A stretch of DNA of 64,000 nucleotides, taken from positions 1-64,000 of the forward strand of contig NZ_JACJSP010000011.1 of NCBI RefSeq assembly GCF_014698235.1, written 5' to 3'. This document shows positions 1 to 64,000 of the stretch, piece by piece. Position 1 is the stretch's first letter; each line of letters starts with the position of its first letter. Source of the DNA: Limnothrix sp. FACHB-406. GTDB taxonomy: Bacteria; Cyanobacteriota; Cyanobacteriia; CACIAM-69d. The position numbers were made by a program, and so were the translations under genes. Under the pieces are notes generated by a model. The model saw only the letters and a list, made by a program, of their open reading frames with translations. It ran no database searches and was not told the DNA's origin.

Positions 1-38
1 AATGAGCGTAACATTGGTGTACTACTTTTTGATTGTTT

Positions 39-71
39 GGGGTAAGAATTACATCTTCTTACCCCTTTTTT
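39..71 (+). terminator. Rho-independent terminator upstream of the truncated kinase
   Basis: A perfect 10-bp inverted repeat (39-48 paired with 56-65, 7-nt loop) is followed directly by six T residues at 66-71. This is a textbook intrinsic terminator on the plus strand. It must end a transcript entering from the left of the window; one frame closes at 43-45 inside the stem, so the upstream gene could end there. It lies only about 35 nt before the point where homology to the kinase begins. Confidence 0.85.
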
Positions 72-183
72 ATAACCTGAATCTGTCATTCAACACTTCT
101 GTTTATTTACCTATGCTAATCATCAATATTGGAGTGGGCGAGAGCTGCTGGGCTTAGCGGAGGAACTGCTGAGCCATGAAGTT

Positions 184-2415
184 GTGATTGAGCAAGTGAA
201 GCAGCAAGCAGCCTTGCGTGCGCATCAATCCTATCGACAAGTGGTGCTGAATCTCCTGGGTAGATCGACTGTTCCCTATCGTTTGCAGGGCGATGTTTTT
301 GATCTGGAGCAATTGGCTCCCTCCCTCAAGGTGGGGAATGATCGAGCCTCTCTGTTCAGTGGTTATTTGCATCAAATCTTCCTGTACTACCTATTTGAAG
401 AACATGAAGCAGCTATAGCGTTAATTCCAAGGGTTCAAGAGTATCAGGATGCAGGAATTGGCTTCTTTTCAATGTCTACTTGGGTGTTTTACCAAGCGTT
501 AATCGAACTTCAGCAGTACTCTTTGGCAACATCATCAGAACAGACCAAAATTTGGGAATCAGTGCAAGGGGCCCAAGATCGCCTTCATCAATGGGCAGTT
601 TATGCGCCAGAAAATCAAGCGCATCGTTGGCAATTGGTGGCGGCTGAGGTTAATCGAGTGTTGGGGCAAAAAACTGAAGCGATCGAGACCTATGACTGTG
701 CGATCGCTGATGCTAAAAAAAGTGGGTTTTCCCATGAGGAAGCTCTGGCCAATGAGCTGGCAGCAAAGTTCTACCTCCAATGGGGTAAAGAAAAGGTGGC
801 TGCCGGTTATATGCAAGAGGCTTACTATGGCTATGCGCGTTGGGGTGCGAAGGCCAAAACTGCGGATTTGGAGCGACGCTATCCACAGTTGTTGAGTCCA
901 ATTTTGCGAGCGCCTGTGCCAGTTTTTAATCCCTTAGAAACGCTGGCAGCGGCTACAATTCCGCCGGCACTCCGCACATCTGCAATTCACAATTCTTCAG
1001 GCCAGGTTAGTGGTACGCCCAGTTCTTCTGCTTCCGACGTGAATGAAATGTTGGATTTGGCGGCGGTCATTCGTGCTTCTCAGACCTTGGCCGGTACGAT
1101 TCAGTTAGATGATTTGTTGCGGCAACTAACACAAATTGTTTTGCAATGTTCGGGTGGCGATCGCTGTGCGCTGGTGGTTGCCGGTGGTGAAGGTGATTGG
1201 CAGGTGCGGGCGATCGCCCAGCCAGAATCAGTGAAAGTCTGCACAGAATCTTTGGAAACTTGCCCTGTTTTGCCAGTGCAGTTGGTGCAGTATGTGAAGA
1301 ACACTGAGACAACAGTGGTGATTGACCAGGGCCAAACCAGCCTGCCCATCACAGATCAATATTTGATTCAGGCTGCCCCTAAAAGTGTGTTGTGCTTGCC
1401 AATTTTGAACCAATCGCAGTTGGTGGCGATTTTATATTTAGAAAATAGCGCGGTGGCTAATGTTTTTACGAACGATCGCCTACTGGTCTTGAACTTTCTC
1501 TGTGCCCAGGCTGCGATTTCTCTGGAAAATTCACGCCTATATCAGCAAGCCCAAACCTATGCCCACCAGCTTGAGCAGTCCCAATTACAGGTGGTGCAAA
1601 GCGAAAAAATGGCCTCGTTGGGCAATTTGGTAGCTGGTGTGGCCCATGAAATTAATAACCCGATCGGCTTTTTAAATGGCAGTATCCAAAATCTTCAGGA
1701 TTCCATTGGAGATTTGCTAAGCCATCTATCGCTCTATCGGCAATATTACCCTGATCCTGAATCGGCCATTGAAAGCCATGCGGAAGCGATCGAACTAGAC
1801 TTTTTAAGTGAAGATTTGCCGACGCTCTTGAAGTCTATGCAGTTAGCAACCGATCGAATCAAGGGAATTAGTAATAGCTTGCGAACCTTCTCGAGGGCGG
1901 ACACCCAATATAAGATTCAGGCTCATCTTCACGAAGGGATTGATAGTACGCTGCTAATTTTGAAATATCGACTGAAGGCGAATGAGTATCGCCCAGCGAT
2001 TCAAGTGATTCAAGACTATGGCAATGTGCCCCCGATCGATTGCTTTCCGGGGCAACTGAACCAGGTGTTTATGAATTTGCTGGCCAACGCGATCGATATG
2101 TTTGATGAGTTGGCCCAGGGGTCACCCTTTGAGCATTGGGTTGCCCATCCGCAACAAATTACAATCTGTACCCAAGTTGTGGATCAACAGGTGCAGATTG
2201 CTATTCGGGATAATGGGAAAGGGATGAGCGAAGCGGTGCGATCGAATATTTTTGACCATGCCTTCACGACAAAAGCCGTGGGCAAGGGAACGGGGTTGGG
2301 ATTAGCGATCGCCCGCCAAATTGTTGTGGATAAACACGGGGGGAGCTTGGAGGTGCGATCCGAGATTGGCCAAGGTGCAGAATTTCTGATCAGCTTGCCA
2401 ATTCATGGAGATTAA
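184..2415 (+). CDS. GAF-histidine kinase, N-terminally truncated remnant of a giant Ser/Thr kinase-ATPase-sensor kinase
   Basis: The product has a helical TPR-like region (residues 1-250), a GAF domain (about 290-455), a HisKA domain with phospho-acceptor His488 in GVAHEINNP, and a complete HATPase_c domain (N box NLLANAID about 632, DNGKGM about 676, GKGTGLGLA about 701). The first 150 residues resemble the middle of cyanobacterial proteins that carry a Ser/Thr kinase and an AAA-type ATPase upstream of GAF and HisKA. Those N-terminal domains are absent. The frame stays open and family-like upstream to about position 103 (YWSGRELLGLAEEL) with no ATG, and stops at 73-75. A GTG at 184 is the first usual start and has no well-spaced Shine-Dalgarno. 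The kinase core looks intact, but expression is doubtful. I infer a 5' deletion or an insertion/rearrangement left of the window. The partner regulator is unknown. Confidence 0.75.
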   Translation: MIEQVKQQAALRAHQSYRQVVLNLLGRSTVPYRLQGDVFDLEQLAPSLKVGNDRASLFSGYLHQIFLYYLFEEHEAAIALIPRVQEYQDAGIGFFSMSTWVFYQALIELQQYSLATSSEQTKIWESVQGAQDRLHQWAVYAPENQAHRWQLVAAEVNRVLGQKTEAIETYDCAIADAKKSGFSHEEALANELAAKFYLQWGKEKVAAGYMQEAYYGYARWGAKAKTADLERRYPQLLSPILRAPVPVFNPLETLAAATIPPALRTSAIHNSSGQVSGTPSSSASDVNEMLDLAAVIRASQTLAGTIQLDDLLRQLTQIVLQCSGGDRCALVVAGGEGDWQVRAIAQPESVKVCTESLETCPVLPVQLVQYVKNTETTVVIDQGQTSLPITDQYLIQAAPKSVLCLPILNQSQLVAILYLENSAVANVFTNDRLLVLNFLCAQAAISLENSRLYQQAQTYAHQLEQSQLQVVQSEKMASLGNLVAGVAHEINNPIGFLNGSIQNLQDSIGDLLSHLSLYRQYYPDPESAIESHAEAIELDFLSEDLPTLLKSMQLATDRIKGISNSLRTFSRADTQYKIQAHLHEGIDSTLLILKYRLKANEYRPAIQVIQDYGNVPPIDCFPGQLNQVFMNLLANAIDMFDELAQGSPFEHWVAHPQQITICTQVVDQQVQIAIRDNGKGMSEAVRSNIFDHAFTTKAVGKGTGLGLAIARQIVVDKHGGSLEVRSEIGQGAEFLISLPIHGD

Positions 2416-2438
2416 GGCTGTGAGATTAAGGCTGTGAG
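2411..2438. repeat. 14-bp perfect tandem duplication over a stop codon
   Basis: The unit ATTAAGGCTGTGAG occurs twice in tandem. The TAA stop of the histidine kinase (2413-2415) lies in the first copy. The duplication sits in the 41-bp gap between the convergent kinase and fabH genes. Confidence 0.9.
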
Positions 2439-2456
2439 TCGGTTGGGCTGTGGCGG

Positions 2457-3479
2457 TCAGCGGCCCCAACGGACAATGACCGCGCCCCAGGACAGACCAG
2501 CCCCAAACCCAGCCAGGGCCAAGGTTTGGCCGGGCTGAATTCGTCCGTCACGAACCGCTTCATCAAGGGCGATCGGGATGGAGGCGGCGGATGTGTTGCC
2601 GTATCGCTCTAAGTTGCTGATGGTTTTTTCGTGGGGCAACCCAAGGCGATCAGCCACCGCATCGATGATTCGTTGATTCGCTTGGTGCAACAGCAGCCAA
2701 TCTACTTGCTCGATCGACCGTTCCGCCCGATGCAAGGCCTTCTCGATCGCCTCGGGAACTCGCTTAACGGCAAAACGATAGACTTCCTGACCGTTCATGG
2801 TGATCGGCTGAAAATTGCCTTGACCCACCACGGTTCCGTTTTTGAGAGGCTGCTCGATCGTCTCCCCCGCCAGGTTCAAGACATGGTTCATGGAGCCATC
2901 GCTGCGTAGCTCAAACCCCAGCAGAGCATCGCTAGCGGCGGGTTGCTCCTGCAAATCGATCGCCTGTAACACCACAGCCCCTGCCCCGTCGCCAAACAGG
3001 ATGCAAGTGCCCCGATCGTTCCAGTTCACCCAGCGCGAGAGCACATCGGCCCCAATCAGCAGCACATTGCGATAAACACCCGATCGCAAAAACTGAGCCG
3101 CCGTCACCAAGCCAAACGCAAACCCCGAGCAAGCCGCCGTCAAATCCATCGCCACCGCGTGGCTCGCCCCGATCGCCCCTTGGATCGCCCCAGCACTCCC
3201 GAACAAATCATCGGGCGTGGAGGTGGCCAGCAAAATCAAATCCAAATCAGCCGCCTGGAGATCCGCCATCGCCAACGCCCGCTGAGCAGCCTTTGCGGCC
3301 AACGGCGTGAGGGACTCCTGCGGTTGCGCCAAGCGCCGTTGACGGATTCCCGTTCGCGTGGCAATCCACTCGTCGGAGGTTTCAACCAACTGCTCTAGGG
3401 CGAGGTTGTCTAAAATTCCATCCGGCAAAGCTGAACCGCTGCCAATGAGGGCGATTCCAAAGGGCGATCGCGTTTGCAT
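2457..3479 (-). CDS. fabH: 3-oxoacyl-ACP synthase III (KAS III, FabH)
   Basis: FabH condenses acetyl-CoA with malonyl-ACP to start each round of fatty-acid synthesis in the cytosol. The 340-aa thiolase-fold protein carries the KAS III triad: Cys117 in AACSGFAFG, His265 in HQANQRI and Asn295 in YGNTSAAS. Length is normal for the family. The ATG overlaps the plsX stop by one base (TAATG at 3477-3481), so the two genes are translationally coupled and co-transcribed with plsX first. plsX-fabH is a common bacterial arrangement that links fatty-acid initiation to phospholipid synthesis. Confidence 0.96.
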   Translation of the reverse strand: MQTRSPFGIALIGSGSALPDGILDNLALEQLVETSDEWIATRTGIRQRRLAQPQESLTPLAAKAAQRALAMADLQAADLDLILLATSTPDDLFGSAGAIQGAIGASHAVAMDLTAACSGFAFGLVTAAQFLRSGVYRNVLLIGADVLSRWVNWNDRGTCILFGDGAGAVVLQAIDLQEQPAASDALLGFELRSDGSMNHVLNLAGETIEQPLKNGTVVGQGNFQPITMNGQEVYRFAVKRVPEAIEKALHRAERSIEQVDWLLLHQANQRIIDAVADRLGLPHEKTISNLERYGNTSAASIPIALDEAVRDGRIQPGQTLALAGFGAGLSWGAVIVRWGR

Positions 3480-4516
3480 TAATTCTCCGAAGCAACAGCC
3501 TGCTGCACGCTTTGTTGATACTGGGCTTGGATTCGCTCAATCACACGAGATTCCACAGCCGCCTTGGCGAGGCGGATGGCCCCAAAGGCTGAAGGGGCCC
3601 GCGAGCTGCCATGGCCAATAATGCAAACCCCGTTCACGCCCAGCAACAAACCGCCCCCATGCTCCGCATGATCGACCCGTTGCTTAATGCGCTTCAGGTT
3701 GTGCTTCAACACCGTGACCCCAATTTTGCCGCGTGTGCCCTTGGGTAGTTCTTCCTTCACCACCTGAAGCATCGCGCTGCCCACCGCTTCCGCGAACTTC
3801 AGCAGCACATTGCCCACAAAGCCATCACAAACAGCCACATCGAACTGGCCTGAGAGGATATCGCGCCCCTCGGCATTGCCCGCAAAGTGAATGGCGGGAT
3901 TTTCCGACAGCAACTGATGGGCCCGCAGGGCCAGTTCATTGCCCTTACATTCCTCTTCGCCAATGTTGACCAAGCCCACATTGGGCCGTTCCACCCCCAA
4001 AACATGTTGGCTGTAGATGGAACCCATCACGGCAAATTGCTCTAGGAATTTGGGGCGACAGTCCACATTGGCCCCCACATCCAAGATCAAAACTTGCTTG
4101 CCATTGACCTGGGTTGGCAACACGGCCCCGATCGCGGGGCGTTCAATGCCCGGAATTCGTCCCAACCGCAGCAGTGCCGCCGCCATGGACGCGCCCGAGT
4201 GCCCCGCCGAAACCACAGCATCGGCTCGGCCTTCCTTGACCAGATTCGTGGCCACATTGATGGAAGAATTGGGTTTGCGGCGCAGGGCGGTTAATGGCTC
4301 TTCGTCCATCTCCACCACACCATCGGCGGGCACAATTTCGAGGTTTGAACCAGCATTGTGCTCTTTCAGGCAAGCCTCGATTTTGTGGGGATCACCGACT
4401 AGCAGAACCTTAACCCCCAGTTCTTCGCTGGCGCGCACGGCTCCGGCGACGATTTCTTCGGGGGCATAGTCGCCGCCCATTGCGTCAATTGCGATTCGAT
4501 CCCCAGTTGACCCCAT
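3479..4516 (-). CDS. plsX: Phosphate acyltransferase PlsX
   Basis: PlsX converts acyl-ACP and phosphate to acyl-phosphate, the donor for PlsY in phospholipid synthesis, and acts at the inner face of the plasma membrane. The start used here gives 345 aa beginning MGSTGDRIAIDAMGGD; IAIDAMGGD is the characteristic N-terminal motif. A further 27 in-frame codons upstream (to 4597) do not look like the family and are left out. The glycine-rich segments VVSAGHSGA and the C-terminal GGGLLLGVNG are also typical. It is the first gene of the plsX-fabH operon; its stop overlaps the fabH start. Confidence 0.95.
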   Translation of the reverse strand: MGSTGDRIAIDAMGGDYAPEEIVAGAVRASEELGVKVLLVGDPHKIEACLKEHNAGSNLEIVPADGVVEMDEEPLTALRRKPNSSINVATNLVKEGRADAVVSAGHSGASMAAALLRLGRIPGIERPAIGAVLPTQVNGKQVLILDVGANVDCRPKFLEQFAVMGSIYSQHVLGVERPNVGLVNIGEEECKGNELALRAHQLLSENPAIHFAGNAEGRDILSGQFDVAVCDGFVGNVLLKFAEAVGSAMLQVVKEELPKGTRGKIGVTVLKHNLKRIKQRVDHAEHGGGLLLGVNGVCIIGHGSSRAPSAFGAIRLAKAAVESRVIERIQAQYQQSVQQAVASEN

Positions 4517-5500
4517 AGAAGCCGAACACGGTAGAAGTCTCCCAAATTTTACCAGACAGGGTGCAAATGGCTGTCGTTTGGCAATTGGGTTTGGCAATTA
4601 GGCCGAATCGCTGGGCTTGGCAATTGGGTTTGGCGGCTTTTGGGGAGAGCGGCCGGTGGCTGCTGGGGAATGGTGAACTCCGTGAGCCGATGCAACCGAG
4701 ACTCCGGCCCTAAGTTAGAGTTAAGTTCGGGGCCGATCATCGATTGAGCTTGGGTTGGTTTGGGTTGACTTGGGGTTGTTGGCCGCCAAACATTGAGCAC
4801 AGCACTGAACACAGCAAGGGTAGATGAGCACAGCCCTGTGGCCGGTTGCTTGTGGTTCGGGATCGGCTGCCGGCGCTTGCGGCCTAGATTTGCGGTCTAC
4901 GATTTGCGGTTCTAAGATCGATTGTCTTCATCCATCCGTTTGATCAATGCCGATCGAGCCACAGCCGAGGGGTAATGGGGCGATCGCCCTTGATGAAACT
5001 GGTTGCATCTCCGGTGATCCCCTGTGATCGATCAAGGGAAGATGGCTCGCCATCAACTGCATGAGTGATTTCATGACCGATCATGCGTGATGCACTGGGG
5101 GAATCGATCGGGACTCAGATCAACGACTGATTGACCCATCATCGATCACAATCAACTTGAGATTCACAGTCCCCTTGATCAGTACCCATTGATGAGACTG
5201 ATCGGCCCGATCAGACCGATCACGTTAACTGATCGCTACTGCGCCAATCCATTAAATCTAGTGATTGGGTGAGGGCGATCGGGAAAATCGGGGCGATCGA
5301 GGGTGGGGCAAGGTGATCGAAAGGTGATCAACTCGACGGCGATCAAGGCGATCAAATTAATGAAATCGATTGACCTAGAGCCATCTGCATGGAGATCAGG
5401 CGATCGATGACATTAATGGAGATCCGCAATGAAATCCGCAACCCCAATGCTCAAATATCTTGCGCAATCTACTGTCTGAGCCTGTCGGTGGCCAGGATGC
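4517..5500. other. Non-coding spacer, GATC-dense, with a direct repeat
   Basis: This divergent spacer of almost 1 kb has no credible gene. An 18-bp direct repeat (TTGGCAATTGGGTTTGGC) occurs at 4578-4595 and 4617-4634. From about 4916 to 5425 I count 25 GATC sites, roughly one per 20 bp, many of them TGATC rather than the HIP1 core; a coding stretch nearby (7561-8160) has about one per 55 bp. Promoters of plsX and of the gene at 5501 must lie here, but I could not define them. Confidence 0.6.
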
Positions 5501-7354
5501 ATGGAAATTGAAGCGGCTGTTCAACGAACCTTTGCCACAGGCTCAGCGTCTGGATCGGTGGCGGAAGCGGCACGGCGCTGGATGGCTCTGCCCGATAGTG
5601 CTGCCCGATCGAGTTGTTTGCTGGTTCTCGAAAGCAATCAGCTTAAGGGCGTGGTCTTGCCTCGGGATCTCTTGCGGGCCCTGGCCACTCAGCCCACGCG
5701 GCTGCTGGGAACCATTGCCCAGGCCGTCCAACCAATCTTGCTCAAGGACTTGGGGCAATGGATTGGCACCATTGAGGGCCTCCGAACCCTGTTGGATCTG
5801 TTTACCCGCCAAGGCCTCGATATTTTGCCCGTGGTGGATGGGGGACTGCGGCCCCTCGGGGTGTTGCCGCTGATGGTCGTTTCCCAAGAATTGATTTTGC
5901 GCCTGCAACAACAGGCTGATCACCGTGACCTGGCTGAGCAGCAGTTAATGACTGCCTATGCCGAAATGCGGGGCATGTTGGAAGCCCTGCCGGATCTGGT
6001 GCTGGAACTGTCAACGGAGCAGGCCCATGTGCGGGTGATGCCTACCCAGTTGGCCCAGGTGTCGAATCATGGGGGTGAGCTAATTAATCAGATGGTGGAA
6101 ATTCTGACGGATTCCACCCGATCGGGCCCTTGGTTGGCCGCTGCGCGGGAAGCTATTCGGCAACAACGTTCCCTGTCCTTGGAATATTCCCTGCGGCTGG
6201 GAGAACAGGAGGCTTGGTTCATTGCCAACATTGCCCCCACCTCCCACAGCAGCGTGATTTGGGTGGCGCGTGATATCAGCGATCGCAAACGGGCCGAGCG
6301 GGCCCTGGCTGAAGCCAATGTTCAGCTCAAGGCTTGGATTGATACCCTAGAGCGCCGTAACCAGGAGTTGAAACTGCTGGGCGATCTCAGCGGTCTGCTG
6401 CAAACTTGCCTGAGCATCGCTGAGGCGGGCCGCGCCTTGCCCAGTGTGTTGATGGCTTTGTTTCCCCGCTGTAGTGGAGGGGTGTTTTTATACGACGACA
6501 GCAAGGGCGTATTTTCCCTGATCAGCCAGTGGGGCGATAGTTTCTCCAGCCAATCGACCTTTGCCTTTCGCCATTGCTGGGCCCTGCGGCGTGGGCGATC
6601 GCACCGAGTAGAATCGGGGCCGCAAAACCTGCGTTGTCAGCACGCCTTTGAGGGGTTCATTGGCGAATCTCTCTGTATGCCCTTGGTGGGGCGGGGGCAA
6701 ACCTTGGGCCTGTTGCACCTTTGCACCCAGCCCAATCAGCGTCTGATTTCCGAATACCAACCCATGGCCACGGCCGTGGCGGAGCACTTGGGCTTGGCCT
6801 TGTCTGATATGCAATCGCGCCAAAAACATAACCTGGTGACGCTTCAAGATGAGGATGCGCAACTGTTTAATCGGCAATATTTGGAGCAGCGGCTTCAGCG
6901 CGACTTGTTAAGTATGGCTCGTGCCCAGCAACCCTTGAGTTTGTTGGCGATCGCCCTGGATGGTTTGGCTGTGGCGGAGCGCCTTTCGGGCCAAGATACC
7001 AGCCGATATTTGTTGCAACGGGTGGTGATGCGGTTGCGCAACCATATCTCTGAGTTGGAAGCCCTGGGGCGCTACGGCAAATATGACTTGGTGCTGTTGT
7101 TGCCCAACACGGAGATTGAGGAAGCCTGTCGCCGAGCGGAGCGGTTGCGCCAACTGTTGTCGTCGCTGGATGCGTCCCTGCTGGAGTTTGCGCCCCAAGG
7201 AATTGGCGTGGCGATCGGGATTGCCAGTTTCCCAGACCATGGCCGCACGGCGGCTGAGTTGTTGCACCGGGCAGACGTGGCCCTTTATCGGGCCCGATCG
7301 GGCAAGGGTAACGGGATTGTGCCCTATAGCTTGCCCGACAGCGATCGCGCCTAA
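5501..7354 (+). CDS. CBS-PAS-GAF protein with degenerate GGDEF domain
   Basis: A 617-aa cytosolic signalling protein. Residues 1-135 form a CBS-domain pair (…LPRDLLRAL…LDILPVVDGG…), followed by a short coiled coil, a PAS-like region (about 150-260), a second helix, a GAF domain (about 300-440, with the WALRRGRSHRV segment frequent in cyanobacterial GAFs) and a C-terminal GGDEF fold (about 455-610). The signature loop reads RYGKYDL (524-530) instead of RYGGDEF, so the metal- and GTP-binding residues are missing, and no RxxD inhibitory site precedes it. The fold ending GIASFPDHG…ADVALYRAR is otherwise kept. By inference it binds ligands or GTP as a receptor rather than making c-di-GMP. It stands alone between long spacers. 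Confidence 0.88.
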   Translation: MEIEAAVQRTFATGSASGSVAEAARRWMALPDSAARSSCLLVLESNQLKGVVLPRDLLRALATQPTRLLGTIAQAVQPILLKDLGQWIGTIEGLRTLLDLFTRQGLDILPVVDGGLRPLGVLPLMVVSQELILRLQQQADHRDLAEQQLMTAYAEMRGMLEALPDLVLELSTEQAHVRVMPTQLAQVSNHGGELINQMVEILTDSTRSGPWLAAAREAIRQQRSLSLEYSLRLGEQEAWFIANIAPTSHSSVIWVARDISDRKRAERALAEANVQLKAWIDTLERRNQELKLLGDLSGLLQTCLSIAEAGRALPSVLMALFPRCSGGVFLYDDSKGVFSLISQWGDSFSSQSTFAFRHCWALRRGRSHRVESGPQNLRCQHAFEGFIGESLCMPLVGRGQTLGLLHLCTQPNQRLISEYQPMATAVAEHLGLALSDMQSRQKHNLVTLQDEDAQLFNRQYLEQRLQRDLLSMARAQQPLSLLAIALDGLAVAERLSGQDTSRYLLQRVVMRLRNHISELEALGRYGKYDLVLLLPNTEIEEACRRAERLRQLLSSLDASLLEFAPQGIGVAIGIASFPDHGRTAAELLHRADVALYRARSGKGNGIVPYSLPDSDRA

Positions 7355-7357
7355 ACT

Positions 7358-7397
7358 GCCCATTTCCGCCCATTTTCGCCCATTTCCGCCCATTCGC
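7358..7397. repeat. 10-bp tandem repeat (about 4 copies)
   Basis: Four near-identical copies of GCCCATTTCC follow the stop of the GGDEF-like gene by 4 nt. The array is non-coding and its unit is not a multiple of three. Confidence 0.8.
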
Positions 7398-7576
7398 CCT
7401 GATTGTGCCCCTGAGCGTCCTGTCCCGAAACGCTACCCGATCGCGGGCCTCGCTAAGATAGAAGGCCCCAAGCGGCGGTTCGCGAACCAAAAGTCGGGCC
7501 ATGTCGTCAATTAGCGTTAGAGTAGCCACGATGCGCGATCGACCGTCGCTTTCTACTGTTGTTGAGTTTCGTTGGT

Positions 7577-9415
7577 ATGGTTCAGCAATTGCCCGATCGT
7601 CCCCTGCCCGCCGCCGACCAGGTTGATAAAATCACCCTGCCGAAAACTAGCGAATCGGAAACGCTGAAAAAAATTCGCCACACCACTTCCCACGTGATGG
7701 CCATGGCGGTGCAGCGCTTGTTTCCCAAGGCTCAAGTGACGATCGGCCCCTGGATCGAAAACGGCTTTTACTACGATTTTGATAGCCCCGAACCCTTCAG
7801 TGAAGAGGCGTTGAAGGCGATCAAAAAAGAGATGATCAAAATCATCAACAAAAAGCTGCCGGTGATTCGCGAAGAGGTGTCCCGCGAGGAAGCCAAGCGC
7901 CGGATTGAGGCGATCGGGGAACCCTACAAGCTGGAAATTCTCGACGACATCAAAACCGAACCGATCACCCTCTATCACCTGGGCGATCAGTGGTGGGATC
8001 TTTGCGCCGGGCCCCACCTGGAAAACACCTCAGAAATTAACCCCAAGGCGATCGAACTGGAAACCGTGGCCGGAGCCTATTGGCGCGGCGATGCCACCAA
8101 GGCCCAGCTCCAGCGGATCTATGGCACGGCCTGGGAAACCCCCGAGCAACTGACCGAATATAAACGCCGCAAGGAAGAAGCCCTGAAGCGCGATCACCGC
8201 AAACTGGGCAAAGACTTGGGCTTGTTTATCTTTGCGGATCCCGTGGGTCCGGGCTTGCCCCTCTGGACTCCCAAGGGCACGATGCTGCGATCGATCCTGG
8301 AGGACTTCCTCAAAGGCGAACAGGTCAAGCGCGGCTATTTGCCCGTGGTCACGCCCCACATTGCCCGCGTGGATTTGTTCAAAACCTCCGGCCACTGGCA
8401 AAAGTACAAGGAAGACATGTTCCCGATGATGGCCGAGTCGCCGGAGGAGGCGGCCGCCGAGTTGGGCTTTGTGCTGAAGCCGATGAACTGCCCCTTCCAC
8501 ATCCAAATCTTTAAGAGCCAGTTGCGATCGTATCGGGAGCTGCCGATGCGCCTGGCGGAATTCGGCACGGTCTATCGCTACGAGCAGTCCGGCGAGTTGG
8601 GCGGTCTAACACGGGTGCGCGGCTTCACGGTGGATGACTCCCACCTGTTTGTTGCGCCCGAGCAGTTGGATGCGGAATTCCTGAAGGTGGTGGATCTGAT
8701 CCTGACGGTGTTCAGGGCGCTGCAACTGAAGAATTTCAAAGCGCGTCTTAGCTTCCGCGATCCCGACTCCGACAAGTACATCGGCTCCGATGAGGCCTGG
8801 AATAAGGCCGAAAACGCCATTCGATCGGCCGTGCAAACCCTGGGCATGGATTCCTTTGAGGCCCCCGGTGAAGCGGCCTTCTATGGTCCCAAGCTGGACT
8901 TCATTTTCCAGGATGCCCTAGAGCGCGAGTGGCAACTGGGGACAGTGCAGGTGGATTACAACCTGCCGGAGCGGTTTGATCTGGAATACGTCGCCGCCGA
9001 TGGCAGCCGTCAGCGGCCGGTGATGATCCACCGGGCCCCGTTCGGTTCGATCGAGCGGTTGGTGGGCATCCTGATCGAAGAATACGCCGGAGATTTCCCC
9101 TTCTGGCTGGCTCCCGAGCAAATTCGGCTGTTGCCCGTGGGTGACAATTTCCGCGACTACGCCGATCGCGTCGTGGAGCAACTGCAACTGGCGGGTATTC
9201 GGGCCACGGTGGATGGTTCGGGCGATCGGCTGGGCAAAATCGTCCGCAACGCCGAAAAGGAAAAAATCCCCGTGATGGCCGTGGTCGGCGAAAAAGAGCT
9301 GGAAACCAACAGCCTCAGCCTGCGCACCCGGGCCGACGGTGATTTGGGATCGGTGACGGTGGCCACCACGATCGAACGGGCCACGGCCGCCAACCGCGAT
9401 CGCACCAATTTTTAG
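7577..9415 (+). CDS. thrS: Threonyl-tRNA synthetase
   Basis: ThrRS charges tRNA-Thr. The 612-aa protein starts at ATG 7577 (an upstream TTG at 7559 would add six residues). It has no N-terminal TGS domain, as in other cyanobacterial ThrRS as I recall. The editing domain is present with HTTSH (His35, His39) and CAGPH (Cys143, His147). The class II core follows with zinc ligands in MNCPFH, DDSHLF and IHRAPFGS, motif 3 in RAPFGSIERLVG, and a C-terminal anticodon-binding domain (about 510-605). The gene stands alone with 200-bp flanking spacers. No T-box or structured leader was recognised. Confidence 0.97.
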   Translation: MVQQLPDRPLPAADQVDKITLPKTSESETLKKIRHTTSHVMAMAVQRLFPKAQVTIGPWIENGFYYDFDSPEPFSEEALKAIKKEMIKIINKKLPVIREEVSREEAKRRIEAIGEPYKLEILDDIKTEPITLYHLGDQWWDLCAGPHLENTSEINPKAIELETVAGAYWRGDATKAQLQRIYGTAWETPEQLTEYKRRKEEALKRDHRKLGKDLGLFIFADPVGPGLPLWTPKGTMLRSILEDFLKGEQVKRGYLPVVTPHIARVDLFKTSGHWQKYKEDMFPMMAESPEEAAAELGFVLKPMNCPFHIQIFKSQLRSYRELPMRLAEFGTVYRYEQSGELGGLTRVRGFTVDDSHLFVAPEQLDAEFLKVVDLILTVFRALQLKNFKARLSFRDPDSDKYIGSDEAWNKAENAIRSAVQTLGMDSFEAPGEAAFYGPKLDFIFQDALEREWQLGTVQVDYNLPERFDLEYVAADGSRQRPVMIHRAPFGSIERLVGILIEEYAGDFPFWLAPEQIRLLPVGDNFRDYADRVVEQLQLAGIRATVDGSGDRLGKIVRNAEKEKIPVMAVVGEKELETNSLSLRTRADGDLGSVTVATTIERATAANRDRTNF

Positions 9416-9602
9416 AGTTCAGGGCAGCGCCAGCCCAGAAAAGCTCTAGCCTAGGGAGGTGGAAACGGCCGACCGTGCCCCTGTTCCCGATCGAGGATGT
9501 GCCTCGTTTGCCCATCGCCCCGTCCTCGATCGTCCAACGGCTCAACAGTTCCTCATCTAGTTCCCATCAAGTCCCCATCACAAGTACCGCTTGAACTTTG
9601 CG

Positions 9603-10091
9603 ATGAAACTTCAATCCACAATCGCAGCGATCGCCCTGGGTTTGCCGCTGCTGCTGACCCCCACCGCTGCCCAAGCCAACGAATATGATCGCTGTGTGCG
9701 CGACCTGCGCGACTCCAACATCAGCCCCGACCTGATTGCTAGCTCCTGTGCCTATGTGCTCCACCCCGAGGACTTGGGCGACTGCGTGGAGCGAATTGAC
9801 GAAAAAACCACCATCTCAGCGGAGGCGGCCCTCAGAACCTGTCGGCAAGCTCGCCGCCCGATCGACACCGCCAACTGTGTGGTCAGCATCTCGCGGGCCG
9901 GAGCCGTTGACGGCAGCGCCGTTTTGGATCACTGTCGCCGCAGTTTGCTGCCCGAACGGTTTGCCCGTTGCGTCACCACCCTGAATCGCCAGGTGACCAG
10001 TGACCTCACCACCGCCATGGGCCAATGCATTGACGGGCGCGATCGCCCCCGTGACATGTATCCCGAATATCCCGGGCGATCGGGCAACTGA
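9603..10091 (+). CDS. Secreted cysteine-repeat protein (hypothetical)
   Basis: The 162-aa product starts at ATG 9603 (MKLQSTIAAIALGLPLLL), a clear signal peptide with predicted cleavage after TAAQA. The mature part consists of four units of about 30-36 residues, each opening with a CV-x-x-(L/I) helix and ending in a second Cys: CVRDL…SSC, CVERI…RTC, CVVSI…DHC, CVTTL…GQC. Eight cysteines in a regular pattern suggest four intra-unit disulfides in the periplasm or outside the cell. The tail is Arg/Pro-rich. I do not recognise a named family; similar small secreted proteins occur in cyanobacteria. Function unknown. Confidence 0.8.
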   Translation: MKLQSTIAAIALGLPLLLTPTAAQANEYDRCVRDLRDSNISPDLIASSCAYVLHPEDLGDCVERIDEKTTISAEAALRTCRQARRPIDTANCVVSISRAGAVDGSAVLDHCRRSLLPERFARCVTTLNRQVTSDLTTAMGQCIDGRDRPRDMYPEYPGRSGN

Positions 10092-10448
10092 AATCGGTGA
10101 CTGAGATCGTGAAACTGAGGCCGTAGATCAGCGTTTTGGTTGATTTGGGTCCCAGTTGATTTGGGTTCGATCGGGTTTGGCCCACCTGTCCGTTGCCCTG
10201 CCAAGCCCACACCCCCCTCAAGAGAACTGGATCTATCTCCTAGGGTTAAGCCGCAGTCGTTGAGGCTGAACCGCTAACCCCAGGAGATAGACCCAATCTC
10301 GATGATCTCAATGGTCAGTAGGATCTGTAGTCCCGACGGCGATTGGGGCCCGGTCGTTGGTCGGTTGTTTTTGAATGGTTGATGGATTGTTCACGGCATG
10401 GTGCCCCCTCTCACCTTGCCTAGTGTCCTAGGAAATCCCTGGAAATCC
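10092..10448. other. Spacer between convergent genes
   Basis: 357 bp without a gene. Apart from the long inverted repeat at 10233-10290, nothing was recognised. Confidence 0.6.
10233..10290. other. Long inverted repeat / structured RNA candidate
   Basis: The arm at 10233-10251 (CTATCTCCTAGGGTTAAGC) pairs with 10273-10290 (GCTAACCCCAGGAGATAG) with one G-U pair and one bulge, about 18 bp in all. The 21-nt interior can form a second small stem (AGCC/GGCT). It lies midway between two convergent genes. There is no T tract, so it is either a bidirectional transcript end or a small structured RNA. Confidence 0.6.
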
Positions 10449-10847
10449 CTACTCGCTGCGGCCCACCAATTTGGGAATCGGCGGAGCGACGGGCAATAGG
10501 TTGGCATCCTTGGTGACAATGTGGCCCACGTAGAAAGCCCCCGCTTCAATATTCAAGGCGCTAACCACCACGTCCCCCTCCAAGCGCGAGGTGCGCGTTA
10601 GGGTCAGACTTCCTTCGGCCACAATACTGGCCTTCACTGTGCCGTGAATGATGATGTTGCCGGCTTTGACCTCGGGCCCTTCGATCGAGCCAGTCGCCGA
10701 AATCTCCAAATCCCCATTCACTTCCACCGTGCCCCGCACCGCACCATCAACCCGTAAACCGCCCTGGACTCTTAAGTTTCCTTGAAAATCACTTCCCTCA
10801 GCCAAATAGGTCACTGACGGCATTAGTTTTTTGCTACGTCCAAACAT
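10449..10847 (-). CDS. Bactofilin (polymer-forming cytoskeletal protein)
   Basis: A 132-aa bactofilin-domain (DUF583) protein. Right-handed β-helix rungs with regularly spaced Gly/Val residues run from about residue 15 to 110 (GNLRVQGGLRVDGAVRGTV, GNIIIHGTVKASIVAEG). The short N-terminal tail (MFGRSKKLMPS) and Pro-rich C-terminal tail are disordered, as in other bactofilins. These proteins polymerise without nucleotide and act as membrane-associated scaffolds for cell shape or envelope enzymes. It is a single gene with an 800-bp upstream spacer, so no partner can be named. Confidence 0.93.
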   Translation of the reverse strand: MFGRSKKLMPSVTYLAEGSDFQGNLRVQGGLRVDGAVRGTVEVNGDLEISATGSIEGPEVKAGNIIIHGTVKASIVAEGSLTLTRTSRLEGDVVVSALNIEAGAFYVGHIVTKDANLLPVAPPIPKLVGRSE

Positions 10848-11641
10848 CGGTTAACTCCAGAGTCACTATTGCATTGATCCATCCCCGCTTCCCTCCCAGC
10901 ACGCGGCCTCGCGATCGAGGCCTGCTTCATTTTTCAACTCCTTGAAACTGCCTGAACTACTTTGCAAGTTTGCTGGGTCAGTGACCCAGTTGGTGTTGCC
11001 ATCAACAACAATTTATACTTCCGATCCTTGTTGTTTTTCTGACTTCTTAGTTTTTCTGGCCCCTGCGTTTAAGGCTTGTTACTGATGGTGGCTTGTCCTG
11101 GGGGATAGAGTTGTCTTGAGATTAATATCCGCAGCCTGATCTCAGGGTTTTTACGGAATAAGATGCACTGATTTGAGTAGTGGATGAAACTGTGAATCAA
11201 CTATCGCCAAACGGTTTTGCGCTTGTGGTTGATGGAAGAGGCGCAAATAGGGGCTAAGTTCTAAAATTCCCAAAAATTGCCCAAAATAAGCTCAAAATTC
11301 TGAAAAATTTGACTTTTCTCGACAATGATCGCCAAGAATTTTCTGAACGACGGTTTTCTAAACTTCAGAACAATCAATGCGACTCAGACCCTATAAACCC
11401 AAACGAACACAAATCAATCACAGTCAGTCTTTGAGCGTAATTTTGCTCGGATCATTGGGCTTGCGACTAATAGGGAGTTGAGCTATGGGCGAGGGCTACT
11501 GAATTTGGATGTCGCTTTACCCGTGACGGGTCATGCCCCCTGGAGGATTGTGGGACATTTTGGAGAAGCAATGATTGCAAGATACTCTGAAGGATCTATT
11601 TTGAAGGATCTAGAAGGATCTATAGGGTATAGCAATAGGGT
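10848..11641. other. Long divergent spacer
   Basis: About 790 bp between divergent genes with no convincing gene. It contains a perfect palindrome at 10973-10989 and a set of short direct repeats next to the right-hand gene (11589-11643). The central part (11250-11420) is AT-rich. Confidence 0.55.
10973..10989. promoter_or_regulatory. Perfect palindrome, possible operator
   Basis: CTGGGTCA-G-TGACCCAG is an 8-bp-arm palindrome with a single central base, about 126 bp upstream of the bactofilin start. The shape fits a dimeric regulator site, but no regulator is identified. Confidence 0.35.
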
Positions 11642-11643
11642 AT
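11589..11643 (+). repeat. Short direct repeats at a translation start
   Basis: GAAGGATCTA occurs three times (11589-11598, 11603-11612, 11613-11622), followed by ATAGGGTAT twice (11622-11630 and 11635-11643). The last copy runs into the ATG of the DUF72 gene. The purine-rich AAGGA cores resemble ribosome-binding sites but sit more than 20 nt from the start. Confidence 0.75.
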
Positions 11644-12604
11644 GGCGATCGACTGGCAATTTCGGCTCGGCTGTGCCGTGTGGTCTTATCCCGGTTGGGT
11701 GGGTTCGGTGTATCCGCCGAGAACTTCGGGGCAAAAAGCCCTGCGTTGTTATGGCGAGCGGTTTTGGGCCGTTGAGGGCAACACGACGTTTTATGGTGTG
11801 CCCACGGCAGCCACGGTGCAGCGCTGGGGATCGTTGGTTCCCGATGGATTTCGCTTTTGCCTGAAGTTGCCTCGGGATGTGACCCATCTGGGGCCCTTGC
11901 TCGATCGCGGGCCGGCAGCGTTGGCCTTTGCGGAGCGAGCGGCGGCCTTGGGCGATCGGCGCGGGCCCTTGTTTGCCCAGCTTCCTCCTAGCTACGGCCC
12001 CAGCCAGAGCGCAGATCTACGACAGTTTTTGAGCCAATGGCGACAGTCAACCGATGTTCCTTTGGCTTTGGAGGTGCGTCACCGGGATTGGTTTTTGCCC
12101 CATTGGCGCGATCGTCTCAATGGTTGGTTACGAGAACTGGGGATTGGTCGGGTGGTGTTGGACACGCGGCCCATTTATCGGGGTTTGGATTTGGCCCGGG
12201 ACGATCCCCAACGGCAATCCCAGCGCCGCAAACCGGATTTGCCGCTGCAAGCCTGTGTAACGGCGGAGTTCGCGATCGTCCGGTTCATTTCCCACCCGGA
12301 AGCCTGGCGCAATGAGGCTTATTTGTTGGAATGGCGCGATCGAGTGTTGCGCTGGCTGGAGCGAGGAGTGCAACTGTATTTTTTTGTCCATTGCCCGATC
12401 GAGGAGCATTCGCCCCACACGGCCCGCCAGTTTCAGGCTTTACTAGAGGCGGCGACGGTTCCGGCCGTGGCCGCGATCGCCCCGTTGCCTTGGAATCAGT
12501 TATCAATCACCGAAGGTGCGGCAGCAATGGCCAGGGATCGGACTGGGGGCGATCGCCTCGGATCCCAAAACGATTCCCAAAACGATCAGCTTTCCCTGTT
12601 TTAG
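11642..12604 (+). CDS. DUF72 (YecE-like) family protein
   Basis: A 320-aa TIM-barrel protein of the DUF72/YecE family. Diagnostic segments are the N-terminal LGCAVWSYPGWVGSVYP, the VEGNTTFYGVP motif (about residue 45), FAQLPPSYGP, ALEVRHRDWF and the C-terminal YFFVHCPIEEHSPHTA. The biochemical activity of the family is not established. The start at ATG 11642 fits the family N-terminus. The last 35 residues are Asp/Gln/Asn-rich and probably disordered. It is transcribed alone, convergent with a 56-codon gene. Confidence 0.9.
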   Translation: MAIDWQFRLGCAVWSYPGWVGSVYPPRTSGQKALRCYGERFWAVEGNTTFYGVPTAATVQRWGSLVPDGFRFCLKLPRDVTHLGPLLDRGPAALAFAERAAALGDRRGPLFAQLPPSYGPSQSADLRQFLSQWRQSTDVPLALEVRHRDWFLPHWRDRLNGWLRELGIGRVVLDTRPIYRGLDLARDDPQRQSQRRKPDLPLQACVTAEFAIVRFISHPEAWRNEAYLLEWRDRVLRWLERGVQLYFFVHCPIEEHSPHTARQFQALLEAATVPAVAAIAPLPWNQLSITEGAAAMARDRTGGDRLGSQNDSQNDQLSLF

Positions 12605-12642
12605 GGAGCCGTATTTTAGGAAAAGAGACCGCAGCGAGGCGA

Positions 12643-12813
12643 CTACATCAAACCGGTGCGATCAACCAACAGGGCCACACCTGCCGAAAAAGCCGTAATG
12701 CCCATCGCGATCCAGGGGCTTTGGCCGAACGCCACCGCGAAGGACACCGCCACACCGGCTCCAACGGCAGCGGAAATAACACCAGTGACCAAATCTTTTT
12801 GCTCGGGTTGCAT
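12643..12813 (-). CDS. Small membrane protein (56 aa)
   Basis: A 56-aa open frame on the minus strand: a hydrophilic start (MQPEQKDLVTGVISAAVGAG) and two hydrophobic segments (residues 11-28 and 34-49) separated by GQSPW. This is a good helical-hairpin membrane protein. ATG is at 12811-12813 and the stop at 12643-12645; the GGGAAA upstream is a weak ribosome-binding site. Overlapping frames of similar length lack this periodicity. I do not recognise a family. It is convergent with the DUF72 gene, with 38 bp between the stops. Confidence 0.65.
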   Translation of the reverse strand: MQPEQKDLVTGVISAAVGAGVAVSFAVAFGQSPWIAMGITAFSAGVALLVDRTGLM

Positions 12814-13519
12814 GGTTTTTCCCTTGATGATTTCTTAAACAAAAGGCACTAATAAGAACCGCTAATGAGCGGCTGTGCTGTCCCAAATTACCATCCCGAT
12901 TTAGCTGGGTGTTTGGGAAAGTCCCGGCTTTGCAATTAACCTTTAATAAGCTTGAGAATTCTTGAAATTTCGCGATAAAAATTCACAAATCAGCCAAATT
13001 TTCGTCGATCAGAACGCAATAAACGGCAATGACTAAACAAATAGCAGTTCCAATGCAGTCGCCTAAAAACGGGAGTGCCAAGGGCCGATCAGTGAAATGG
13101 CCGTGAACTAGTTGGCGAGTTGGTCAACAGGCATCTGGGAGCTAGAAAAATCGTAAAAATCTGTGAAAAAGATAAGAAAATGAACAATATCAATCAATAA
13201 ACGAATTAAAAAATGAATTTAAGGGCAGATCTAGACATGAAAACTAGAAAAATCAGCAACATAGCCAGAACAATCGTCAAAAGCACAACAATCAACAAAC
13301 AGGGATCAACAACCAATAATCAACTAATCATCCACAAATTAGGGATCAACCAGCAGCTATTAGAACGCAGGTATTTGAACAAAGAGCGCACAGCGAAAGG
13401 AGAACTGTGCGCCCTTTGAGAAATGGTTGAACGTAATTCAAAACAATTCAACGCGATCCAAAATCCAAAAATAGATCCCCGATCGGGTGGGTGGGGGCTG
13501 AGTGTCTAGACCCGACTGC
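12814..13519. other. AT-rich spacer
   Basis: About 700 bp without a credible gene. The segment 13140-13380 is unusually A-rich for this window. One stem-loop at 13386-13412 probably marks the end of the hemY transcript. Confidence 0.55.
13386..13412 (-). terminator. Possible terminator of hemY
   Basis: An 8-bp perfect stem (GCGCACAG/CTGTGCGC, 11-nt loop) lies about 108 bp downstream of the hemY stop. On the minus strand it is followed by TCTTTGTTC, a weak T-rich tail, so the call is tentative. Confidence 0.45.
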
Positions 13520-15013
13520 CTAGACTCGACTGCCGAGGAACTGCTCGATCGCGTCGGCCTGTTCCCAACCATGGCGCACGCAATCACCCAGCGCTACGCC
13601 GCCTTCATAGTTGCTGCAAGCAAAGAGGCCAGGCCAATGCTGAAGCTCCTGGTGCAAGGTGGCCAGGCGAGACCCATGCCCGATTGTGTATTGCGGGATT
13701 GCCCGTCGCCAGAGTTTGACCGACAGCACCTTGGGCGGCACGTCCTGTTTCAGCAAAATCCGCCGCACGTCCGCATGAACCATTTGGGCGATTTCGTCTT
13801 CGGTTTTGTGGATCAGGGTGGGGTTTTGTGCGCCGCCAATGAAGTTGATTAGGTGGGCCCAACCTTGGGGAGCGCGTCCTGCAAACAGGCTGGATGCCCA
13901 AATGGTTCCTAGGGTTTGCAGGCCCAGGCTGCGGGGAATCAGGTTGCCAAAGCCGCGCAGGGACTGGGCAAAGGCGGTTTCGGGATAGGCCAAAATTACG
14001 CAGGCAACGGCGGGGTAGGGAATGGCGTTGAGGGCGGTGCTGGCTCGGGGGGCGAGGGGTTCTAGCAGTTGAGCCGTGACCGGAGCTGGGGTAGCCAGAA
14101 TGATCGATCGAGCCGTGATCTGTTGGGGGCCATCGGGGCTGGCGATCGCAACCTGGTAAGTGCCTTGGGGATCACGGGCGATCGCTTCCACTTGCCAACC
14201 CAGCTTGACCCGATTGCCCAAACCGCGTGCCACCGCTTCCGGCAAAGCTTGCAGTCCCTCGCGGAAGGATCCCAACTCCCCAGACTTGGGCTTGGGTAAG
14301 CGGGGATCGGCTGGGGGCGCTTGTTTGGCCGCTTGGCGTTTGGCCCAGAGAATCCGCGCTGCCCCGGCTCCCAAGCCACCACCGGCCGCTTGCATGGCGG
14401 CCATTTTGCGGAAGGCTGCCGAAGCACTGAGGGCATTGGGATCTCCGGCATAAACCCCCGAGATAAAGGGATCCACGAGGCGCTCCATGGCTTCTTGACC
14501 CAGGTGGCGAGTGAAGAATTCACGGACGGTTTCTTCGCCGCCCCTTGCCGAAATGGCTGCACCCACGATCGGGGGCACAAAACCCGCCGCACCTAACAGC
14601 AGTCTGGCTTTGCCCCGATCGCTCAGCAAGGTGGAATTCCAAAATGCGCCGGGACTCATGGGAATGGCTTGTAACCGACCGTCCCAGTAGACAAATCGAG
14701 GCAGCTTGCCATCCGCAAACACCAGCTCATCCTTCAACCCCACTTCCACGGCGAGTTTCAGCAGCTCTGGCGTGGGGGCGAAGCTGTTGGGCCCCTCTTC
14801 CCACAGGAACCCATCGGCCGATCGGGTGGTGATGTTGCCGCCCACACGGTTTTGCGCTTCCACCACCAGGGTCGATCGCCCTCGGTTGCCCGAGTGATTC
14901 ACCAAGCGGTGGGCAGCGCTCAAGCCCGTTAAACCCGCGCCGACAATCAACACATCGATCGTCGTCGATCGATCCGTTGTCCCTTCAACCCCAATCGGTG
15001 CAGCAACCACCAC
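13520..15013 (-). CDS. hemY: Protoporphyrinogen oxidase, HemY type
   Basis: This FAD enzyme oxidises protoporphyrinogen IX to protoporphyrin IX, the last common step to heme and chlorophyll. The N-terminal dinucleotide-binding motif is VLIVGAGLTGLSAAHRL, followed by VVEAQNRVGGNITT; the C-terminal FAD segment is FACSNYEGGVALGDCV. About 497 aa matches plant PPO1/HemY. An upstream TTG (15034) keeps the frame open, but a strong AAGGAG lies just inside it, 8 nt before GTG 15013, which I take as the start. Many cyanobacteria use the unrelated HemJ instead, so HemY marks this lineage. The gene is monocistronic. Confidence 0.93.
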   Translation of the reverse strand: MVVAAPIGVEGTTDRSTTIDVLIVGAGLTGLSAAHRLVNHSGNRGRSTLVVEAQNRVGGNITTRSADGFLWEEGPNSFAPTPELLKLAVEVGLKDELVFADGKLPRFVYWDGRLQAIPMSPGAFWNSTLLSDRGKARLLLGAAGFVPPIVGAAISARGGEETVREFFTRHLGQEAMERLVDPFISGVYAGDPNALSASAAFRKMAAMQAAGGGLGAGAARILWAKRQAAKQAPPADPRLPKPKSGELGSFREGLQALPEAVARGLGNRVKLGWQVEAIARDPQGTYQVAIASPDGPQQITARSIILATPAPVTAQLLEPLAPRASTALNAIPYPAVACVILAYPETAFAQSLRGFGNLIPRSLGLQTLGTIWASSLFAGRAPQGWAHLINFIGGAQNPTLIHKTEDEIAQMVHADVRRILLKQDVPPKVLSVKLWRRAIPQYTIGHGSRLATLHQELQHWPGLFACSNYEGGVALGDCVRHGWEQADAIEQFLGSRV

Positions 15014-15081
15014 GGCTTGATCTCCTTTTTTCAAGTTTTCTCAAAACAATTTCAAATTCAAACGCCAGCCCACGAATGGGG

Positions 15082-15117
15082 CTAGTTGCGCTAGTTGCGT
15101 TAATTGCACTAGTTGCC
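15082..15117. repeat. 9-bp imperfect tandem repeat (4 copies)
   Basis: Four units related to CTAGTTGCG stand in tandem about 70 bp upstream of the hemY start. Confidence 0.65.
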
Positions 15118-15479
15118 CTGGCTTCCCTGAGTTCAATCAATCGCTTGAAGGACGGGTGATTCCAGGTGCTTGCAGTTATTCGCAGGCGCTCGCGGTTGAT
15201 TTCAGTCGATGCGATCTCGATGCGATTTCAAGCGATGTGGGATCGATCGAGTGAATTGATTTAATTGTGCGGTTTTTGGGGCTGGGGCGATCGGGTCTCG
15301 GGAGGAGGGGCGATCGGCCAGCCAACCGCTTCTTAATTTAACCGTTGATGGTCTTTTATCTTTTTATCGTTATTGGGTTATAAAAAATCAATAATGACCC
15401 TCAAGGAATGCTGAGTGAGCCAATGCTGGGCGAGCTAATGCGGGGCTGCCGGGTAACTGAGGATCGCGCTCTGAACGTA

Positions 15480-15511
15480 GAAGGCGATCGCCCGATCGAG
15501 CAATCGCCTTC
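15480..15511. terminator. HIP1-containing stem-loop downstream of the ABC1 kinase gene
   Basis: GAAGGCGAT (15480-15488) pairs perfectly with ATCGCCTTC (15503-15511) around a 14-nt loop that holds further CGATCG sequence. It lies 68 bp past the end of the ABC1 kinase gene (minus strand). There is no T tract, so it may be a processing or bidirectional end. Confidence 0.4.
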
Positions 15512-15578
15512 CCCTCAAGTAAGCCTCAAGCAACCCTGAGCACCAGTCCCAAGGGATCCAAATTTTCCCGATGATTGC

Positions 15579-17600
15579 CTAACGCAGAGCTGCGATCGGG
15601 ACGGCCGCCTTGGAATCGGTCATTGGCTGGGGCGATCGCGCCACCAACACCTCCCGAATCAACCGGGCGATCGCGCGTTGGGCTAACTCTCCGGCGATTT
15701 GTTGACCCAACTGCTGGGTTTCCGGCCGCACCAGGATCCGCGCCGCCAACTGCAACAGCTTCATGGAATCAAACCCAGGCGTTTCCTGAAGCAACTGCCA
15801 AATGCGTTGCAACCGCTCCAGGGTTTCGCGCGGGTTGCTGGGGTTGGTTCCCGGGTTGGAACTTGCCGGACTGCCCGGGTTGCGGTTCAGGAACTTGCCC
15901 CAATTGTCCAAGAGCGATCGCCAAGCACTTTGGCCCGCCGCGTCGATCGCTTCCACTAACCGATTGGCGACCTGCTGGCGAATAAATTCCCCACGCTCCG
16001 AAAACAGAAACTCTGCTGCCCGATCAATCCCTTCATTGAGATCATAATCAGTACTGTCCTTGGCATTTCGCAACAGATTTTCTAACCGATTCCAACGAAA
16101 ATCTCCTTCCCGAAACAGCAAATCTTGCAACGAAGCCCGTAGTTCTGGAGCCGGATCCGTGAGCAATCGTTTGGCAATGTAAGGATAGGCTTTGCTGAGC
16201 ACTTTGAATTCCGGATCCACATTGATCGCAATCCCTTCGAGGGTCACCAGCGATCGAATAATCAGGGCATAGTAAGCCGGAACTCGAAACGGATATTCAT
16301 ACATCACCCCTGACAATTGATCGGTGATATTTTTGAAATTCAGCTCCGAAACACTCGATCCCAACGCATTGCTAAACACGCCGGATAGGGCTTGGGAAAT
16401 TGGCTCCAAATTGGTGTCAGGGGTCAAAAACTCCAGCTTCACATAGTCTTCCGCCAATCGAGCAAAATCGCGATTCACCATGTGAACCACCGCTTCGATC
16501 AGTCCGTAGCGCTGATATTTTTTAACCCGGCTCATCATCCCAAAATCGAGATAAGCCAATTGACCATTGGGCATAGCCAACAGGTTGCCCGGGTGGGGAT
16601 CCGCATGGAAAAAACCATGTTCCAGCAATTGCCGCAGAGAACACTGCACCCCCACATTTACCAAGTGGGTGGCATCAATGCCTTGTGCGGCCACTTCTTT
16701 CAAATTGGTGAGCTTGGTTCCCGAAATCCACTCCATGGTTAACACCCGTTTGCCGGTGTATTGCCAATAGATTTTGGGCACGTAAATTTCTGCCATGGAG
16801 CCATAGAGCTTGGCAAATTGTTCTGCGTTTCGCCCTTCTTGGGAATAGTCCATTTCCTCAAAAATGCGGGCCGCAAATTCATCGGTAATGGCAACTAGGT
16901 TGCTCCGCAGTCGCTTGACATTTTTCATGGCCCATTTGGCAAGGCCACGCATGATGTAAACGTCAAGTGTGATTTGCTCCGTGAGTCCGGGGCGTTGCAC
17001 TTTCACGGCAACGGCTTCCCCAGTTTTCAATTTGCCGCGATAGACTTGCCCCAGGCTGGCGGCGGCAACGGGTTTTTCGCTGAGTTCGGCAAAGCAATTT
17101 TCGGGGCGATCGCCCAATTCTTCCTCAATGAATCGGTAGGCAATTTCATTCGGAAAAGCTGGCAATTGATCTTGCAGTTGGGTCAACTCTTCCAAATAAA
17201 CCGGCGGCACGAGGTCGGGTCGGGTGGAAAGGGCTTGGCCCACTTTGATGAAGGCGGGCCCCAACTGGGTCAGCAATTCTCGTAACTGGCGGGCGCGGCG
17301 GGCTTCGTTGCGCTTGACTTGGTTGCTCTGGCGATCGCGCCAAATCGCAAAGGCAAACATGAAGCAGGGCCACAAAACGGCGATCGCCCGTTGCAGCACT
17401 GCCCACCAGCGTCCTCGATAGGCCGCGTCGATCGCGTCTGGGTCGTAGTGGGGCGATCGATAGGTTTCGATGTCTTCGTCGTCGGTGGGCCCCTGATTTG
17501 GCGATACCGGCGCGGAAACATCCTCTGCCACTGCCCGTGCCTCGATCGTGGCCCGTTTGGGATCCGTCGCATCAAACACAGGAGTCATCGCTGAAGTCAT
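15579..17600 (-). CDS. ABC1/UbiB-family atypical kinase
   Basis: A 673-aa member of the ABC1K (AarF/UbiB) family. Visible hallmarks: the KxGQ motif in FIKVGQALSTRPDLVP (about 118), the Ala-rich loop AAASLGQVYRG replacing the usual P-loop, AVAVKVQRPG with the catalytic Lys, FHADPHPGNLL (catalytic loop) and YLDFGMMS (the DFG equivalent). The N-terminal 70 residues are acidic and disordered, followed by a hydrophobic helix (about 72-88); the C-terminal 200 residues are helical with a Pro/Ser/Asn-rich linker. Relatives act in prenylquinone synthesis and membrane lipid homeostasis in plastids and cyanobacteria; the substrate here is unknown. It is a single gene flanked by long spacers. Confidence 0.93.
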   Translation of the reverse strand: MTSAMTPVFDATDPKRATIEARAVAEDVSAPVSPNQGPTDDEDIETYRSPHYDPDAIDAAYRGRWWAVLQRAIAVLWPCFMFAFAIWRDRQSNQVKRNEARRARQLRELLTQLGPAFIKVGQALSTRPDLVPPVYLEELTQLQDQLPAFPNEIAYRFIEEELGDRPENCFAELSEKPVAAASLGQVYRGKLKTGEAVAVKVQRPGLTEQITLDVYIMRGLAKWAMKNVKRLRSNLVAITDEFAARIFEEMDYSQEGRNAEQFAKLYGSMAEIYVPKIYWQYTGKRVLTMEWISGTKLTNLKEVAAQGIDATHLVNVGVQCSLRQLLEHGFFHADPHPGNLLAMPNGQLAYLDFGMMSRVKKYQRYGLIEAVVHMVNRDFARLAEDYVKLEFLTPDTNLEPISQALSGVFSNALGSSVSELNFKNITDQLSGVMYEYPFRVPAYYALIIRSLVTLEGIAINVDPEFKVLSKAYPYIAKRLLTDPAPELRASLQDLLFREGDFRWNRLENLLRNAKDSTDYDLNEGIDRAAEFLFSERGEFIRQQVANRLVEAIDAAGQSAWRSLLDNWGKFLNRNPGSPASSNPGTNPSNPRETLERLQRIWQLLQETPGFDSMKLLQLAARILVRPETQQLGQQIAGELAQRAIARLIREVLVARSPQPMTDSKAAVPIAALR

Positions 17601-18490
17601 GGCGAACGTTGCCTGAACCAGTTACTTAGTAACCAATTGTAAATACTGTCGCCATCAATCGTTGGATTTCGATGGCGATTGAATAGGAATTGATTGACAA
17701 CGGGACAGCCTTAGAGGGCAAACGGGGAGCTGAGTTCAGTGGATCGCCACGGCCCGTAAGGCTCTCCGCGATGGTTCACGGTTAACCGAAATAATCAGAA
17801 CCATTCCCGAGCTTTCCGATCTTTTTGACGAATCGTCTCGAATCCTTAAGGAACTGGGCCTTGGCCCATCGAAAAGCCCCGGTTTCCTCCATGATGGTTA
17901 ATTGTTCTCGGCTTTTCGCGCCCTGCAACCCTAACGGAAACGTCGCTTGAAACGTTGGTGAATCAGGCCTTGAACGATCCTGATTGGCTGAACTGAGGGG
18001 AGAAAAAGCCAAGGGCGAAAAGCCCAGAGTGCAAAACCAAAATCCAAGGGGGGCGTGATGATGTCGATCGGGCTGGAGGACGATCGCGATCGCAGTGTTT
18101 CTCCGCAATTTCAGGGATGCTGAAACTAATCAATTTCTCCAGCGATCGGATCTTTTTCCGATCAGTCCCTAGTCTCTCCCTGGAATCTAGTCTCTCCCTG
18201 GAATATTGATGTCTTGATCGGGTGCAAAACCTTAACCCAGTCCAGTTCAGGTCAGGTGCTTGACAAATTTTCCAAATTCAGGCCCAAAATTCCAAAACTA
18301 GGTTAAACTTAGGTTAAGAAGCCCTTAAGGGAGCTTCGTTCGCGCCCAACTCACGCCGTTACCGCGATCGCCCAGCGTTATCCTCCAACCAGGTGCAATC
18401 AGACCTTAACCCTCTGCTCTAACATCTTCCGGAAGCTCGCGATCGCCTCTTCGTCCATTCACAAATCGTGTATGACCTGGAGGTTATCCC
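17601..18490. other. Long spacer upstream of the DUF7219-like gene
   Basis: About 890 bp between divergent genes. It includes an 18-bp perfect tandem duplication at 18169-18204 and a palindromic CCCTTAAGGG near 18325. A minus-strand frame at 17782-18108 is open but has no ribosome-binding site or family resemblance. The long 5' region before 18491 presumably holds the promoter and leader of that small gene. Confidence 0.5.
18169..18204. repeat. 18-bp perfect tandem duplication
   Basis: CTAGTCTCTCCCTGGAAT is present twice without a mismatch, in non-coding DNA about 290 bp upstream of the next gene. Confidence 0.92.
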
Positions 18491-18742
18491 ATGAAAGACC
18501 ATGCGACCTTTATCGCTCCTTGCTCCACCTATCGCGGCGTAGTTCGCCCCGAGAATTTGGTCTTTAACGCGAACCTCCAAGAGTTTGCCCAACGAGTTGG
18601 CTTCATTTGCAACTTGGAGACCAACGGCAAGCTCTCACCCGAGGAAGCTTTTCATGAACTGCAATCCCTGTGGGCTTCCCTGGAAGGGAGTTATGAAAAC
18701 CTTGGCGTTGGCCAAGAACCTTTTGGATCCAATCCGCAATAG
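18491..18742 (+). CDS. Small conserved cyanobacterial protein (DUF7219-like)
   Basis: An 83-aa soluble protein. The core (about residues 17-65: RPENLVFNANLQEFAQRVGF, then ICNLETNGKLSPEEAFHE) matches a small protein I recall as conserved across cyanobacteria and catalogued as DUF7219; the number is from memory. A GGAGG seven nt upstream of ATG 18491 fixes the start. It is followed at once by two strong hairpins, so it is a short monocistronic transcript. Function unknown. Confidence 0.82.
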   Translation: MKDHATFIAPCSTYRGVVRPENLVFNANLQEFAQRVGFICNLETNGKLSPEEAFHELQSLWASLEGSYENLGVGQEPFGSNPQ

Positions 18743-18750
18743 TGGCCATG

Positions 18751-18793
18751 CTCGCGACCAACCACTTTAGCGAAGGCTGTGGATGGTTGCGAG
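18751..18793 (+). other. 15-bp stem-loop in the 3' region
   Basis: CTCGCGACCAACCAC pairs with GTGGATGGTTGCGAG with one G-U pair and one A-A mismatch around a 13-nt loop. It begins 9 nt after the stop of the 83-aa gene and is followed by a terminator at 18804, so the mRNA ends in two consecutive hairpins. It may stabilise the message or be released as a 3'-derived small RNA. Confidence 0.7.
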
Positions 18794-18803
18794 TGGCGCG
18801 GCG

Positions 18804-18821
18804 ACCCAAGTTTGGGTTTTT
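18804..18821 (+). terminator. Rho-independent terminator
   Basis: ACCCAAGTTTGGGT is a compact stem-loop followed by a T run at 18817-18821. It ends the transcript of the 83-aa gene. Confidence 0.65.
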
Positions 18822-19033
18822 GGCGGATCCACTGTTTGGACTCGCAGACTCACCATCGATGTATTCCCGATGCGCCATTGCGGCCTAGCCCCACGGCTGC
18901 GCGTAGTTGCTGAATGCTCCATGGTTCGATCGCCCTCCCCCTGCCAGAGACCGTTCTTGGCTAGGTTTGGCCCTGGGGAGAGCGTTAGACTTTGGAGCGT
19001 TCAAGCCGTGACTTCAGGGCGAGGGGCCTTCCG

Positions 19034-19963
19034 ATGGTGTTTACAGAAGCTTGGCAATCGGGCAGTGGCGGACAGCAGCCATTTCCCCATCATTTGGCCC
19101 GTGCAATTCGGTTGATTGTGTTGGATATTGACGGCACAATCGCGGGTCGAAATAACCAAATTAATCCCCCGGTTTTGGCCGCGATCCAAGCGGCTCAGGC
19201 CCGGGGCTTGGCTGTCACCATTGCCACAGGGCGCATGTATTGCTCGGCGTTGCGGTTTCATCGGGAGATTCAAACCCCCCTACCGCTGATTGCCTATCAG
19301 GGGGCTTGGATGGATCAACCTGACCACAGCCAACCGGCCGATCGCCCTAAGCCCAAGCCACTGTTTCACCGCCCGCTGGATCGGACTGTGGCGCGGGAGG
19401 TGGTTGACTTTTTGGAGGAGCCAGCCTGGGGCGATCGCCTGTCGGTGCATTTGTATGTGAACGATCGCTTGCTGATTCGTCAACTAACACCGGCCAGCCA
19501 AGATTATGCCGATCGCACGGGCGTGACCCCGATCGAAGTGGGAGATTTGCGGCAAGTGCTGGCTCAGGGCCCCGAACCCACGAAGGTGTTGGCCCTCAGT
19601 CCCGATCGCCACTTAACCCGCGATCTTTTGGAAAAACTGCGCCAGCGCTACTGTGCTCAGGAAGCTTACCTCACCACGTCCGTATCCACCTTTTTGGAAG
19701 TGGCGCACCCGGATGTGAACAAGGGCAATGCACTTCGGCACTTGGCGGAGCAACAGTTGGGTTTACGGCCGGAGCAGGTGATGTTTGTGGGCGATAACTT
19801 CAATGATTTGGAAGCGATCGCCTATGCCGGTTTGGGGGTGGCCATGGGGGATGCGCCGGAACCGGTCAAGGCGATCGCCCAATGGGTTGCGCCGTCTGTG
19901 GAGGAGGATGGGGCTGCTCGGGCGATCGAGCAAGTTTTGGCCGCCAGTGGCTCAGTTCTTTAG
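19034..19963 (+). CDS. Cof-type HAD-IIB phosphatase
   Basis: A 309-aa haloacid-dehalogenase-superfamily hydrolase. Motif I is LIVLDIDGTIAG (nucleophile Asp31, Asp33), motif II ITIATGR-like (VTIATGRM), and motif IV is VMFVGDNFNDLEA near residue 253. The cap inserted after motif II (about 85-210) is the IIB type. The family dephosphorylates sugar phosphates, FMN or similar small molecules in the cytosol; the substrate cannot be read here. ATG 19034 is used; an upstream TTG (18992) gives an unlikely extension. It ends 61 bp before a convergent gene. Confidence 0.9.
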   Translation: MVFTEAWQSGSGGQQPFPHHLARAIRLIVLDIDGTIAGRNNQINPPVLAAIQAAQARGLAVTIATGRMYCSALRFHREIQTPLPLIAYQGAWMDQPDHSQPADRPKPKPLFHRPLDRTVAREVVDFLEEPAWGDRLSVHLYVNDRLLIRQLTPASQDYADRTGVTPIEVGDLRQVLAQGPEPTKVLALSPDRHLTRDLLEKLRQRYCAQEAYLTTSVSTFLEVAHPDVNKGNALRHLAEQQLGLRPEQVMFVGDNFNDLEAIAYAGLGVAMGDAPEPVKAIAQWVAPSVEEDGAARAIEQVLAASGSVL

Positions 19964-20024
19964 TTTTTGATCAAGTTGTTGATCAATAGCTGTCGATCAA
20001 GTCCTTGAGTTCAAGTCCTTGAGT

Positions 20025-20441
20025 TCAAGAATTCTTAATTCCAGAATTCGCCAATTCATTTGGCTCATAGAGAATCAAACGGTTCCCCGCCGGGTCGATC
20101 GCGTCAATTTCCCGGCCGTGGCTCGCAATGCGCACTGGCCCCGCCAAGGTGGCCCCCCGATCGCTCACCAGGGCGATCGCTTGATCCAAATTCACCACTT
20201 CCAAGCAGAGACAAAAGCCCCCCGTTGCGCCCTGAAAGCGTTCCATCTGTTCGGGTTGGGGCCGAAAAATTCCTAAGCGCAGACCGCCCGTTAGCCCAAA
20301 TTCCCAATAGCCCGAACCGATCGATCGCACCGGATCTCCCAGGAGCGATCGATAAAACGCGCCCAACTGTCCCCCCATCCCATCCGCCAAAACCACCAGC
20401 GCTCCACGATAGTCCAACCGATCCACAGTGCAACTCCACAA
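20025..20441 (-). CDS. VOC (glyoxalase/bleomycin-resistance) family protein
   Basis: A 138-aa one- or two-βαβββ-unit protein of the vicinal oxygen chelate superfamily. The C-terminal half carries the usual pattern (FCLCLEVVNLDQAIALV…REIDAIDPAGNRLILYEP), including the DPxGN turn. The first codon is TTG 20441; a GTG at 20426 is a second option, so the start is uncertain. The metal ligands and substrate cannot be assigned. It is convergent with the HAD gene. Confidence 0.82.
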   Translation of the reverse strand: MWSCTVDRLDYRGALVVLADGMGGQLGAFYRSLLGDPVRSIGSGYWEFGLTGGLRLGIFRPQPEQMERFQGATGGFCLCLEVVNLDQAIALVSDRGATLAGPVRIASHGREIDAIDPAGNRLILYEPNELANSGIKNS

Positions 20442-21154
20442 GCCCGGCGCATCCGGTTAACTGCCCATTCCACCCTACCCCAAGCATCCCTTCAGAACAT
20501 CAGTTTGGGCAAAGGTTGGGCAAAGATAGGGATCAGCAAATTAGGGTCAACAGTCACGGGGCCATTAGCCGGTTTTCAACCTGGCATAAGCGTCCGATTT
20601 CGCAGTCAATCATCCTGTAGAAGTTGGGAGTTATTGCCAGGCTCGAATCGCTCTCTTGCAGCAGAGTCTTGCGGTTGTGATCCTAAAAAATTCCGCTAAA
20701 AATAATCTTGCAAATTTTCTTAGATTACCCAACTTTCTGCGGGAACTATCATGCATTTCACAGTAATTCAAAAAAATTATGGTCACAGACCCATGCAAAA
20801 AAATATCCAGAATTTTAGAAATTGAACGGGAACCAATTTGGGAACCCTTCGTCTGACAAGGCAGAGATGCCAAAAGCTCGTAACAACAAACCGATCGACT
20901 CAGTAACTGACCTGAATCGATCGGCTATAGGAAATTTCAATCCTAAGCATTTGGGTGTATCGCAATTATTTCGATGCAGGCTGTGGGCTGTGAAATAACG
21001 CACCATCAGCAAATCATTGTTTCCCGATCGCTCGAAATACGATTGCCCAGCCCATGGACTGCGATCGAAATGGCAGGTGAACAAGCCCGTTCATCTGTCT
21101 CATCCAGTCGAGATCTAGGGACTTAATCAGCAATATCTGAGGACATCAACAACC
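20442..21154. other. Spacer upstream of the RTX gene
   Basis: About 710 bp, AT-rich between 20680 and 20830, without a credible gene. The promoter of the RTX gene must lie here; TGAGGA about 11 nt before the ATG is a possible ribosome-binding site. Confidence 0.5.
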
Positions 21155-23392
21155 ATGGCTACAACACCCACCACGGACACTGTAGTTATTCCAACTTCCA
21201 CCACCCCAACCACCACATCCGGAACCACGGGCACGACGGGAACCACCGGAACCACGAGCACCACGGGCACGACGGGAACCACAGGCACGACCACGGGAAC
21301 CACCGGGACAACCACGGGAACTACCGGGACGACCACGGGAACTACCGGGACGACCACGGGAACCACGGGCACGACTGGAACCACAGGCACGACCGGAACC
21401 ACCGGGACAACTACGAGCACAACGGGAACCACCGGGACAACAACCGGAACCACCGGGACAACAACCGGAACCACCGGGACAACTACGGGCGCAACGGGAA
21501 CCACCGGGACAACGACCGGAACCACAGACACGACCGGCACGACCGGAACCACGAGTACCACGGGCACGACTGGAACCACGGGTACAACCCCCGACCCCAC
21601 CGGAACCACAACGGGAGCCGCGATCGACCCGTCCCTTTGCTTCGACGAAAAGTTCTATCTGGAGCAAAATCCTGATGTGGTCGCTGCTGTGCAGAGTGGC
21701 TCCATCAAGAGCGCCTATCAGCACTTCCTAACGGTTGGGCAGTTTGAAGATCGGGCCCCTTCGTTGGTCTTCGATCCGAAGGCATATCTGGAGCTAAACG
21801 TTGACCTGAAGATTTCGCTGAAAGCTAGCGGCTTCCGCAGCGCCTTTGAACACTTCATCAAAGCCGGTGTTCAAGAACGGCGGGTGGGCAGCTACTTCTT
21901 CAACCCCAATGAATATCTGAAGACCAACGGTGATGTTGATGGGTTCATTCTGTTCAACAATCTGTCGTTTTCCTACAGCTACAAGCACTTCTTGACTGTT
22001 GGGGTCAAGGAAGGACGCAACAGCGGCACATTTTTTGATGGCAAGTATTATCTGGAAGCCAATCCGGATGCCGCAGCGGCGGTTGCCAGCGGCCAATTCA
22101 GCAGCGCTTTTGCCCACTTCCAAGCGGTTGGTTTTACGAAGGGTCTCAGCCCTTCGCCCAAGTTCAACCAAGATCTCTACCTGGACTTCAACGAAGACCT
22201 TTCCAAGGCCTTCAAGGGCGGACAGGTCAAGAATCTGTTCAAGCACTTCCTAGAATTCGGCATCAAGGAAAAACGGGATGCAGATTTCACGAATTCGCCT
22301 TTGTCTGACCGGCCCAGCGAGGGAGATGATTTCTTCCGGGGTGGTTCCAACAAAGATGTGTTCAATGGCCTGGGTGGCGATGACAAGATCTTTGGCTTCG
22401 GTGGCGATGACATCCTGACGGGCAATGCTGGGGATGACCTGATCTTTGGCGGCGATGGCAATGACTTTATTGTCGGTGGCGCTGGCAAAGATATCCTGGT
22501 GGGCGATCAGGGCGATGATTCGATCCTGGGTGGCGAAGGTGACGACTCGATCGAGGGTGGCTACGGTAAGGATGCCCTGTGGGGTGGCGCTGGTAAGGAT
22601 GTGTTCCTGTTTGGCAAGTTGGATGTGACGGCCACTACGGGTTCCGATTCGTTGACGGGCGGCACGAGCGGATCGACCACGGGCGGCACGACGGGTTCGA
22701 CTTCCACCACGGGGACTACGCTCGGAACCACCACCGGGACTACGGGCACGGGTACGACGAGCACAGGTACAACTGGTACGGGCACGACGGGTACGGGTAC
22801 AACTGGTACGGGTACGACGGGCACGGGCACAACCGGTTCCACGACGGGCAGTAGCTCGATCGACCCCTTGACCGGCGAAGCGACGATTTATGACTTCTCT
22901 ACGAAGGACGATCGAATTGCCCTGGCGGCGAATTTGGGCTTCAAGTCCGGTGGCGATGTGCTGAAAGCCGTGACCCAAAAGGGCCGCGACGAAGATGGCA
23001 ACTTCTTCTCGATCGTCAAGGTTTCCTCGGGCTTCTCGCTGAAGATCTACTCCGAAGCAGAATTGGTTGCCAGCAACTTCCGCATCTTTGGCCTGCCGGA
23101 CACCAACACGGGCGGTAGCACGGGTGGTAGCACGGGCGGCGGTAGCAGCACAGGCGGCACCACAGGCGGCGGCACTACGGGTGGTAGCCTCAGCGGTTCC
23201 ACCACCAACGTGACGAACATCACCAATATTACGAACATCACCAACATCACGAACATCACCAACATCAGCCTGGGCGGTGGTTTGTTGGGTCTGCCGCCCG
23301 GATTGGCGAAACAAATCGTTGGTGGCAAGCGGACGTTTGACACCCTGCCCCCTGGTATTGGTAAGCGCTTCGGCAAGGGTGATGACGATTAA
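21155..23392 (+). CDS. RTX calcium-binding repeat protein with Thr/Gly-rich low-complexity arms
   Basis: A 745-aa modular protein, probably secreted or on the cell surface. Residues 20-150 are almost pure Thr/Gly (TGTTGTT pattern). Residues 163-378 hold five repeats of about 44 aa of the form F-x3-YL-x2-N-x-D…HF-x3-G-x-x-(E/K). Residues 387-490 are RTX nonapeptides (GGDGNDFIV, GGAGKDILV, GGEGDDSIE) that form a Ca2+-binding β-roll. A second Thr/Gly linker (490-567) leads to a domain DPLTGEATIYDFSTKDDRI (568-650), then a Gly/Ser linker, seven Thr-Asn-(Ile/Val) triplets (686-707) and a GK/D-rich tail. There is no N-terminal signal peptide, which fits type I export, but no transporter gene is nearby. 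Adhesin, S-layer-like or matrix role is inference. Confidence 0.85.
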   Translation: MATTPTTDTVVIPTSTTPTTTSGTTGTTGTTGTTSTTGTTGTTGTTTGTTGTTTGTTGTTTGTTGTTTGTTGTTGTTGTTGTTGTTTSTTGTTGTTTGTTGTTTGTTGTTTGATGTTGTTTGTTDTTGTTGTTSTTGTTGTTGTTPDPTGTTTGAAIDPSLCFDEKFYLEQNPDVVAAVQSGSIKSAYQHFLTVGQFEDRAPSLVFDPKAYLELNVDLKISLKASGFRSAFEHFIKAGVQERRVGSYFFNPNEYLKTNGDVDGFILFNNLSFSYSYKHFLTVGVKEGRNSGTFFDGKYYLEANPDAAAAVASGQFSSAFAHFQAVGFTKGLSPSPKFNQDLYLDFNEDLSKAFKGGQVKNLFKHFLEFGIKEKRDADFTNSPLSDRPSEGDDFFRGGSNKDVFNGLGGDDKIFGFGGDDILTGNAGDDLIFGGDGNDFIVGGAGKDILVGDQGDDSILGGEGDDSIEGGYGKDALWGGAGKDVFLFGKLDVTATTGSDSLTGGTSGSTTGGTTGSTSTTGTTLGTTTGTTGTGTTSTGTTGTGTTGTGTTGTGTTGTGTTGSTTGSSSIDPLTGEATIYDFSTKDDRIALAANLGFKSGGDVLKAVTQKGRDEDGNFFSIVKVSSGFSLKIYSEAELVASNFRIFGLPDTNTGGSTGGSTGGGSSTGGTTGGGTTGGSLSGSTTNVTNITNITNITNITNITNISLGGGLLGLPPGLAKQIVGGKRTFDTLPPGIGKRFGKGDDD
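21215..21600 (+). repeat. In-frame DNA repeat array encoding Thr/Gly
   Basis: About 385 bp built from degenerate 9-12-bp units (ACCACGGGA/ACCACCGGG-like) that encode TGT triplets. Units are multiples of three, so copy-number change would keep the frame. A second, shorter array of the same kind lies at about 22670-22850. Confidence 0.85.
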
Positions 23393-23857
23393 AACCTGAG
23401 CCATTGGGGATCGGGGCCAAATCGCAGAACGGTTCCCGATCACCAAGATGCAGAGGAGCTAATCGGTTGCGCTGATTCGGCTGCGCTCATGTGGTGCGCT
23501 TGCATCGGTGGAAGCAAAACCGATAGAGTCTGAGGGGTGGACAGTGAGCCACCCCTTTTTTTGGGTATTCCCAACTTTTGGGCATTCCCAACTTTTCAAA
23601 GATCCCATTAGAGGATGTCTGAAAAGCCAAAACTACTGCTTTGTGGGTTTCATCAACCAGCCCAGACAAGGGGCTGAAGCTTCTTGCCCCCGCAACTGTT
23701 GGCGATTGGTTCGCCTCTCAGGCTACTTTTTGGGCACTCTCGTAATAGCCAAAAGAATGTTGAAAGATCAATATCTGCAAGACAGCTAAATCTGAAAGAT
23801 AGCCAATCTAAAAAACAACGAAGACAAAAAATAGCGAAGATAAGGGGAATGCAAACG
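23393..23857. other. Spacer between the RTX gene and ycf51
   Basis: About 465 bp with one strong terminator (23533-23562) and a repeated CCCAACTTTTxGGGxATT-like phrase near 23568-23600. No gene recognised; the in-frame extension upstream of ycf51 has no family resemblance. Confidence 0.55.
23533..23562 (+). terminator. Rho-independent terminator of the RTX gene
   Basis: AGGGGTGG (23533-23540) pairs with CCACCCCT (23549-23556) around an 8-nt loop, followed by seven T residues. It lies 140 bp downstream of the RTX gene stop. Confidence 0.9.
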
Positions 23858-24364
23858 ATGGATTTCAGTCAACTTTTGAATGGCAAAGGGCTGACGGAAC
23901 TGGCGATCGAGGGGGCCAAGTGGACTTTGGCGGCCGATGGTCTGTTTTTGCTCTTGACCATTTTGGCGTTTGTGTTGGGCTGGGCCTGGCGATTTCGACT
24001 GGTGGGAGTCACCGCATTCACGATCGTGGTGGCGGCGGGGTTGTTTGGTTTTGGCCTCAGCCTCCGGGAACGGCCGCGCATTGAGGGAGCCGCCCCCTAC
24101 CAACTGGTTTATGACACGGGAGCAACCCTCGCCACGATCGCCGTTTCGCCAGACTTGCCAGCGGAGGCGTTGGTGGCCACCCTCAAGCAAGCCGCGATCG
24201 ACCTCTACTCCCCTGGACGAGTGGGGGGTAAGCCTTCGTTGACCATCCGTGCGCGATCGGTCACTCATCCTGAGGATGGGATCTCAAAGCTCCAATACCT
24301 AGGGCAAATCGAGCGATCGCTCACTGTTCGCATCGATGAAAATCCCAAGATCACTCTGTTCTAG
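23858..24364 (+). CDS. ycf51: Ycf51 family protein
   Basis: A 168-aa protein of the Ycf51 family, found in cyanobacteria and some algal plastids; function is not established. Two hydrophobic helices (about residues 23-42 and 50-68: FLLLTILAFVLGWAWRF, GVTAFTIVVAAGLFGFGLSL) anchor it in a membrane. The soluble C-terminal part has the family pattern YQLVYDTGAT…LPAEALVATLKQAAIDLYSPGRVG…RVRS-type strands ending in LQYLGQIERSL. ATG 23858 is preferred because AAGGGG lies about 10 nt upstream; the ATG at 23849 is too close to it. Confidence 0.88.
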   Translation: MDFSQLLNGKGLTELAIEGAKWTLAADGLFLLLTILAFVLGWAWRFRLVGVTAFTIVVAAGLFGFGLSLRERPRIEGAAPYQLVYDTGATLATIAVSPDLPAEALVATLKQAAIDLYSPGRVGGKPSLTIRARSVTHPEDGISKLQYLGQIERSLTVRIDENPKITLF

Positions 24365-24499
24365 GAATTTAGCCTCTAGGAACTCAGCCCGCTCCCCGCT
24401 CGATCGACCGTGGCTTCCTGGATATTGGTTAAGCCATTGAGGAAGCCTGGCCGACTGGCCCAGTTCAGTACTCAGTTCTACGTCAATCAGCGCCCAGCT

Positions 24500-26437
24500 C
24501 TACATCAACATGCTGTCCATGTTGGGCTGCACCTTTGCTCGAATCAGCAGAGCCGTGATGTTGTCATGGCCATTGTGCTGATTTGCCAGCTCCACCAGTT
24601 GCGAAACCCCTTGGTCAAGGTTGGCGCGAGAGCTAATCAGTGGGGCTAAGTGGGTTTGCCAGTGGGTTTCAATCAAGTCGTTGTCGCTCAATCCATCGGA
24701 ACAGAGCAACAACAGAGCATCTTCATCCAGATCCAAAAACTGGATTTCTGGATCCACTCCGGTGTTATCGCGGGGCCCCAGAGCTTGGGTGAGTTGATAG
24801 GCATCGGGGCGGCTGTAGGCGGCATCGGGGTCAATGCCGCGCTGAATTTCCCGCTGTCCGACTTCGTGGTCGGTGGTGATTTGCTCAAGACCCCGACGGC
24901 GGGTGAGCCGATAAAGCCGGCTGTCTCCCACGTGGGCCACGGCCACCTTGGAGTTGTGGACAAGCACTAAAACCAGGGTGGTTCCCATTCGTCCACTGCC
25001 CGATCGCTGCTCGCTTTGGTTTTCGTCGTAAATGGCCTGATTGGCCATGAAGATTCCCTCTCGAATGGCCTCGATCGGGGGCATTTCAGTTTGCCAATTG
25101 GTTTGGAAATAGTCCTGAAGGGTCTTGACCGCCAAGTGGCTGGCCACTTCCCCGCTGGCATGGCCCCCCATCCCGTCACAGAGAATATAGAGATTGTGGG
25201 CCCGAACCGTCCTGCCGTTGGGGGTTTCCAGTCGCTGGAAGTTGGTGTAAATGCCGAAGTAGTCCTCATTGTGATCGCGCTGGCGACCAATATCGGTGCG
25301 CCCCGCCTCATCCAGACTCGACAATTTCATGGGCAGGACGATCGTGGGTGTATCGTCCTCATCGTCATCCCGCAGGCTGCTGAGGGGAAGATTAGCGAGC
25401 GGATTGCCACCGTTAGGAACAACCGAGCTAGAAGGCATGGCCACGCTTTCGCTCAGGCTGGTGGCGGCGATCGCCGCTACGGGGGATTTTTGCTCCAAGT
25501 TGTCGGCAATGAGCCGCAGGTGCTGGCGCACCACGTCGGGGCTGGTGAACTGACCCCGAGCAATCAGTTGAGCCAGGTTAATCAGGGAGTCAGCTCCTGG
25601 GTGTTCCGCTTGGGTCAGCAACTGTAGCCAGGCTTCGCCCAAGTGCGTGAGGCTGCTGGCGGCGGTGGGCTGCTCCGGATGCGCGGTGGGGTCATGCAGA
25701 CGCTTGAGGCTCAGAACGCTGTCTTCGTCAACACACAGGTTGTCGAGCACCAGCAGACTGGCGGTACATTGCACGGGAATTAACTCTTCCCAAAGGTCGA
25801 GCATTTCGTAGAGATCGTGCAGGACTTGCAGGGTGGGTGTGTCGGGATCTCGCCACAGATCGCTCAGGGATTTCCAGTCCGATCGATCCTCAATCAACAG
25901 AACTTGCCAGCCTTCTCCTTGCCAGGTGTCGTAGACCTGGGGCAAGCGTTGGCCCAGTTGTGAATCGAGCAGCAGATAGGGTTGGGCAATGGAGGGAATC
26001 TGGGACTCGATCGAGAGTTCGTAAGTGGCGGGTTGAGAGCTGGGGGGCAAGGTGGGTTCCGCGTCGCCCTCGATCGGCTGGTGCAACCAGCGATCGAAAA
26101 ATCGCAGTCGATAGGGCTGTTGATCCAGCACTTGGGTTTGATATTGGGCGCTGGCATCAATCGCCCGAATCGGAGTCAAGGGCTTGTAGCGCAGAAAAGG
26201 CTGGTCGGGATCATTGGTCTCGGGGGGATTTGGCCAAGCGGCATCCGGTTCCGGCGGCACCAAAAGAGCTTGCAGAACTGTCCCGATCGCCTCGCCACAG
26301 TCACTACAGGTGAGCTGACCGACGGGATTCTCAGTGCCGCATTCCGGACAGAGCAATCGATCGAGCGAGGCACCACACTGCTGACAGTACTTGTTGTCAT
26401 CAGGGTTTTCACATTGGCACTGGGGACAAATCTGCAT
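24500..26437 (-). CDS. PP2C-type Ser/Thr phosphatase with N-terminal zinc ribbons
   Basis: A 645-aa protein. The first 55 residues hold two zinc-ribbon motifs (CPQC…CQQC and CPEC…CSDC). Residues 60-375 are a divergent region that may be a degenerate kinase-like or binding domain. The C-terminal PP2C domain (about 375-635) carries all metal-binding motifs: RDHNEDYFG, CDGMGGHASGE, GTTLVLVLV, HVGDSRLYRL, CSDGLSDNDL and GHDNITALL. The enzyme should remove phosphate from Ser/Thr in a Mn/Mg-dependent way and counter the cyanobacterial Hanks kinases. ATG 26437 places the first Cys at residue 4. It follows the VKOR gene on the same strand but 740 bp away. Confidence 0.93.
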   Translation of the reverse strand: MQICPQCQCENPDDNKYCQQCGASLDRLLCPECGTENPVGQLTCSDCGEAIGTVLQALLVPPEPDAAWPNPPETNDPDQPFLRYKPLTPIRAIDASAQYQTQVLDQQPYRLRFFDRWLHQPIEGDAEPTLPPSSQPATYELSIESQIPSIAQPYLLLDSQLGQRLPQVYDTWQGEGWQVLLIEDRSDWKSLSDLWRDPDTPTLQVLHDLYEMLDLWEELIPVQCTASLLVLDNLCVDEDSVLSLKRLHDPTAHPEQPTAASSLTHLGEAWLQLLTQAEHPGADSLINLAQLIARGQFTSPDVVRQHLRLIADNLEQKSPVAAIAATSLSESVAMPSSSVVPNGGNPLANLPLSSLRDDDEDDTPTIVLPMKLSSLDEAGRTDIGRQRDHNEDYFGIYTNFQRLETPNGRTVRAHNLYILCDGMGGHASGEVASHLAVKTLQDYFQTNWQTEMPPIEAIREGIFMANQAIYDENQSEQRSGSGRMGTTLVLVLVHNSKVAVAHVGDSRLYRLTRRRGLEQITTDHEVGQREIQRGIDPDAAYSRPDAYQLTQALGPRDNTGVDPEIQFLDLDEDALLLLCSDGLSDNDLIETHWQTHLAPLISSRANLDQGVSQLVELANQHNGHDNITALLIRAKVQPNMDSMLM

Positions 26438-26548
26438 AGCAGCCACTGTCAGAGGTCTCAAGAGTGATCAGGGTTGGTTGATCGATGGGTGATCAAGCTT
26501 GGGTGATTAAATCGAGTAATCAAATCACGAGGACTATTAAACGGAGCA

Positions 26549-26600
26549 TCTAAACGAAACGCCTAAACAGAACGCCTAAACAGAATGCCTAAACAGAACA
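26549..26600. repeat. 13-bp tandem repeat (4 copies)
   Basis: Four tandem units of CCTAAACAGAACG; the middle copies differ by one base and the first by a few. Non-coding, upstream of the PP2C gene. Confidence 0.88.
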
Positions 26601-27132
26601 TCGCGAATAGCCGTTGGCACGCCACCCTGATCGGAAATACTGGATCGAGTCAAGCCAAATGGGCCAGGTCAAAAGTGGCCGCCCCCGGCAAGATGTTTGA
26701 CGATCTTTTCTGGATTCTAGCTGACTGCTCCTGGTCTCAATCGTAACGCTTCAGAGATTAAGGATCGTGTATAGATACCTCACTCTCTTGAATTGGCTTC
26801 GTTACGGCGTAATTAACGGTTTTGGGGGGCGAGCCTTGAATATGGAAATCCCAGCCAATTTAGGGCAGCTCCGGTCTCATACGCGCGATCGCGATCGAAT
26901 GGCATCTGCACCTAGCACCTGAACCCAGTTTTGGAGTTCACCGCGTTCCGTATCCGGCCCCGCTGAGCTAGTGTCCATCTCCGTGGTGCTCAGGGGGCTT
27001 AATCAGCCGCTGCTGACGCAAATTCCGTCTGTTTTAGCTTTTCTAGCGAAAAGTTGCCTGATCCGGCGAAGCATTTGCAAATTTTTCAAGATTTTCGGCC
27101 CAACTCCCCATCATGGCCCCAAAATCGACAAC

Positions 27133-27161
27133 GCCCAACCTCCTGAACTCAGGTGTTGGGC
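27133..27161 (-). terminator. Probable terminator of the VKOR-Trx gene
   Basis: GCCCAAC/GTTGGGC (7 bp) plus an inner CCTG/CAGG stem separated by a small internal loop; on the minus strand the hairpin is followed, after a few bases, by TTTT. It starts 17 bp past the stop codon. Confidence 0.5.
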
Positions 27162-27177
27162 TGAAAGTCATTGGGGT

Positions 27178-28152
27178 TTAAGGACTAGGGGCGGGTTCTG
27201 GGATCGGGGCGGCGCGGTTTGGCAGTTCCTGAAGGCTTCCTTGGCGGAAGGTGCGATCGCCCTGATAACCCGACAAATCCGCCAGGCGATCGAGTGGAGT
27301 CACCCCTTCATAGAGCTTGCCGCCAATTTTCCAGGAGGGGAAACTGCGAATTCCCGCCGCCCGACAAAGATCCGGTTTGGCGTTCTTGCCGTTGGGATCA
27401 CACTCCACATAGGGCAGCTTTGCGGCCGCCTCCTTGCCAAACAGTTCTTTCTGCTCGTGGCAGTGGGGACACCAATAGGCTCCAAATTCCTGCGCCCCTG
27501 CTTTGGTCAGGTGCTCGGCTAAAGCAATTTCCGCTGGGCCGGAAGTGGTCTTGATGGTGAACATTTCCGAGCCGTTGGAACTGGATCCGCTGGGAGTGGC
27601 ATAGACCCCCAAGGTTCCCACCAGTGTGATGATGGCCAGCCCGATCGCCGTAAAAATGGGTTTCCCTAAATCATCCCAACGGCGACTGCTGAGGGCCAGG
27701 CCAAACAGCGACAGGGAAAAGAACGCCGACCCCAAACAATAGAGACAAGTCTCGCGAATTTCCGAGACCATCACATACATCAAATAGCCGCTGAACGTGG
27801 CCATCGCTGCGCCGCCCGCCACCAACAGCAAGCCGCTCCACTCTTCAATCTGCACTTGCAGATCCTTACGGGCCTGTTGGGTTACCAGGGGAGCCAGCGC
27901 CAACAACAACATCGCGCCATAGCCCAACATTCCAATCAGCGGCAGCGGTATCCCCAACACCTCGGCATAGGGACTGTTCAGGACGCGATCGCACCCTTCT
28001 GTGGGGCAAGCCGCCTTTGCGCCCGTTAACTTCACCACGGTTAGATAGCTGGTGAGCACCAAACCGGTTCCGGCGATGCCCGCAATTACGGTGCGACCGT
28101 GGCGATGGAGCCAAGGCAGTTGGCGGCGGCGTTTTGTGCTAGAAGCAGTCAT
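27178..28152 (-). CDS. VKOR-thioredoxin fusion (disulfide-forming oxidoreductase)
   Basis: A 324-aa membrane protein that generates disulfides for exported proteins and passes electrons to quinone. The VKOR domain (residues 18-185) has four to five transmembrane helices, the loop cysteines Cys49/Cys54 (ACPTEGC) and the quinone-side pair Cys136/Cys139 (CLYC). The C-terminal periplasmic thioredoxin-like domain (200-310) has the active site WCPHC (Cys228/Cys231) and a second Cys pair (ECDPNGKNAKPDLC). The fusion is typical for cyanobacteria. ATG 28152 gives the usual short basic N-terminus. Its likely clients include the Cys-rich secreted protein encoded at 9603. Confidence 0.94.
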   Translation of the reverse strand: MTASSTKRRRQLPWLHRHGRTVIAGIAGTGLVLTSYLTVVKLTGAKAACPTEGCDRVLNSPYAEVLGIPLPLIGMLGYGAMLLLALAPLVTQQARKDLQVQIEEWSGLLLVAGGAAMATFSGYLMYVMVSEIRETCLYCLGSAFFSLSLFGLALSSRRWDDLGKPIFTAIGLAIITLVGTLGVYATPSGSSSNGSEMFTIKTTSGPAEIALAEHLTKAGAQEFGAYWCPHCHEQKELFGKEAAAKLPYVECDPNGKNAKPDLCRAAGIRSFPSWKIGGKLYEGVTPLDRLADLSGYQGDRTFRQGSLQELPNRAAPIPEPAPSP

Positions 28153-28340
28153 GGCAAGGCACAGAGAACCATCTCGATCGGGATACGGCAGAGCCGTCAC
28201 TACAGACTTCAGGGTAGCGAACGGCCTTACCGCTGTCTAGGAAGGTCAACGAATCATTGCTTGATGGTGCGCAAATGACCGGCCGAATGGGCCAGAAAAA
28301 GCGATCAAAACGCAGAAAAGAGACAAAAGAAAAAGAGACA

Positions 28341-28369
28341 AAAAAGATGGCCAATGCTCAGCACTGGCC
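28341..28369 (-). terminator. Rho-independent terminator of acsF
   Basis: On the minus strand GGCCAGTGC pairs with GCATTGGCC (one G-U pair, TGA loop, positions 28349-28369) and is followed by ATCTTTTTTG. It lies 48 bp past the acsF stop. Confidence 0.88.
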
Positions 28370-28417
28370 ACCCAATCAGCTCGAAATGACAGTCAAATCA
28401 GGGCTAATTTCCGAGTT

Positions 28418-29488
28418 CTAGCGAGCCACCGACCAATTTTGGTCAACCCGGATGGGCGGCATCAGGAACAGGGCAATGAGCTGCCAAGCCGTGTTCAAAA
28501 TCAACGGCAACTTTTGCAGGGTCTTCACGAAGCCCGGTTCGTTCGAGGCAGCGATTTCACCCAACTTGATGTTGTTGGCGGCACAGCGATCAAGCCGCTC
28601 ATAGAACTCAGGGTTCTCCACATCCAGGACGATCGGGAACACCCGACCCGCCGTTTCGTTGGTCTTCTTAATCACTTCGATGTCATAGTCGCGAGCGTTC
28701 AGCCCGATCGCCGCGTAGAACCCGCTCCGTTGCAGATCGTTCAAGAACATCGTCGCAAACACCGACAGCAGGAAGAACCGGCACCAGAGACGGGCTTTCC
28801 AATCGTTCAAGAATTGGGGATTGGCCCGCAGCACCGCATCGAAAAAGTCGCCGTGGCGGTTCTCGTCTTGGCACCAGTTTTCAAAGAAGCGGAAGATCGG
28901 ATAAATCCGGTCTTCGGGATTCTTTTCCAGGTGGCGATAGATCGTGATGTAGCGCCAGTAGCCGATCTTTTCCGACAGGTAGGTCGCGTAGAAGATGAAC
29001 TTCGGTGCGAAGTAGGTGTAGCTCTTGCTTTGGGTCAGGAAGCCCAAATCTAGCGACAGGTTGAAGTCCGTCATCGCCTTGTTCAGGAAGCCCGCATGGC
29101 GTGCTTCATCCCGCGACATCAGCTCAAACCCTTCGGCCAGCACCGGGTTTTTGCCCTTCAGTTTCCGCGACAGTTCCTTGTAAAGCAAGAAGCCCGAAAA
29201 CTCAGCGGTGCAGGAGCGCTCCAGAAACTCAATGAACAGCTCGCGGGTTTTGCCGTCAATGTGATCCCAGCTTTGGTTGAACTCCTCATCGCGCACGAAG
29301 TGGTGGCGGTTATAGTCCACCCGAAATTCTTCGATGATCGCTTGGAGTTCCTCTTCGTTGGCGGAGATATCCATCGCCGCCATTTCTTCGAAGTTGGTGG
29401 TGTAGAAGCGCGGCGTGAGGATCGTGTCCTTGGCGGGAACTTTGACTCCCGGCTGGACGGCTTGCGGTTTTTGGGGAGTGCTAACCAT
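28418..29488 (-). CDS. acsF: Mg-protoporphyrin IX monomethyl ester oxidative cyclase
   Basis: AcsF is the diiron subunit of the aerobic cyclase that forms the fifth ring of chlorophyll (Mg-protoporphyrin IX monomethyl ester to divinyl protochlorophyllide). The 356-aa protein has the two ligand sets of the family: E in [12 protein letters not shown], ExxH in RDEARHAGF, and the second pair in [11 protein letters not shown]. Length and the N-terminal [16 protein letters not shown] are standard. It is a single gene with a strong terminator. An oxygen-requiring enzyme implies an oxic lifestyle; low-oxygen paralogues are not in the window. Confidence 0.97.
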
Positions 29489-29871
29489 GAATTGCTTAGT
29501 GCGATCGAGGTACGGGTTGGGCGGATGACTGAGCCAGACAGGATCTGGATCGATCTGACTGGCGCAATCTGAACGGATCTAACGGATCTATCAGCGTGCT
29601 AGGGAAGGGTCGTCAACGGGATGATCAGCAGCGATTTTTTCCTGACAACTGCACAGCGGTTGTGTGGGATCAAAGGCTGCGTTGGAATTTTAAAAACGGC
29701 TTGCCAAAGATCACTAAAGATCAAAAGCCTTAAAAAAACTGTTGTTTAGTCTATCAATCTCCTTTGGGGGGATGGGGGATGGGATATGAAGAGTTACAAC
29801 AACAGGTAACAATCTGCAACAAATCTCAACTTCTAATTGCCCTAAAGTGCCCAATTGCCTGCTGATCCCCC
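29489..29871. other. Spacer between hisD and acsF
   Basis: 383 bp, no gene. It should hold the acsF promoter. An inverted repeat GTTAC-8 nt-GTAAC lies at 29793-29810, about 305 bp upstream of acsF, and a small ACAAC/GTTGT stem near 29645-29664. Confidence 0.5.
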
Positions 29872-31182
29872 CTATCGTTCGGGACTGGGGCGATCGGTGC
29901 GCACCTTCACGGAATAGCCATGGGACGGCAGACCCTCCGCTTCCGCCAATGCCTGCACCGCCGAAGACACGGACGACAGGGCCCCGGCGGAATAGGAAAT
30001 GATGCTGGAGTGCTTCATGAAGGTTTCCGTGCTCAGGGGCGAGGCATAGCGGGCTGCGCCGGAGGTGGGCAGGGTGTGATTGGGGCCCGCGAGGTAGTCG
30101 CCCACTGCTTCCGGCGTGGAGTGGCCCAGGAAGATGGCTCCGGCATGTTTAATCCGCTCCAGCAGATCCCAGGGTTCCGCCACTTCCAATTCCAAGTGTT
30201 CCGGTGCAAATTCGTTGGACAATTCCGCCGCCAGCTCCAGCGTTTCCACCACGACGACCAGGCCGAAATGGGCGATCGCCTTTTCCGTATCAATCCGCCG
30301 AGGATGATCCGCCAGTTGATCCTTGACCTCGTTCACCACCTTTCCGGCCAGGTCGCCATCGGTGGTGATCAAGATTGCGGCGGCCATGGGGTCATGCTCA
30401 GCCTGGGCTAGCAGGTCGGCGGCCAGGTGGGTGGGGTCAGCGGTGCGATCGGCAATCACGAGCACTTCTGAGGGCCCAGCGAGGGAGTCAATGCCCACCG
30501 TGCCGTAGACTTGCCCCTTGGCCAACATCACGTAAACATTGCCCGGGCCGGTGATCACGTCCACTTTCGGAATCGTTTCCGTCCCGTAGGCGAGGGCGGC
30601 GATCGCCTGGGCCCCGCCCACCCGGTAAATTTCCGTCACGCCCGCCTCTTGGGCCGCCACCAGCACGGCCGGGTTCAAAGCACCCCCGGGGCCCGGCGGG
30701 GTCACCATCACAATTCGCTCCACCCCGGCCACCTTGGCCGGAATCGCATTCATCAGCACGGTGCTGGGATAGGCAGCCCGCCCACCGGGAACGTAGAGAC
30801 CAGCGCGATCGACCGGCGTGTAGCGCTTGCCCAAGACCACATCTCGATCGCCAAATTGCACCCAGCTTTTGGGAACGCGCAGCCGGTGAAACTCCTCAAT
30901 TTGTCGGCTCGCCAGTTGGATCGCCGACAGGAGTTCCTTAGAAACCTGTTGGTAGGCCGCATCCAGTTCCGACCCCGTGACGCGAAGTTGCTCGGCAGTT
31001 AAAATCTGCTTGTCAAACTCTTCCGTGTAGGCTAACAAGGCCCGATCGCCTTGGCGCTTCACGGTTTGGAGGATCTGACGCACGGTGGCTTCCTTATGCG
31101 TCACCTGCTCATCGTGGGTGCGATCGCAAATCCGCCGTAGCTCCGACCGGGCCTCGGCCAATTCGGTAATAATTCGCAACAT
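29872..31182 (-). CDS. hisD: Histidinol dehydrogenase
   Basis: HisD carries out the last two steps of histidine synthesis, L-histidinol to L-histidine, with NAD and zinc. The 436-aa protein has the NAD-binding GPGNVYVMLAKGQVYGTVGID segment split over positions 30440-30545 and the zinc/catalytic motifs LLAQAEHDP and GHSTPEAVGDYLAGPNH. ATG 31182 (MLRIITELAEAR) fits the family; 99 more open codons upstream to 31479 have no family resemblance. No other his gene is adjacent, as is usual in cyanobacteria. Confidence 0.96.
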   Translation of the reverse strand: MLRIITELAEARSELRRICDRTHDEQVTHKEATVRQILQTVKRQGDRALLAYTEEFDKQILTAEQLRVTGSELDAAYQQVSKELLSAIQLASRQIEEFHRLRVPKSWVQFGDRDVVLGKRYTPVDRAGLYVPGGRAAYPSTVLMNAIPAKVAGVERIVMVTPPGPGGALNPAVLVAAQEAGVTEIYRVGGAQAIAALAYGTETIPKVDVITGPGNVYVMLAKGQVYGTVGIDSLAGPSEVLVIADRTADPTHLAADLLAQAEHDPMAAAILITTDGDLAGKVVNEVKDQLADHPRRIDTEKAIAHFGLVVVVETLELAAELSNEFAPEHLELEVAEPWDLLERIKHAGAIFLGHSTPEAVGDYLAGPNHTLPTSGAARYASPLSTETFMKHSSIISYSAGALSSVSSAVQALAEAEGLPSHGYSVKVRTDRPSPER

Positions 31183-31755
31183 GGAGTCTTCGCGTCCTGG
31201 TCGTCCAATTCGGCGACCTCGCAGCGCCCCGTGGCTACCGACGAGATCGGCGTAGTCATCATTATAGAAACACTCGGCAGCCTGAAAACCTTGGCTCCTG
31301 AGAGCAAGGCTTAAAAAGCGATCGGGATTCTGGCGCGATCGCCGGGCTAATGCGGTGAGTATTAAAACATTTTTTAACAAAATTCCGGAGTTCTTTGCAC
31401 GAGTTCCGGCAGTGGGTGTTATTATGGATCGCCGGGCAGTTCCAACACCGTCCAATCTCTCCTTGTCCAGCCTTGCCAAAGGGTGACCGCCAGAGCCGAA
31501 ATTTTTTCTTGCTCACCAGCGTCACGACTCACCAGGCCCAAGGAACAGTGCCGATGCTTCTTGACCGCTCATTGTAGCGGTGTCAGCCTGCGGAGCGACC
31601 CTGAGACTTTTCCTGGTCTCATCCTAGAACGAAGGCGCGGAAGACTCGACCACGAGAAACAAGCAAGAACCCAAATCCTCTGGTTTGGGTGTCCCCCTTG
31701 CCCCGGCATGGGAATCTAGTGTCAACGTTGCAATCGAAATCCTAAGAGATCGACC
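31183..31755. other. Divergent spacer hisD / rpsT
   Basis: About 570 bp holding the promoters of hisD and of the large rpsT-tatD-rpo operon. Two short hairpins lie in the probable rpsT leader (31564-31621). No gene recognised. Confidence 0.55.
31564..31621 (+). promoter_or_regulatory. Two hairpins in the rpsT leader
   Basis: ACCGCT/AGCGGT (31564-31569 with 31576-31581) and TGAGAC/GTCTCA (31602-31607 with 31616-31621) can form two 6-bp stems 135-190 nt before the rpsT start. S20 operons are often autoregulated through their leader in other bacteria; whether this applies here is inference. Confidence 0.35.
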
Positions 31756-32046
31756 GTGGCTAATATTAAGTCTGCAATCAAGCGCGTTCAGATCGCAGAG
31801 CGTAATCGACTGCGTAATAAAGCTTATAAGTCGGCGGTGCGAACCCTGACCAAGAAATATCTGTCGTCGGTGGATGCTTACGCGGCTAACCCTTCGCCGG
31901 AAGCCCTGGAAGCTGTCCAAGCCAATCTGTCCAACGCCGCCAGCAAAATTGACAAGGCCGTGAAGCGGGGTGTTTATCACCGCAACAACGCCGCGCGCAA
32001 AAAGTCGAAGTTGGCCAGCTACCTGAAGAAGGCTGTCGCTGCTTAA
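31756..32046 (+). CDS. rpsT: 30S ribosomal protein S20
   Basis: A 96-aa, Lys/Arg/Ala-rich helical protein ([20 protein letters not shown]…) that binds 16S rRNA. The start is GTG. It is the first gene of a plus-strand operon rpsT-tatD-rpoB-rpoC1-rpoC2, a conserved cyanobacterial order. A GTG start in a highly expressed gene may limit its translation relative to the downstream genes. Confidence 0.97.
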
Positions 32047-32150
32047 GGGTTGGTTGGGCGATGGGGCCTCGCCACCCTTGGTGCGTTGTCCATCGCTGAC
32101 TGAGACTGCTGGGCTGAGATCCCAAGCATTAACCCTTAGCCGTAGTCGAG

Positions 32151-32975
32151 GTGGGTAAACGCGCCGTGAAAGCGATCGACACGCACGTTCACGTTAATTT
32201 TCCCAACTTTAGTGATGATTTCAGCGCCGTTCGCCAGCGTTGGTTGGCGGCCGGCGTTGACGCGTTGGTTCACGCTTGTGTGCATCCGGGCGAGTTTGGG
32301 GCGATTCAGGCGATCGCTCAGGCTTGCCCTGAAGTGTTTTTCGCCGTTGGGCTACACCCACTGGAGGCGGAACATCAGTGGCAAGAGGCGTTGGGCGAGC
32401 AAATTCGCACCTTGGCTCAATCGGATCCGAAGGTGGTGGCCATTGGTGAAACCGGTCTCGACTTCTATAAATCAACGGCCCATCAAGTGCAGTTGGCGGC
32501 CTTTGGGGCCCAGCTTGATTTGGCCAGCGATTTGGGTCTGCCGGTGATCATCCATTGCCGCGACGCTGCTGAGGAAATGCTTGCGTTTCTGCGCGATCGC
32601 CCGGGTTGTCCGGCGGGAGTTTTGCACTGCTGGGGAGGTACCCCTCAGCAGGCATTGCAGTTTGTGGAGCTTGGGTTTCACATCAGCTTCAGCGGCACGG
32701 TCACCTTCAAGAATGCCCCAGACATTCAGGAATCCGCCAAGGTAGTGCCGCTCGATCGCCTGTTGGTGGAAACGGATTGCCCATTTTTGGCTCCCGTTCC
32801 CCATCGCGGTCGTCGCAATGAACCGGCCTACGTGGTTTCGGTGCTCAACCAGGTAGCCGCCCTGCGGAATCTTGACCCGATCGCCCTGGGTGAGCAGACC
32901 AGCGCCAATGCTCGCCAGTTGTTCCGACTGCCCCAGTCGATCGAACCCACCGTTCCCGCCCTGGCCCTCGCCTAG
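32151..32975 (+). CDS. tatD: TatD-family metal-dependent hydrolase / deoxyribonuclease
   Basis: A 274-aa TIM-barrel amidohydrolase. Metal ligands are visible in DTHVHVNF (near the N-terminus), [24 protein letters not shown] and [10 protein letters not shown]. TatD enzymes are 3'-5' exonucleases linked to DNA repair. The start is GTG 32151, or GTG 32166 if MKAIDTHVH is the true N-terminus, which fits the family slightly better. It lies 104 bp after rpsT and about 140 bp before rpoB in the same direction. Confidence 0.93.
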
Positions 32976-33115
32976 GGCCCCGCAGCCGGGCCGGGCGATC
33001 GCCCCTGCGATTTGCCCCTTGCCAAGCCCGGTCACCGTTGTTTTGCTGCTGTTTTGCTGCCCGCGTTCCATCTGCCAACGGGTTTGCACTTGGCATCACC
33101 GCCCCCAGGAGACGC

Positions 33116-36415
<3,300 letters not shown>

Positions 36416-36432
36416 GGTGTGAGTTCTGCGGA

Positions 36433-36469
36433 TCGATCGCCCCCTGAATGTTCTGTCTGGGGCGATCGA
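36433..36469 (+). other. Hairpin in the rpoB-rpoC1 spacer
   Basis: TCGATCGCCCC (36433-36443) pairs perfectly over 11 bp with GGGGCGATCGA (36459-36469) around a 15-nt loop. It starts 17 bp after the rpoB stop and ends 45 bp before the rpoC1 start. There is no T tract, so it is more likely a processing or stability element than a terminator. A similar element occupies the next rpo spacer. Confidence 0.8.
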
Positions 36470-36514
36470 CCCAATCCCGTTTGCCTGCTGATTGCCCACC
36501 GTCACCGAACAACC

Positions 36515-38593
36515 ATGTCGAAACTCAAGCAGCGCTTTGACTACGTAAAGATCGGCATCGCCTCGCCCGAGCGGATTCGCCAATGGGGCGAGCGTACCTT
36601 GCCCAACGGTCAAATCGTCGGTGAAGTGACCAAGCCCGAAACGATCAACTACCGCACCCTGAAGCCCGAAATGGACGGGCTATTCTGCGAGCGGATTTTT
36701 GGCCCCGCCAAGGATTGGGAATGCCACTGTGGCAAATACAAGCGGGTGCGCCACCGCGGTATTGTCTGCGAACGTTGCGGCGTGGAAGTGACCGAATCGC
36801 GGGTGCGTCGTCACCGGATGGGCTTCATCAAACTGGCGGCCCCCGTCACCCACGTTTGGTATCTGAAGGGGATCCCCAGTTACATGGCGATCCTGTTGGA
36901 TATGCCCCTGCGCGATGTGGAGCAGGTGGTGTACTTCAACTCCTACGTGGTGCTCGATCCGGGCAATGCGGCGGATCTCAGCTACAAGCAACTGCTGAGC
37001 GAAGAGCAGTGGATTGAAATTGAAGATCGCCTCTACGCCGATGACTCGGATCTCGAAGGCGTGGAAGTGGGCATCGGGGCCGAAGCGATTCAGCGCCTGT
37101 TGCAGGATATTCCCCTGGAGCAGGAAGCCGAGCGCTTGCGGGAAGAAATTGCCACGGCCAAGGGGCAAAAGCGGGCCAAGTTGATCAAGCGCCTGCGGGT
37201 GATTGACAACTTTGTGGCCACCGGGGCCAAGGCCGAGTGGATGGTGCTGGATGTGATTCCGGTGATCCCGCCCGACCTGCGACCGATGGTGCAGTTGGAT
37301 GGGGGTCGGTTTGCCACCTCGGACTTGAATGATCTCTATCGTCGGGTGATTAACCGCAACAACCGGTTGGCTCGCTTGCAAGAGATCCTGGCTCCGGAAA
37401 TCATTGTCCGCAACGAAAAGCGGATGTTGCAAGAAGCCGTTGATGCGCTGATTGATAACGGTCGGCGCGGTCGGACGGTGGTGGGAGCCAACAACCGCCC
37501 CCTGAAGTCCCTGTCGGACATCATTGAAGGGAAACAGGGTCGCTTCCGCCAAAACCTGCTGGGTAAACGGGTGGACTACTCCGGCCGTTCCGTAATCGTG
37601 GTCGGGCCGAATCTGAAGATTCACCAATGCGGTCTGCCCCGGGAAATGGCGATCGAGCTGTTCCAGCCCTTCGTGATTCACCGGCTGATCAAGCAAGGGT
37701 TGGTCAACAACATCAAGGCCGCCAAGAAGATGATCCAGCGCAACGATCCCGCCGTGTGGGATGTGCTGGAAGAGGTGATTGACGGCCACCCGGTGATGCT
37801 GAACCGCGCTCCGACCCTGCACCGGTTGGGGATTCAGGCCTTTGAGCCGATTCTGGTGGATGGGCGTGCCATTCAGTTGCACCCGTTGGTTTGTCCGGCC
37901 TTTAACGCGGACTTTGACGGTGACCAAATGGCGGTACACGTGCCCCTGTCGTTGGAAGCCCAGGCCGAAGCGCGCCTGCTGATGCTGGCTTCTAATAATG
38001 TGCTGTCCCCGGCAACGGGTCGCCCGATTATTACCCCTAGCCAAGACATGGTGTTGGGCTGTTACTACCTAACGGCCGAAAACCCGAACCAGAAGGCCGA
38101 TGTGCTGCGCTACTTTGCCAGCCTGGATGATGCGACGATCGCCTACGATCGGGGCAAGGTGGGCCTCCATACCTATGTTTGGGTGCAGTACAACGGCCCC
38201 GTGGAGCATGACGAGGGCGTTGGGGAGCAGTGGGTGATGGTGGGTGAAGACACCATCGATGTGTCCCTGAATGGTGAAACCCCCGTGATTAACAACGGCC
38301 ATGTGGTGGTGGAAGGCACGGCTTTGGCGGCCGGTGTGAGTGCGCCCGCCACGGGGCAAGTGATTCGGATTACGCCGGAGCAGGTGACGATTCGCGTGGC
38401 CCAGCCGGCCGAGTCGGTGACGATTCCCGCAGGCAGCACCGCCACCACCATCACCCTGGGCAAAAAGACCCGCCGCCCCCTCAGCCTCCGGCGCGAGTGC
38501 GATGGTGAACTGCTGGCCCAATATATCCGCACCACGCCGGGGCGCATTTTGCTGAACCAAACGATTCAACAGGCTGTCCTCAGCATCGGCTAA
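36515..38593 (+). CDS. rpoC1: DNA-directed RNA polymerase subunit γ (RpoC1), extended
   Basis: RpoC1 is the N-terminal part of split β'. Zinc ligands lie in [20 protein letters not shown] (about 70-89) and the Mg-binding catalytic motif NADFDGDQM at about 463-471. The start is ATG 36515 ([20 protein letters not shown]). The product is 692 aa, about 65 longer than the usual 620-630 aa. The excess lies between [10 protein letters not shown] (about 555-564) and the conserved end [11 protein letters not shown] (about 667): this segment is roughly 100 aa and Val/Thr/Gly/Pro-rich ([20 protein letters not shown], then [20 protein letters not shown]), where other RpoC1 proteins have about 40. Confidence 0.97.
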
Positions 38594-38603
38594 TCCAGCC
38601 TGC

Positions 38604-38648
38604 GCGATCGCCCCGTTGGCCCTGGCCCCGATCGGGGCGATCGCTTTT
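38604..38648 (+). other. Hairpin in the rpoC1-rpoC2 spacer
   Basis: GCGATCGCCCC (38604-38614) pairs perfectly over 11 bp with GGGGCGATCGC (38634-38644), followed by TTTT. The 19-nt interior is also GC-rich. It begins 10 bp after the rpoC1 stop and ends about 40 bp before the rpoC2 start. The T tract is short, so partial termination (attenuation of rpoC2) is possible. Confidence 0.8.
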
Positions 38649-38688
38649 CCCTGCTTGGCCCCATCACCGCAACAAGATCGAACCGATC

Positions 38689-41600
38689 ATGGCTGACCAA
38701 CCGACCCAACCCATCTTTTACAACCGCGTGATCCGTAAGGGTCAACTGCGGAACCTGATTGCCTGGGCCTTTACCCACTATGGAACGGCCCGCACCTCCC
38801 AGCTTGCCGATGCCCTAAAGGATCTGGGCTTTAAATTCGCCACCCGTGCCGGGGTCTCGATTAGCGTCGATGACCTGCAAATTCCGCCGATTAAGCGCCA
38901 ACTGCTGGAAGCCGCCGAAGAGGAAATTCGCCGCACAGAAACCAAATATGTGCGCGGGGAAATTACGGAAGTGGAGCGCTTCCAAAAGGTAATCGACACC
39001 TGGAACGGCACCAGCGAAAACCTGAAAGATGAGGTGGTGCGCAACTTTGAATCCAACGATCCCCTGAACTCCGTCTACATGATGGCCTTCTCGGGAGCGC
39101 GGGGGAACCTGTCCCAGGTGCGCCAGTTGGTGGGGATGCGCGGCTTGATGGCGAACCCCCAAGGGGAAATCATCGACTTGCCGATTAAAACCAACTTCCG
39201 CGAAGGGCTGACCGTCACCGAATACATCATTTCCTCCTACGGGGCGCGTAAGGGGTTGGTGGACACGGCGTTGCGCACGGCGGACTCCGGTTACCTAACG
39301 CGCCGGTTGGTGGACGTGTCCCAGGACACGATCATTCGGGAAACCGATTGCGGCACGGAACGGGGGATTCCGGTTCGGGCCATGACCGACGATGAAAAAA
39401 TCCTGATTCCGATTAGCTCCCGACTGTTGGGTCGGGTGGTGGCGGTGGATGTGGTTCATCCGCAAACCGGCGAGGTGCTGGCGGCCCGCAACCAAGACAT
39501 TTCCGATGAGTTGGCCAAGGAAATCGAAGCGGCGGGCGTGGAAGAGGTGATCGTGCGATCGCCCCTGACCTGTGAAGCGGCCCGATCGGTCTGCCAAAAG
39601 TGCTATGGCTGGAGCTTGGCCCACGGCAGCATGGTGGACATGGGTGAAGCGGTGGGGATTATCGCGGCCCAGTCGATCGGGGAACCCGGGACACAGCTCA
39701 CCATGCGCACCTTCCACACGGGGGGTGTCTTCACCGGGGAAGTGGCCGGTCAGATTCGTGCGCCCTTTGATGGGGTGGTCAAATATCCCAAGAACCTGCG
39801 GGCCCGCTCCTTCCGCACCCGCCACGGGGAAGATGCCCTGTTGCTGGAAGCGCCCACCAAACTCACCGTGGAAGCCGGTGGCAAAAAGGAAACCTTCGAA
39901 GCTAGCCAAGGTTCGATCCTGATTGCCCGCAGCGGTGAAGAAGTGAAGCTGGGTCAAATGCTGGTGGAGGTGCAGGCCCAAGGGCGCACCACCCGGAAAT
40001 CCACCGAAAAAGCCACCAAGGACGTGCCTTCGGACATGGCCGGTGAGGTGCTGTTCGATGGAGTCTATCCCGAAGAGAAAAAAGACCGCCAAGGCAACAC
40101 CACCCGGATTGCTCAGCGGAGTGGGCTGATTTGGGTGCTGTCTGGGGAAGTCTACAACCTGCCGCCGGGGGCTGAACCCACGGTCAAAAATGGCAGCGTG
40201 GTAGAGGCCAACAGCATCCTGGCGGAAACCCGCCTGGTGACGGAGCATGGCGGGGTGGTGCGCCTCCCGATCGAGGTGGCCGAAGCCGACGGCAAGGCCG
40301 GCAGCCGAGAAATTGAAATTATCACCGCCTCGGTGTTGCTGAACGAAGCTCGGATCCGCACCGAAAGCGCCCAAGGTCGCGATCACTACCTGATTGAGAC
40401 CGATCGGGGACAACTGTTCTCCCTGATTGCCACCCCCGGCACCAAGGTGTTGCACAACCAAGTGGTGGCCGAGCTGATTGACGACCACTACCGCACCAGC
40501 ACCGGCGGGATTCTGCGCTACTCCGGCGTGGAAGTGGCCAAAAAAGCCAAGGGCAAACAGGGCTATGAAGTGCTCCAAGGGGGCACGCTGCTTTGGATTC
40601 CCGAAGAAACCCACGAAATCAACAAGGACATCTCCCTGTTGATGGTGGAAGACGGCCAGTATGTGGAAGCGGGCACCGAGATCGTCAAGGACATCTTCTG
40701 CCAGAGCGCCGGGATCGTGGAAGTGATCCAAAAGAACGACATTCTGCGGGAAATTTCGATCAAGCCCGGTGATCTGCGGATGGTCGATGATCCGGACTTG
40801 GTGGCCACCGTCGATGGGCAAATCATCACCCCCGGTCAAGACATTATTCCGGGGCTGCCGGCCGAAGAGCTGGTTTGCGTGGAATATGTGGAAACGCCGG
40901 AAGGGTCGGGCCTGTTGCTGCGGCCGGTGATTGAGTTCACTGTGCCCGATGAGCCGGCCGTGCCGAGCCAAGATTCCGCCGAAGAAGCCGGGCGATCGAT
41001 CAAACTGCGGGCCGTTCAGCGGATTCCGTTCAAGGACGGTGAGCGGGTTAAGTCCGTGGAAGGGATTGACCTGCTGCGCACCCAACTGATCCTGGAAATG
41101 GATAAGGGTACGCCGCAGTTGGCCGCCGATATTGAACTGGTGGATGATCCAACGGACGAAGACATCAAGCGCCTGCAACTGGTGATTTTGGAATCCCTGG
41201 TGGTGCGGCGGGATGTGTCGGCGGATCCGACCCAGGGCAGCACCCACACGCGCCTGCTGGTGAAGGATGGCGATCGGGTGGATCCGGGAGCCGTGGTGGC
41301 CCGCACCGAAATCCAAGCCAAAGACGGCGGGGAAGTGCGCGGCATTCGCGGCGACGGGGAAAGCCTGCGGCGTTTGCTGATCATGCGCCCCACCGATCAG
41401 GTGACCGTGGCGACCCAGGCAACTCCGACCGTCAAAGTGGATGACTTGGTGGTGGCGGGCAAGAGCGAAATTGCGCCCGGCCAGGTCAGCGCCGAATCGG
41501 GCCAAGTGCTGTCGATCGGGGAAGATCACCTGGTGTTGCGGGTGGCACGCCCCTACCGCGTGTCCTCCCAAGCCGTGTTGCACATTGACGATGGCGACTT

Positions 41601-42708
41601 GGTGCAGCGGGGTGACAATCTGGTGTTGCTGGTATTTGAGCGCACCAAAACCGGAGACATCATCCAAGGTTTGCCCCGGATTGAGGAGCTGCTGGAAGCC
41701 CGGAAGCCCAAGGAAGCTTGCGTGTTGGCCCGTCGTCCCGGTACGGCCCAAGTGGTCTATGGGGAAGATGACACGGTGGAAGTCAAGATCATCGAGAACG
41801 ATGGCACCTTGGCGGAATACCCAATTCGAGCCGGTCAAAACGTGCAGGTGGTCGATGGCCAAACGGCGAACGTGGCGGAACCGCTGACCGACGGCCCGGC
41901 CAACCCCCACGAAACCCTGGAAATCTTCTACAACTACTACGCGGAGTTGATGTCGCCCTACGAAGCGGCCCTCGACAGCTTGCAACGGGTGCAAAAATTC
42001 CTGGTGGATGAAGTGCAGTCCGTGTACCAGTCCCAGGGGATTGAAATCTCCGACAAGCACATTGAAGTGATTGTGCGGCAGATGACCTCCAAGGTGCGGA
42101 TCGATGACGGTGGCGATACGACAATGCTGCCGGGTGAGTTGGTGGAACTGCAACAGGTGGAGCGGGTGAATGAAGCCATGTCGATTACCGGCGCGGCTCC
42201 GGCCCTTTACACGCCCGTGCTGTTGGGGATCACCAAGGCTTCGCTGAACACGGACAGTTTCATTTCGGCGGCCAGTTTCCAGGAAACCACGCGGGTACTG
42301 ACGGAAGCGGCGATCGAGGGCAAATCCGACTGGCTGCGTGGCCTGAAGGAAAACGTGATCATCGGTCGTCTGATTCCGGCGGGTACGGGCTTCAATGCCT
42401 ACGAAGAAGGCCTGGTGGATGAAATTAGCCCCTACGAAACCACGGGTTACACCCTGACCGATCCGCTCTACGGCGACGATGGAGAGCTGGCCGATGTGGT
42501 GCTGGACGATCGCACGGCGCGGGCCTATGAGCTGGAAGGGACGATCGACCTGGGTGCTGAGGCGGCCTATGGCCTGAGTCGCAACCCGGCGATCATCGAT
42601 GATGAGGACATCGGCGGCAGCTACGGCAGCCGCTACACCAGCAGCGGTGATGAGGAAGAGGAAGAGGGTTACACCGACGGCGGCGAAGATTTCGACGACG
42701 AAGACTAG
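38689..42708 (+). CDS. rpoC2: DNA-directed RNA polymerase subunit β' (RpoC2)
   Basis: The 1339-aa C-terminal part of split β'. The bridge-helix/trigger-loop region is at [19 protein letters not shown] (about 325-343), followed by the very large cyanobacterial SI3 insertion (about 345-985, β-barrel sandwich hybrid repeats), then the trigger-loop end and conserved C-terminal blocks ([20 protein letters not shown], then [13 protein letters not shown]). The tail is strongly acidic ([18 protein letters not shown]). Length is normal. It is the last gene of the operon; a strong terminator begins 117 bp downstream. Confidence 0.98.
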
Positions 42709-42824
42709 GTGCTCAACCCTGTGACCCGATCGCCCGGCCCGGTCGGGTAGCGGTGATGGGGGCAACACCTAACCTCAGCCACTGGATGCAGCCACTGGAT
42801 GCATCCTGATTAAGCGTTATTTCG

Positions 42825-42867
42825 AGGAGCGATCCAGATCATTGAGATCATGGGATCGCTCCTTTTT
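42825..42867 (+). terminator. Strong rho-independent terminator of the rpo operon
   Basis: AGGAGCGATCC (42825-42835) pairs perfectly with GGATCGCTCCT (42853-42863), followed by TTTTT. The 17-nt interior contains a small repeat (AGATCATTGAGATCAT). It ends 27 bp before gcvT and separates the rpo operon from it. Confidence 0.93.
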
Positions 42868-42893
42868 GATGGCGGCGTGACCAACCCGGCATA

Positions 42894-44024
42894 ATGAGAA
42901 AGGCCCCAATTTCTACCCTTGAGGACAATCCCTTGAGCGCGATCGAGCTACGCCGTACCCCCTTGTTTGCCGCCTGCGTTGAGCTGGGCGCAAAAATGAC
43001 CGGTTTTGGCGGTTGGGAAATGCCAGTGCAGTTTGCTGGCCTGATGGAAGAGCACCGAACCGTGCGATCGGGCGTGGGCTGTTTTGACATTTCTCACATG
43101 GGCAAGCTGGAACTGCAAGGCCCCTGGCAAACGGCCTTGGGGCAGTTAGTGCCCAGCGATCTCAGCCCGCTCCAGCCGGGGCAAGGGAAATATACGGTGC
43201 TGCTGAATGAACAGGGCGGCATCGTGGACGACTTGATTGTCTATAGCGAAGGGGCCGATCGCGCCACGGTGATTATTAATGCCGCCACCACCGCTAAGGA
43301 TCTGGCTTGGTTGGCGGCTCACTTGGATCCGGCGGTGACGGTCATGGATCAATCGCCCGAGCAAATCTTGATTGCGGTGCAGGGGCCAACCGCCGCCGCC
43401 ACCTTGCAACCCTGGATCGCGGCGGATTTGGGACAACTCAAGTTCTATCGATCGATTCGCACGCACCTGGGAACGGATGCCGTTTTCATGGCCCGCACCG
43501 GCTACACGGGCGAAGATGGCTTTGAAATCATGCTGGATCTGGAGGCGGGCCAACGGCTTTGGCAGCGGTTAATTGCAGCGGGCGTGGCTCCTTGTGGGCT
43601 GGGATCCCGCGATACCCTGCGCTTGGAGGCGGCCATGGCCCTCTATGGTCAGGACATCACCGAGGAAACCACGCCCTTTGAAGGCAGCTTAGATTGGCTG
43701 GTGCATCTCGATCGCAAGGGAGATTTCCTAGGGCGGGCGGCCCTGGAGGCTCAACAGGCGGCCGGCATTCCCCGCCGGCTGGTGGGGTTGAGCTTGCCCG
43801 ATCGCCACATCGCCCGCCATGATTACCCGGTGTTGCACCAGGGAGAGCCGGTGGGCATTGTCACCAGCGGGACATTTTCACCCACCCTCAACCGCCCGAT
43901 CGCCTTGGCCTACGTGCCCACGGCCCTGGCGGAAGTGGGGCAAGCCTTAGAGGTGCAAATTCGGAATAAATTCATCACCGCTGAGGTGGTCAATCGTCCC
44001 TTCTACCGCCGTCCCAAACCCTAG
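42894..44024 (+). CDS. gcvT: Glycine cleavage system T protein (aminomethyltransferase)
   Basis: GcvT transfers the methylene group from the lipoyl-bound aminomethyl of H protein to tetrahydrofolate, releasing ammonia; in cyanobacteria this serves photorespiratory glycine use. The 376-aa protein has the folate-site motifs GFGGWEMPVQF, CGLGSRDTLRLEAAM and the catalytic-Asp segment DDLIVY. ATG 42894 is the first start; a downstream TTG (about 42933) would give a shorter family-like N-terminus. It is separate from gcvH and gcvP. No glycine riboswitch is visible in the 26 bp between terminator and start. Confidence 0.95.
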   Translation: MRKAPISTLEDNPLSAIELRRTPLFAACVELGAKMTGFGGWEMPVQFAGLMEEHRTVRSGVGCFDISHMGKLELQGPWQTALGQLVPSDLSPLQPGQGKYTVLLNEQGGIVDDLIVYSEGADRATVIINAATTAKDLAWLAAHLDPAVTVMDQSPEQILIAVQGPTAAATLQPWIAADLGQLKFYRSIRTHLGTDAVFMARTGYTGEDGFEIMLDLEAGQRLWQRLIAAGVAPCGLGSRDTLRLEAAMALYGQDITEETTPFEGSLDWLVHLDRKGDFLGRAALEAQQAAGIPRRLVGLSLPDRHIARHDYPVLHQGEPVGIVTSGTFSPTLNRPIALAYVPTALAEVGQALEVQIRNKFITAEVVNRPFYRRPKP

Positions 44025-44109
44025 TGGTTTGCAGATTGGCCCTGATCGCCCCGATCGTCCCGATCGCCCTGACCCGCCGCCTGATCCGTTGCCCGCCCGA
44101 GAGTGTCCC

Positions 44110-45831
44110 ATGCAACCCGTTGATTACACCACCCTGATAGCGAGTTTGTGGGAACTGCGGCGCGACTGGTTACCGGCCCGCTTGGAACAGGTTTTTCAGC
44201 GCGATCGCTTCACGGTCTACCTTTGCCTGCGAACGATCGATCGGCGCGGTTGGTTGGGCATTTCCTGGCATCCTCAGGCGGCGCGGCTCTGCGTTGGGGC
44301 CGCGCCGCCCAAGGAACCGGACACCTTTACCTTTAGCCAACAGTTGTTGCATCAACTGAAAGGCTTGGCCCTGGTGTCTTTTGCGGAGGTGGCCCCTTGG
44401 GAGCGGGTGGTGGATTTGCAATTTGCCCGACGGCCGGGCGATCCGCCCCTGTGGCATCTGTACGTGGAAATTATGGGCAAGTACAGCAATGCCATTTTGA
44501 CCACGGCGGACGGCACGATCGTCACCGCAGCCCACCAAGTGAGCGCCCAGCAGTCGCGGGTGCGGCCGATCCAAACGGGCGATCGCTACAGTGCGCCGCC
44601 CAAACTGACGGAGGCCACACCGCAACCAACCGAATCCTTTGATCGTTGGTGGGAGCGGGTTTCCCTGATTCCTGGCCCCATCAGTCGCCAACTGCTGAAA
44701 ACCTATCGTGGCCTCAGCTCGCCATTGGTCAAAAGCCTGCTGACCGCGGCCGAAATTGACCCCCAGCAGCCGGTGGAAACCCTGGAACCCGCAGGTCAGC
44801 GGCGGCTGTTTGAGGTTTGGCAAGGCTGGCTGAAACGGCTGGAAATGGGAGATTTTGCGCCCGGTTGGACGGAAGCGGGCTACGACGTGCTGGGGTGGCA
44901 GGAACAGCGCTCGGCCCCATCGGTGCAAGACCTGCTCGATCGCTACTATGGCGATCGGCTCGATCGGGAAGCCTTCCAGCGGCTTTGGCAACAATTGCGG
45001 CAAAAGGTGAGCAACCTCGCCAGCAAGCTGCGCAAAAAAGTTGAAGAATTTACCGATCGCCTGGCCCAATCCGCCGAAGCCGACCAGTTTCGATCGCGGG
45101 CTGACCTGTTGATGGCCCATTTGCACCATTGGGAACCGGGGCTGGATCGAATCAGCCTGCCGGACTTTGAGACTGGCGCACCCGTGACCATCGCCCTGGA
45201 TCCGGCGAAAACCGGTGTCCAAAACGCCCAACAGCTCTACAAAAAATATCAAAAGCTCGATCGTTCCCGCAGCGCGATCGAACCGCTACTGCTCGCTGCC
45301 CGCAGCGAATTGGCCTACCTGGAAGAGGTGGAAGAAAGCCTCAGTGAATTTGAGGACTACGGCGGCCCTGAAGATCTAAGCGCCCTCGAAGAAATTCGTG
45401 ATGAACTGGTGCAGGAAGGTTATTTGGAGGATCCGGGCTATCGCCGGGCCTTGCCTGACCCCGGTGAAGGGTTCCGCAAATTCACCACCCCCAGCGGCTA
45501 TGAAGTCTGGATTGGCCGCAACAATGCCCAGAACGATCGACTCTCCTTTCGGTTGGCCACGGCCTATGACTTGTGGTTCCATGCCCAGGAAATTCCCGGC
45601 AGCCATGTGCTGTTGCGGATGCCAGCGGGATCCCAGCCCGATCGCGCCGATTTGCAATTCACCGCCGATCTGGCCGCTCGCTACAGCCGGGCCCGGCAAG
45701 CAGAACAGGTTCCCGTGATTTACACGGAACCCCGGCATCTGTACAAACCCAAAGGCGCTAAACCGGGGCTAGTGATTTACAAGCATGAGCGGGTGATTTG
45801 GGGACAACCACAGCGACCGCTGGCGGGCTAA
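44110..45831 (+). CDS. rqcH: Ribosome-associated quality control protein RqcH (NFACT family)
   Basis: A 573-aa bacterial Rqc2/NEMF homologue. NFACT-N spans about 1-180, an HhH-like section follows (about 190-250), then long coiled coils (about 295-350 and 390-440) and the NFACT-R domain (about 460-565) with the signature DLWFHAQEIPGSHV near 488-501. RqcH binds obstructed 50S subunits and recruits tRNA-Ala to add alanine tails that mark nascent chains for degradation. The start is ATG 44110, 85 bp after gcvT and in the same direction. Older annotations call the family fibronectin-binding protein FbpA. Confidence 0.93.
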   Translation: MQPVDYTTLIASLWELRRDWLPARLEQVFQRDRFTVYLCLRTIDRRGWLGISWHPQAARLCVGAAPPKEPDTFTFSQQLLHQLKGLALVSFAEVAPWERVVDLQFARRPGDPPLWHLYVEIMGKYSNAILTTADGTIVTAAHQVSAQQSRVRPIQTGDRYSAPPKLTEATPQPTESFDRWWERVSLIPGPISRQLLKTYRGLSSPLVKSLLTAAEIDPQQPVETLEPAGQRRLFEVWQGWLKRLEMGDFAPGWTEAGYDVLGWQEQRSAPSVQDLLDRYYGDRLDREAFQRLWQQLRQKVSNLASKLRKKVEEFTDRLAQSAEADQFRSRADLLMAHLHHWEPGLDRISLPDFETGAPVTIALDPAKTGVQNAQQLYKKYQKLDRSRSAIEPLLLAARSELAYLEEVEESLSEFEDYGGPEDLSALEEIRDELVQEGYLEDPGYRRALPDPGEGFRKFTTPSGYEVWIGRNNAQNDRLSFRLATAYDLWFHAQEIPGSHVLLRMPAGSQPDRADLQFTADLAARYSRARQAEQVPVIYTEPRHLYKPKGAKPGLVIYKHERVIWGQPQRPLAG

Positions 45832-45968
45832 GGATCTGGGCGGACTGAAGGGCGATCGCTCGGAATGCTTGCTCGTTTTGCGGAAGACCCTGCCCAACCC
45901 CAGGGGCCAGACGGGGCGATCGTCCCCTGCTTCTGTTGGTTGCCTGCTGTCCAAGCAATCATCAATTT

Positions 45969-46985
45969 ATGAATCTCTTGACCAATTACTGCGCACTATC
46001 GGCTTGGAGCCGGCGGGGCCGCCACTTTGCTCTCCCGATCGTTCTGTTTTGGAGCCTGTGGAGTTCCGGGCCGGCCCAGGCGATCGGGATGCGAAGCGCG
46101 ATCGCCCCGCGCCACCCCAGGGTCACCGCCTTTCCCCGCGCTCCCGTGACTGATCGGCTGGGCCCCTTGAGCCAATCGCCTAACGAACTCCCCTTCATTG
46201 GCCGGCGCTCCTTCAACTTTTTGGGAGGCAGCGGCACGGGGCAATCAATCACGATCGAGCCAGATGGCACCACCACCGTTGAGCGCCACGGCACGGCCAA
46301 CAGCGCCATTGAGTATCGCGGCCGCTTTTCCAATCCCCTTTGGCTGAATGATCAACAGGGTCTTCTGATTGAAGGATCCCAAATCTATCAAGTTGGCCCC
46401 GATGGCCAGCGGCCCCAGAATTGCGATCGGGGGGCGGCTCCCTGTCGTGCAGAACTGTGGGAACTCACCTCGGAAACCCCCGACCCAGCCGATTGGCCAG
46501 CCCCTCTGCCAGGGGAGCCTTTGGAGGATGTGGAAGATGAGCGATTCAGTCGCCAACCCTTTAATCGATCGCACTTTCAACAGGTGCAAGCGCTGAATCG
46601 GGCCTGTGGGTTTTATGACGTGACTTCCCCCTGCTCGGTGCGGATCTATCCCTTTAACAATCTGTCTCTGATAGCGCGGCGTGACGGCACGGAATCCGTG
46701 GGCTACAGCCTGTCGTTTTATCGGCCCATTTCCCAAGCGGCCGCCTTAGCCTACGTGAAAATTCTGAACGATCATCAATCTTTCCGCCCGATCGAAACCC
46801 AGCGCCTGGCCGATCGCCTGGTGTACTATGGCTGTCCCTACGATGCAGGAGCCGAGCAACCAGCCCCCCTTTGTTCGGTGGAACTGTTCTATGCAACCCC
46901 TTCGGGGTCTGATCGCTCGATCGAGCGGTCGCCCAGCGGGGAACCCCTGATCAGCGGGCTGCGTTTTATCCAAAGCAGTCCCTAA
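45969..46985 (+). CDS. Secreted hypothetical protein
   Basis: A 338-aa protein starting at ATG 45969, with an N-terminal signal sequence (hydrophobic core LPIVLFWSLWS, cleavage likely after GPAQA). The mature part has no recognised domain. It contains Cys pairs (NCDRGAAPC; ACGFYDVTSPC; CPYDAGAEQPAPLC) that could form disulfides, a hydrophobic strand pattern around QGLLIEGSQIYQVG, and a Pro/Asp-rich middle. The C-terminus reads ISGLRFIQSSP, and the TAA stop lies in an 11-bp tandem duplication. Likely periplasmic or extracellular; function unknown. Confidence 0.78.
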   Translation: MNLLTNYCALSAWSRRGRHFALPIVLFWSLWSSGPAQAIGMRSAIAPRHPRVTAFPRAPVTDRLGPLSQSPNELPFIGRRSFNFLGGSGTGQSITIEPDGTTTVERHGTANSAIEYRGRFSNPLWLNDQQGLLIEGSQIYQVGPDGQRPQNCDRGAAPCRAELWELTSETPDPADWPAPLPGEPLEDVEDERFSRQPFNRSHFQQVQALNRACGFYDVTSPCSVRIYPFNNLSLIARRDGTESVGYSLSFYRPISQAAALAYVKILNDHQSFRPIETQRLADRLVYYGCPYDAGAEQPAPLCSVELFYATPSGSDRSIERSPSGEPLISGLRFIQSSP

Positions 46986-46994
46986 GCAGTCCCT
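46973..46994. repeat. 11-bp perfect tandem duplication over a stop codon
   Basis: AAGCAGTCCCT occurs twice in tandem; the TAA stop of the secreted hypothetical protein (46983-46985) forms at the junction of the two copies. Confidence 0.9.
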
Positions 46995-47212
46995 ATGTCG
47001 GGGGATGAGTTTGGGTTGATCAGTTTCAATCCCCTGTTTTGAATCAACCGTTGATGAACTCCGGAACTGGCATTTCTTGGCGGGCGGCGTTTCCAGACCA
47101 CCGCCCAACCGCAAGTGCTTACAATGTTAAGTCTGGTGGGGGCTGGAGCCAGATTCCAGAATGGGCGGTGTATGCTGCCTTTATCCGCAAAATCGTTAGC
47201 TAACTTGGTGCA

Positions 47213-47644
47213 GTGTTGAAATCAGTTTTGGTGGCCCTGGATCGATCGGCATTATCCGAGTCAGAAATTGCCATGCTGCGATCGCTCAATTTGAACGATC
47301 AGTGCAAAGTAATTTTGGTGCATGTGATTCCGCCCACCAGCACCGATCTAGATCAGCCGCTCGATCGCCCCCAAGGCACTGCACCGGATTTGTATCGCGA
47401 GATTGAAACCCAACTGGCGGCCTACCAAAAGCGCCTACCCTGCCCCAGCACCATTGAAATCATCAGTGGCGAACCCGCTGCGGAAATTGTTCGCTTGGCC
47501 AATATCCATCGCACCGATTTAATCATCATTGGCAGCCGGGGCCTCAGCGGCATCGATCGCATTCTGCAAGGTTCCGTCAGCAGCGACGTGCTGGAACAAG
47601 CGCCCTGTTCGGTGTTGGTGGTGAAGGCCAAAACTGCCGCTTGA
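47213..47644 (+). CDS. Universal stress protein (UspA family)
   Basis: A 143-aa single-domain Usp protein. The ATP-binding signature G-2x-G-9x-G-S is present as GSRGLSGIDRILQGS, and the N-terminal strand is VLVALDRS with the usual Asp. ATP-binding Usp proteins act as small cytosolic stress or signalling factors. The start is GTG 47213 (GTG TTG AAA). It lies alone between the secreted hypothetical and the helicase gene. Confidence 0.93.
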   Translation: MLKSVLVALDRSALSESEIAMLRSLNLNDQCKVILVHVIPPTSTDLDQPLDRPQGTAPDLYREIETQLAAYQKRLPCPSTIEIISGEPAAEIVRLANIHRTDLIIIGSRGLSGIDRILQGSVSSDVLEQAPCSVLVVKAKTAA

Positions 47645-47772
47645 TTTGTGCCCGATCGTCCTGAAACTGTCCAGCCTGATCGCCCCTTTTGCGTTGTGCT
47701 TGTGTTGGGGGTTGCCGGTTTTGGGTATTGCCCGTTTTTAGTTTTCCATCGCCTATCCTCGTTTTTGCCCGC

Positions 47773-50154
47773 ATGTCTGCGTTTCTTGCCCAACTGAACC
47801 CCGCCCAGCGCCGCGCCGTTGAACATTACCAGGGGCCCCTATTGGTGGTGGCGGGGGCTGGGTCGGGCAAAACCCGCGCCCTCACCTTCCGCATTGCTCA
47901 CCTGATTCAACACCACCGCGTGGATCCGGATCAGATTTTGGCCGTGACCTTCACCAACAAGGCCGCGCGGGAAATGAAGGAGCGGATTGAAACCCTCTTT
48001 GCTCAACAGGAGGCACGATCGCGCTTTGGCAAACCCTTTGACCTGCTGCGGCCCGAGGAACAAACGCGCCTGAAATCCCAGGTCTATAAAGACACCATCA
48101 AGCACCTATGGATCGGGACTTTTCACGCCCTCTGTGCTCGAATTCTGCGGTTTGATCTGGAAAAATTTCAGCATCCTAAAGGCTATCGTTGGACAAAAAA
48201 TTTCACGATTTTTGATGAATCCGATGTCCAAAGCCTGATTAAGCAGATTGTGACGAAAGACCTGAATCTCGACGATAAAAAATTCCAGCCGAGACAGGTG
48301 CGTTTTGCCATTAGCAATGCCAAAAATCAGGGACTGTCGCCGGAAGAGGTGGAGCGCAATGATCCCACTTTTCGCGGTCGCACAATCGCCACGGTTTATG
48401 ATCGCTACCAAGCGGCTTTGGCGGCGAACAATGCTTTAGATTTTGATGATTTGATTGGGTTGCCCGTACAACTTTTTCAGCAAAATGAATCGGTTTTGGG
48501 TTACTGGCACAGCCGATTCCGCCACATTCTTGTGGATGAATATCAGGATACCAACCGCACCCAATACGACTTGATTCGGCTGTTGGTGACCAATGGGGAA
48601 TCTTCCGAAAGCTTTGACCATTGGAACCATCGATCGATCTTTGTGGTGGGCGATGCGGATCAGTCCATTTATTCGTTTCGGGCGGCGGACTTCACGATTC
48701 TGCTAGATTTTCAGGATGATTTTGGCGATCGACTGCCCGATGACGACACGCGGACAATGGTGAAGCTGGAGGAAAACTATCGATCGCGCGAAAACATCTT
48801 GCAGGTGGCCAACGAACTCATTGAACGCAACACAGAACGCATTGATAAAGTATTGCGGCCCACGCGCGGGGCCGGCGACCCGATCGCGGTCTATGAATCC
48901 GACCACGAAATGGATGAAGCGGAATATGTGGTTCAGAAAATTCGCAAGCTGGAGCAACAAAATCCCGAATTAAATTGGGGCAGCTTTGCCATTTTGTATC
49001 GCACTAATGCCCAATCTCGTCCCTTTGAAGATGTGCTGCTGCGGTTGGGAATTCCTTACACCATGGTGGGAGGATTACGGTTCTATGACCGCAAGGAAAT
49101 TAAGGACACGTTGGCCTATTTGCGCCTGCTCACCAATCCCAACGATAGTATTAGCCTGAAGCGGGTGATTAATGTGCCCAAGCGTGGGGTGGGCAAGACA
49201 ACGCTCGATCGCCTAGAGAATGCGGCCGATCAGTTGGGCGTGCCGCTCTGGGAAATTTTGAGCGATGAAACTTCGGTGAAAACCCTGGCCGGACGCACGG
49301 CTAAGCCCTTGTTGGAGTTTGTGCAAATGATTCAGACTTGGCAAGCCCAGGTGGATCAACAACCCGCCGCCACAATTTTGGATGGCATTCTTCAGGGATC
49401 GGGCTATGTGCGGGAACTGCAAGCGGAGGGCACGGACGAAGCGAGCGATCGCCTGGCGAATTTGGCGGAATTGGCCAACGCCATGACCCAGTATGCGGAA
49501 GACACCAGCGACGGCTCCTTGACGAACTTTCTGGAAAATGCGGCGCTAGCTTCGGATTTGGATGACTTGAAGGAGGGCAAAAACGCCGTTTCTCTGATGA
49601 CGCTCCATGCGGCCAAGGGGCTAGAATTCCCGGTGGTGTTTTTGGTGGGGCTGGAACAGGGGCTGTTTCCCAACTTCCGTTCCATGGACGATCCCCGATC
49701 GCTCGAAGAAGAACGCCGCCTTTGCTATGTGGGCATTACCCGCGCCCAGGAGCAATTGTTCTTAACCCATGCCCAGGAGCGGCGGCTGTGGGGAGGAATG
49801 CGCGAGCCTTCGGTTCCCTCGGTGTTTTTGGGCGAGCTGCCACCGGAGCACCTAATTACTGAGGGGCGGAGCAACCGCCGATCGGGGCCGGCGGCCTTGG
49901 GATCAGCAACGGGATCGGCCAATCGGCGATCGGCCGCGGCCCGCCCCACCCCCAAACCCAATCCGCGCCCGACCAAAACCACGCCGCCCCAAGCTTGGGA
50001 AGTGGGCGATCGGGTGATTCACGACACCTTTGGCGAAGGGAAGGTGATGCATGTGTTTGAAACCGGGCGCAAAGTCACCATTTCGGTGCGGTTTCCCGGC
50101 TTGGGTCAAAAAATCTTTGATCCCAACCTGGCTCCCCTCCAGCGCTTGGATTAG
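47773..50154 (+). CDS. pcrA: UvrD/PcrA-type DNA helicase
   Basis: A 793-aa superfamily 1A helicase, 3'-5' polarity by family. Motifs in order: Walker A AGAGSGKT (about 27), TFTNKAAREM (Ia), DEYQDTN (II, about 255), GDADQSIYSFRAA (III), LEENYRS (IV), LHAAKGLEFPVVFLVG (V) and LCYVGITRAQ (VI). The C-terminal 80 residues are Arg/Pro/Ala-rich and end in a Tudor-like segment (VGDRVIHDTFGEGKV), as in PcrA that binds RNA polymerase. The start is ATG 47773. Roles: nucleotide excision repair, replication-fork clearing and removal of stalled polymerase. Confidence 0.96.
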   Translation: MSAFLAQLNPAQRRAVEHYQGPLLVVAGAGSGKTRALTFRIAHLIQHHRVDPDQILAVTFTNKAAREMKERIETLFAQQEARSRFGKPFDLLRPEEQTRLKSQVYKDTIKHLWIGTFHALCARILRFDLEKFQHPKGYRWTKNFTIFDESDVQSLIKQIVTKDLNLDDKKFQPRQVRFAISNAKNQGLSPEEVERNDPTFRGRTIATVYDRYQAALAANNALDFDDLIGLPVQLFQQNESVLGYWHSRFRHILVDEYQDTNRTQYDLIRLLVTNGESSESFDHWNHRSIFVVGDADQSIYSFRAADFTILLDFQDDFGDRLPDDDTRTMVKLEENYRSRENILQVANELIERNTERIDKVLRPTRGAGDPIAVYESDHEMDEAEYVVQKIRKLEQQNPELNWGSFAILYRTNAQSRPFEDVLLRLGIPYTMVGGLRFYDRKEIKDTLAYLRLLTNPNDSISLKRVINVPKRGVGKTTLDRLENAADQLGVPLWEILSDETSVKTLAGRTAKPLLEFVQMIQTWQAQVDQQPAATILDGILQGSGYVRELQAEGTDEASDRLANLAELANAMTQYAEDTSDGSLTNFLENAALASDLDDLKEGKNAVSLMTLHAAKGLEFPVVFLVGLEQGLFPNFRSMDDPRSLEEERRLCYVGITRAQEQLFLTHAQERRLWGGMREPSVPSVFLGELPPEHLITEGRSNRRSGPAALGSATGSANRRSAAARPTPKPNPRPTKTTPPQAWEVGDRVIHDTFGEGKVMHVFETGRKVTISVRFPGLGQKIFDPNLAPLQRLD

Positions 50155-50370
50155 GCCACTGCCCGATCGCGAGGGTCGAAGTTTTTCTGATGCGATCGAC
50201 CCAGGGAGGGATCCCCGAAAAATGGCGAAAACCGGTTGATTAACCCTTCAGAAAACTCGCTGGCAACCCCGCAAGCGCCCGATCGCCCATTGGGCCGTGC
50301 GCGATCGCCCAAATCGGCTAAGATGGCATCAACTAAACGTAACGTCGCTCTAACTTAAGGACAATACTGG

Positions 50371-51258
50371 GTGATTGACTTCGGACGAGTCATGACCGCG
50401 ATGATCGTGCCGTTTGCCCAAGATGGCAGCGTTAACTACACGATCGTCGAGCAACTGACGCGCAATCTCGTGGCGCACGGAACCGACACGCTGGTGGTGT
50501 GCGGCACGACCGGTGAATCGCCAACCTTAACCTGGGACGAAGAATACGAACTGTTTCGCGTCGTTAAGCAAGCGGCGGGCCGTGCCAAGGTGATGGCCGG
50601 CACGGGATCCAACTCAACCCGCGAGGCGATCGCCGCCACCGAAAAGGCCGCTAAGCTCGGTCTGGATGGTTCGTTGCAAGTGGTTCCCTACTACAACAAA
50701 CCGCCCCAAGAGGGACTCGCCGCCCATTTCCGGGCGATCGCCGCCGCCGTGCCCGAGTTCCCCCTCATGCTGTACAACATTCCGGGACGCACGGGCCAAA
50801 ACCTGCTGCCGGAAACGGTGGCCCAACTGGCGGAATTGCCAAATATTGTGGCGATCAAAGAAGCCAGCGGTAACCTTGACCAGGTGAGCGCCGTCCGCCG
50901 TCTGACTCCGCCCACCTTCAAGATCTATTCTGGAGACGATTCCCTGACCTTGCCGATGTTGGCGGTGGGGGCTTCGGGGGTGGTCAGCGTGGCCAGCCAT
51001 CTCGTGGGCGATCGAATTCAAAGCATGATTCGCGCCTTTGAAGCAGGTCAGGTCAACGACGCATTGACAGAACATTTGGCTTTGTTACCCTTGTTTAAAG
51101 CCTTGTTCTTGACCACGAATCCAATTCCCGTCAAAGCAGCGCTAGAACTGTTAGGCTGGGAAGTGGGGGAACCGCGCCTGCCGTTGATCCCTTGCCCGGA
51201 TCCTGTTCGCCAAGCCTTGAAACAGGCAATGGCGGAGTTAGACCTGCTGCCACAGTGA
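50371..51258 (+). CDS. dapA: 4-hydroxy-tetrahydrodipicolinate synthase
   Basis: DapA condenses pyruvate with aspartate semialdehyde, the first committed step to diaminopimelate and lysine, needed for peptidoglycan. The 295-aa protein shows the Schiff-base Lys163 (AIKEASGN), Tyr135 and Arg140 (LYNIPGRTG) and the [10 protein letters not shown] motif. The start is GTG 50371, with AAGGA about 10 nt upstream. dapA followed by the RNase J gene is a common order in cyanobacteria; here the two are separated by an unusual 1.5-kb spacer. Confidence 0.96.
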
Positions 51259-52206
51259 ACTAACAACAGTTGCTGACAACCAACGGGCGAGTGATCAGTG
51301 ATTACTGGGTCACTGATGGGCAATTAGCGGGCGATGAACCCAGTGCGCGATCGACCCTTTCCCGATCGCCCCAAGCCAACAGGCGAAGGACAACCCTAGG
51401 GCGATGACGGCACAAGCTATTGGGTCAAAGATTGAGCAAAATACTAGGTAGAAAGTACTGAGTAGAGTGTTAATCAACGACTTTCAACTTGGCTCAAAAT
51501 CAGCAACACCAATCCGAAAAATTGCAAATTGGTTGCTTTGATGAATTTTTGAGTTAGTTTCAGATTGCTGATAGTTGAGTCACGGACTTTTGGACAAAAT
51601 AAACTGCCCGATCGCTCAAACCATTCACTCACCATCATCCCGATCGAGTGGCATAGGATTAAATCATCCAAATTAAGTTATCCAAATTCCAGAACTTGGA
51701 TTAGACTGAGAGCAAATTGGCACTGCCCAGCCCTGCAACACTTGAAGGCAGCTTAAAATTAAAGAACTAGATTCCGGATTAACTAAAAGTTCTGACTAAA
51801 AATTTTGAATCAGCCGCTTGCTTAAGCAATGCAGTTCAGCAATGTAGTTCAGCCGGTTCATGAAACAGTTTCATTAAAAAAATCCCCTAAGCGGCTCAAC
51901 TAAAATCTCGCTCAAAACCAATTGAAAAACCCAATTAACCCATTAAACAAGCCCATTGCCGTTAACCATGTTAAAAAACGCCCGATCGCTCAACATGACT
52001 CAATCATCGCTTTTTCGACAACCTGTGAAATCCGCAAAATTTTCAACGGCTCATCGCGAGCAGGGAGCTGCAAGCTAATCATGAATCCGGAATATCCAAC
52101 AGTGGCTTGTTTAATAAAAATGGGAGTCCCCGCATTTGATTGCTCTTAGGCCGGTTGAGGGGTTCGATTTTTTGAACAATCTTTTGAACGCTCTAAATCA
52201 TCCTCA

Positions 52207-52244
52207 TTTGGAATCCCCACTTGGAATCCCCATTTGGAATCCTA
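52207..52244. repeat. 13-bp tandem repeat (3 copies)
   Basis: TTTGGAATCCCCA and two near-identical copies stand in tandem inside the dapA-rnj spacer. Confidence 0.8.
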
Positions 52245-52420
52245 ATTTTGAGAGCAACCATTGTGTTGAATTTAGATTGATTGGCGGTGGTGAATTGGAT
52301 CGATCGAACGGATCCACCGACTGATCTTGAAGCAAGTTTTTTTCCCAGATGGTTACTCCTTGATGCAATCCATGAGTTTGGTGAATGTGTTGAGCCTAGA
52401 AAATTCGGCACAGCATTCCA

Positions 52421-52475
52421 CAGAATTTTGCCCAGCAGATTTGCCCCGCAGAATTTTGTACGGCAGGATTTTGCG
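52421..52475. repeat. Imperfect 14-15-bp tandem repeat (about 4 copies)
   Basis: Four units related to GCAGAATTTTGCCCC are arranged in tandem. They differ at several positions, suggesting an old array. Confidence 0.65.
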
Positions 52476-52801
52476 CCGCTTTTCAGAAAGCGTTTTCTTG
52501 AAGAATTTTTGAAAAACCTTCAAGAAGGTTCTGCCAGCTTCGGGCCCCAATCCCGACCCAAGTTTCCCGCAGCAGCAACCCACCGCCGATCGCGTGATTC
52601 GGCTGGGGACGACGGGTTGATTGAGACAACCAGCTCAATCGTTTAACAGGCTGAGTACCGCCCATCACTAACCATCACGAATCAGGTTTGCTCCTTTCCC
52701 GACGAGAGGACATGACGGTACTCCCCAATTCGTTGCTAACAGTCTGGTGACCGATTCCAACGCCAAGTAGTGCAATTTTTGAGTGAAATTTCTGGAGGCA
52801 A

Positions 52802-55048
52802 ATGACTCAAGTCAGAAAGCGAATTCGTCAGCAAGCAGATTCCGAATCTTCCGTGGCTAACGGTGGCGAGCTGGCCAGCGAGTTGGCCCGTGGAGTGAAT
52901 CCCGAAGTTTCCGCAACCCCGATCGCCCCTGGAAGTAAAAACGTGGCAGCAAAAGACGTGAAAGATAGCTCCCGTGACGATGTTCGGCGCTCTGCCCCTA
53001 GCGTAATTCGCAAGCGGAATTCCAACTCCCAAACCACCCCCAAGAAATTGTTGCAAGCAGATCATGCTGCGACCTTGGATCAATCGTTTGCTCAATCAAC
53101 CGATCGCACCTTTTCCCCCTCTATCCCTATGAGTCAAAACCTCGTGACTGCTTCCCCCAGAACTAACTTTTCGGCTGCGCAACCTTCAACCCAATTCATC
53201 AGTAACGGTAAGCCCGGAACGCTGAAAATTATTCCCCTGGGTGGCTTGCACGAAATTGGTAAGAACACCTGCATCTTCGAGTATGAAGATGAAATCATGA
53301 TGCTGGATGCGGGGCTGGCGTTCCCCACCGATGGAATGCACGGCATTCAAATTGTGCTGCCGGATATGACTTATCTGCGGGACAATCGCGAAAAAATTAA
53401 GGGCATGATTGTCACCCACGGTCACGAAGACCACATTGGCGGCATTGCTTTTCACCTGAAGCAAGTGGATATTCCGGTGATCTATGGGCCGCGGCTGGCG
53501 ATGGCGCTGCTGTCGGACAAGTTGGAAGAGGCCGGCGTGAGCGATCGCACGGAAATTCGCACCGTGGGCCCGCGCGAATTTGTGCGGGTGGGAACCAAGT
53601 TTCTGGTGGAGTTTATCCGCAATACCCACTCGATGGCCGATAGCTTTTCGGTGGCGATTCACACGCCGTTGGGTGTGGTGATTCATACGGGTGATTTCAA
53701 GTTTGATCACACGCCCGTTGATGGTGAATATTTCGATCTTCAGCGGTTGGCGGAATACGGTGAAAAGGGCGTTTTGTGCCTGATTAGTGATTCAACCAAC
53801 GCCGAAATTCCTGGTTTCACCCCTTCGGAAAAATCGGTTTATCCGAACTTGGAACGGGCCTTTGCGAAAGCGCCGGGTCGCCTGTTGGTGACAACCTTTG
53901 CGTCATCGGTGCATCGGGTGAACATGATTTTGGACATTGCCCACAAGCAAGGCCGGGTGGTGTCGGTGTTGGGTCGATCGATGCTGAATACGATCGCCCA
54001 TGCACGCAATTTGGGCTATGTGAAATGCCCGGATGATCTGTTCGTGCCGATTCATGAGCTGCAAAATTACCCCGATCACAAGGTGGTGATTTTGACCACC
54101 GGTTCCCAGGGCGAGCCGCTGTCGGCCCTGACGCGAATTTCCAAGGGCGAACATCGCCAAATCAAAATCCGTAATGGGGATACGGTGGTGCTGTCGGCGA
54201 ATCCGATTCCCGGCAACACGATCGCGGTGGTGAACACGATCGACCGGCTGATGATGCTGGGGGCGAATGTGGTCTATGGGCGCGACAAGGGCATTCACGT
54301 TTCCGGTCACGGCTCCCAGGAAGATCACAAGCTGATGATTAGCCTGACGCGGCCCAAGTTCTTCATGCCGGTGCATGGTGAGCACCGGATGTTGGTGAAG
54401 CACGCGGAAATTGCCCAGAGCTTGGGCATTCCGGCGGACAACATGGTGATCATCGAAAATGGCGATGTGGTGGAACTGACCCAGGATTCGATCAAGATTG
54501 GCGATCGGGTTCCTTCGGGGATTGAACTGGTGGATGCGTCTCGATCGGGCGTGGTGAGCGATCGGGCCCTGCGCGAACGGCAACAGTTGGCCAACGAAGG
54601 CCTGGTGACCGTTGCCGCCAGTATCTACAGCACGGGTCAGTTGGCCTGCGATCCTCAGGTACACATGAGCGGTGTGGTTAGCAGCATTGACCCATCCAAG
54701 CTGACTGGGGCGATCGGGGCGACCTTGAAAAACTTCCTCAGCAACCGATTTGAGCGTTTTGTCACCAACCCGGCTCGCCGCAGCGATGACGATATCGATT
54801 GGGGCGGTCTGAAGGTGGAACTGGAGCGCGAGTTCCAGCGGCTGTTGCGTCGTGACTTTGTGGGTACGCCTCAAGTGGTGGTGTTGGTACAGCCGATCGC
54901 GGCTCCGATTTCTGTGCGGCGCGATCGCCCGGCTCCGGCCGCCCCGACGGGCAACACTGCCGTTGCCGCCGACTCGATCGCCCCTGAGTCTCCCGCCACG
55001 CCTTCGGGTCGCCGCCGCCGCCGCACCGCTGCCAGTGTCGCCTCCTAA
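52802..55048 (+). CDS. rnj: Ribonuclease J with long N-terminal extension
   Basis: RNase J is a metallo-β-lactamase/β-CASP endo- and 5'-exoribonuclease for mRNA turnover. The core starts near residue 140 (LKIIPLGGLHEIGKN) and has the zinc motif HGHEDH (His206, His208, Asp210, His211), SDSTNAEIPG, GSQGEPLSAL and SGHGSQEDHK. The C-terminal domain (about 590-690) is present, followed by a Pro/Ala tail ending RRRRR. The 748 aa exceed the usual 600-650 because of about 135 N-terminal Ser/Thr/Arg/Lys-rich, probably disordered residues. GGAGG three nt before ATG 52802 supports this start; the internal ATG 53129 lacks any ribosome-binding site. Confidence 0.94.
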   Translation: MTQVRKRIRQQADSESSVANGGELASELARGVNPEVSATPIAPGSKNVAAKDVKDSSRDDVRRSAPSVIRKRNSNSQTTPKKLLQADHAATLDQSFAQSTDRTFSPSIPMSQNLVTASPRTNFSAAQPSTQFISNGKPGTLKIIPLGGLHEIGKNTCIFEYEDEIMMLDAGLAFPTDGMHGIQIVLPDMTYLRDNREKIKGMIVTHGHEDHIGGIAFHLKQVDIPVIYGPRLAMALLSDKLEEAGVSDRTEIRTVGPREFVRVGTKFLVEFIRNTHSMADSFSVAIHTPLGVVIHTGDFKFDHTPVDGEYFDLQRLAEYGEKGVLCLISDSTNAEIPGFTPSEKSVYPNLERAFAKAPGRLLVTTFASSVHRVNMILDIAHKQGRVVSVLGRSMLNTIAHARNLGYVKCPDDLFVPIHELQNYPDHKVVILTTGSQGEPLSALTRISKGEHRQIKIRNGDTVVLSANPIPGNTIAVVNTIDRLMMLGANVVYGRDKGIHVSGHGSQEDHKLMISLTRPKFFMPVHGEHRMLVKHAEIAQSLGIPADNMVIIENGDVVELTQDSIKIGDRVPSGIELVDASRSGVVSDRALRERQQLANEGLVTVAASIYSTGQLACDPQVHMSGVVSSIDPSKLTGAIGATLKNFLSNRFERFVTNPARRSDDDIDWGGLKVELEREFQRLLRRDFVGTPQVVVLVQPIAAPISVRRDRPAPAAPTGNTAVAADSIAPESPATPSGRRRRRTAASVAS

Positions 55049-55344
55049 GGCCAACACCTGAAATCCGCTGATCGATTGCAATTGGCTGAAAGTTACTTGT
55101 TGAAAGTTGCTGACCGATCGCGGCAATTTCTAATTTCCTAATCTCCAGTAGCACAGTAAGCTTCAGTGGCTGAGTTCAAAAATCCTCCAATTCTTGATCA
55201 ATGTTGGTTGAGAAATGGGATGAGCCAGCCCCCAAAGACTGCTGTGCTACTGCATTGATGAATCGGTTATGAATTTCTTATGAATCTGTGTCAGTACCCC
55301 AAAGTACTGCTCAAATATCCAAATATCCTCTCAGGGGCTTCCAT
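55049..55344. other. Spacer between convergent genes
   Basis: About 300 bp with no gene. The phrase GTTACTTGTTGAAAGTTGCTGA is weakly repeated near 55090-55112. No clear terminator was found. Confidence 0.45.
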
Positions 55345-55965
55345 TTAGGGGGCTTTGCCAGTCACGCAGAACGTCAAAATTCCAAGAATTCGATCGAGCT
55401 GATTGAGGTAATACTCATCTAAATCAATTTCTAAAATTAGTCTGCTGTCGCGATCATGTAGCCCTAAAAACTTCCAAGTGGTTCCAGTGGTCACCACTCC
55501 ATAAACCGAGGAAATGGGATCATTGGCCTGCTGATTGAATCGCCAAGCTGCGACCATTTCAGCCACACATTGCCCCAAACCACTATTGATGTTTTCGCGC
55601 TTGGCTTCTACCAATACCGTCACAGGTGATTTCAGGAGCAATAGTTCGGGCGATCGTGCCACTAAAAAATCGCAACGGCCGTTCAATCCACAGCTCGGAT
55701 CAATATCAAAATCAATCCCAGAAAATAAACTAATTTGCCCTGCCAGTTGTCGCCGCAGCTCCACCAAGATAGGCGCAATAATCCATTCCGATCGGGCCTT
55801 TTCCGTATTACTGGCTAGGGCCAAAGGAACACTTTCTTGCAGCAGTTCCCGCAGGCGATCGCTCGGATTAATCGGCGGCACGGGCGCAAAATGATGAGGT
55901 CGATCGTAGAGATCCAGGGAAAATTGGTCGATCGCCTGAGCCAAACTAAAGTCGCTGTATGCCAT
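55345..55965 (-). CDS. PD-(D/E)XK nuclease-superfamily-like protein
   Basis: A 206-aa soluble protein. The arrangement Glu60 … Asp99 (GRCDFLVA) … Glu120-x-Lys122 (VLVEAKREN) matches the PD-(D/E)XK active-site pattern, and the predicted αβ order (SEWIIAPILVELRRQL, FSGIDFDID, CDFLVA, VTVLVEAK, GQCVAEMVAAWRF, VYGVVTTGTTWKFLGL) fits the restriction-endonuclease-like fold. Related cyanobacterial proteins are annotated as hypothetical, and I cannot name the family. There is no adjacent methyltransferase or toxin-antitoxin partner. Nuclease activity is an inference from motif spacing only. Confidence 0.7.
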   Translation of the reverse strand: MAYSDFSLAQAIDQFSLDLYDRPHHFAPVPPINPSDRLRELLQESVPLALASNTEKARSEWIIAPILVELRRQLAGQISLFSGIDFDIDPSCGLNGRCDFLVARSPELLLLKSPVTVLVEAKRENINSGLGQCVAEMVAAWRFNQQANDPISSVYGVVTTGTTWKFLGLHDRDSRLILEIDLDEYYLNQLDRILGILTFCVTGKAP

Positions 55966-56124
55966 AACCCGCTCTCGATCGATGAGGTATTACCGGCCGT
56001 AAGAGACTAGCTCTATCGCTCGTGCTGCCCCATGTGGGCTAGTTCTTTAATAGGGCGTGGTTCCGATCGTACAGCGCTTCCCCATGGTTGCGAGCCACCG
56101 TTGATCGCGAGTCATTGCTATGCC

Positions 56125-56784
56125 TCACAAAGTTGCGGCTGCGATCGAGTTGGCGAGCTTGTCCGCAATGCCCGCAATCCAGCGCTCGTCTTGGTTGGTG
56201 TAACTGCGGGGGGCGTTGGCTCCCAAAATCAACACGCCCCGATCGCCCAAAGGCTGCACAATCACGCCCTGGGTATTTTCGGGTAAATAGTCAAACTCAA
56301 TGCGGCCGGGATAAACCTTCAAATCCACGAGATAGATCGGTTGTTGTTTATCGATCGCCCGCTGGACGATCGGCCCCGGCTTGACGATCGCTTGCGGGCC
56401 CAAAACACCGCGCCGAAGCAACGTTTGCCCAGCCGTGTGATCGCCCCGGTAAACCACCACCGATCGGGTCACCGTGTTGGTTAGCAACAGGTGGGAAGCC
56501 CAGGCCAGTTCCACCTGCAACGGGCGATCGAGATCGGGCGCTAGCTCAAACCCTTCCGGCCCCGTTAGCTCCACCGCGTCCGGCAACTTGGGTTGCACCC
56601 GCTGCCAGAGCAACCCCGTCAAAATTAAGAAAGCACAGGCGATCGTCCCGGCCACGTCCGATCTCGCCTGCCACTCACTGATTTGAGGAGTCCAGAGCCG
56701 ATTCACAAACAGCCCCACCCCGATCGCCATGCCCACCGCGATCGGCAAATTTTGCAGCCAACGATTGGTTTGAGATCGCGCCAT
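56125..56784 (-). CDS. Probable CCB-type cytochrome b6 heme-attachment (complex C subunit B) assembly protein
   Basis: A 219-aa protein with two transmembrane helices (about residues 12-29 and 45-62) followed by a β-rich soluble domain (VELTGPEGFELAPDL…SVVVYRGDH…QGVIVQPLGDRGVLILGA…ERWIAGIADKLANSI). This architecture matches cyanobacterial 'cofactor assembly of complex C subunit B' proteins (CCB2/CCB4-like), which attach heme ci to cytochrome b6 in thylakoids. Assignment rests on recalled family resemblance. The start is ATG 56784, 23 bp after the rpaB stop, so it is probably co-transcribed with rpaB. Confidence 0.65.
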   Translation of the reverse strand: MARSQTNRWLQNLPIAVGMAIGVGLFVNRLWTPQISEWQARSDVAGTIACAFLILTGLLWQRVQPKLPDAVELTGPEGFELAPDLDRPLQVELAWASHLLLTNTVTRSVVVYRGDHTAGQTLLRRGVLGPQAIVKPGPIVQRAIDKQQPIYLVDLKVYPGRIEFDYLPENTQGVIVQPLGDRGVLILGANAPRSYTNQDERWIAGIADKLANSIAAATL

Positions 56785-56807
56785 AGCTGCCGAGGGCTGC
56801 CGGGCCC

Positions 56808-57536
56808 CTAAACCTCGTTTGCGTCCAGAATGCGTTGGAACAGGTAACCCGTGCCCCGCGCCGTCAGGATTAGTTCTGGATTGCTGGGGTCTTCCTCCAG
56901 CTTGGCCCGCAGTCGAGAAATATGCACATCCACCACGCGGGTGTCCACATGGCGCTCGGGTGTGTAGCCCCAAACTTCCTGCAAAATTTCTGCCCGCGAG
57001 AACGGTTCGCCCGATCGCGACACCAACAGCTCCAACAGGCTAAACTCCATTCCCGTCAGCCGAATTCGCTCATCGCCCTTGTAAACCTGGCGCTTGTTGG
57101 TGTCAATGCGGATGTTGGCCACCTGAATCACGCCAGAGCTGGGAATTCCAGAGGCGTGGTTTTTGTCCACTCGCCGCAACACCGAGCGAATCCGAGCTTC
57201 CAACTCCTTGGGCGAAAAGGGCTTCACCACATAATCATCGGCCCCCAATTCCAGACCCGTGATTCGATCGGCCACATCGCCCAGCGCCGTGAGCATAATG
57301 ATCGGAATATCCGATTCCTTGCGGAGTTCCTGGCACACGCCATAGCCATCCAGCTTCGGCATCATCACATCCAACACCACCAGATCCGGCCCCGCCTTCC
57401 GAAACACGTCCAAGGCTTCTTCGCCATCGGCAGCCGTGACCACCTCATAGCCAATCATGGACAGGCGGGTTTCTAGAATGCGGCGAATGCTGGCTTCGTC
57501 GTCAACAACCAGGATTTTTTCTTTGTGACTATCCAA
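56808..57536 (-). CDS. rpaB: OmpR-type response regulator RpaB (Ycf27)
   Basis: RpaB is the essential high-light/redox regulator that binds HLR1 elements upstream of photosystem and stress genes. The 242-aa protein has a receiver domain (acidic pocket Asp12/Asp13, phospho-acceptor Asp56 in LDVMMPK, Thr83, Lys105) and a C-terminal winged helix (about 130-235, EILQEVWGYTPERHVDTRVVD split over 57 bp). Sequence identity to known RpaB is high by eye throughout. The start codon is TTG 57536, preceded by GGAGGAGG about 8 nt upstream. The cognate kinase NblS/Hik33 is not in the window. It is divergent from radA. Confidence 0.96.
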   Translation of the reverse strand: MDSHKEKILVVDDEASIRRILETRLSMIGYEVVTAADGEEALDVFRKAGPDLVVLDVMMPKLDGYGVCQELRKESDIPIIMLTALGDVADRITGLELGADDYVVKPFSPKELEARIRSVLRRVDKNHASGIPSSGVIQVANIRIDTNKRQVYKGDERIRLTGMEFSLLELLVSRSGEPFSRAEILQEVWGYTPERHVDTRVVDVHISRLRAKLEEDPSNPELILTARGTGYLFQRILDANEV

Positions 57537-57919
57537 GGAGAGGCCTCCTCCAATGGCTTTAACTTCTGCGTGAACTTTTGCGTGTTTTTGAATCGCTATC
57601 TTTCGGCTTTTATCGCTTTATTGTACCGAGGACATTTAAAGAGGCAATTCTAACCGCCGTTTCTCTTCCGTTTTGGAGATTACCAGTTGATCGCGGCGCA
57701 GGTTGAGGGCTGATTTCGTCAAAATGGATTGACAAATTACCCGCTCTGATGTGCGATGGGAGCGCATTTGACCCCAGTTCTTTGGAGTCGGGAATTGTAA
57801 CTGATTGGGAACGCACCCTTTATTAAAAACAAGCGGGGTGTTTGTCGCAATGTTGCAACGAAATTGAAACAATTACAGAAATTTCTTAATTTGTTGCGCT
57901 TTTGTGGATTCTCCTTTCG

Positions 57920-57949
57920 GGGGTTGCCATCCTAGGGGTTGCCATCCTA
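57920..57949. repeat. 15-bp perfect tandem duplication
   Basis: GGGGTTGCCATCCTA occurs twice in tandem in the rpaB-radA spacer. Confidence 0.92.
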
Positions 57950-58036
57950 GGGCAGAGGCTAATTAACGGCACTCGATGGCTGGGAGCACTGAATTGAACC
58001 AGCACCAATTGGGGTGGAAAACGGCGGTCAAGGTCT

Positions 58037-58092
58037 GGATCAACCAGGGCCGGATCAACCAGGGCCGAATCAAGAAGGGCCGGATCAAAGGG
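58037..58092. repeat. 15-bp tandem repeat (3.3 copies) upstream of radA
   Basis: Two perfect copies of GGATCAACCAGGGCC, one diverged copy and a partial fourth end 12 bp before the radA ATG. The partial copy supplies the GGGG run next to the GGGAG ribosome-binding site. The unit is a multiple of three and keeps an upstream frame open, but that frame is not family-like. Confidence 0.9.
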
Positions 58093-58103
58093 GAGACGAT
58101 CGA

Positions 58104-59636
58104 ATGGCGAAGGTAAAAACCCGCTACGTTTGCAGCGCCTGCGGAGGCGTGGAGGCCCAAATGTTCGGGCGCTGTCCCAGTTGTGGCCAGTGGGGCACTT
58201 TGGTGGAAGAGGTGTTGGCTGCGGAACCCAGCACCACGGGCCGGGCCGCCGTGGCCGCCACGACCCGATCGCGCAAGGGATCTCGCCCCCAAGAGCCGGC
58301 CAGCCCGATCGCGGCTCGCACCTTGGCCGAAATTCGCGATCGCCCCCGATCTCGCTGGGCTTCGGGGTTTCGAGAACTCGATCGAGTCCTGGGCGGGGGA
58401 ATTGTGCCCGGCTCCTTGGTGCTGATTGGCGGCGATCCGGGCATTGGTAAATCAACCCTGCTGTTGCAAACGGCTAACCAACTGGCTCGATCTCGCCGGG
58501 TACTCTACGTTTGTGCCGAAGAATCGGGACAGCAGGTGAAACTGCGGGCCCAGCGATTGGGGGTACAGGCTCCGGCTGCGGAACTGATCTCGGGCCAGCT
58601 CCCGGAGGAATCGCCGGACGATCGCGCCGATCTGTACCTGCTGCCGGAAACGGATTTAGAGCCAATTTTGGCGGAAATTGAAAGCTTGCGACCGGCCATC
58701 GCCATCATTGACAGTGTGCAAGCGATTTATCTGCCCGCGCTGGCTTCTGCGCCAGGATCCGTGGCCCAGGTGCGGGAATGTACTTCGGCCCTGATGCGGC
58801 TGGCCAAGCGGCAGGATGTGGCCATGTTGCTGGTGGGCCATGTGACCAAGGAGGGGGCGATTGCCGGGCCCAAGGTGCTGGAGCATTTGGTGGATACGGT
58901 GCTCTATTTTGAGGGCGATCGATTTGCCAGTTTTCGCCTGTTGCGATCGGTTAAAAATCGTTTCGGTGCTACTCAGGAATTGGGGGTGTTTGAAATGGTC
59001 GATCGGGGGCTGTTAGAAGTTGCAAACCCCTCCGCTCTCTTTTTGGGTAACCGAGATGAGCGCGTGCCGGGCACGGCGACCATTGTGGCCTGCGAAGGAA
59101 CCCGCCCGATCGTGGCGGAACTGCAAGCCCTCGTCAGCCCCACGAGCTATTCCTCGCCGCGCCGCGTCACCACGGGCATGGAATATAACCGGCTGCTGCA
59201 AATTTTGGCGGTGCTCGAAAAACGGGTGGGCGTGCCCCTCTCTCGGCTCGATGCCTACGTGTCCACCTCCGGCGGCCTGAGCGTGGAGGAACCGGCGGCC
59301 GACTTGGGTGTGGCCGTGGCCTTGGTGGCCAGTTTCCGCGATCGCATCGTTGATCCGGGCACGGTGCTGATCGGCGAGGTGGGTTTGGGCGGCCAAGTGC
59401 GTCCCGTTTCCCAACTGGAATTACGGCTCAAGGAAGCCGCGAAATTGGGATTTAAACGGGCGATCGTGCCCAAGGGTTCCGATGTACGAATTCGGGGAAT
59501 GGAACTGATTCCCGTGGGGCGGTTGGTGGATGCGATCGGGGCGGCCATGGCGCGATCGATCGCGGCCGATGCCGCCCCCGATCCGGAAACCGGCGATTCG
59601 CACTCAAGCACACCCCAATCCCAAATTGAAGATTGA
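58104..59636 (+). CDS. radA: DNA repair protein RadA (Sms)
   Basis: RadA is a RecA-like helicase that drives branch migration of recombination intermediates. The 510-aa protein has a C4 zinc finger (CSAC at 10-13, CPSC at 24-27), Walker A GGDPGIGKST (about 110), the RadA-specific KNRFG motif (about 284) and a C-terminal Lon-protease-like domain (about 330-485). An Arg/Pro-rich linker (about 45-85) follows the zinc finger. ATG 58104 is set by GGGAG eight nt upstream. It is divergent from rpaB and nearly abuts a convergent membrane-protein gene (14 bp). Confidence 0.96.
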   Translation: MAKVKTRYVCSACGGVEAQMFGRCPSCGQWGTLVEEVLAAEPSTTGRAAVAATTRSRKGSRPQEPASPIAARTLAEIRDRPRSRWASGFRELDRVLGGGIVPGSLVLIGGDPGIGKSTLLLQTANQLARSRRVLYVCAEESGQQVKLRAQRLGVQAPAAELISGQLPEESPDDRADLYLLPETDLEPILAEIESLRPAIAIIDSVQAIYLPALASAPGSVAQVRECTSALMRLAKRQDVAMLLVGHVTKEGAIAGPKVLEHLVDTVLYFEGDRFASFRLLRSVKNRFGATQELGVFEMVDRGLLEVANPSALFLGNRDERVPGTATIVACEGTRPIVAELQALVSPTSYSSPRRVTTGMEYNRLLQILAVLEKRVGVPLSRLDAYVSTSGGLSVEEPAADLGVAVALVASFRDRIVDPGTVLIGEVGLGGQVRPVSQLELRLKEAAKLGFKRAIVPKGSDVRIRGMELIPVGRLVDAIGAAMARSIAADAAPDPETGDSHSSTPQSQIED

Positions 59637-59650
59637 GTGAGCCTGTAGAG

Positions 59651-60157
59651 CTAACGACCAGACAGCGTGAAATTGAAAAGATTTCCTAAAGCGATACCCA
59701 AGCCTGTGCTAGCGGAACCAGTGATTCCACCCCAAAATAACGCCCTGAGTTTTCCAACCATTAATCGCAAATTATCAATGGCAAAAAACTGTAGAGCAGA
59801 TGCAATTAACGGCACTGTAATGGGCAAGGCCCAGGGAATGACCGCTAGCCCTGCGCCAGATGTGAAAACCAAAGCAACAACAATGACTACGCCACCCGCC
59901 AGTCCGCCAATTGCTAAAATTCGTAATCCCGCCACAATTCCAATGACTGGCAATACTAGGGGAATCGCCATAGAATAAGCCACACCTAGCAGCGACATAG
60001 AAAAGTCGGGACTGGTGAAAGCGGCTCTCAGAAACAAACCCGTGAGCAGATGGAAAAGACCACTTCCTGCAAGTTGTAAGTAGGCTTTTCTAGCGGCTGC
60101 TTGATCATCAAGAGAGCTAACAAGTCGGCTAATTCGGGTTTCTTTTTTCATTGGCAT
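59651..60157 (-). CDS. Membrane protein of unknown function
   Basis: About 168 aa with four hydrophobic segments (FHLLTGLFLRAAF; MAIPLVLPVIGIVAGLRILA; GGVVIVVALVFTSGAGLAVI; WALPITVPLIASALQFFAI) after a basic N-terminus (MPMKKETRISRLVSS). The C-terminus is Gly-rich (GGITGSASTGLGIALGN). The first or second ATG (60157 or 60151) may be the start; neither has a ribosome-binding site. No family recognised. Confidence 0.65.
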   Translation of the reverse strand: MPMKKETRISRLVSSLDDQAAARKAYLQLAGSGLFHLLTGLFLRAAFTSPDFSMSLLGVAYSMAIPLVLPVIGIVAGLRILAIGGLAGGVVIVVALVFTSGAGLAVIPWALPITVPLIASALQFFAIDNLRLMVGKLRALFWGGITGSASTGLGIALGNLFNFTLSGR

Positions 60158-60496
60158 AACAATCAATTGACTATGAATTGGAGGCAATGCCTTGTGATGA
60201 CAGACTTTGGGGCTGATCCGAAGTATGCCGAAAACGAAAACAAAAAAGTTACGACAACCTCAAAAATAAGATTGTCTTGAAACCTGCTTCTACAGCAACG
60301 CAAGTTATTGCATTAAATTGGGCTGTTTGATTGTTTCTTGCACGGTTATACAAAAAATCCTCCCGGAATGAGGAGGATCTCAAAGATCTGAAACATGATC
60401 ATGATCGAGATTATGATCGATGGCCCCGCCGTTTCAACGATGTTGCAGTCTGCACTAGCTGGGCACTTCACCCGATCCGACAACTGGAAAATTTGT
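60158..60496. other. Spacer upstream of the membrane-protein gene
   Basis: About 340 bp, AT-rich, without a gene. It contains the minus-strand terminator of the deaminase-like gene (60352-60378). Confidence 0.5.
60352..60378 (-). terminator. Rho-independent terminator of the deaminase-like gene
   Basis: On the minus strand ATCCTCC pairs with GGAGGAT (8-nt loop), followed by a TTTTTT tract. It begins about 120 bp past the stop codon. Confidence 0.85.
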
Positions 60497-61552
60497 CTAA
60501 ACCGGCAGTGGTTCACTGATCGCCCGATCGCGTGGAATTTTGCGATCGAACAAACTGCCCAAAACGGCCGCCGGGCGAGCACTGTGGGGCCAAGCAAACG
60601 CATGGCGAAATGCTGCTTCTTGGCAGGCTTCCAGTTGCTCAAAATCAATCACATCCAAGGTCAGCAGGGTTTCGTATTCAAAGGGCAACCGCACATTATG
60701 CAAACCCGCATTGTCGGTGCAAATAGCAATCTCAACCCCCGCCTCAAAGCAGCGATCGAACACGGTTTTCAGTTCCCGTAAATCGCTCATGGTTCCCGTT
60801 TTGAGATAGGTGGTGGGACATACTTCCAAACATTGTCCCCGGCGGGCCAAATCGGGTAGCAGTTCGGGATATTGCAAGGGAATTTGAATCCCATGGCCAA
60901 TGCGCATCAACAGCGGTAAAAGGTCGGGACATTGCCCCATGGGCGTTTCGTAAACATGGCCCGTGGTTTTGAGACCCAGCGATCGCGCCAATTCGTATAG
61001 CTCAATCCACTCATGCAATCGATCGCCATACAAATCGTCACCGCCCGCCAGGTCGATCGCGCAAACATAGTCCCGCGACTGAGCTGCTAACTCCACGATC
61101 GCCCGATTCACCTCATAGGGCAACTTGACATGCATACATAAAATTTGGCTGGTGACGATCGGGCAATCCACCACCTGGCTGGCCTGGCCTACCGTTTGCA
61201 CAATGTCAGCCATCCGATCGATCCGCTCTCCCATTGGCAAATGCTCAGGGGTGCGCAGATAGGGCGTGTAGCGCAACTCCAAATAGGCCAAATTTTCGAA
61301 AATGTAGGCCCCCCGAATCAGGCGATAGATGAAATAGGGCAACATTTCCTGGGTCTGCACACTTTCCACCAATGAGTGCAGTTCCAAATACTCCGCCAGG
61401 GTTTTGCGAGGACGGGTGTAGAAATTCTCAAATGCCCCATAGTCTGGAAATTGGGTCGTTAAGTCCGATCGATGCCGTTCAAAATAGCGCCACAGCACCC
61501 GAGGCACGACCGAACCACCCAAATGCCGATGCAGTTCTGCATGTAATGCCAT
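60497..61552 (-). CDS. Adenosine-deaminase-like metal-dependent hydrolase
   Basis: A 351-aa TIM-barrel protein of the adenosine/AMP deaminase family. ATG 61552 gives the N-terminus MALHAELHRHLGGS with the metal-binding HxH. Further motifs: AIDLAGGDDL, GHVYET (His and catalytic Glu retained as HxxE), LEVCPTTY in place of CPTSN, and CTDNAGLH in place of the canonical TDDP, where the second Asp is Asn. The zinc Asp is kept. The fold and a metal-dependent deaminase or hydrolase reaction are likely, but adenosine itself is uncertain. It is divergent from purA, another purine gene. Confidence 0.85.
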   Translation of the reverse strand: MALHAELHRHLGGSVVPRVLWRYFERHRSDLTTQFPDYGAFENFYTRPRKTLAEYLELHSLVESVQTQEMLPYFIYRLIRGAYIFENLAYLELRYTPYLRTPEHLPMGERIDRMADIVQTVGQASQVVDCPIVTSQILCMHVKLPYEVNRAIVELAAQSRDYVCAIDLAGGDDLYGDRLHEWIELYELARSLGLKTTGHVYETPMGQCPDLLPLLMRIGHGIQIPLQYPELLPDLARRGQCLEVCPTTYLKTGTMSDLRELKTVFDRCFEAGVEIAICTDNAGLHNVRLPFEYETLLTLDVIDFEQLEACQEAAFRHAFAWPHSARPAAVLGSLFDRKIPRDRAISEPLPV

Positions 61553-61746
61553 AGAAGCGTCCCCGAGAGTACTGAGTCTTGCGAGCGATCGCGATCGAGG
61601 CTGGAAATCGTCCCGATCGGGCCCAAGCACCGACGATCATTTCGATATTTTTATTGTTGCTTAAGAAAATTAAATCGGGCGCGATCGCCCGAGCCTATAT
61701 CCCCCCGAGCGATTTCACCCAGTCACCGCCTCGATCGCCCGGTTGA

Positions 61747-63132
<1,386 letters not shown>

Positions 63133-63165
63133 CCCTAAGAACCAGTGGCCACAATCATCCCCATC

Positions 63166-63191
63166 AGGGTTAGTCGCAATCCGTTAACCCT
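63166..63191 (+). other. Stem-loop in the purA-rplY spacer
   Basis: AGGGTTA (63166-63172) pairs with TAACCCT (63185-63191); flanking CCCC and GGGG runs can extend the stem after a 3-nt bulge. There is no T tract; it may be a processing site or a weak terminator. Confidence 0.5.
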
Positions 63192-63383
63192 GGGGGGCAT
63201 CTGGCTACGGGCCCTTGCCTGAAAATGCCCTGATTGTTCAGGCTCCCTTTCAACGGCTCAAGCCTGGGGAATGGGGTTGAATTTCTGTTAATATTCTTTG
63301 GCTTTCTACGCCGACGATAGCTCGATCGCCCGCCGATTCTTGCTTGACTAAGTGCGATCGATCCCACAATAGGAGAACCATCC

Positions 63384-63683
63384 ATGAGCCTTACTTTTGA
63401 AGCCCAAGTCCGTCCCGAAGGCAGCAAGCCCGGTGCTCTGCGTCGCGAAGGCTTGATTCCGGCGAACCTCTACGGTCACGACGGCGCAAACTCGGTGTTG
63501 CTGACGATCAACGCCCGGGATTTGGGTTATATGCTGCGATCGGTTAAGGTGGGCGAAACTCCGGTTGAACTCACGATCGCTGATTTGAACTGGAAGGGTT
63601 CCGTGGTGCTGCAAGAAGTGCAAAAGCACCCCTGGAAGTCAACCATGGTCTATCATGTCAGCTTCCTGGCCGCGAAGGGCTAA
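63384..63683 (+). CDS. rplY: 50S ribosomal protein L25 (short form)
   Basis: A 99-aa L25/Ctc-family protein that binds 5S rRNA. The family start SLTFEAQVRPEGSKPGALRR and the β-barrel pattern (PVELTIADLNWKGSVVLQEV) are clear; it lacks the C-terminal Ctc extension. AGGAG eight nt upstream supports ATG 63384. A strong terminator follows 38 bp after the stop. Confidence 0.93.
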   Translation: MSLTFEAQVRPEGSKPGALRREGLIPANLYGHDGANSVLLTINARDLGYMLRSVKVGETPVELTIADLNWKGSVVLQEVQKHPWKSTMVYHVSFLAAKG

Positions 63684-63721
63684 ATCGCCTAGCAATCTAA
63701 CTGGATGCTTGATGAAGCGAG

Positions 63722-63757
63722 AGTAGGGCAATTGAGTTTCGATTGCCCTACTTTGTG
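63722..63757 (+). terminator. Rho-independent terminator of rplY
   Basis: AGTAGGGCAAT (63722-63732) pairs perfectly over 11 bp with ATTGCCCTACT (63742-63752) around a 9-nt loop; the tail TTTGTGTTTT is T-rich. Confidence 0.88.
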
Positions 63758-63765
63758 TTTTGAAC

Positions 63766-63811
63766 ATATTTGGAGTGCATTTGGAACGTATCTGGAACGT
63801 ATTTGGAACCC
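63766..63811. repeat. 11-bp tandem repeat (about 4 copies)
   Basis: Units ATTTGGAACGT, ATCTGGAACGT, ATTTGGAACCC and a diverged first copy are in tandem just after the rplY terminator. Confidence 0.85.
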
Positions 63812-63983
63812 ATCTTGAATTGGGAGTCCTGGGCGTTCAATTTGGCTGATTGAGGATTTGTTGAAAGCTTGTTAAGAGCTTGTTGAGCGCTTGTATTGAA
63901 AATTTGTTGCATTGCATTCGCTGCACTGAACCTGTTGAATGCAAGCAGCGAGATTGAGCCAGTCCCCCTCAGGAGTTTTGTGC

Positions 63984-64000
63984 ATGGATTCGACGCTGCC
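63984..64000 (+). CDS. Start of a gene cut by the window edge
   Basis: ATG 63984 follows a well-placed AGGAG (63971-63975, 8-nt spacing). Only five codons (MDSTL) are visible before the edge, so the product cannot be named. Confidence 0.5.

Follow-up and report, generated by a model that had tools for sequence, protein, structure and literature searches.

The closest described counterparts of the gene discussed here are the cyanobacterial dual kinases of the cbSTKIII group, represented in Anabaena PCC 7120 by HstK/Alr2258, Pkn40/Alr0709 and Pkn41/Alr0710 (PMC2176072). For the mobile DNA that adjoins it, the closest counterparts are IS4-family insertion sequences (ISs) and, for the junction, events in the E. 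coli LTEE lines, where a target duplication is reported in 69 of 69 plain IS insertions and none in 14 of 14 events that combined an IS with a deletion (PMC11708052). We analysed a window of 64,000 nucleotides from Limnothrix sp. FACHB-406, corresponding to positions 1–64000 of contig C11 in a 38-contig draft genome (G000); the first base of the window is the end of the contig. We consider it very likely that a giant dual kinase gene at this end is interrupted in codon 1053 by an insertion sequence that we name IS-A, most of whose other copies are flanked by 9-bp duplications, and that the remaining part of the gene represents a young pseudogene. The locus combines a commonplace IS disruption with a break in the assembly, and both of its sides are of known kinds (probably an IS4-family IS, and a cbSTKIII dual kinase). 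Among the papers listed by a literature search on Limnothrix ISs, which include the one on the sister genome (PMC6256058), none was seen to deal with this insertion. Coordinates are collected in Table 1.

Table 1. Features at the left end of the window and at related places in the draft genome.
Feature	Location	Strand	Basis or remark
Right (transposase-start) tip of the multicopy IS-A (probable IS4 family), outer end ...ATTCAACACTTCTG	1..101	.	15 contig tips, differing flanks, complete relative in G028
Start of the IS-A transposase frame (MLRS...), truncated by the contig end	1..14	-	Extends to 69 residues at the tips of C17 and C1
Terminator-like hairpin and T-run within the IS tip, facing the kinase remnant	39..71	+	Fold; like hairpin in the G028 IS
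IS/kinase junction	101..102	.	Base 102 falls within codon 1053 (intact gene, 1823 codons)
TTTATTTAC, the 9 bp expected to be duplicated by plain IS-A insertion	102..110	+	15 left tips compared
Remaining 3' portion of the giant hybrid kinase, probable pseudogene	102..2415	+	First start codon GTG 184
Other tips with the window 1–101 repeat	C25, C18, C16, C15, C9 (x2), C8, C6, C4, C1, C29, C2, C17, C10		
Halves of the second giant kinase	L222 (C15) 1-3602; L223 (C32) 1-2007		
IS5-family element tip where the front part breaks off in its Ser/Thr kinase domain	L059 (C17:94000-95533) 1435-1534		

The DNA at the very edge of the window is repetitive. Window positions 1–101 (98–101 bases of the stretch) recur at 14 other contig tips, with different flanking DNA each time, and all 15 of these right tips terminate in ATTCAACACTTCTG. 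The opposite end of IS-A is present at a second set of 15 places and carries the same ATTCAACACTTCTG letters on its outward strand, with one base changed in 2 of the 15 left tips (C12 and C30). IS-A therefore has terminal inverted repeats, its right and left tips both ending in ATTCAACACTTCTG. Because IS-A is repeated, the assembly is broken at window base 1. The original prediction was that an insertion or deletion had fused a foreign 3' end to the kinase gene. The junction is real, the class of cause was right and foreign DNA did behead the gene, but the edge of the window marks where a repeat broke the assembly, and the foreign DNA is the transposase-start end of a probable IS4-family IS. 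The 3' end of a foreign gene is thus rejected as the source of positions 1–101, the tip being the 5' end of a transposase gene on the minus strand.

The likeliest start of the IS-A transposase is the ATG at 14–12, although the frame is open further up, to position 89. When the right tip is extended on contigs C17 and C1, its minus strand encodes MLRSFSQIVKPILKSLPEHDYPVLSSRRFFEIWLTFILDQG..., and this transposase start is 74% identical over 68 residues to seven transposase copies in another cyanobacterium (G028). The G028 transposase (337 amino acids, read from one locus) belongs to the IS4 family (NF033592 transpos_IS4_1 type), with 165 bits against a cut-off of 115. The 69-residue stretch from G000 alone has no match to Pfam or NCBIfam models and no complete copy of IS-A is assembled in G000, so that the family assignment comes from the G028 relative. 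IS-A is thus probably an IS4-family insertion sequence. Relatives of its transposase are present in 7 of 30 genomes, G000 included. Within this 30-genome search the transposase start is absent from both other genomes of the same genus, so IS-A probably arrived recently. One IS-A copy (L062, C1:470600-472125) is nested inside another, about 195 bases from the left end of the outer copy. Elsewhere, at positions 2880–3227 of L023 (C3:1-4000), an orphan 27-bp IS-A tip adjoins a 5'-truncated IS5-family element, perhaps the scar of an older IS-linked deletion.

Between the transposase start and the end of the IS there is a hairpin, GGGGTAAGAA-TTACATC-TTCTTACCCC, at positions 39–65, followed by six T residues to position 71. 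Its RNA fold has an energy of −15.2 kcal/mol (z −3.6; 1 of 200 shuffles was equally good), which bears out the strong terminator predicted at 39–71. A plain terminator scan of positions 1–4000 gave no excess (3 found vs 5.0 expected), and the case for the hairpin therefore rests on its fold and on a like hairpin in the related IS. In G028, as judged by eye, the related IS carries a T-run and a hairpin of different stem sequence, placed about as far from an identical CAACACTTCTG end; of the three loci at which we read it, L207 and L214 show the hairpin and L208 does so less clearly. A chance hairpin is rejected by the fold z-score and by this counterpart. The terminator is therefore part of IS-A, and it would stop transcripts leaving the IS in the direction of the kinase.

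Homology to kinase DNA begins abruptly at base 102, one base away from the predicted onset at about position 103: by BLASTN, window 102–4478 corresponds to L114 8134–12501, with 94% identity over 4,377 bp. In Limnothrix sp. CACIAM 69d (G001, MKGP02000053.1), a member of the same genus, the orthologue is a single frame of 1823 codons that contains the domains Pkinase (137 bits), AAA_16 (151), GAF (43), HisKA (34) and HATPase_c (74), so the Ser/Thr kinase and AAA ATPase that relatives were said to carry upstream are indeed there. The window retains the C-terminal 770 codons of the giant kinase. Its own frame encodes 743 amino acids, in which Pfam recognizes GAF, HisKA and HATPase_c only, and from which the Ser/Thr kinase and AAA parts are missing. 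The original prediction had set a truncated gene against a short gene shared with close relatives; the closest relative carries the long gene, and a normal stand-alone kinase gene is rejected on this ground. More widely, the upstream frame keeps at least 900 open codons in 65 of 79 relatives, stops earlier in 8, and reaches the edge of the available DNA first in the remaining 6. G000 itself contains five other long frames of the giant-kinase kind (1806–2094 codons). A relative from the same family has a 736-codon frame (L090, G003:C86) matching fragment residues 91–767, which is possibly a natural short form.

Most IS-A copies look like the products of simple transposition. We compared the bases next to the junctions of the 15 right and 15 left tips, a comparison in which a match of at least 8 bases has a chance of 5 x 10−5 per random pair, and found that 13 of the 15 right tips pair with 13 of the 15 left tips by an exact duplication of at least 9 bp. 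These pairs establish that IS-A is a mobile element. Contig-tip repeats in a draft genome can thus be read as IS tips, and pairing them by their target duplications helps to order the contigs. These pairs also bear on the idea that the assembler falsely joined an IS tip to the kinase. The join does sit at a contig end and within a repeat, but an overlap of about 101 bp is shared by many other contig ends in this assembly (62 shared 40-mers per strand), and target duplications confirm 13 of the 15 joins of this type; we find such a chimera hardly credible.

IS-A has cut a second giant Ser/Thr-histidine kinase gene in this genome. Contig C32 ends ...GNQFSLD before a left tip, and C15 resumes with SLDMLAIV after a right tip; the two sides match the G001 kinase at residues 30–651 and 643–1822, and the 9-bp duplication AGTTTGGAT is perfect, with both halves present and nothing missing. 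A plain insertion at the window site should have left the same picture. At the window tip, however, the corresponding TTTATTTAC has no copy at any of the 15 left tips read, which counts against a clean insertion for the window copy itself. The second right tip without a partner is on C1, where an IS-A is nested inside an IS-A and a missing partner is expected. There are likewise two unpaired left tips, the outer one on C1 and that on C12, and attempts to place their flanks on G001 gave just short, weak matches. The missing duplication permits an IS-linked deletion but does not establish one. Either the left partner of the window copy sits on an unseen contig or it was lost by deletion or recombination, and we regard these two readings as about equal.

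The front part of the kinase gene lies on another contig. DNA from upstream in G001 matches a region near the end of C17 at 92–93% identity, in the order upstream neighbour gene and then kinase codons 1–171 (a 175-amino-acid frame), and the gene is cut there within its Ser/Thr kinase domain, beside an IS5-family element. The gene order in G001 suggests that the end of C17 and the start of C11 are neighbours in G000. Four contig tips carry this IS5-family repeat, and C3 has an internal copy in which the terminal part of an IS5-family transposase is encoded (46.7 bits, below the whole-protein cut-off because only 58 residues were scored). A second end of this element was not recognised among the contig tips read. 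The 2,643 bp that would lie between the front part and the window (L114 5491–8133) have no close match in the readable contigs of G000, where the longer matches to the segment come from paralogues and reach at most about 75%. Two contigs, C37 (2,921 bp) and C38 (2,690 bp), read wholly as N and C36 does so in part, so the loss of the 2,643-bp middle is not proven.

The insertion of IS-A into the giant kinase gene can accordingly be refined in two ways. We see an even chance that there were two plain insertions, of the IS5-family element at codon 171 and of IS-A at codon 1053, and that the middle is still present, unseen in the draft. Both elements are repeats that end contigs, 13 of the 15 IS-A right tips look like plain insertions, and the expected piece of about 2.9 kb falls in the size range of the contigs that read as N; against this, no readable contig holds the middle, and neither element has a partner tip at this kinase gene among the tips read. 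Almost as probable is that an IS-linked adjacent deletion, or recombination between ISs, removed the 2,643 bp between codons 171 and 1053. The middle finds only paralogues in G000, the window tip has no target duplication, as in all of the LTEE deletion events (PMC11708052), and the orphan 27-bp IS-A tip elsewhere in the genome stands beside a truncated IS5-family copy. Yet the middle with its IS tips would form a contig of about 2.9 kb, close to what C37 and C38, and C36 in part, could conceal behind their N, and the left tips of C12 and the outer C1 copy lack partners too, as would result if small contigs had been dropped.

Whichever way the gene was cut, little in the DNA suggests that the remnant is expressed. 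As predicted, the first possible start codon is GTG 184, in a kinase frame that is open from position 76. This GTG is an internal codon in the intact orthologue, no ribosome site is obvious ahead of it by eye, and plus-strand positions 1–522 gave no sigma-70-like promoter site. Relative to G001, dN/dS is 0.095 for the remnant and 0.165 for the 171-codon front, compared with 0.028 and 0.095 for two neighbour genes. The value for the remnant is as low as that of one neighbour and gives no sign of decay so far, which is consistent with a young event and also with function. We therefore weighed whether the remnant could be a working stand-alone GAF-histidine kinase, translated from GTG 184, and judge this very unlikely. 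Its 743-amino-acid frame is intact and keeps every histidine-kinase domain, its dN/dS is low, and 3 of the 79 related loci (L172, L201 and L203) have an upstream stop no more than about 135 codons away from the equivalent position; opposing this are the want of promoter-like and ribosome sites, the internal position of the GTG, a terminator that points into the remnant, and the 65 related loci that keep the long upstream frame. Of the suggestion that the freed kinase core is silent or rewired, the rewired half is left unsupported by the same features.

In the sequence of events that we propose, the transposase would have put IS-A into codon 1053, leaving the remnant without promoter, start codon or N-terminal domains and with the IS terminator pointing at it. 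Its product would not be made, or would be made in traces at most, and for this reason the 743-amino-acid remnant is most likely a young pseudogene. Loss of the giant kinase probably costs the cell little, because G000 retains paralogues. For annotation, the 743-amino-acid "sensor histidine kinase" at the contig start should read as a fragment of an 1823-codon gene, and the terminator ahead of its frame as part of a mobile element. Two giant dual kinases of this strain are cut by IS-A, and one of them has perhaps also been gutted by a second IS. We think it most improbable that such kinases are repeated IS targets here and that the strain retains and expresses the GAF-histidine kinase half set free; if that were true, IS insertion would convert a Ser/Thr-gated kinase into an ungated one.

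The locus resembles known systems on each of its sides. IS-A resembles IS4-family ISs in the DDE transposase of its G028 relative, in having ATTCAACACTTCTG at both ends and in the 9-bp duplications at 13 sites, but for the window copy no target duplication can be seen, and G000 contains no completely assembled IS-A. As at the LTEE IS-plus-deletion junctions, an IS end here abuts gene-internal sequence and has no partner duplication; all 14 of those events involved IS150, whereas the IS in the window is probably of the IS4 family and its deletion is putative (PMC11708052). The window frame differs from the cbSTKIII dual kinases in being without the Ser/Thr kinase and AAA parts, whereas the intact G001 orthologue, as they do, unites Ser/Thr kinase, GAF and HisKA domains in a single protein (PMC2176072).
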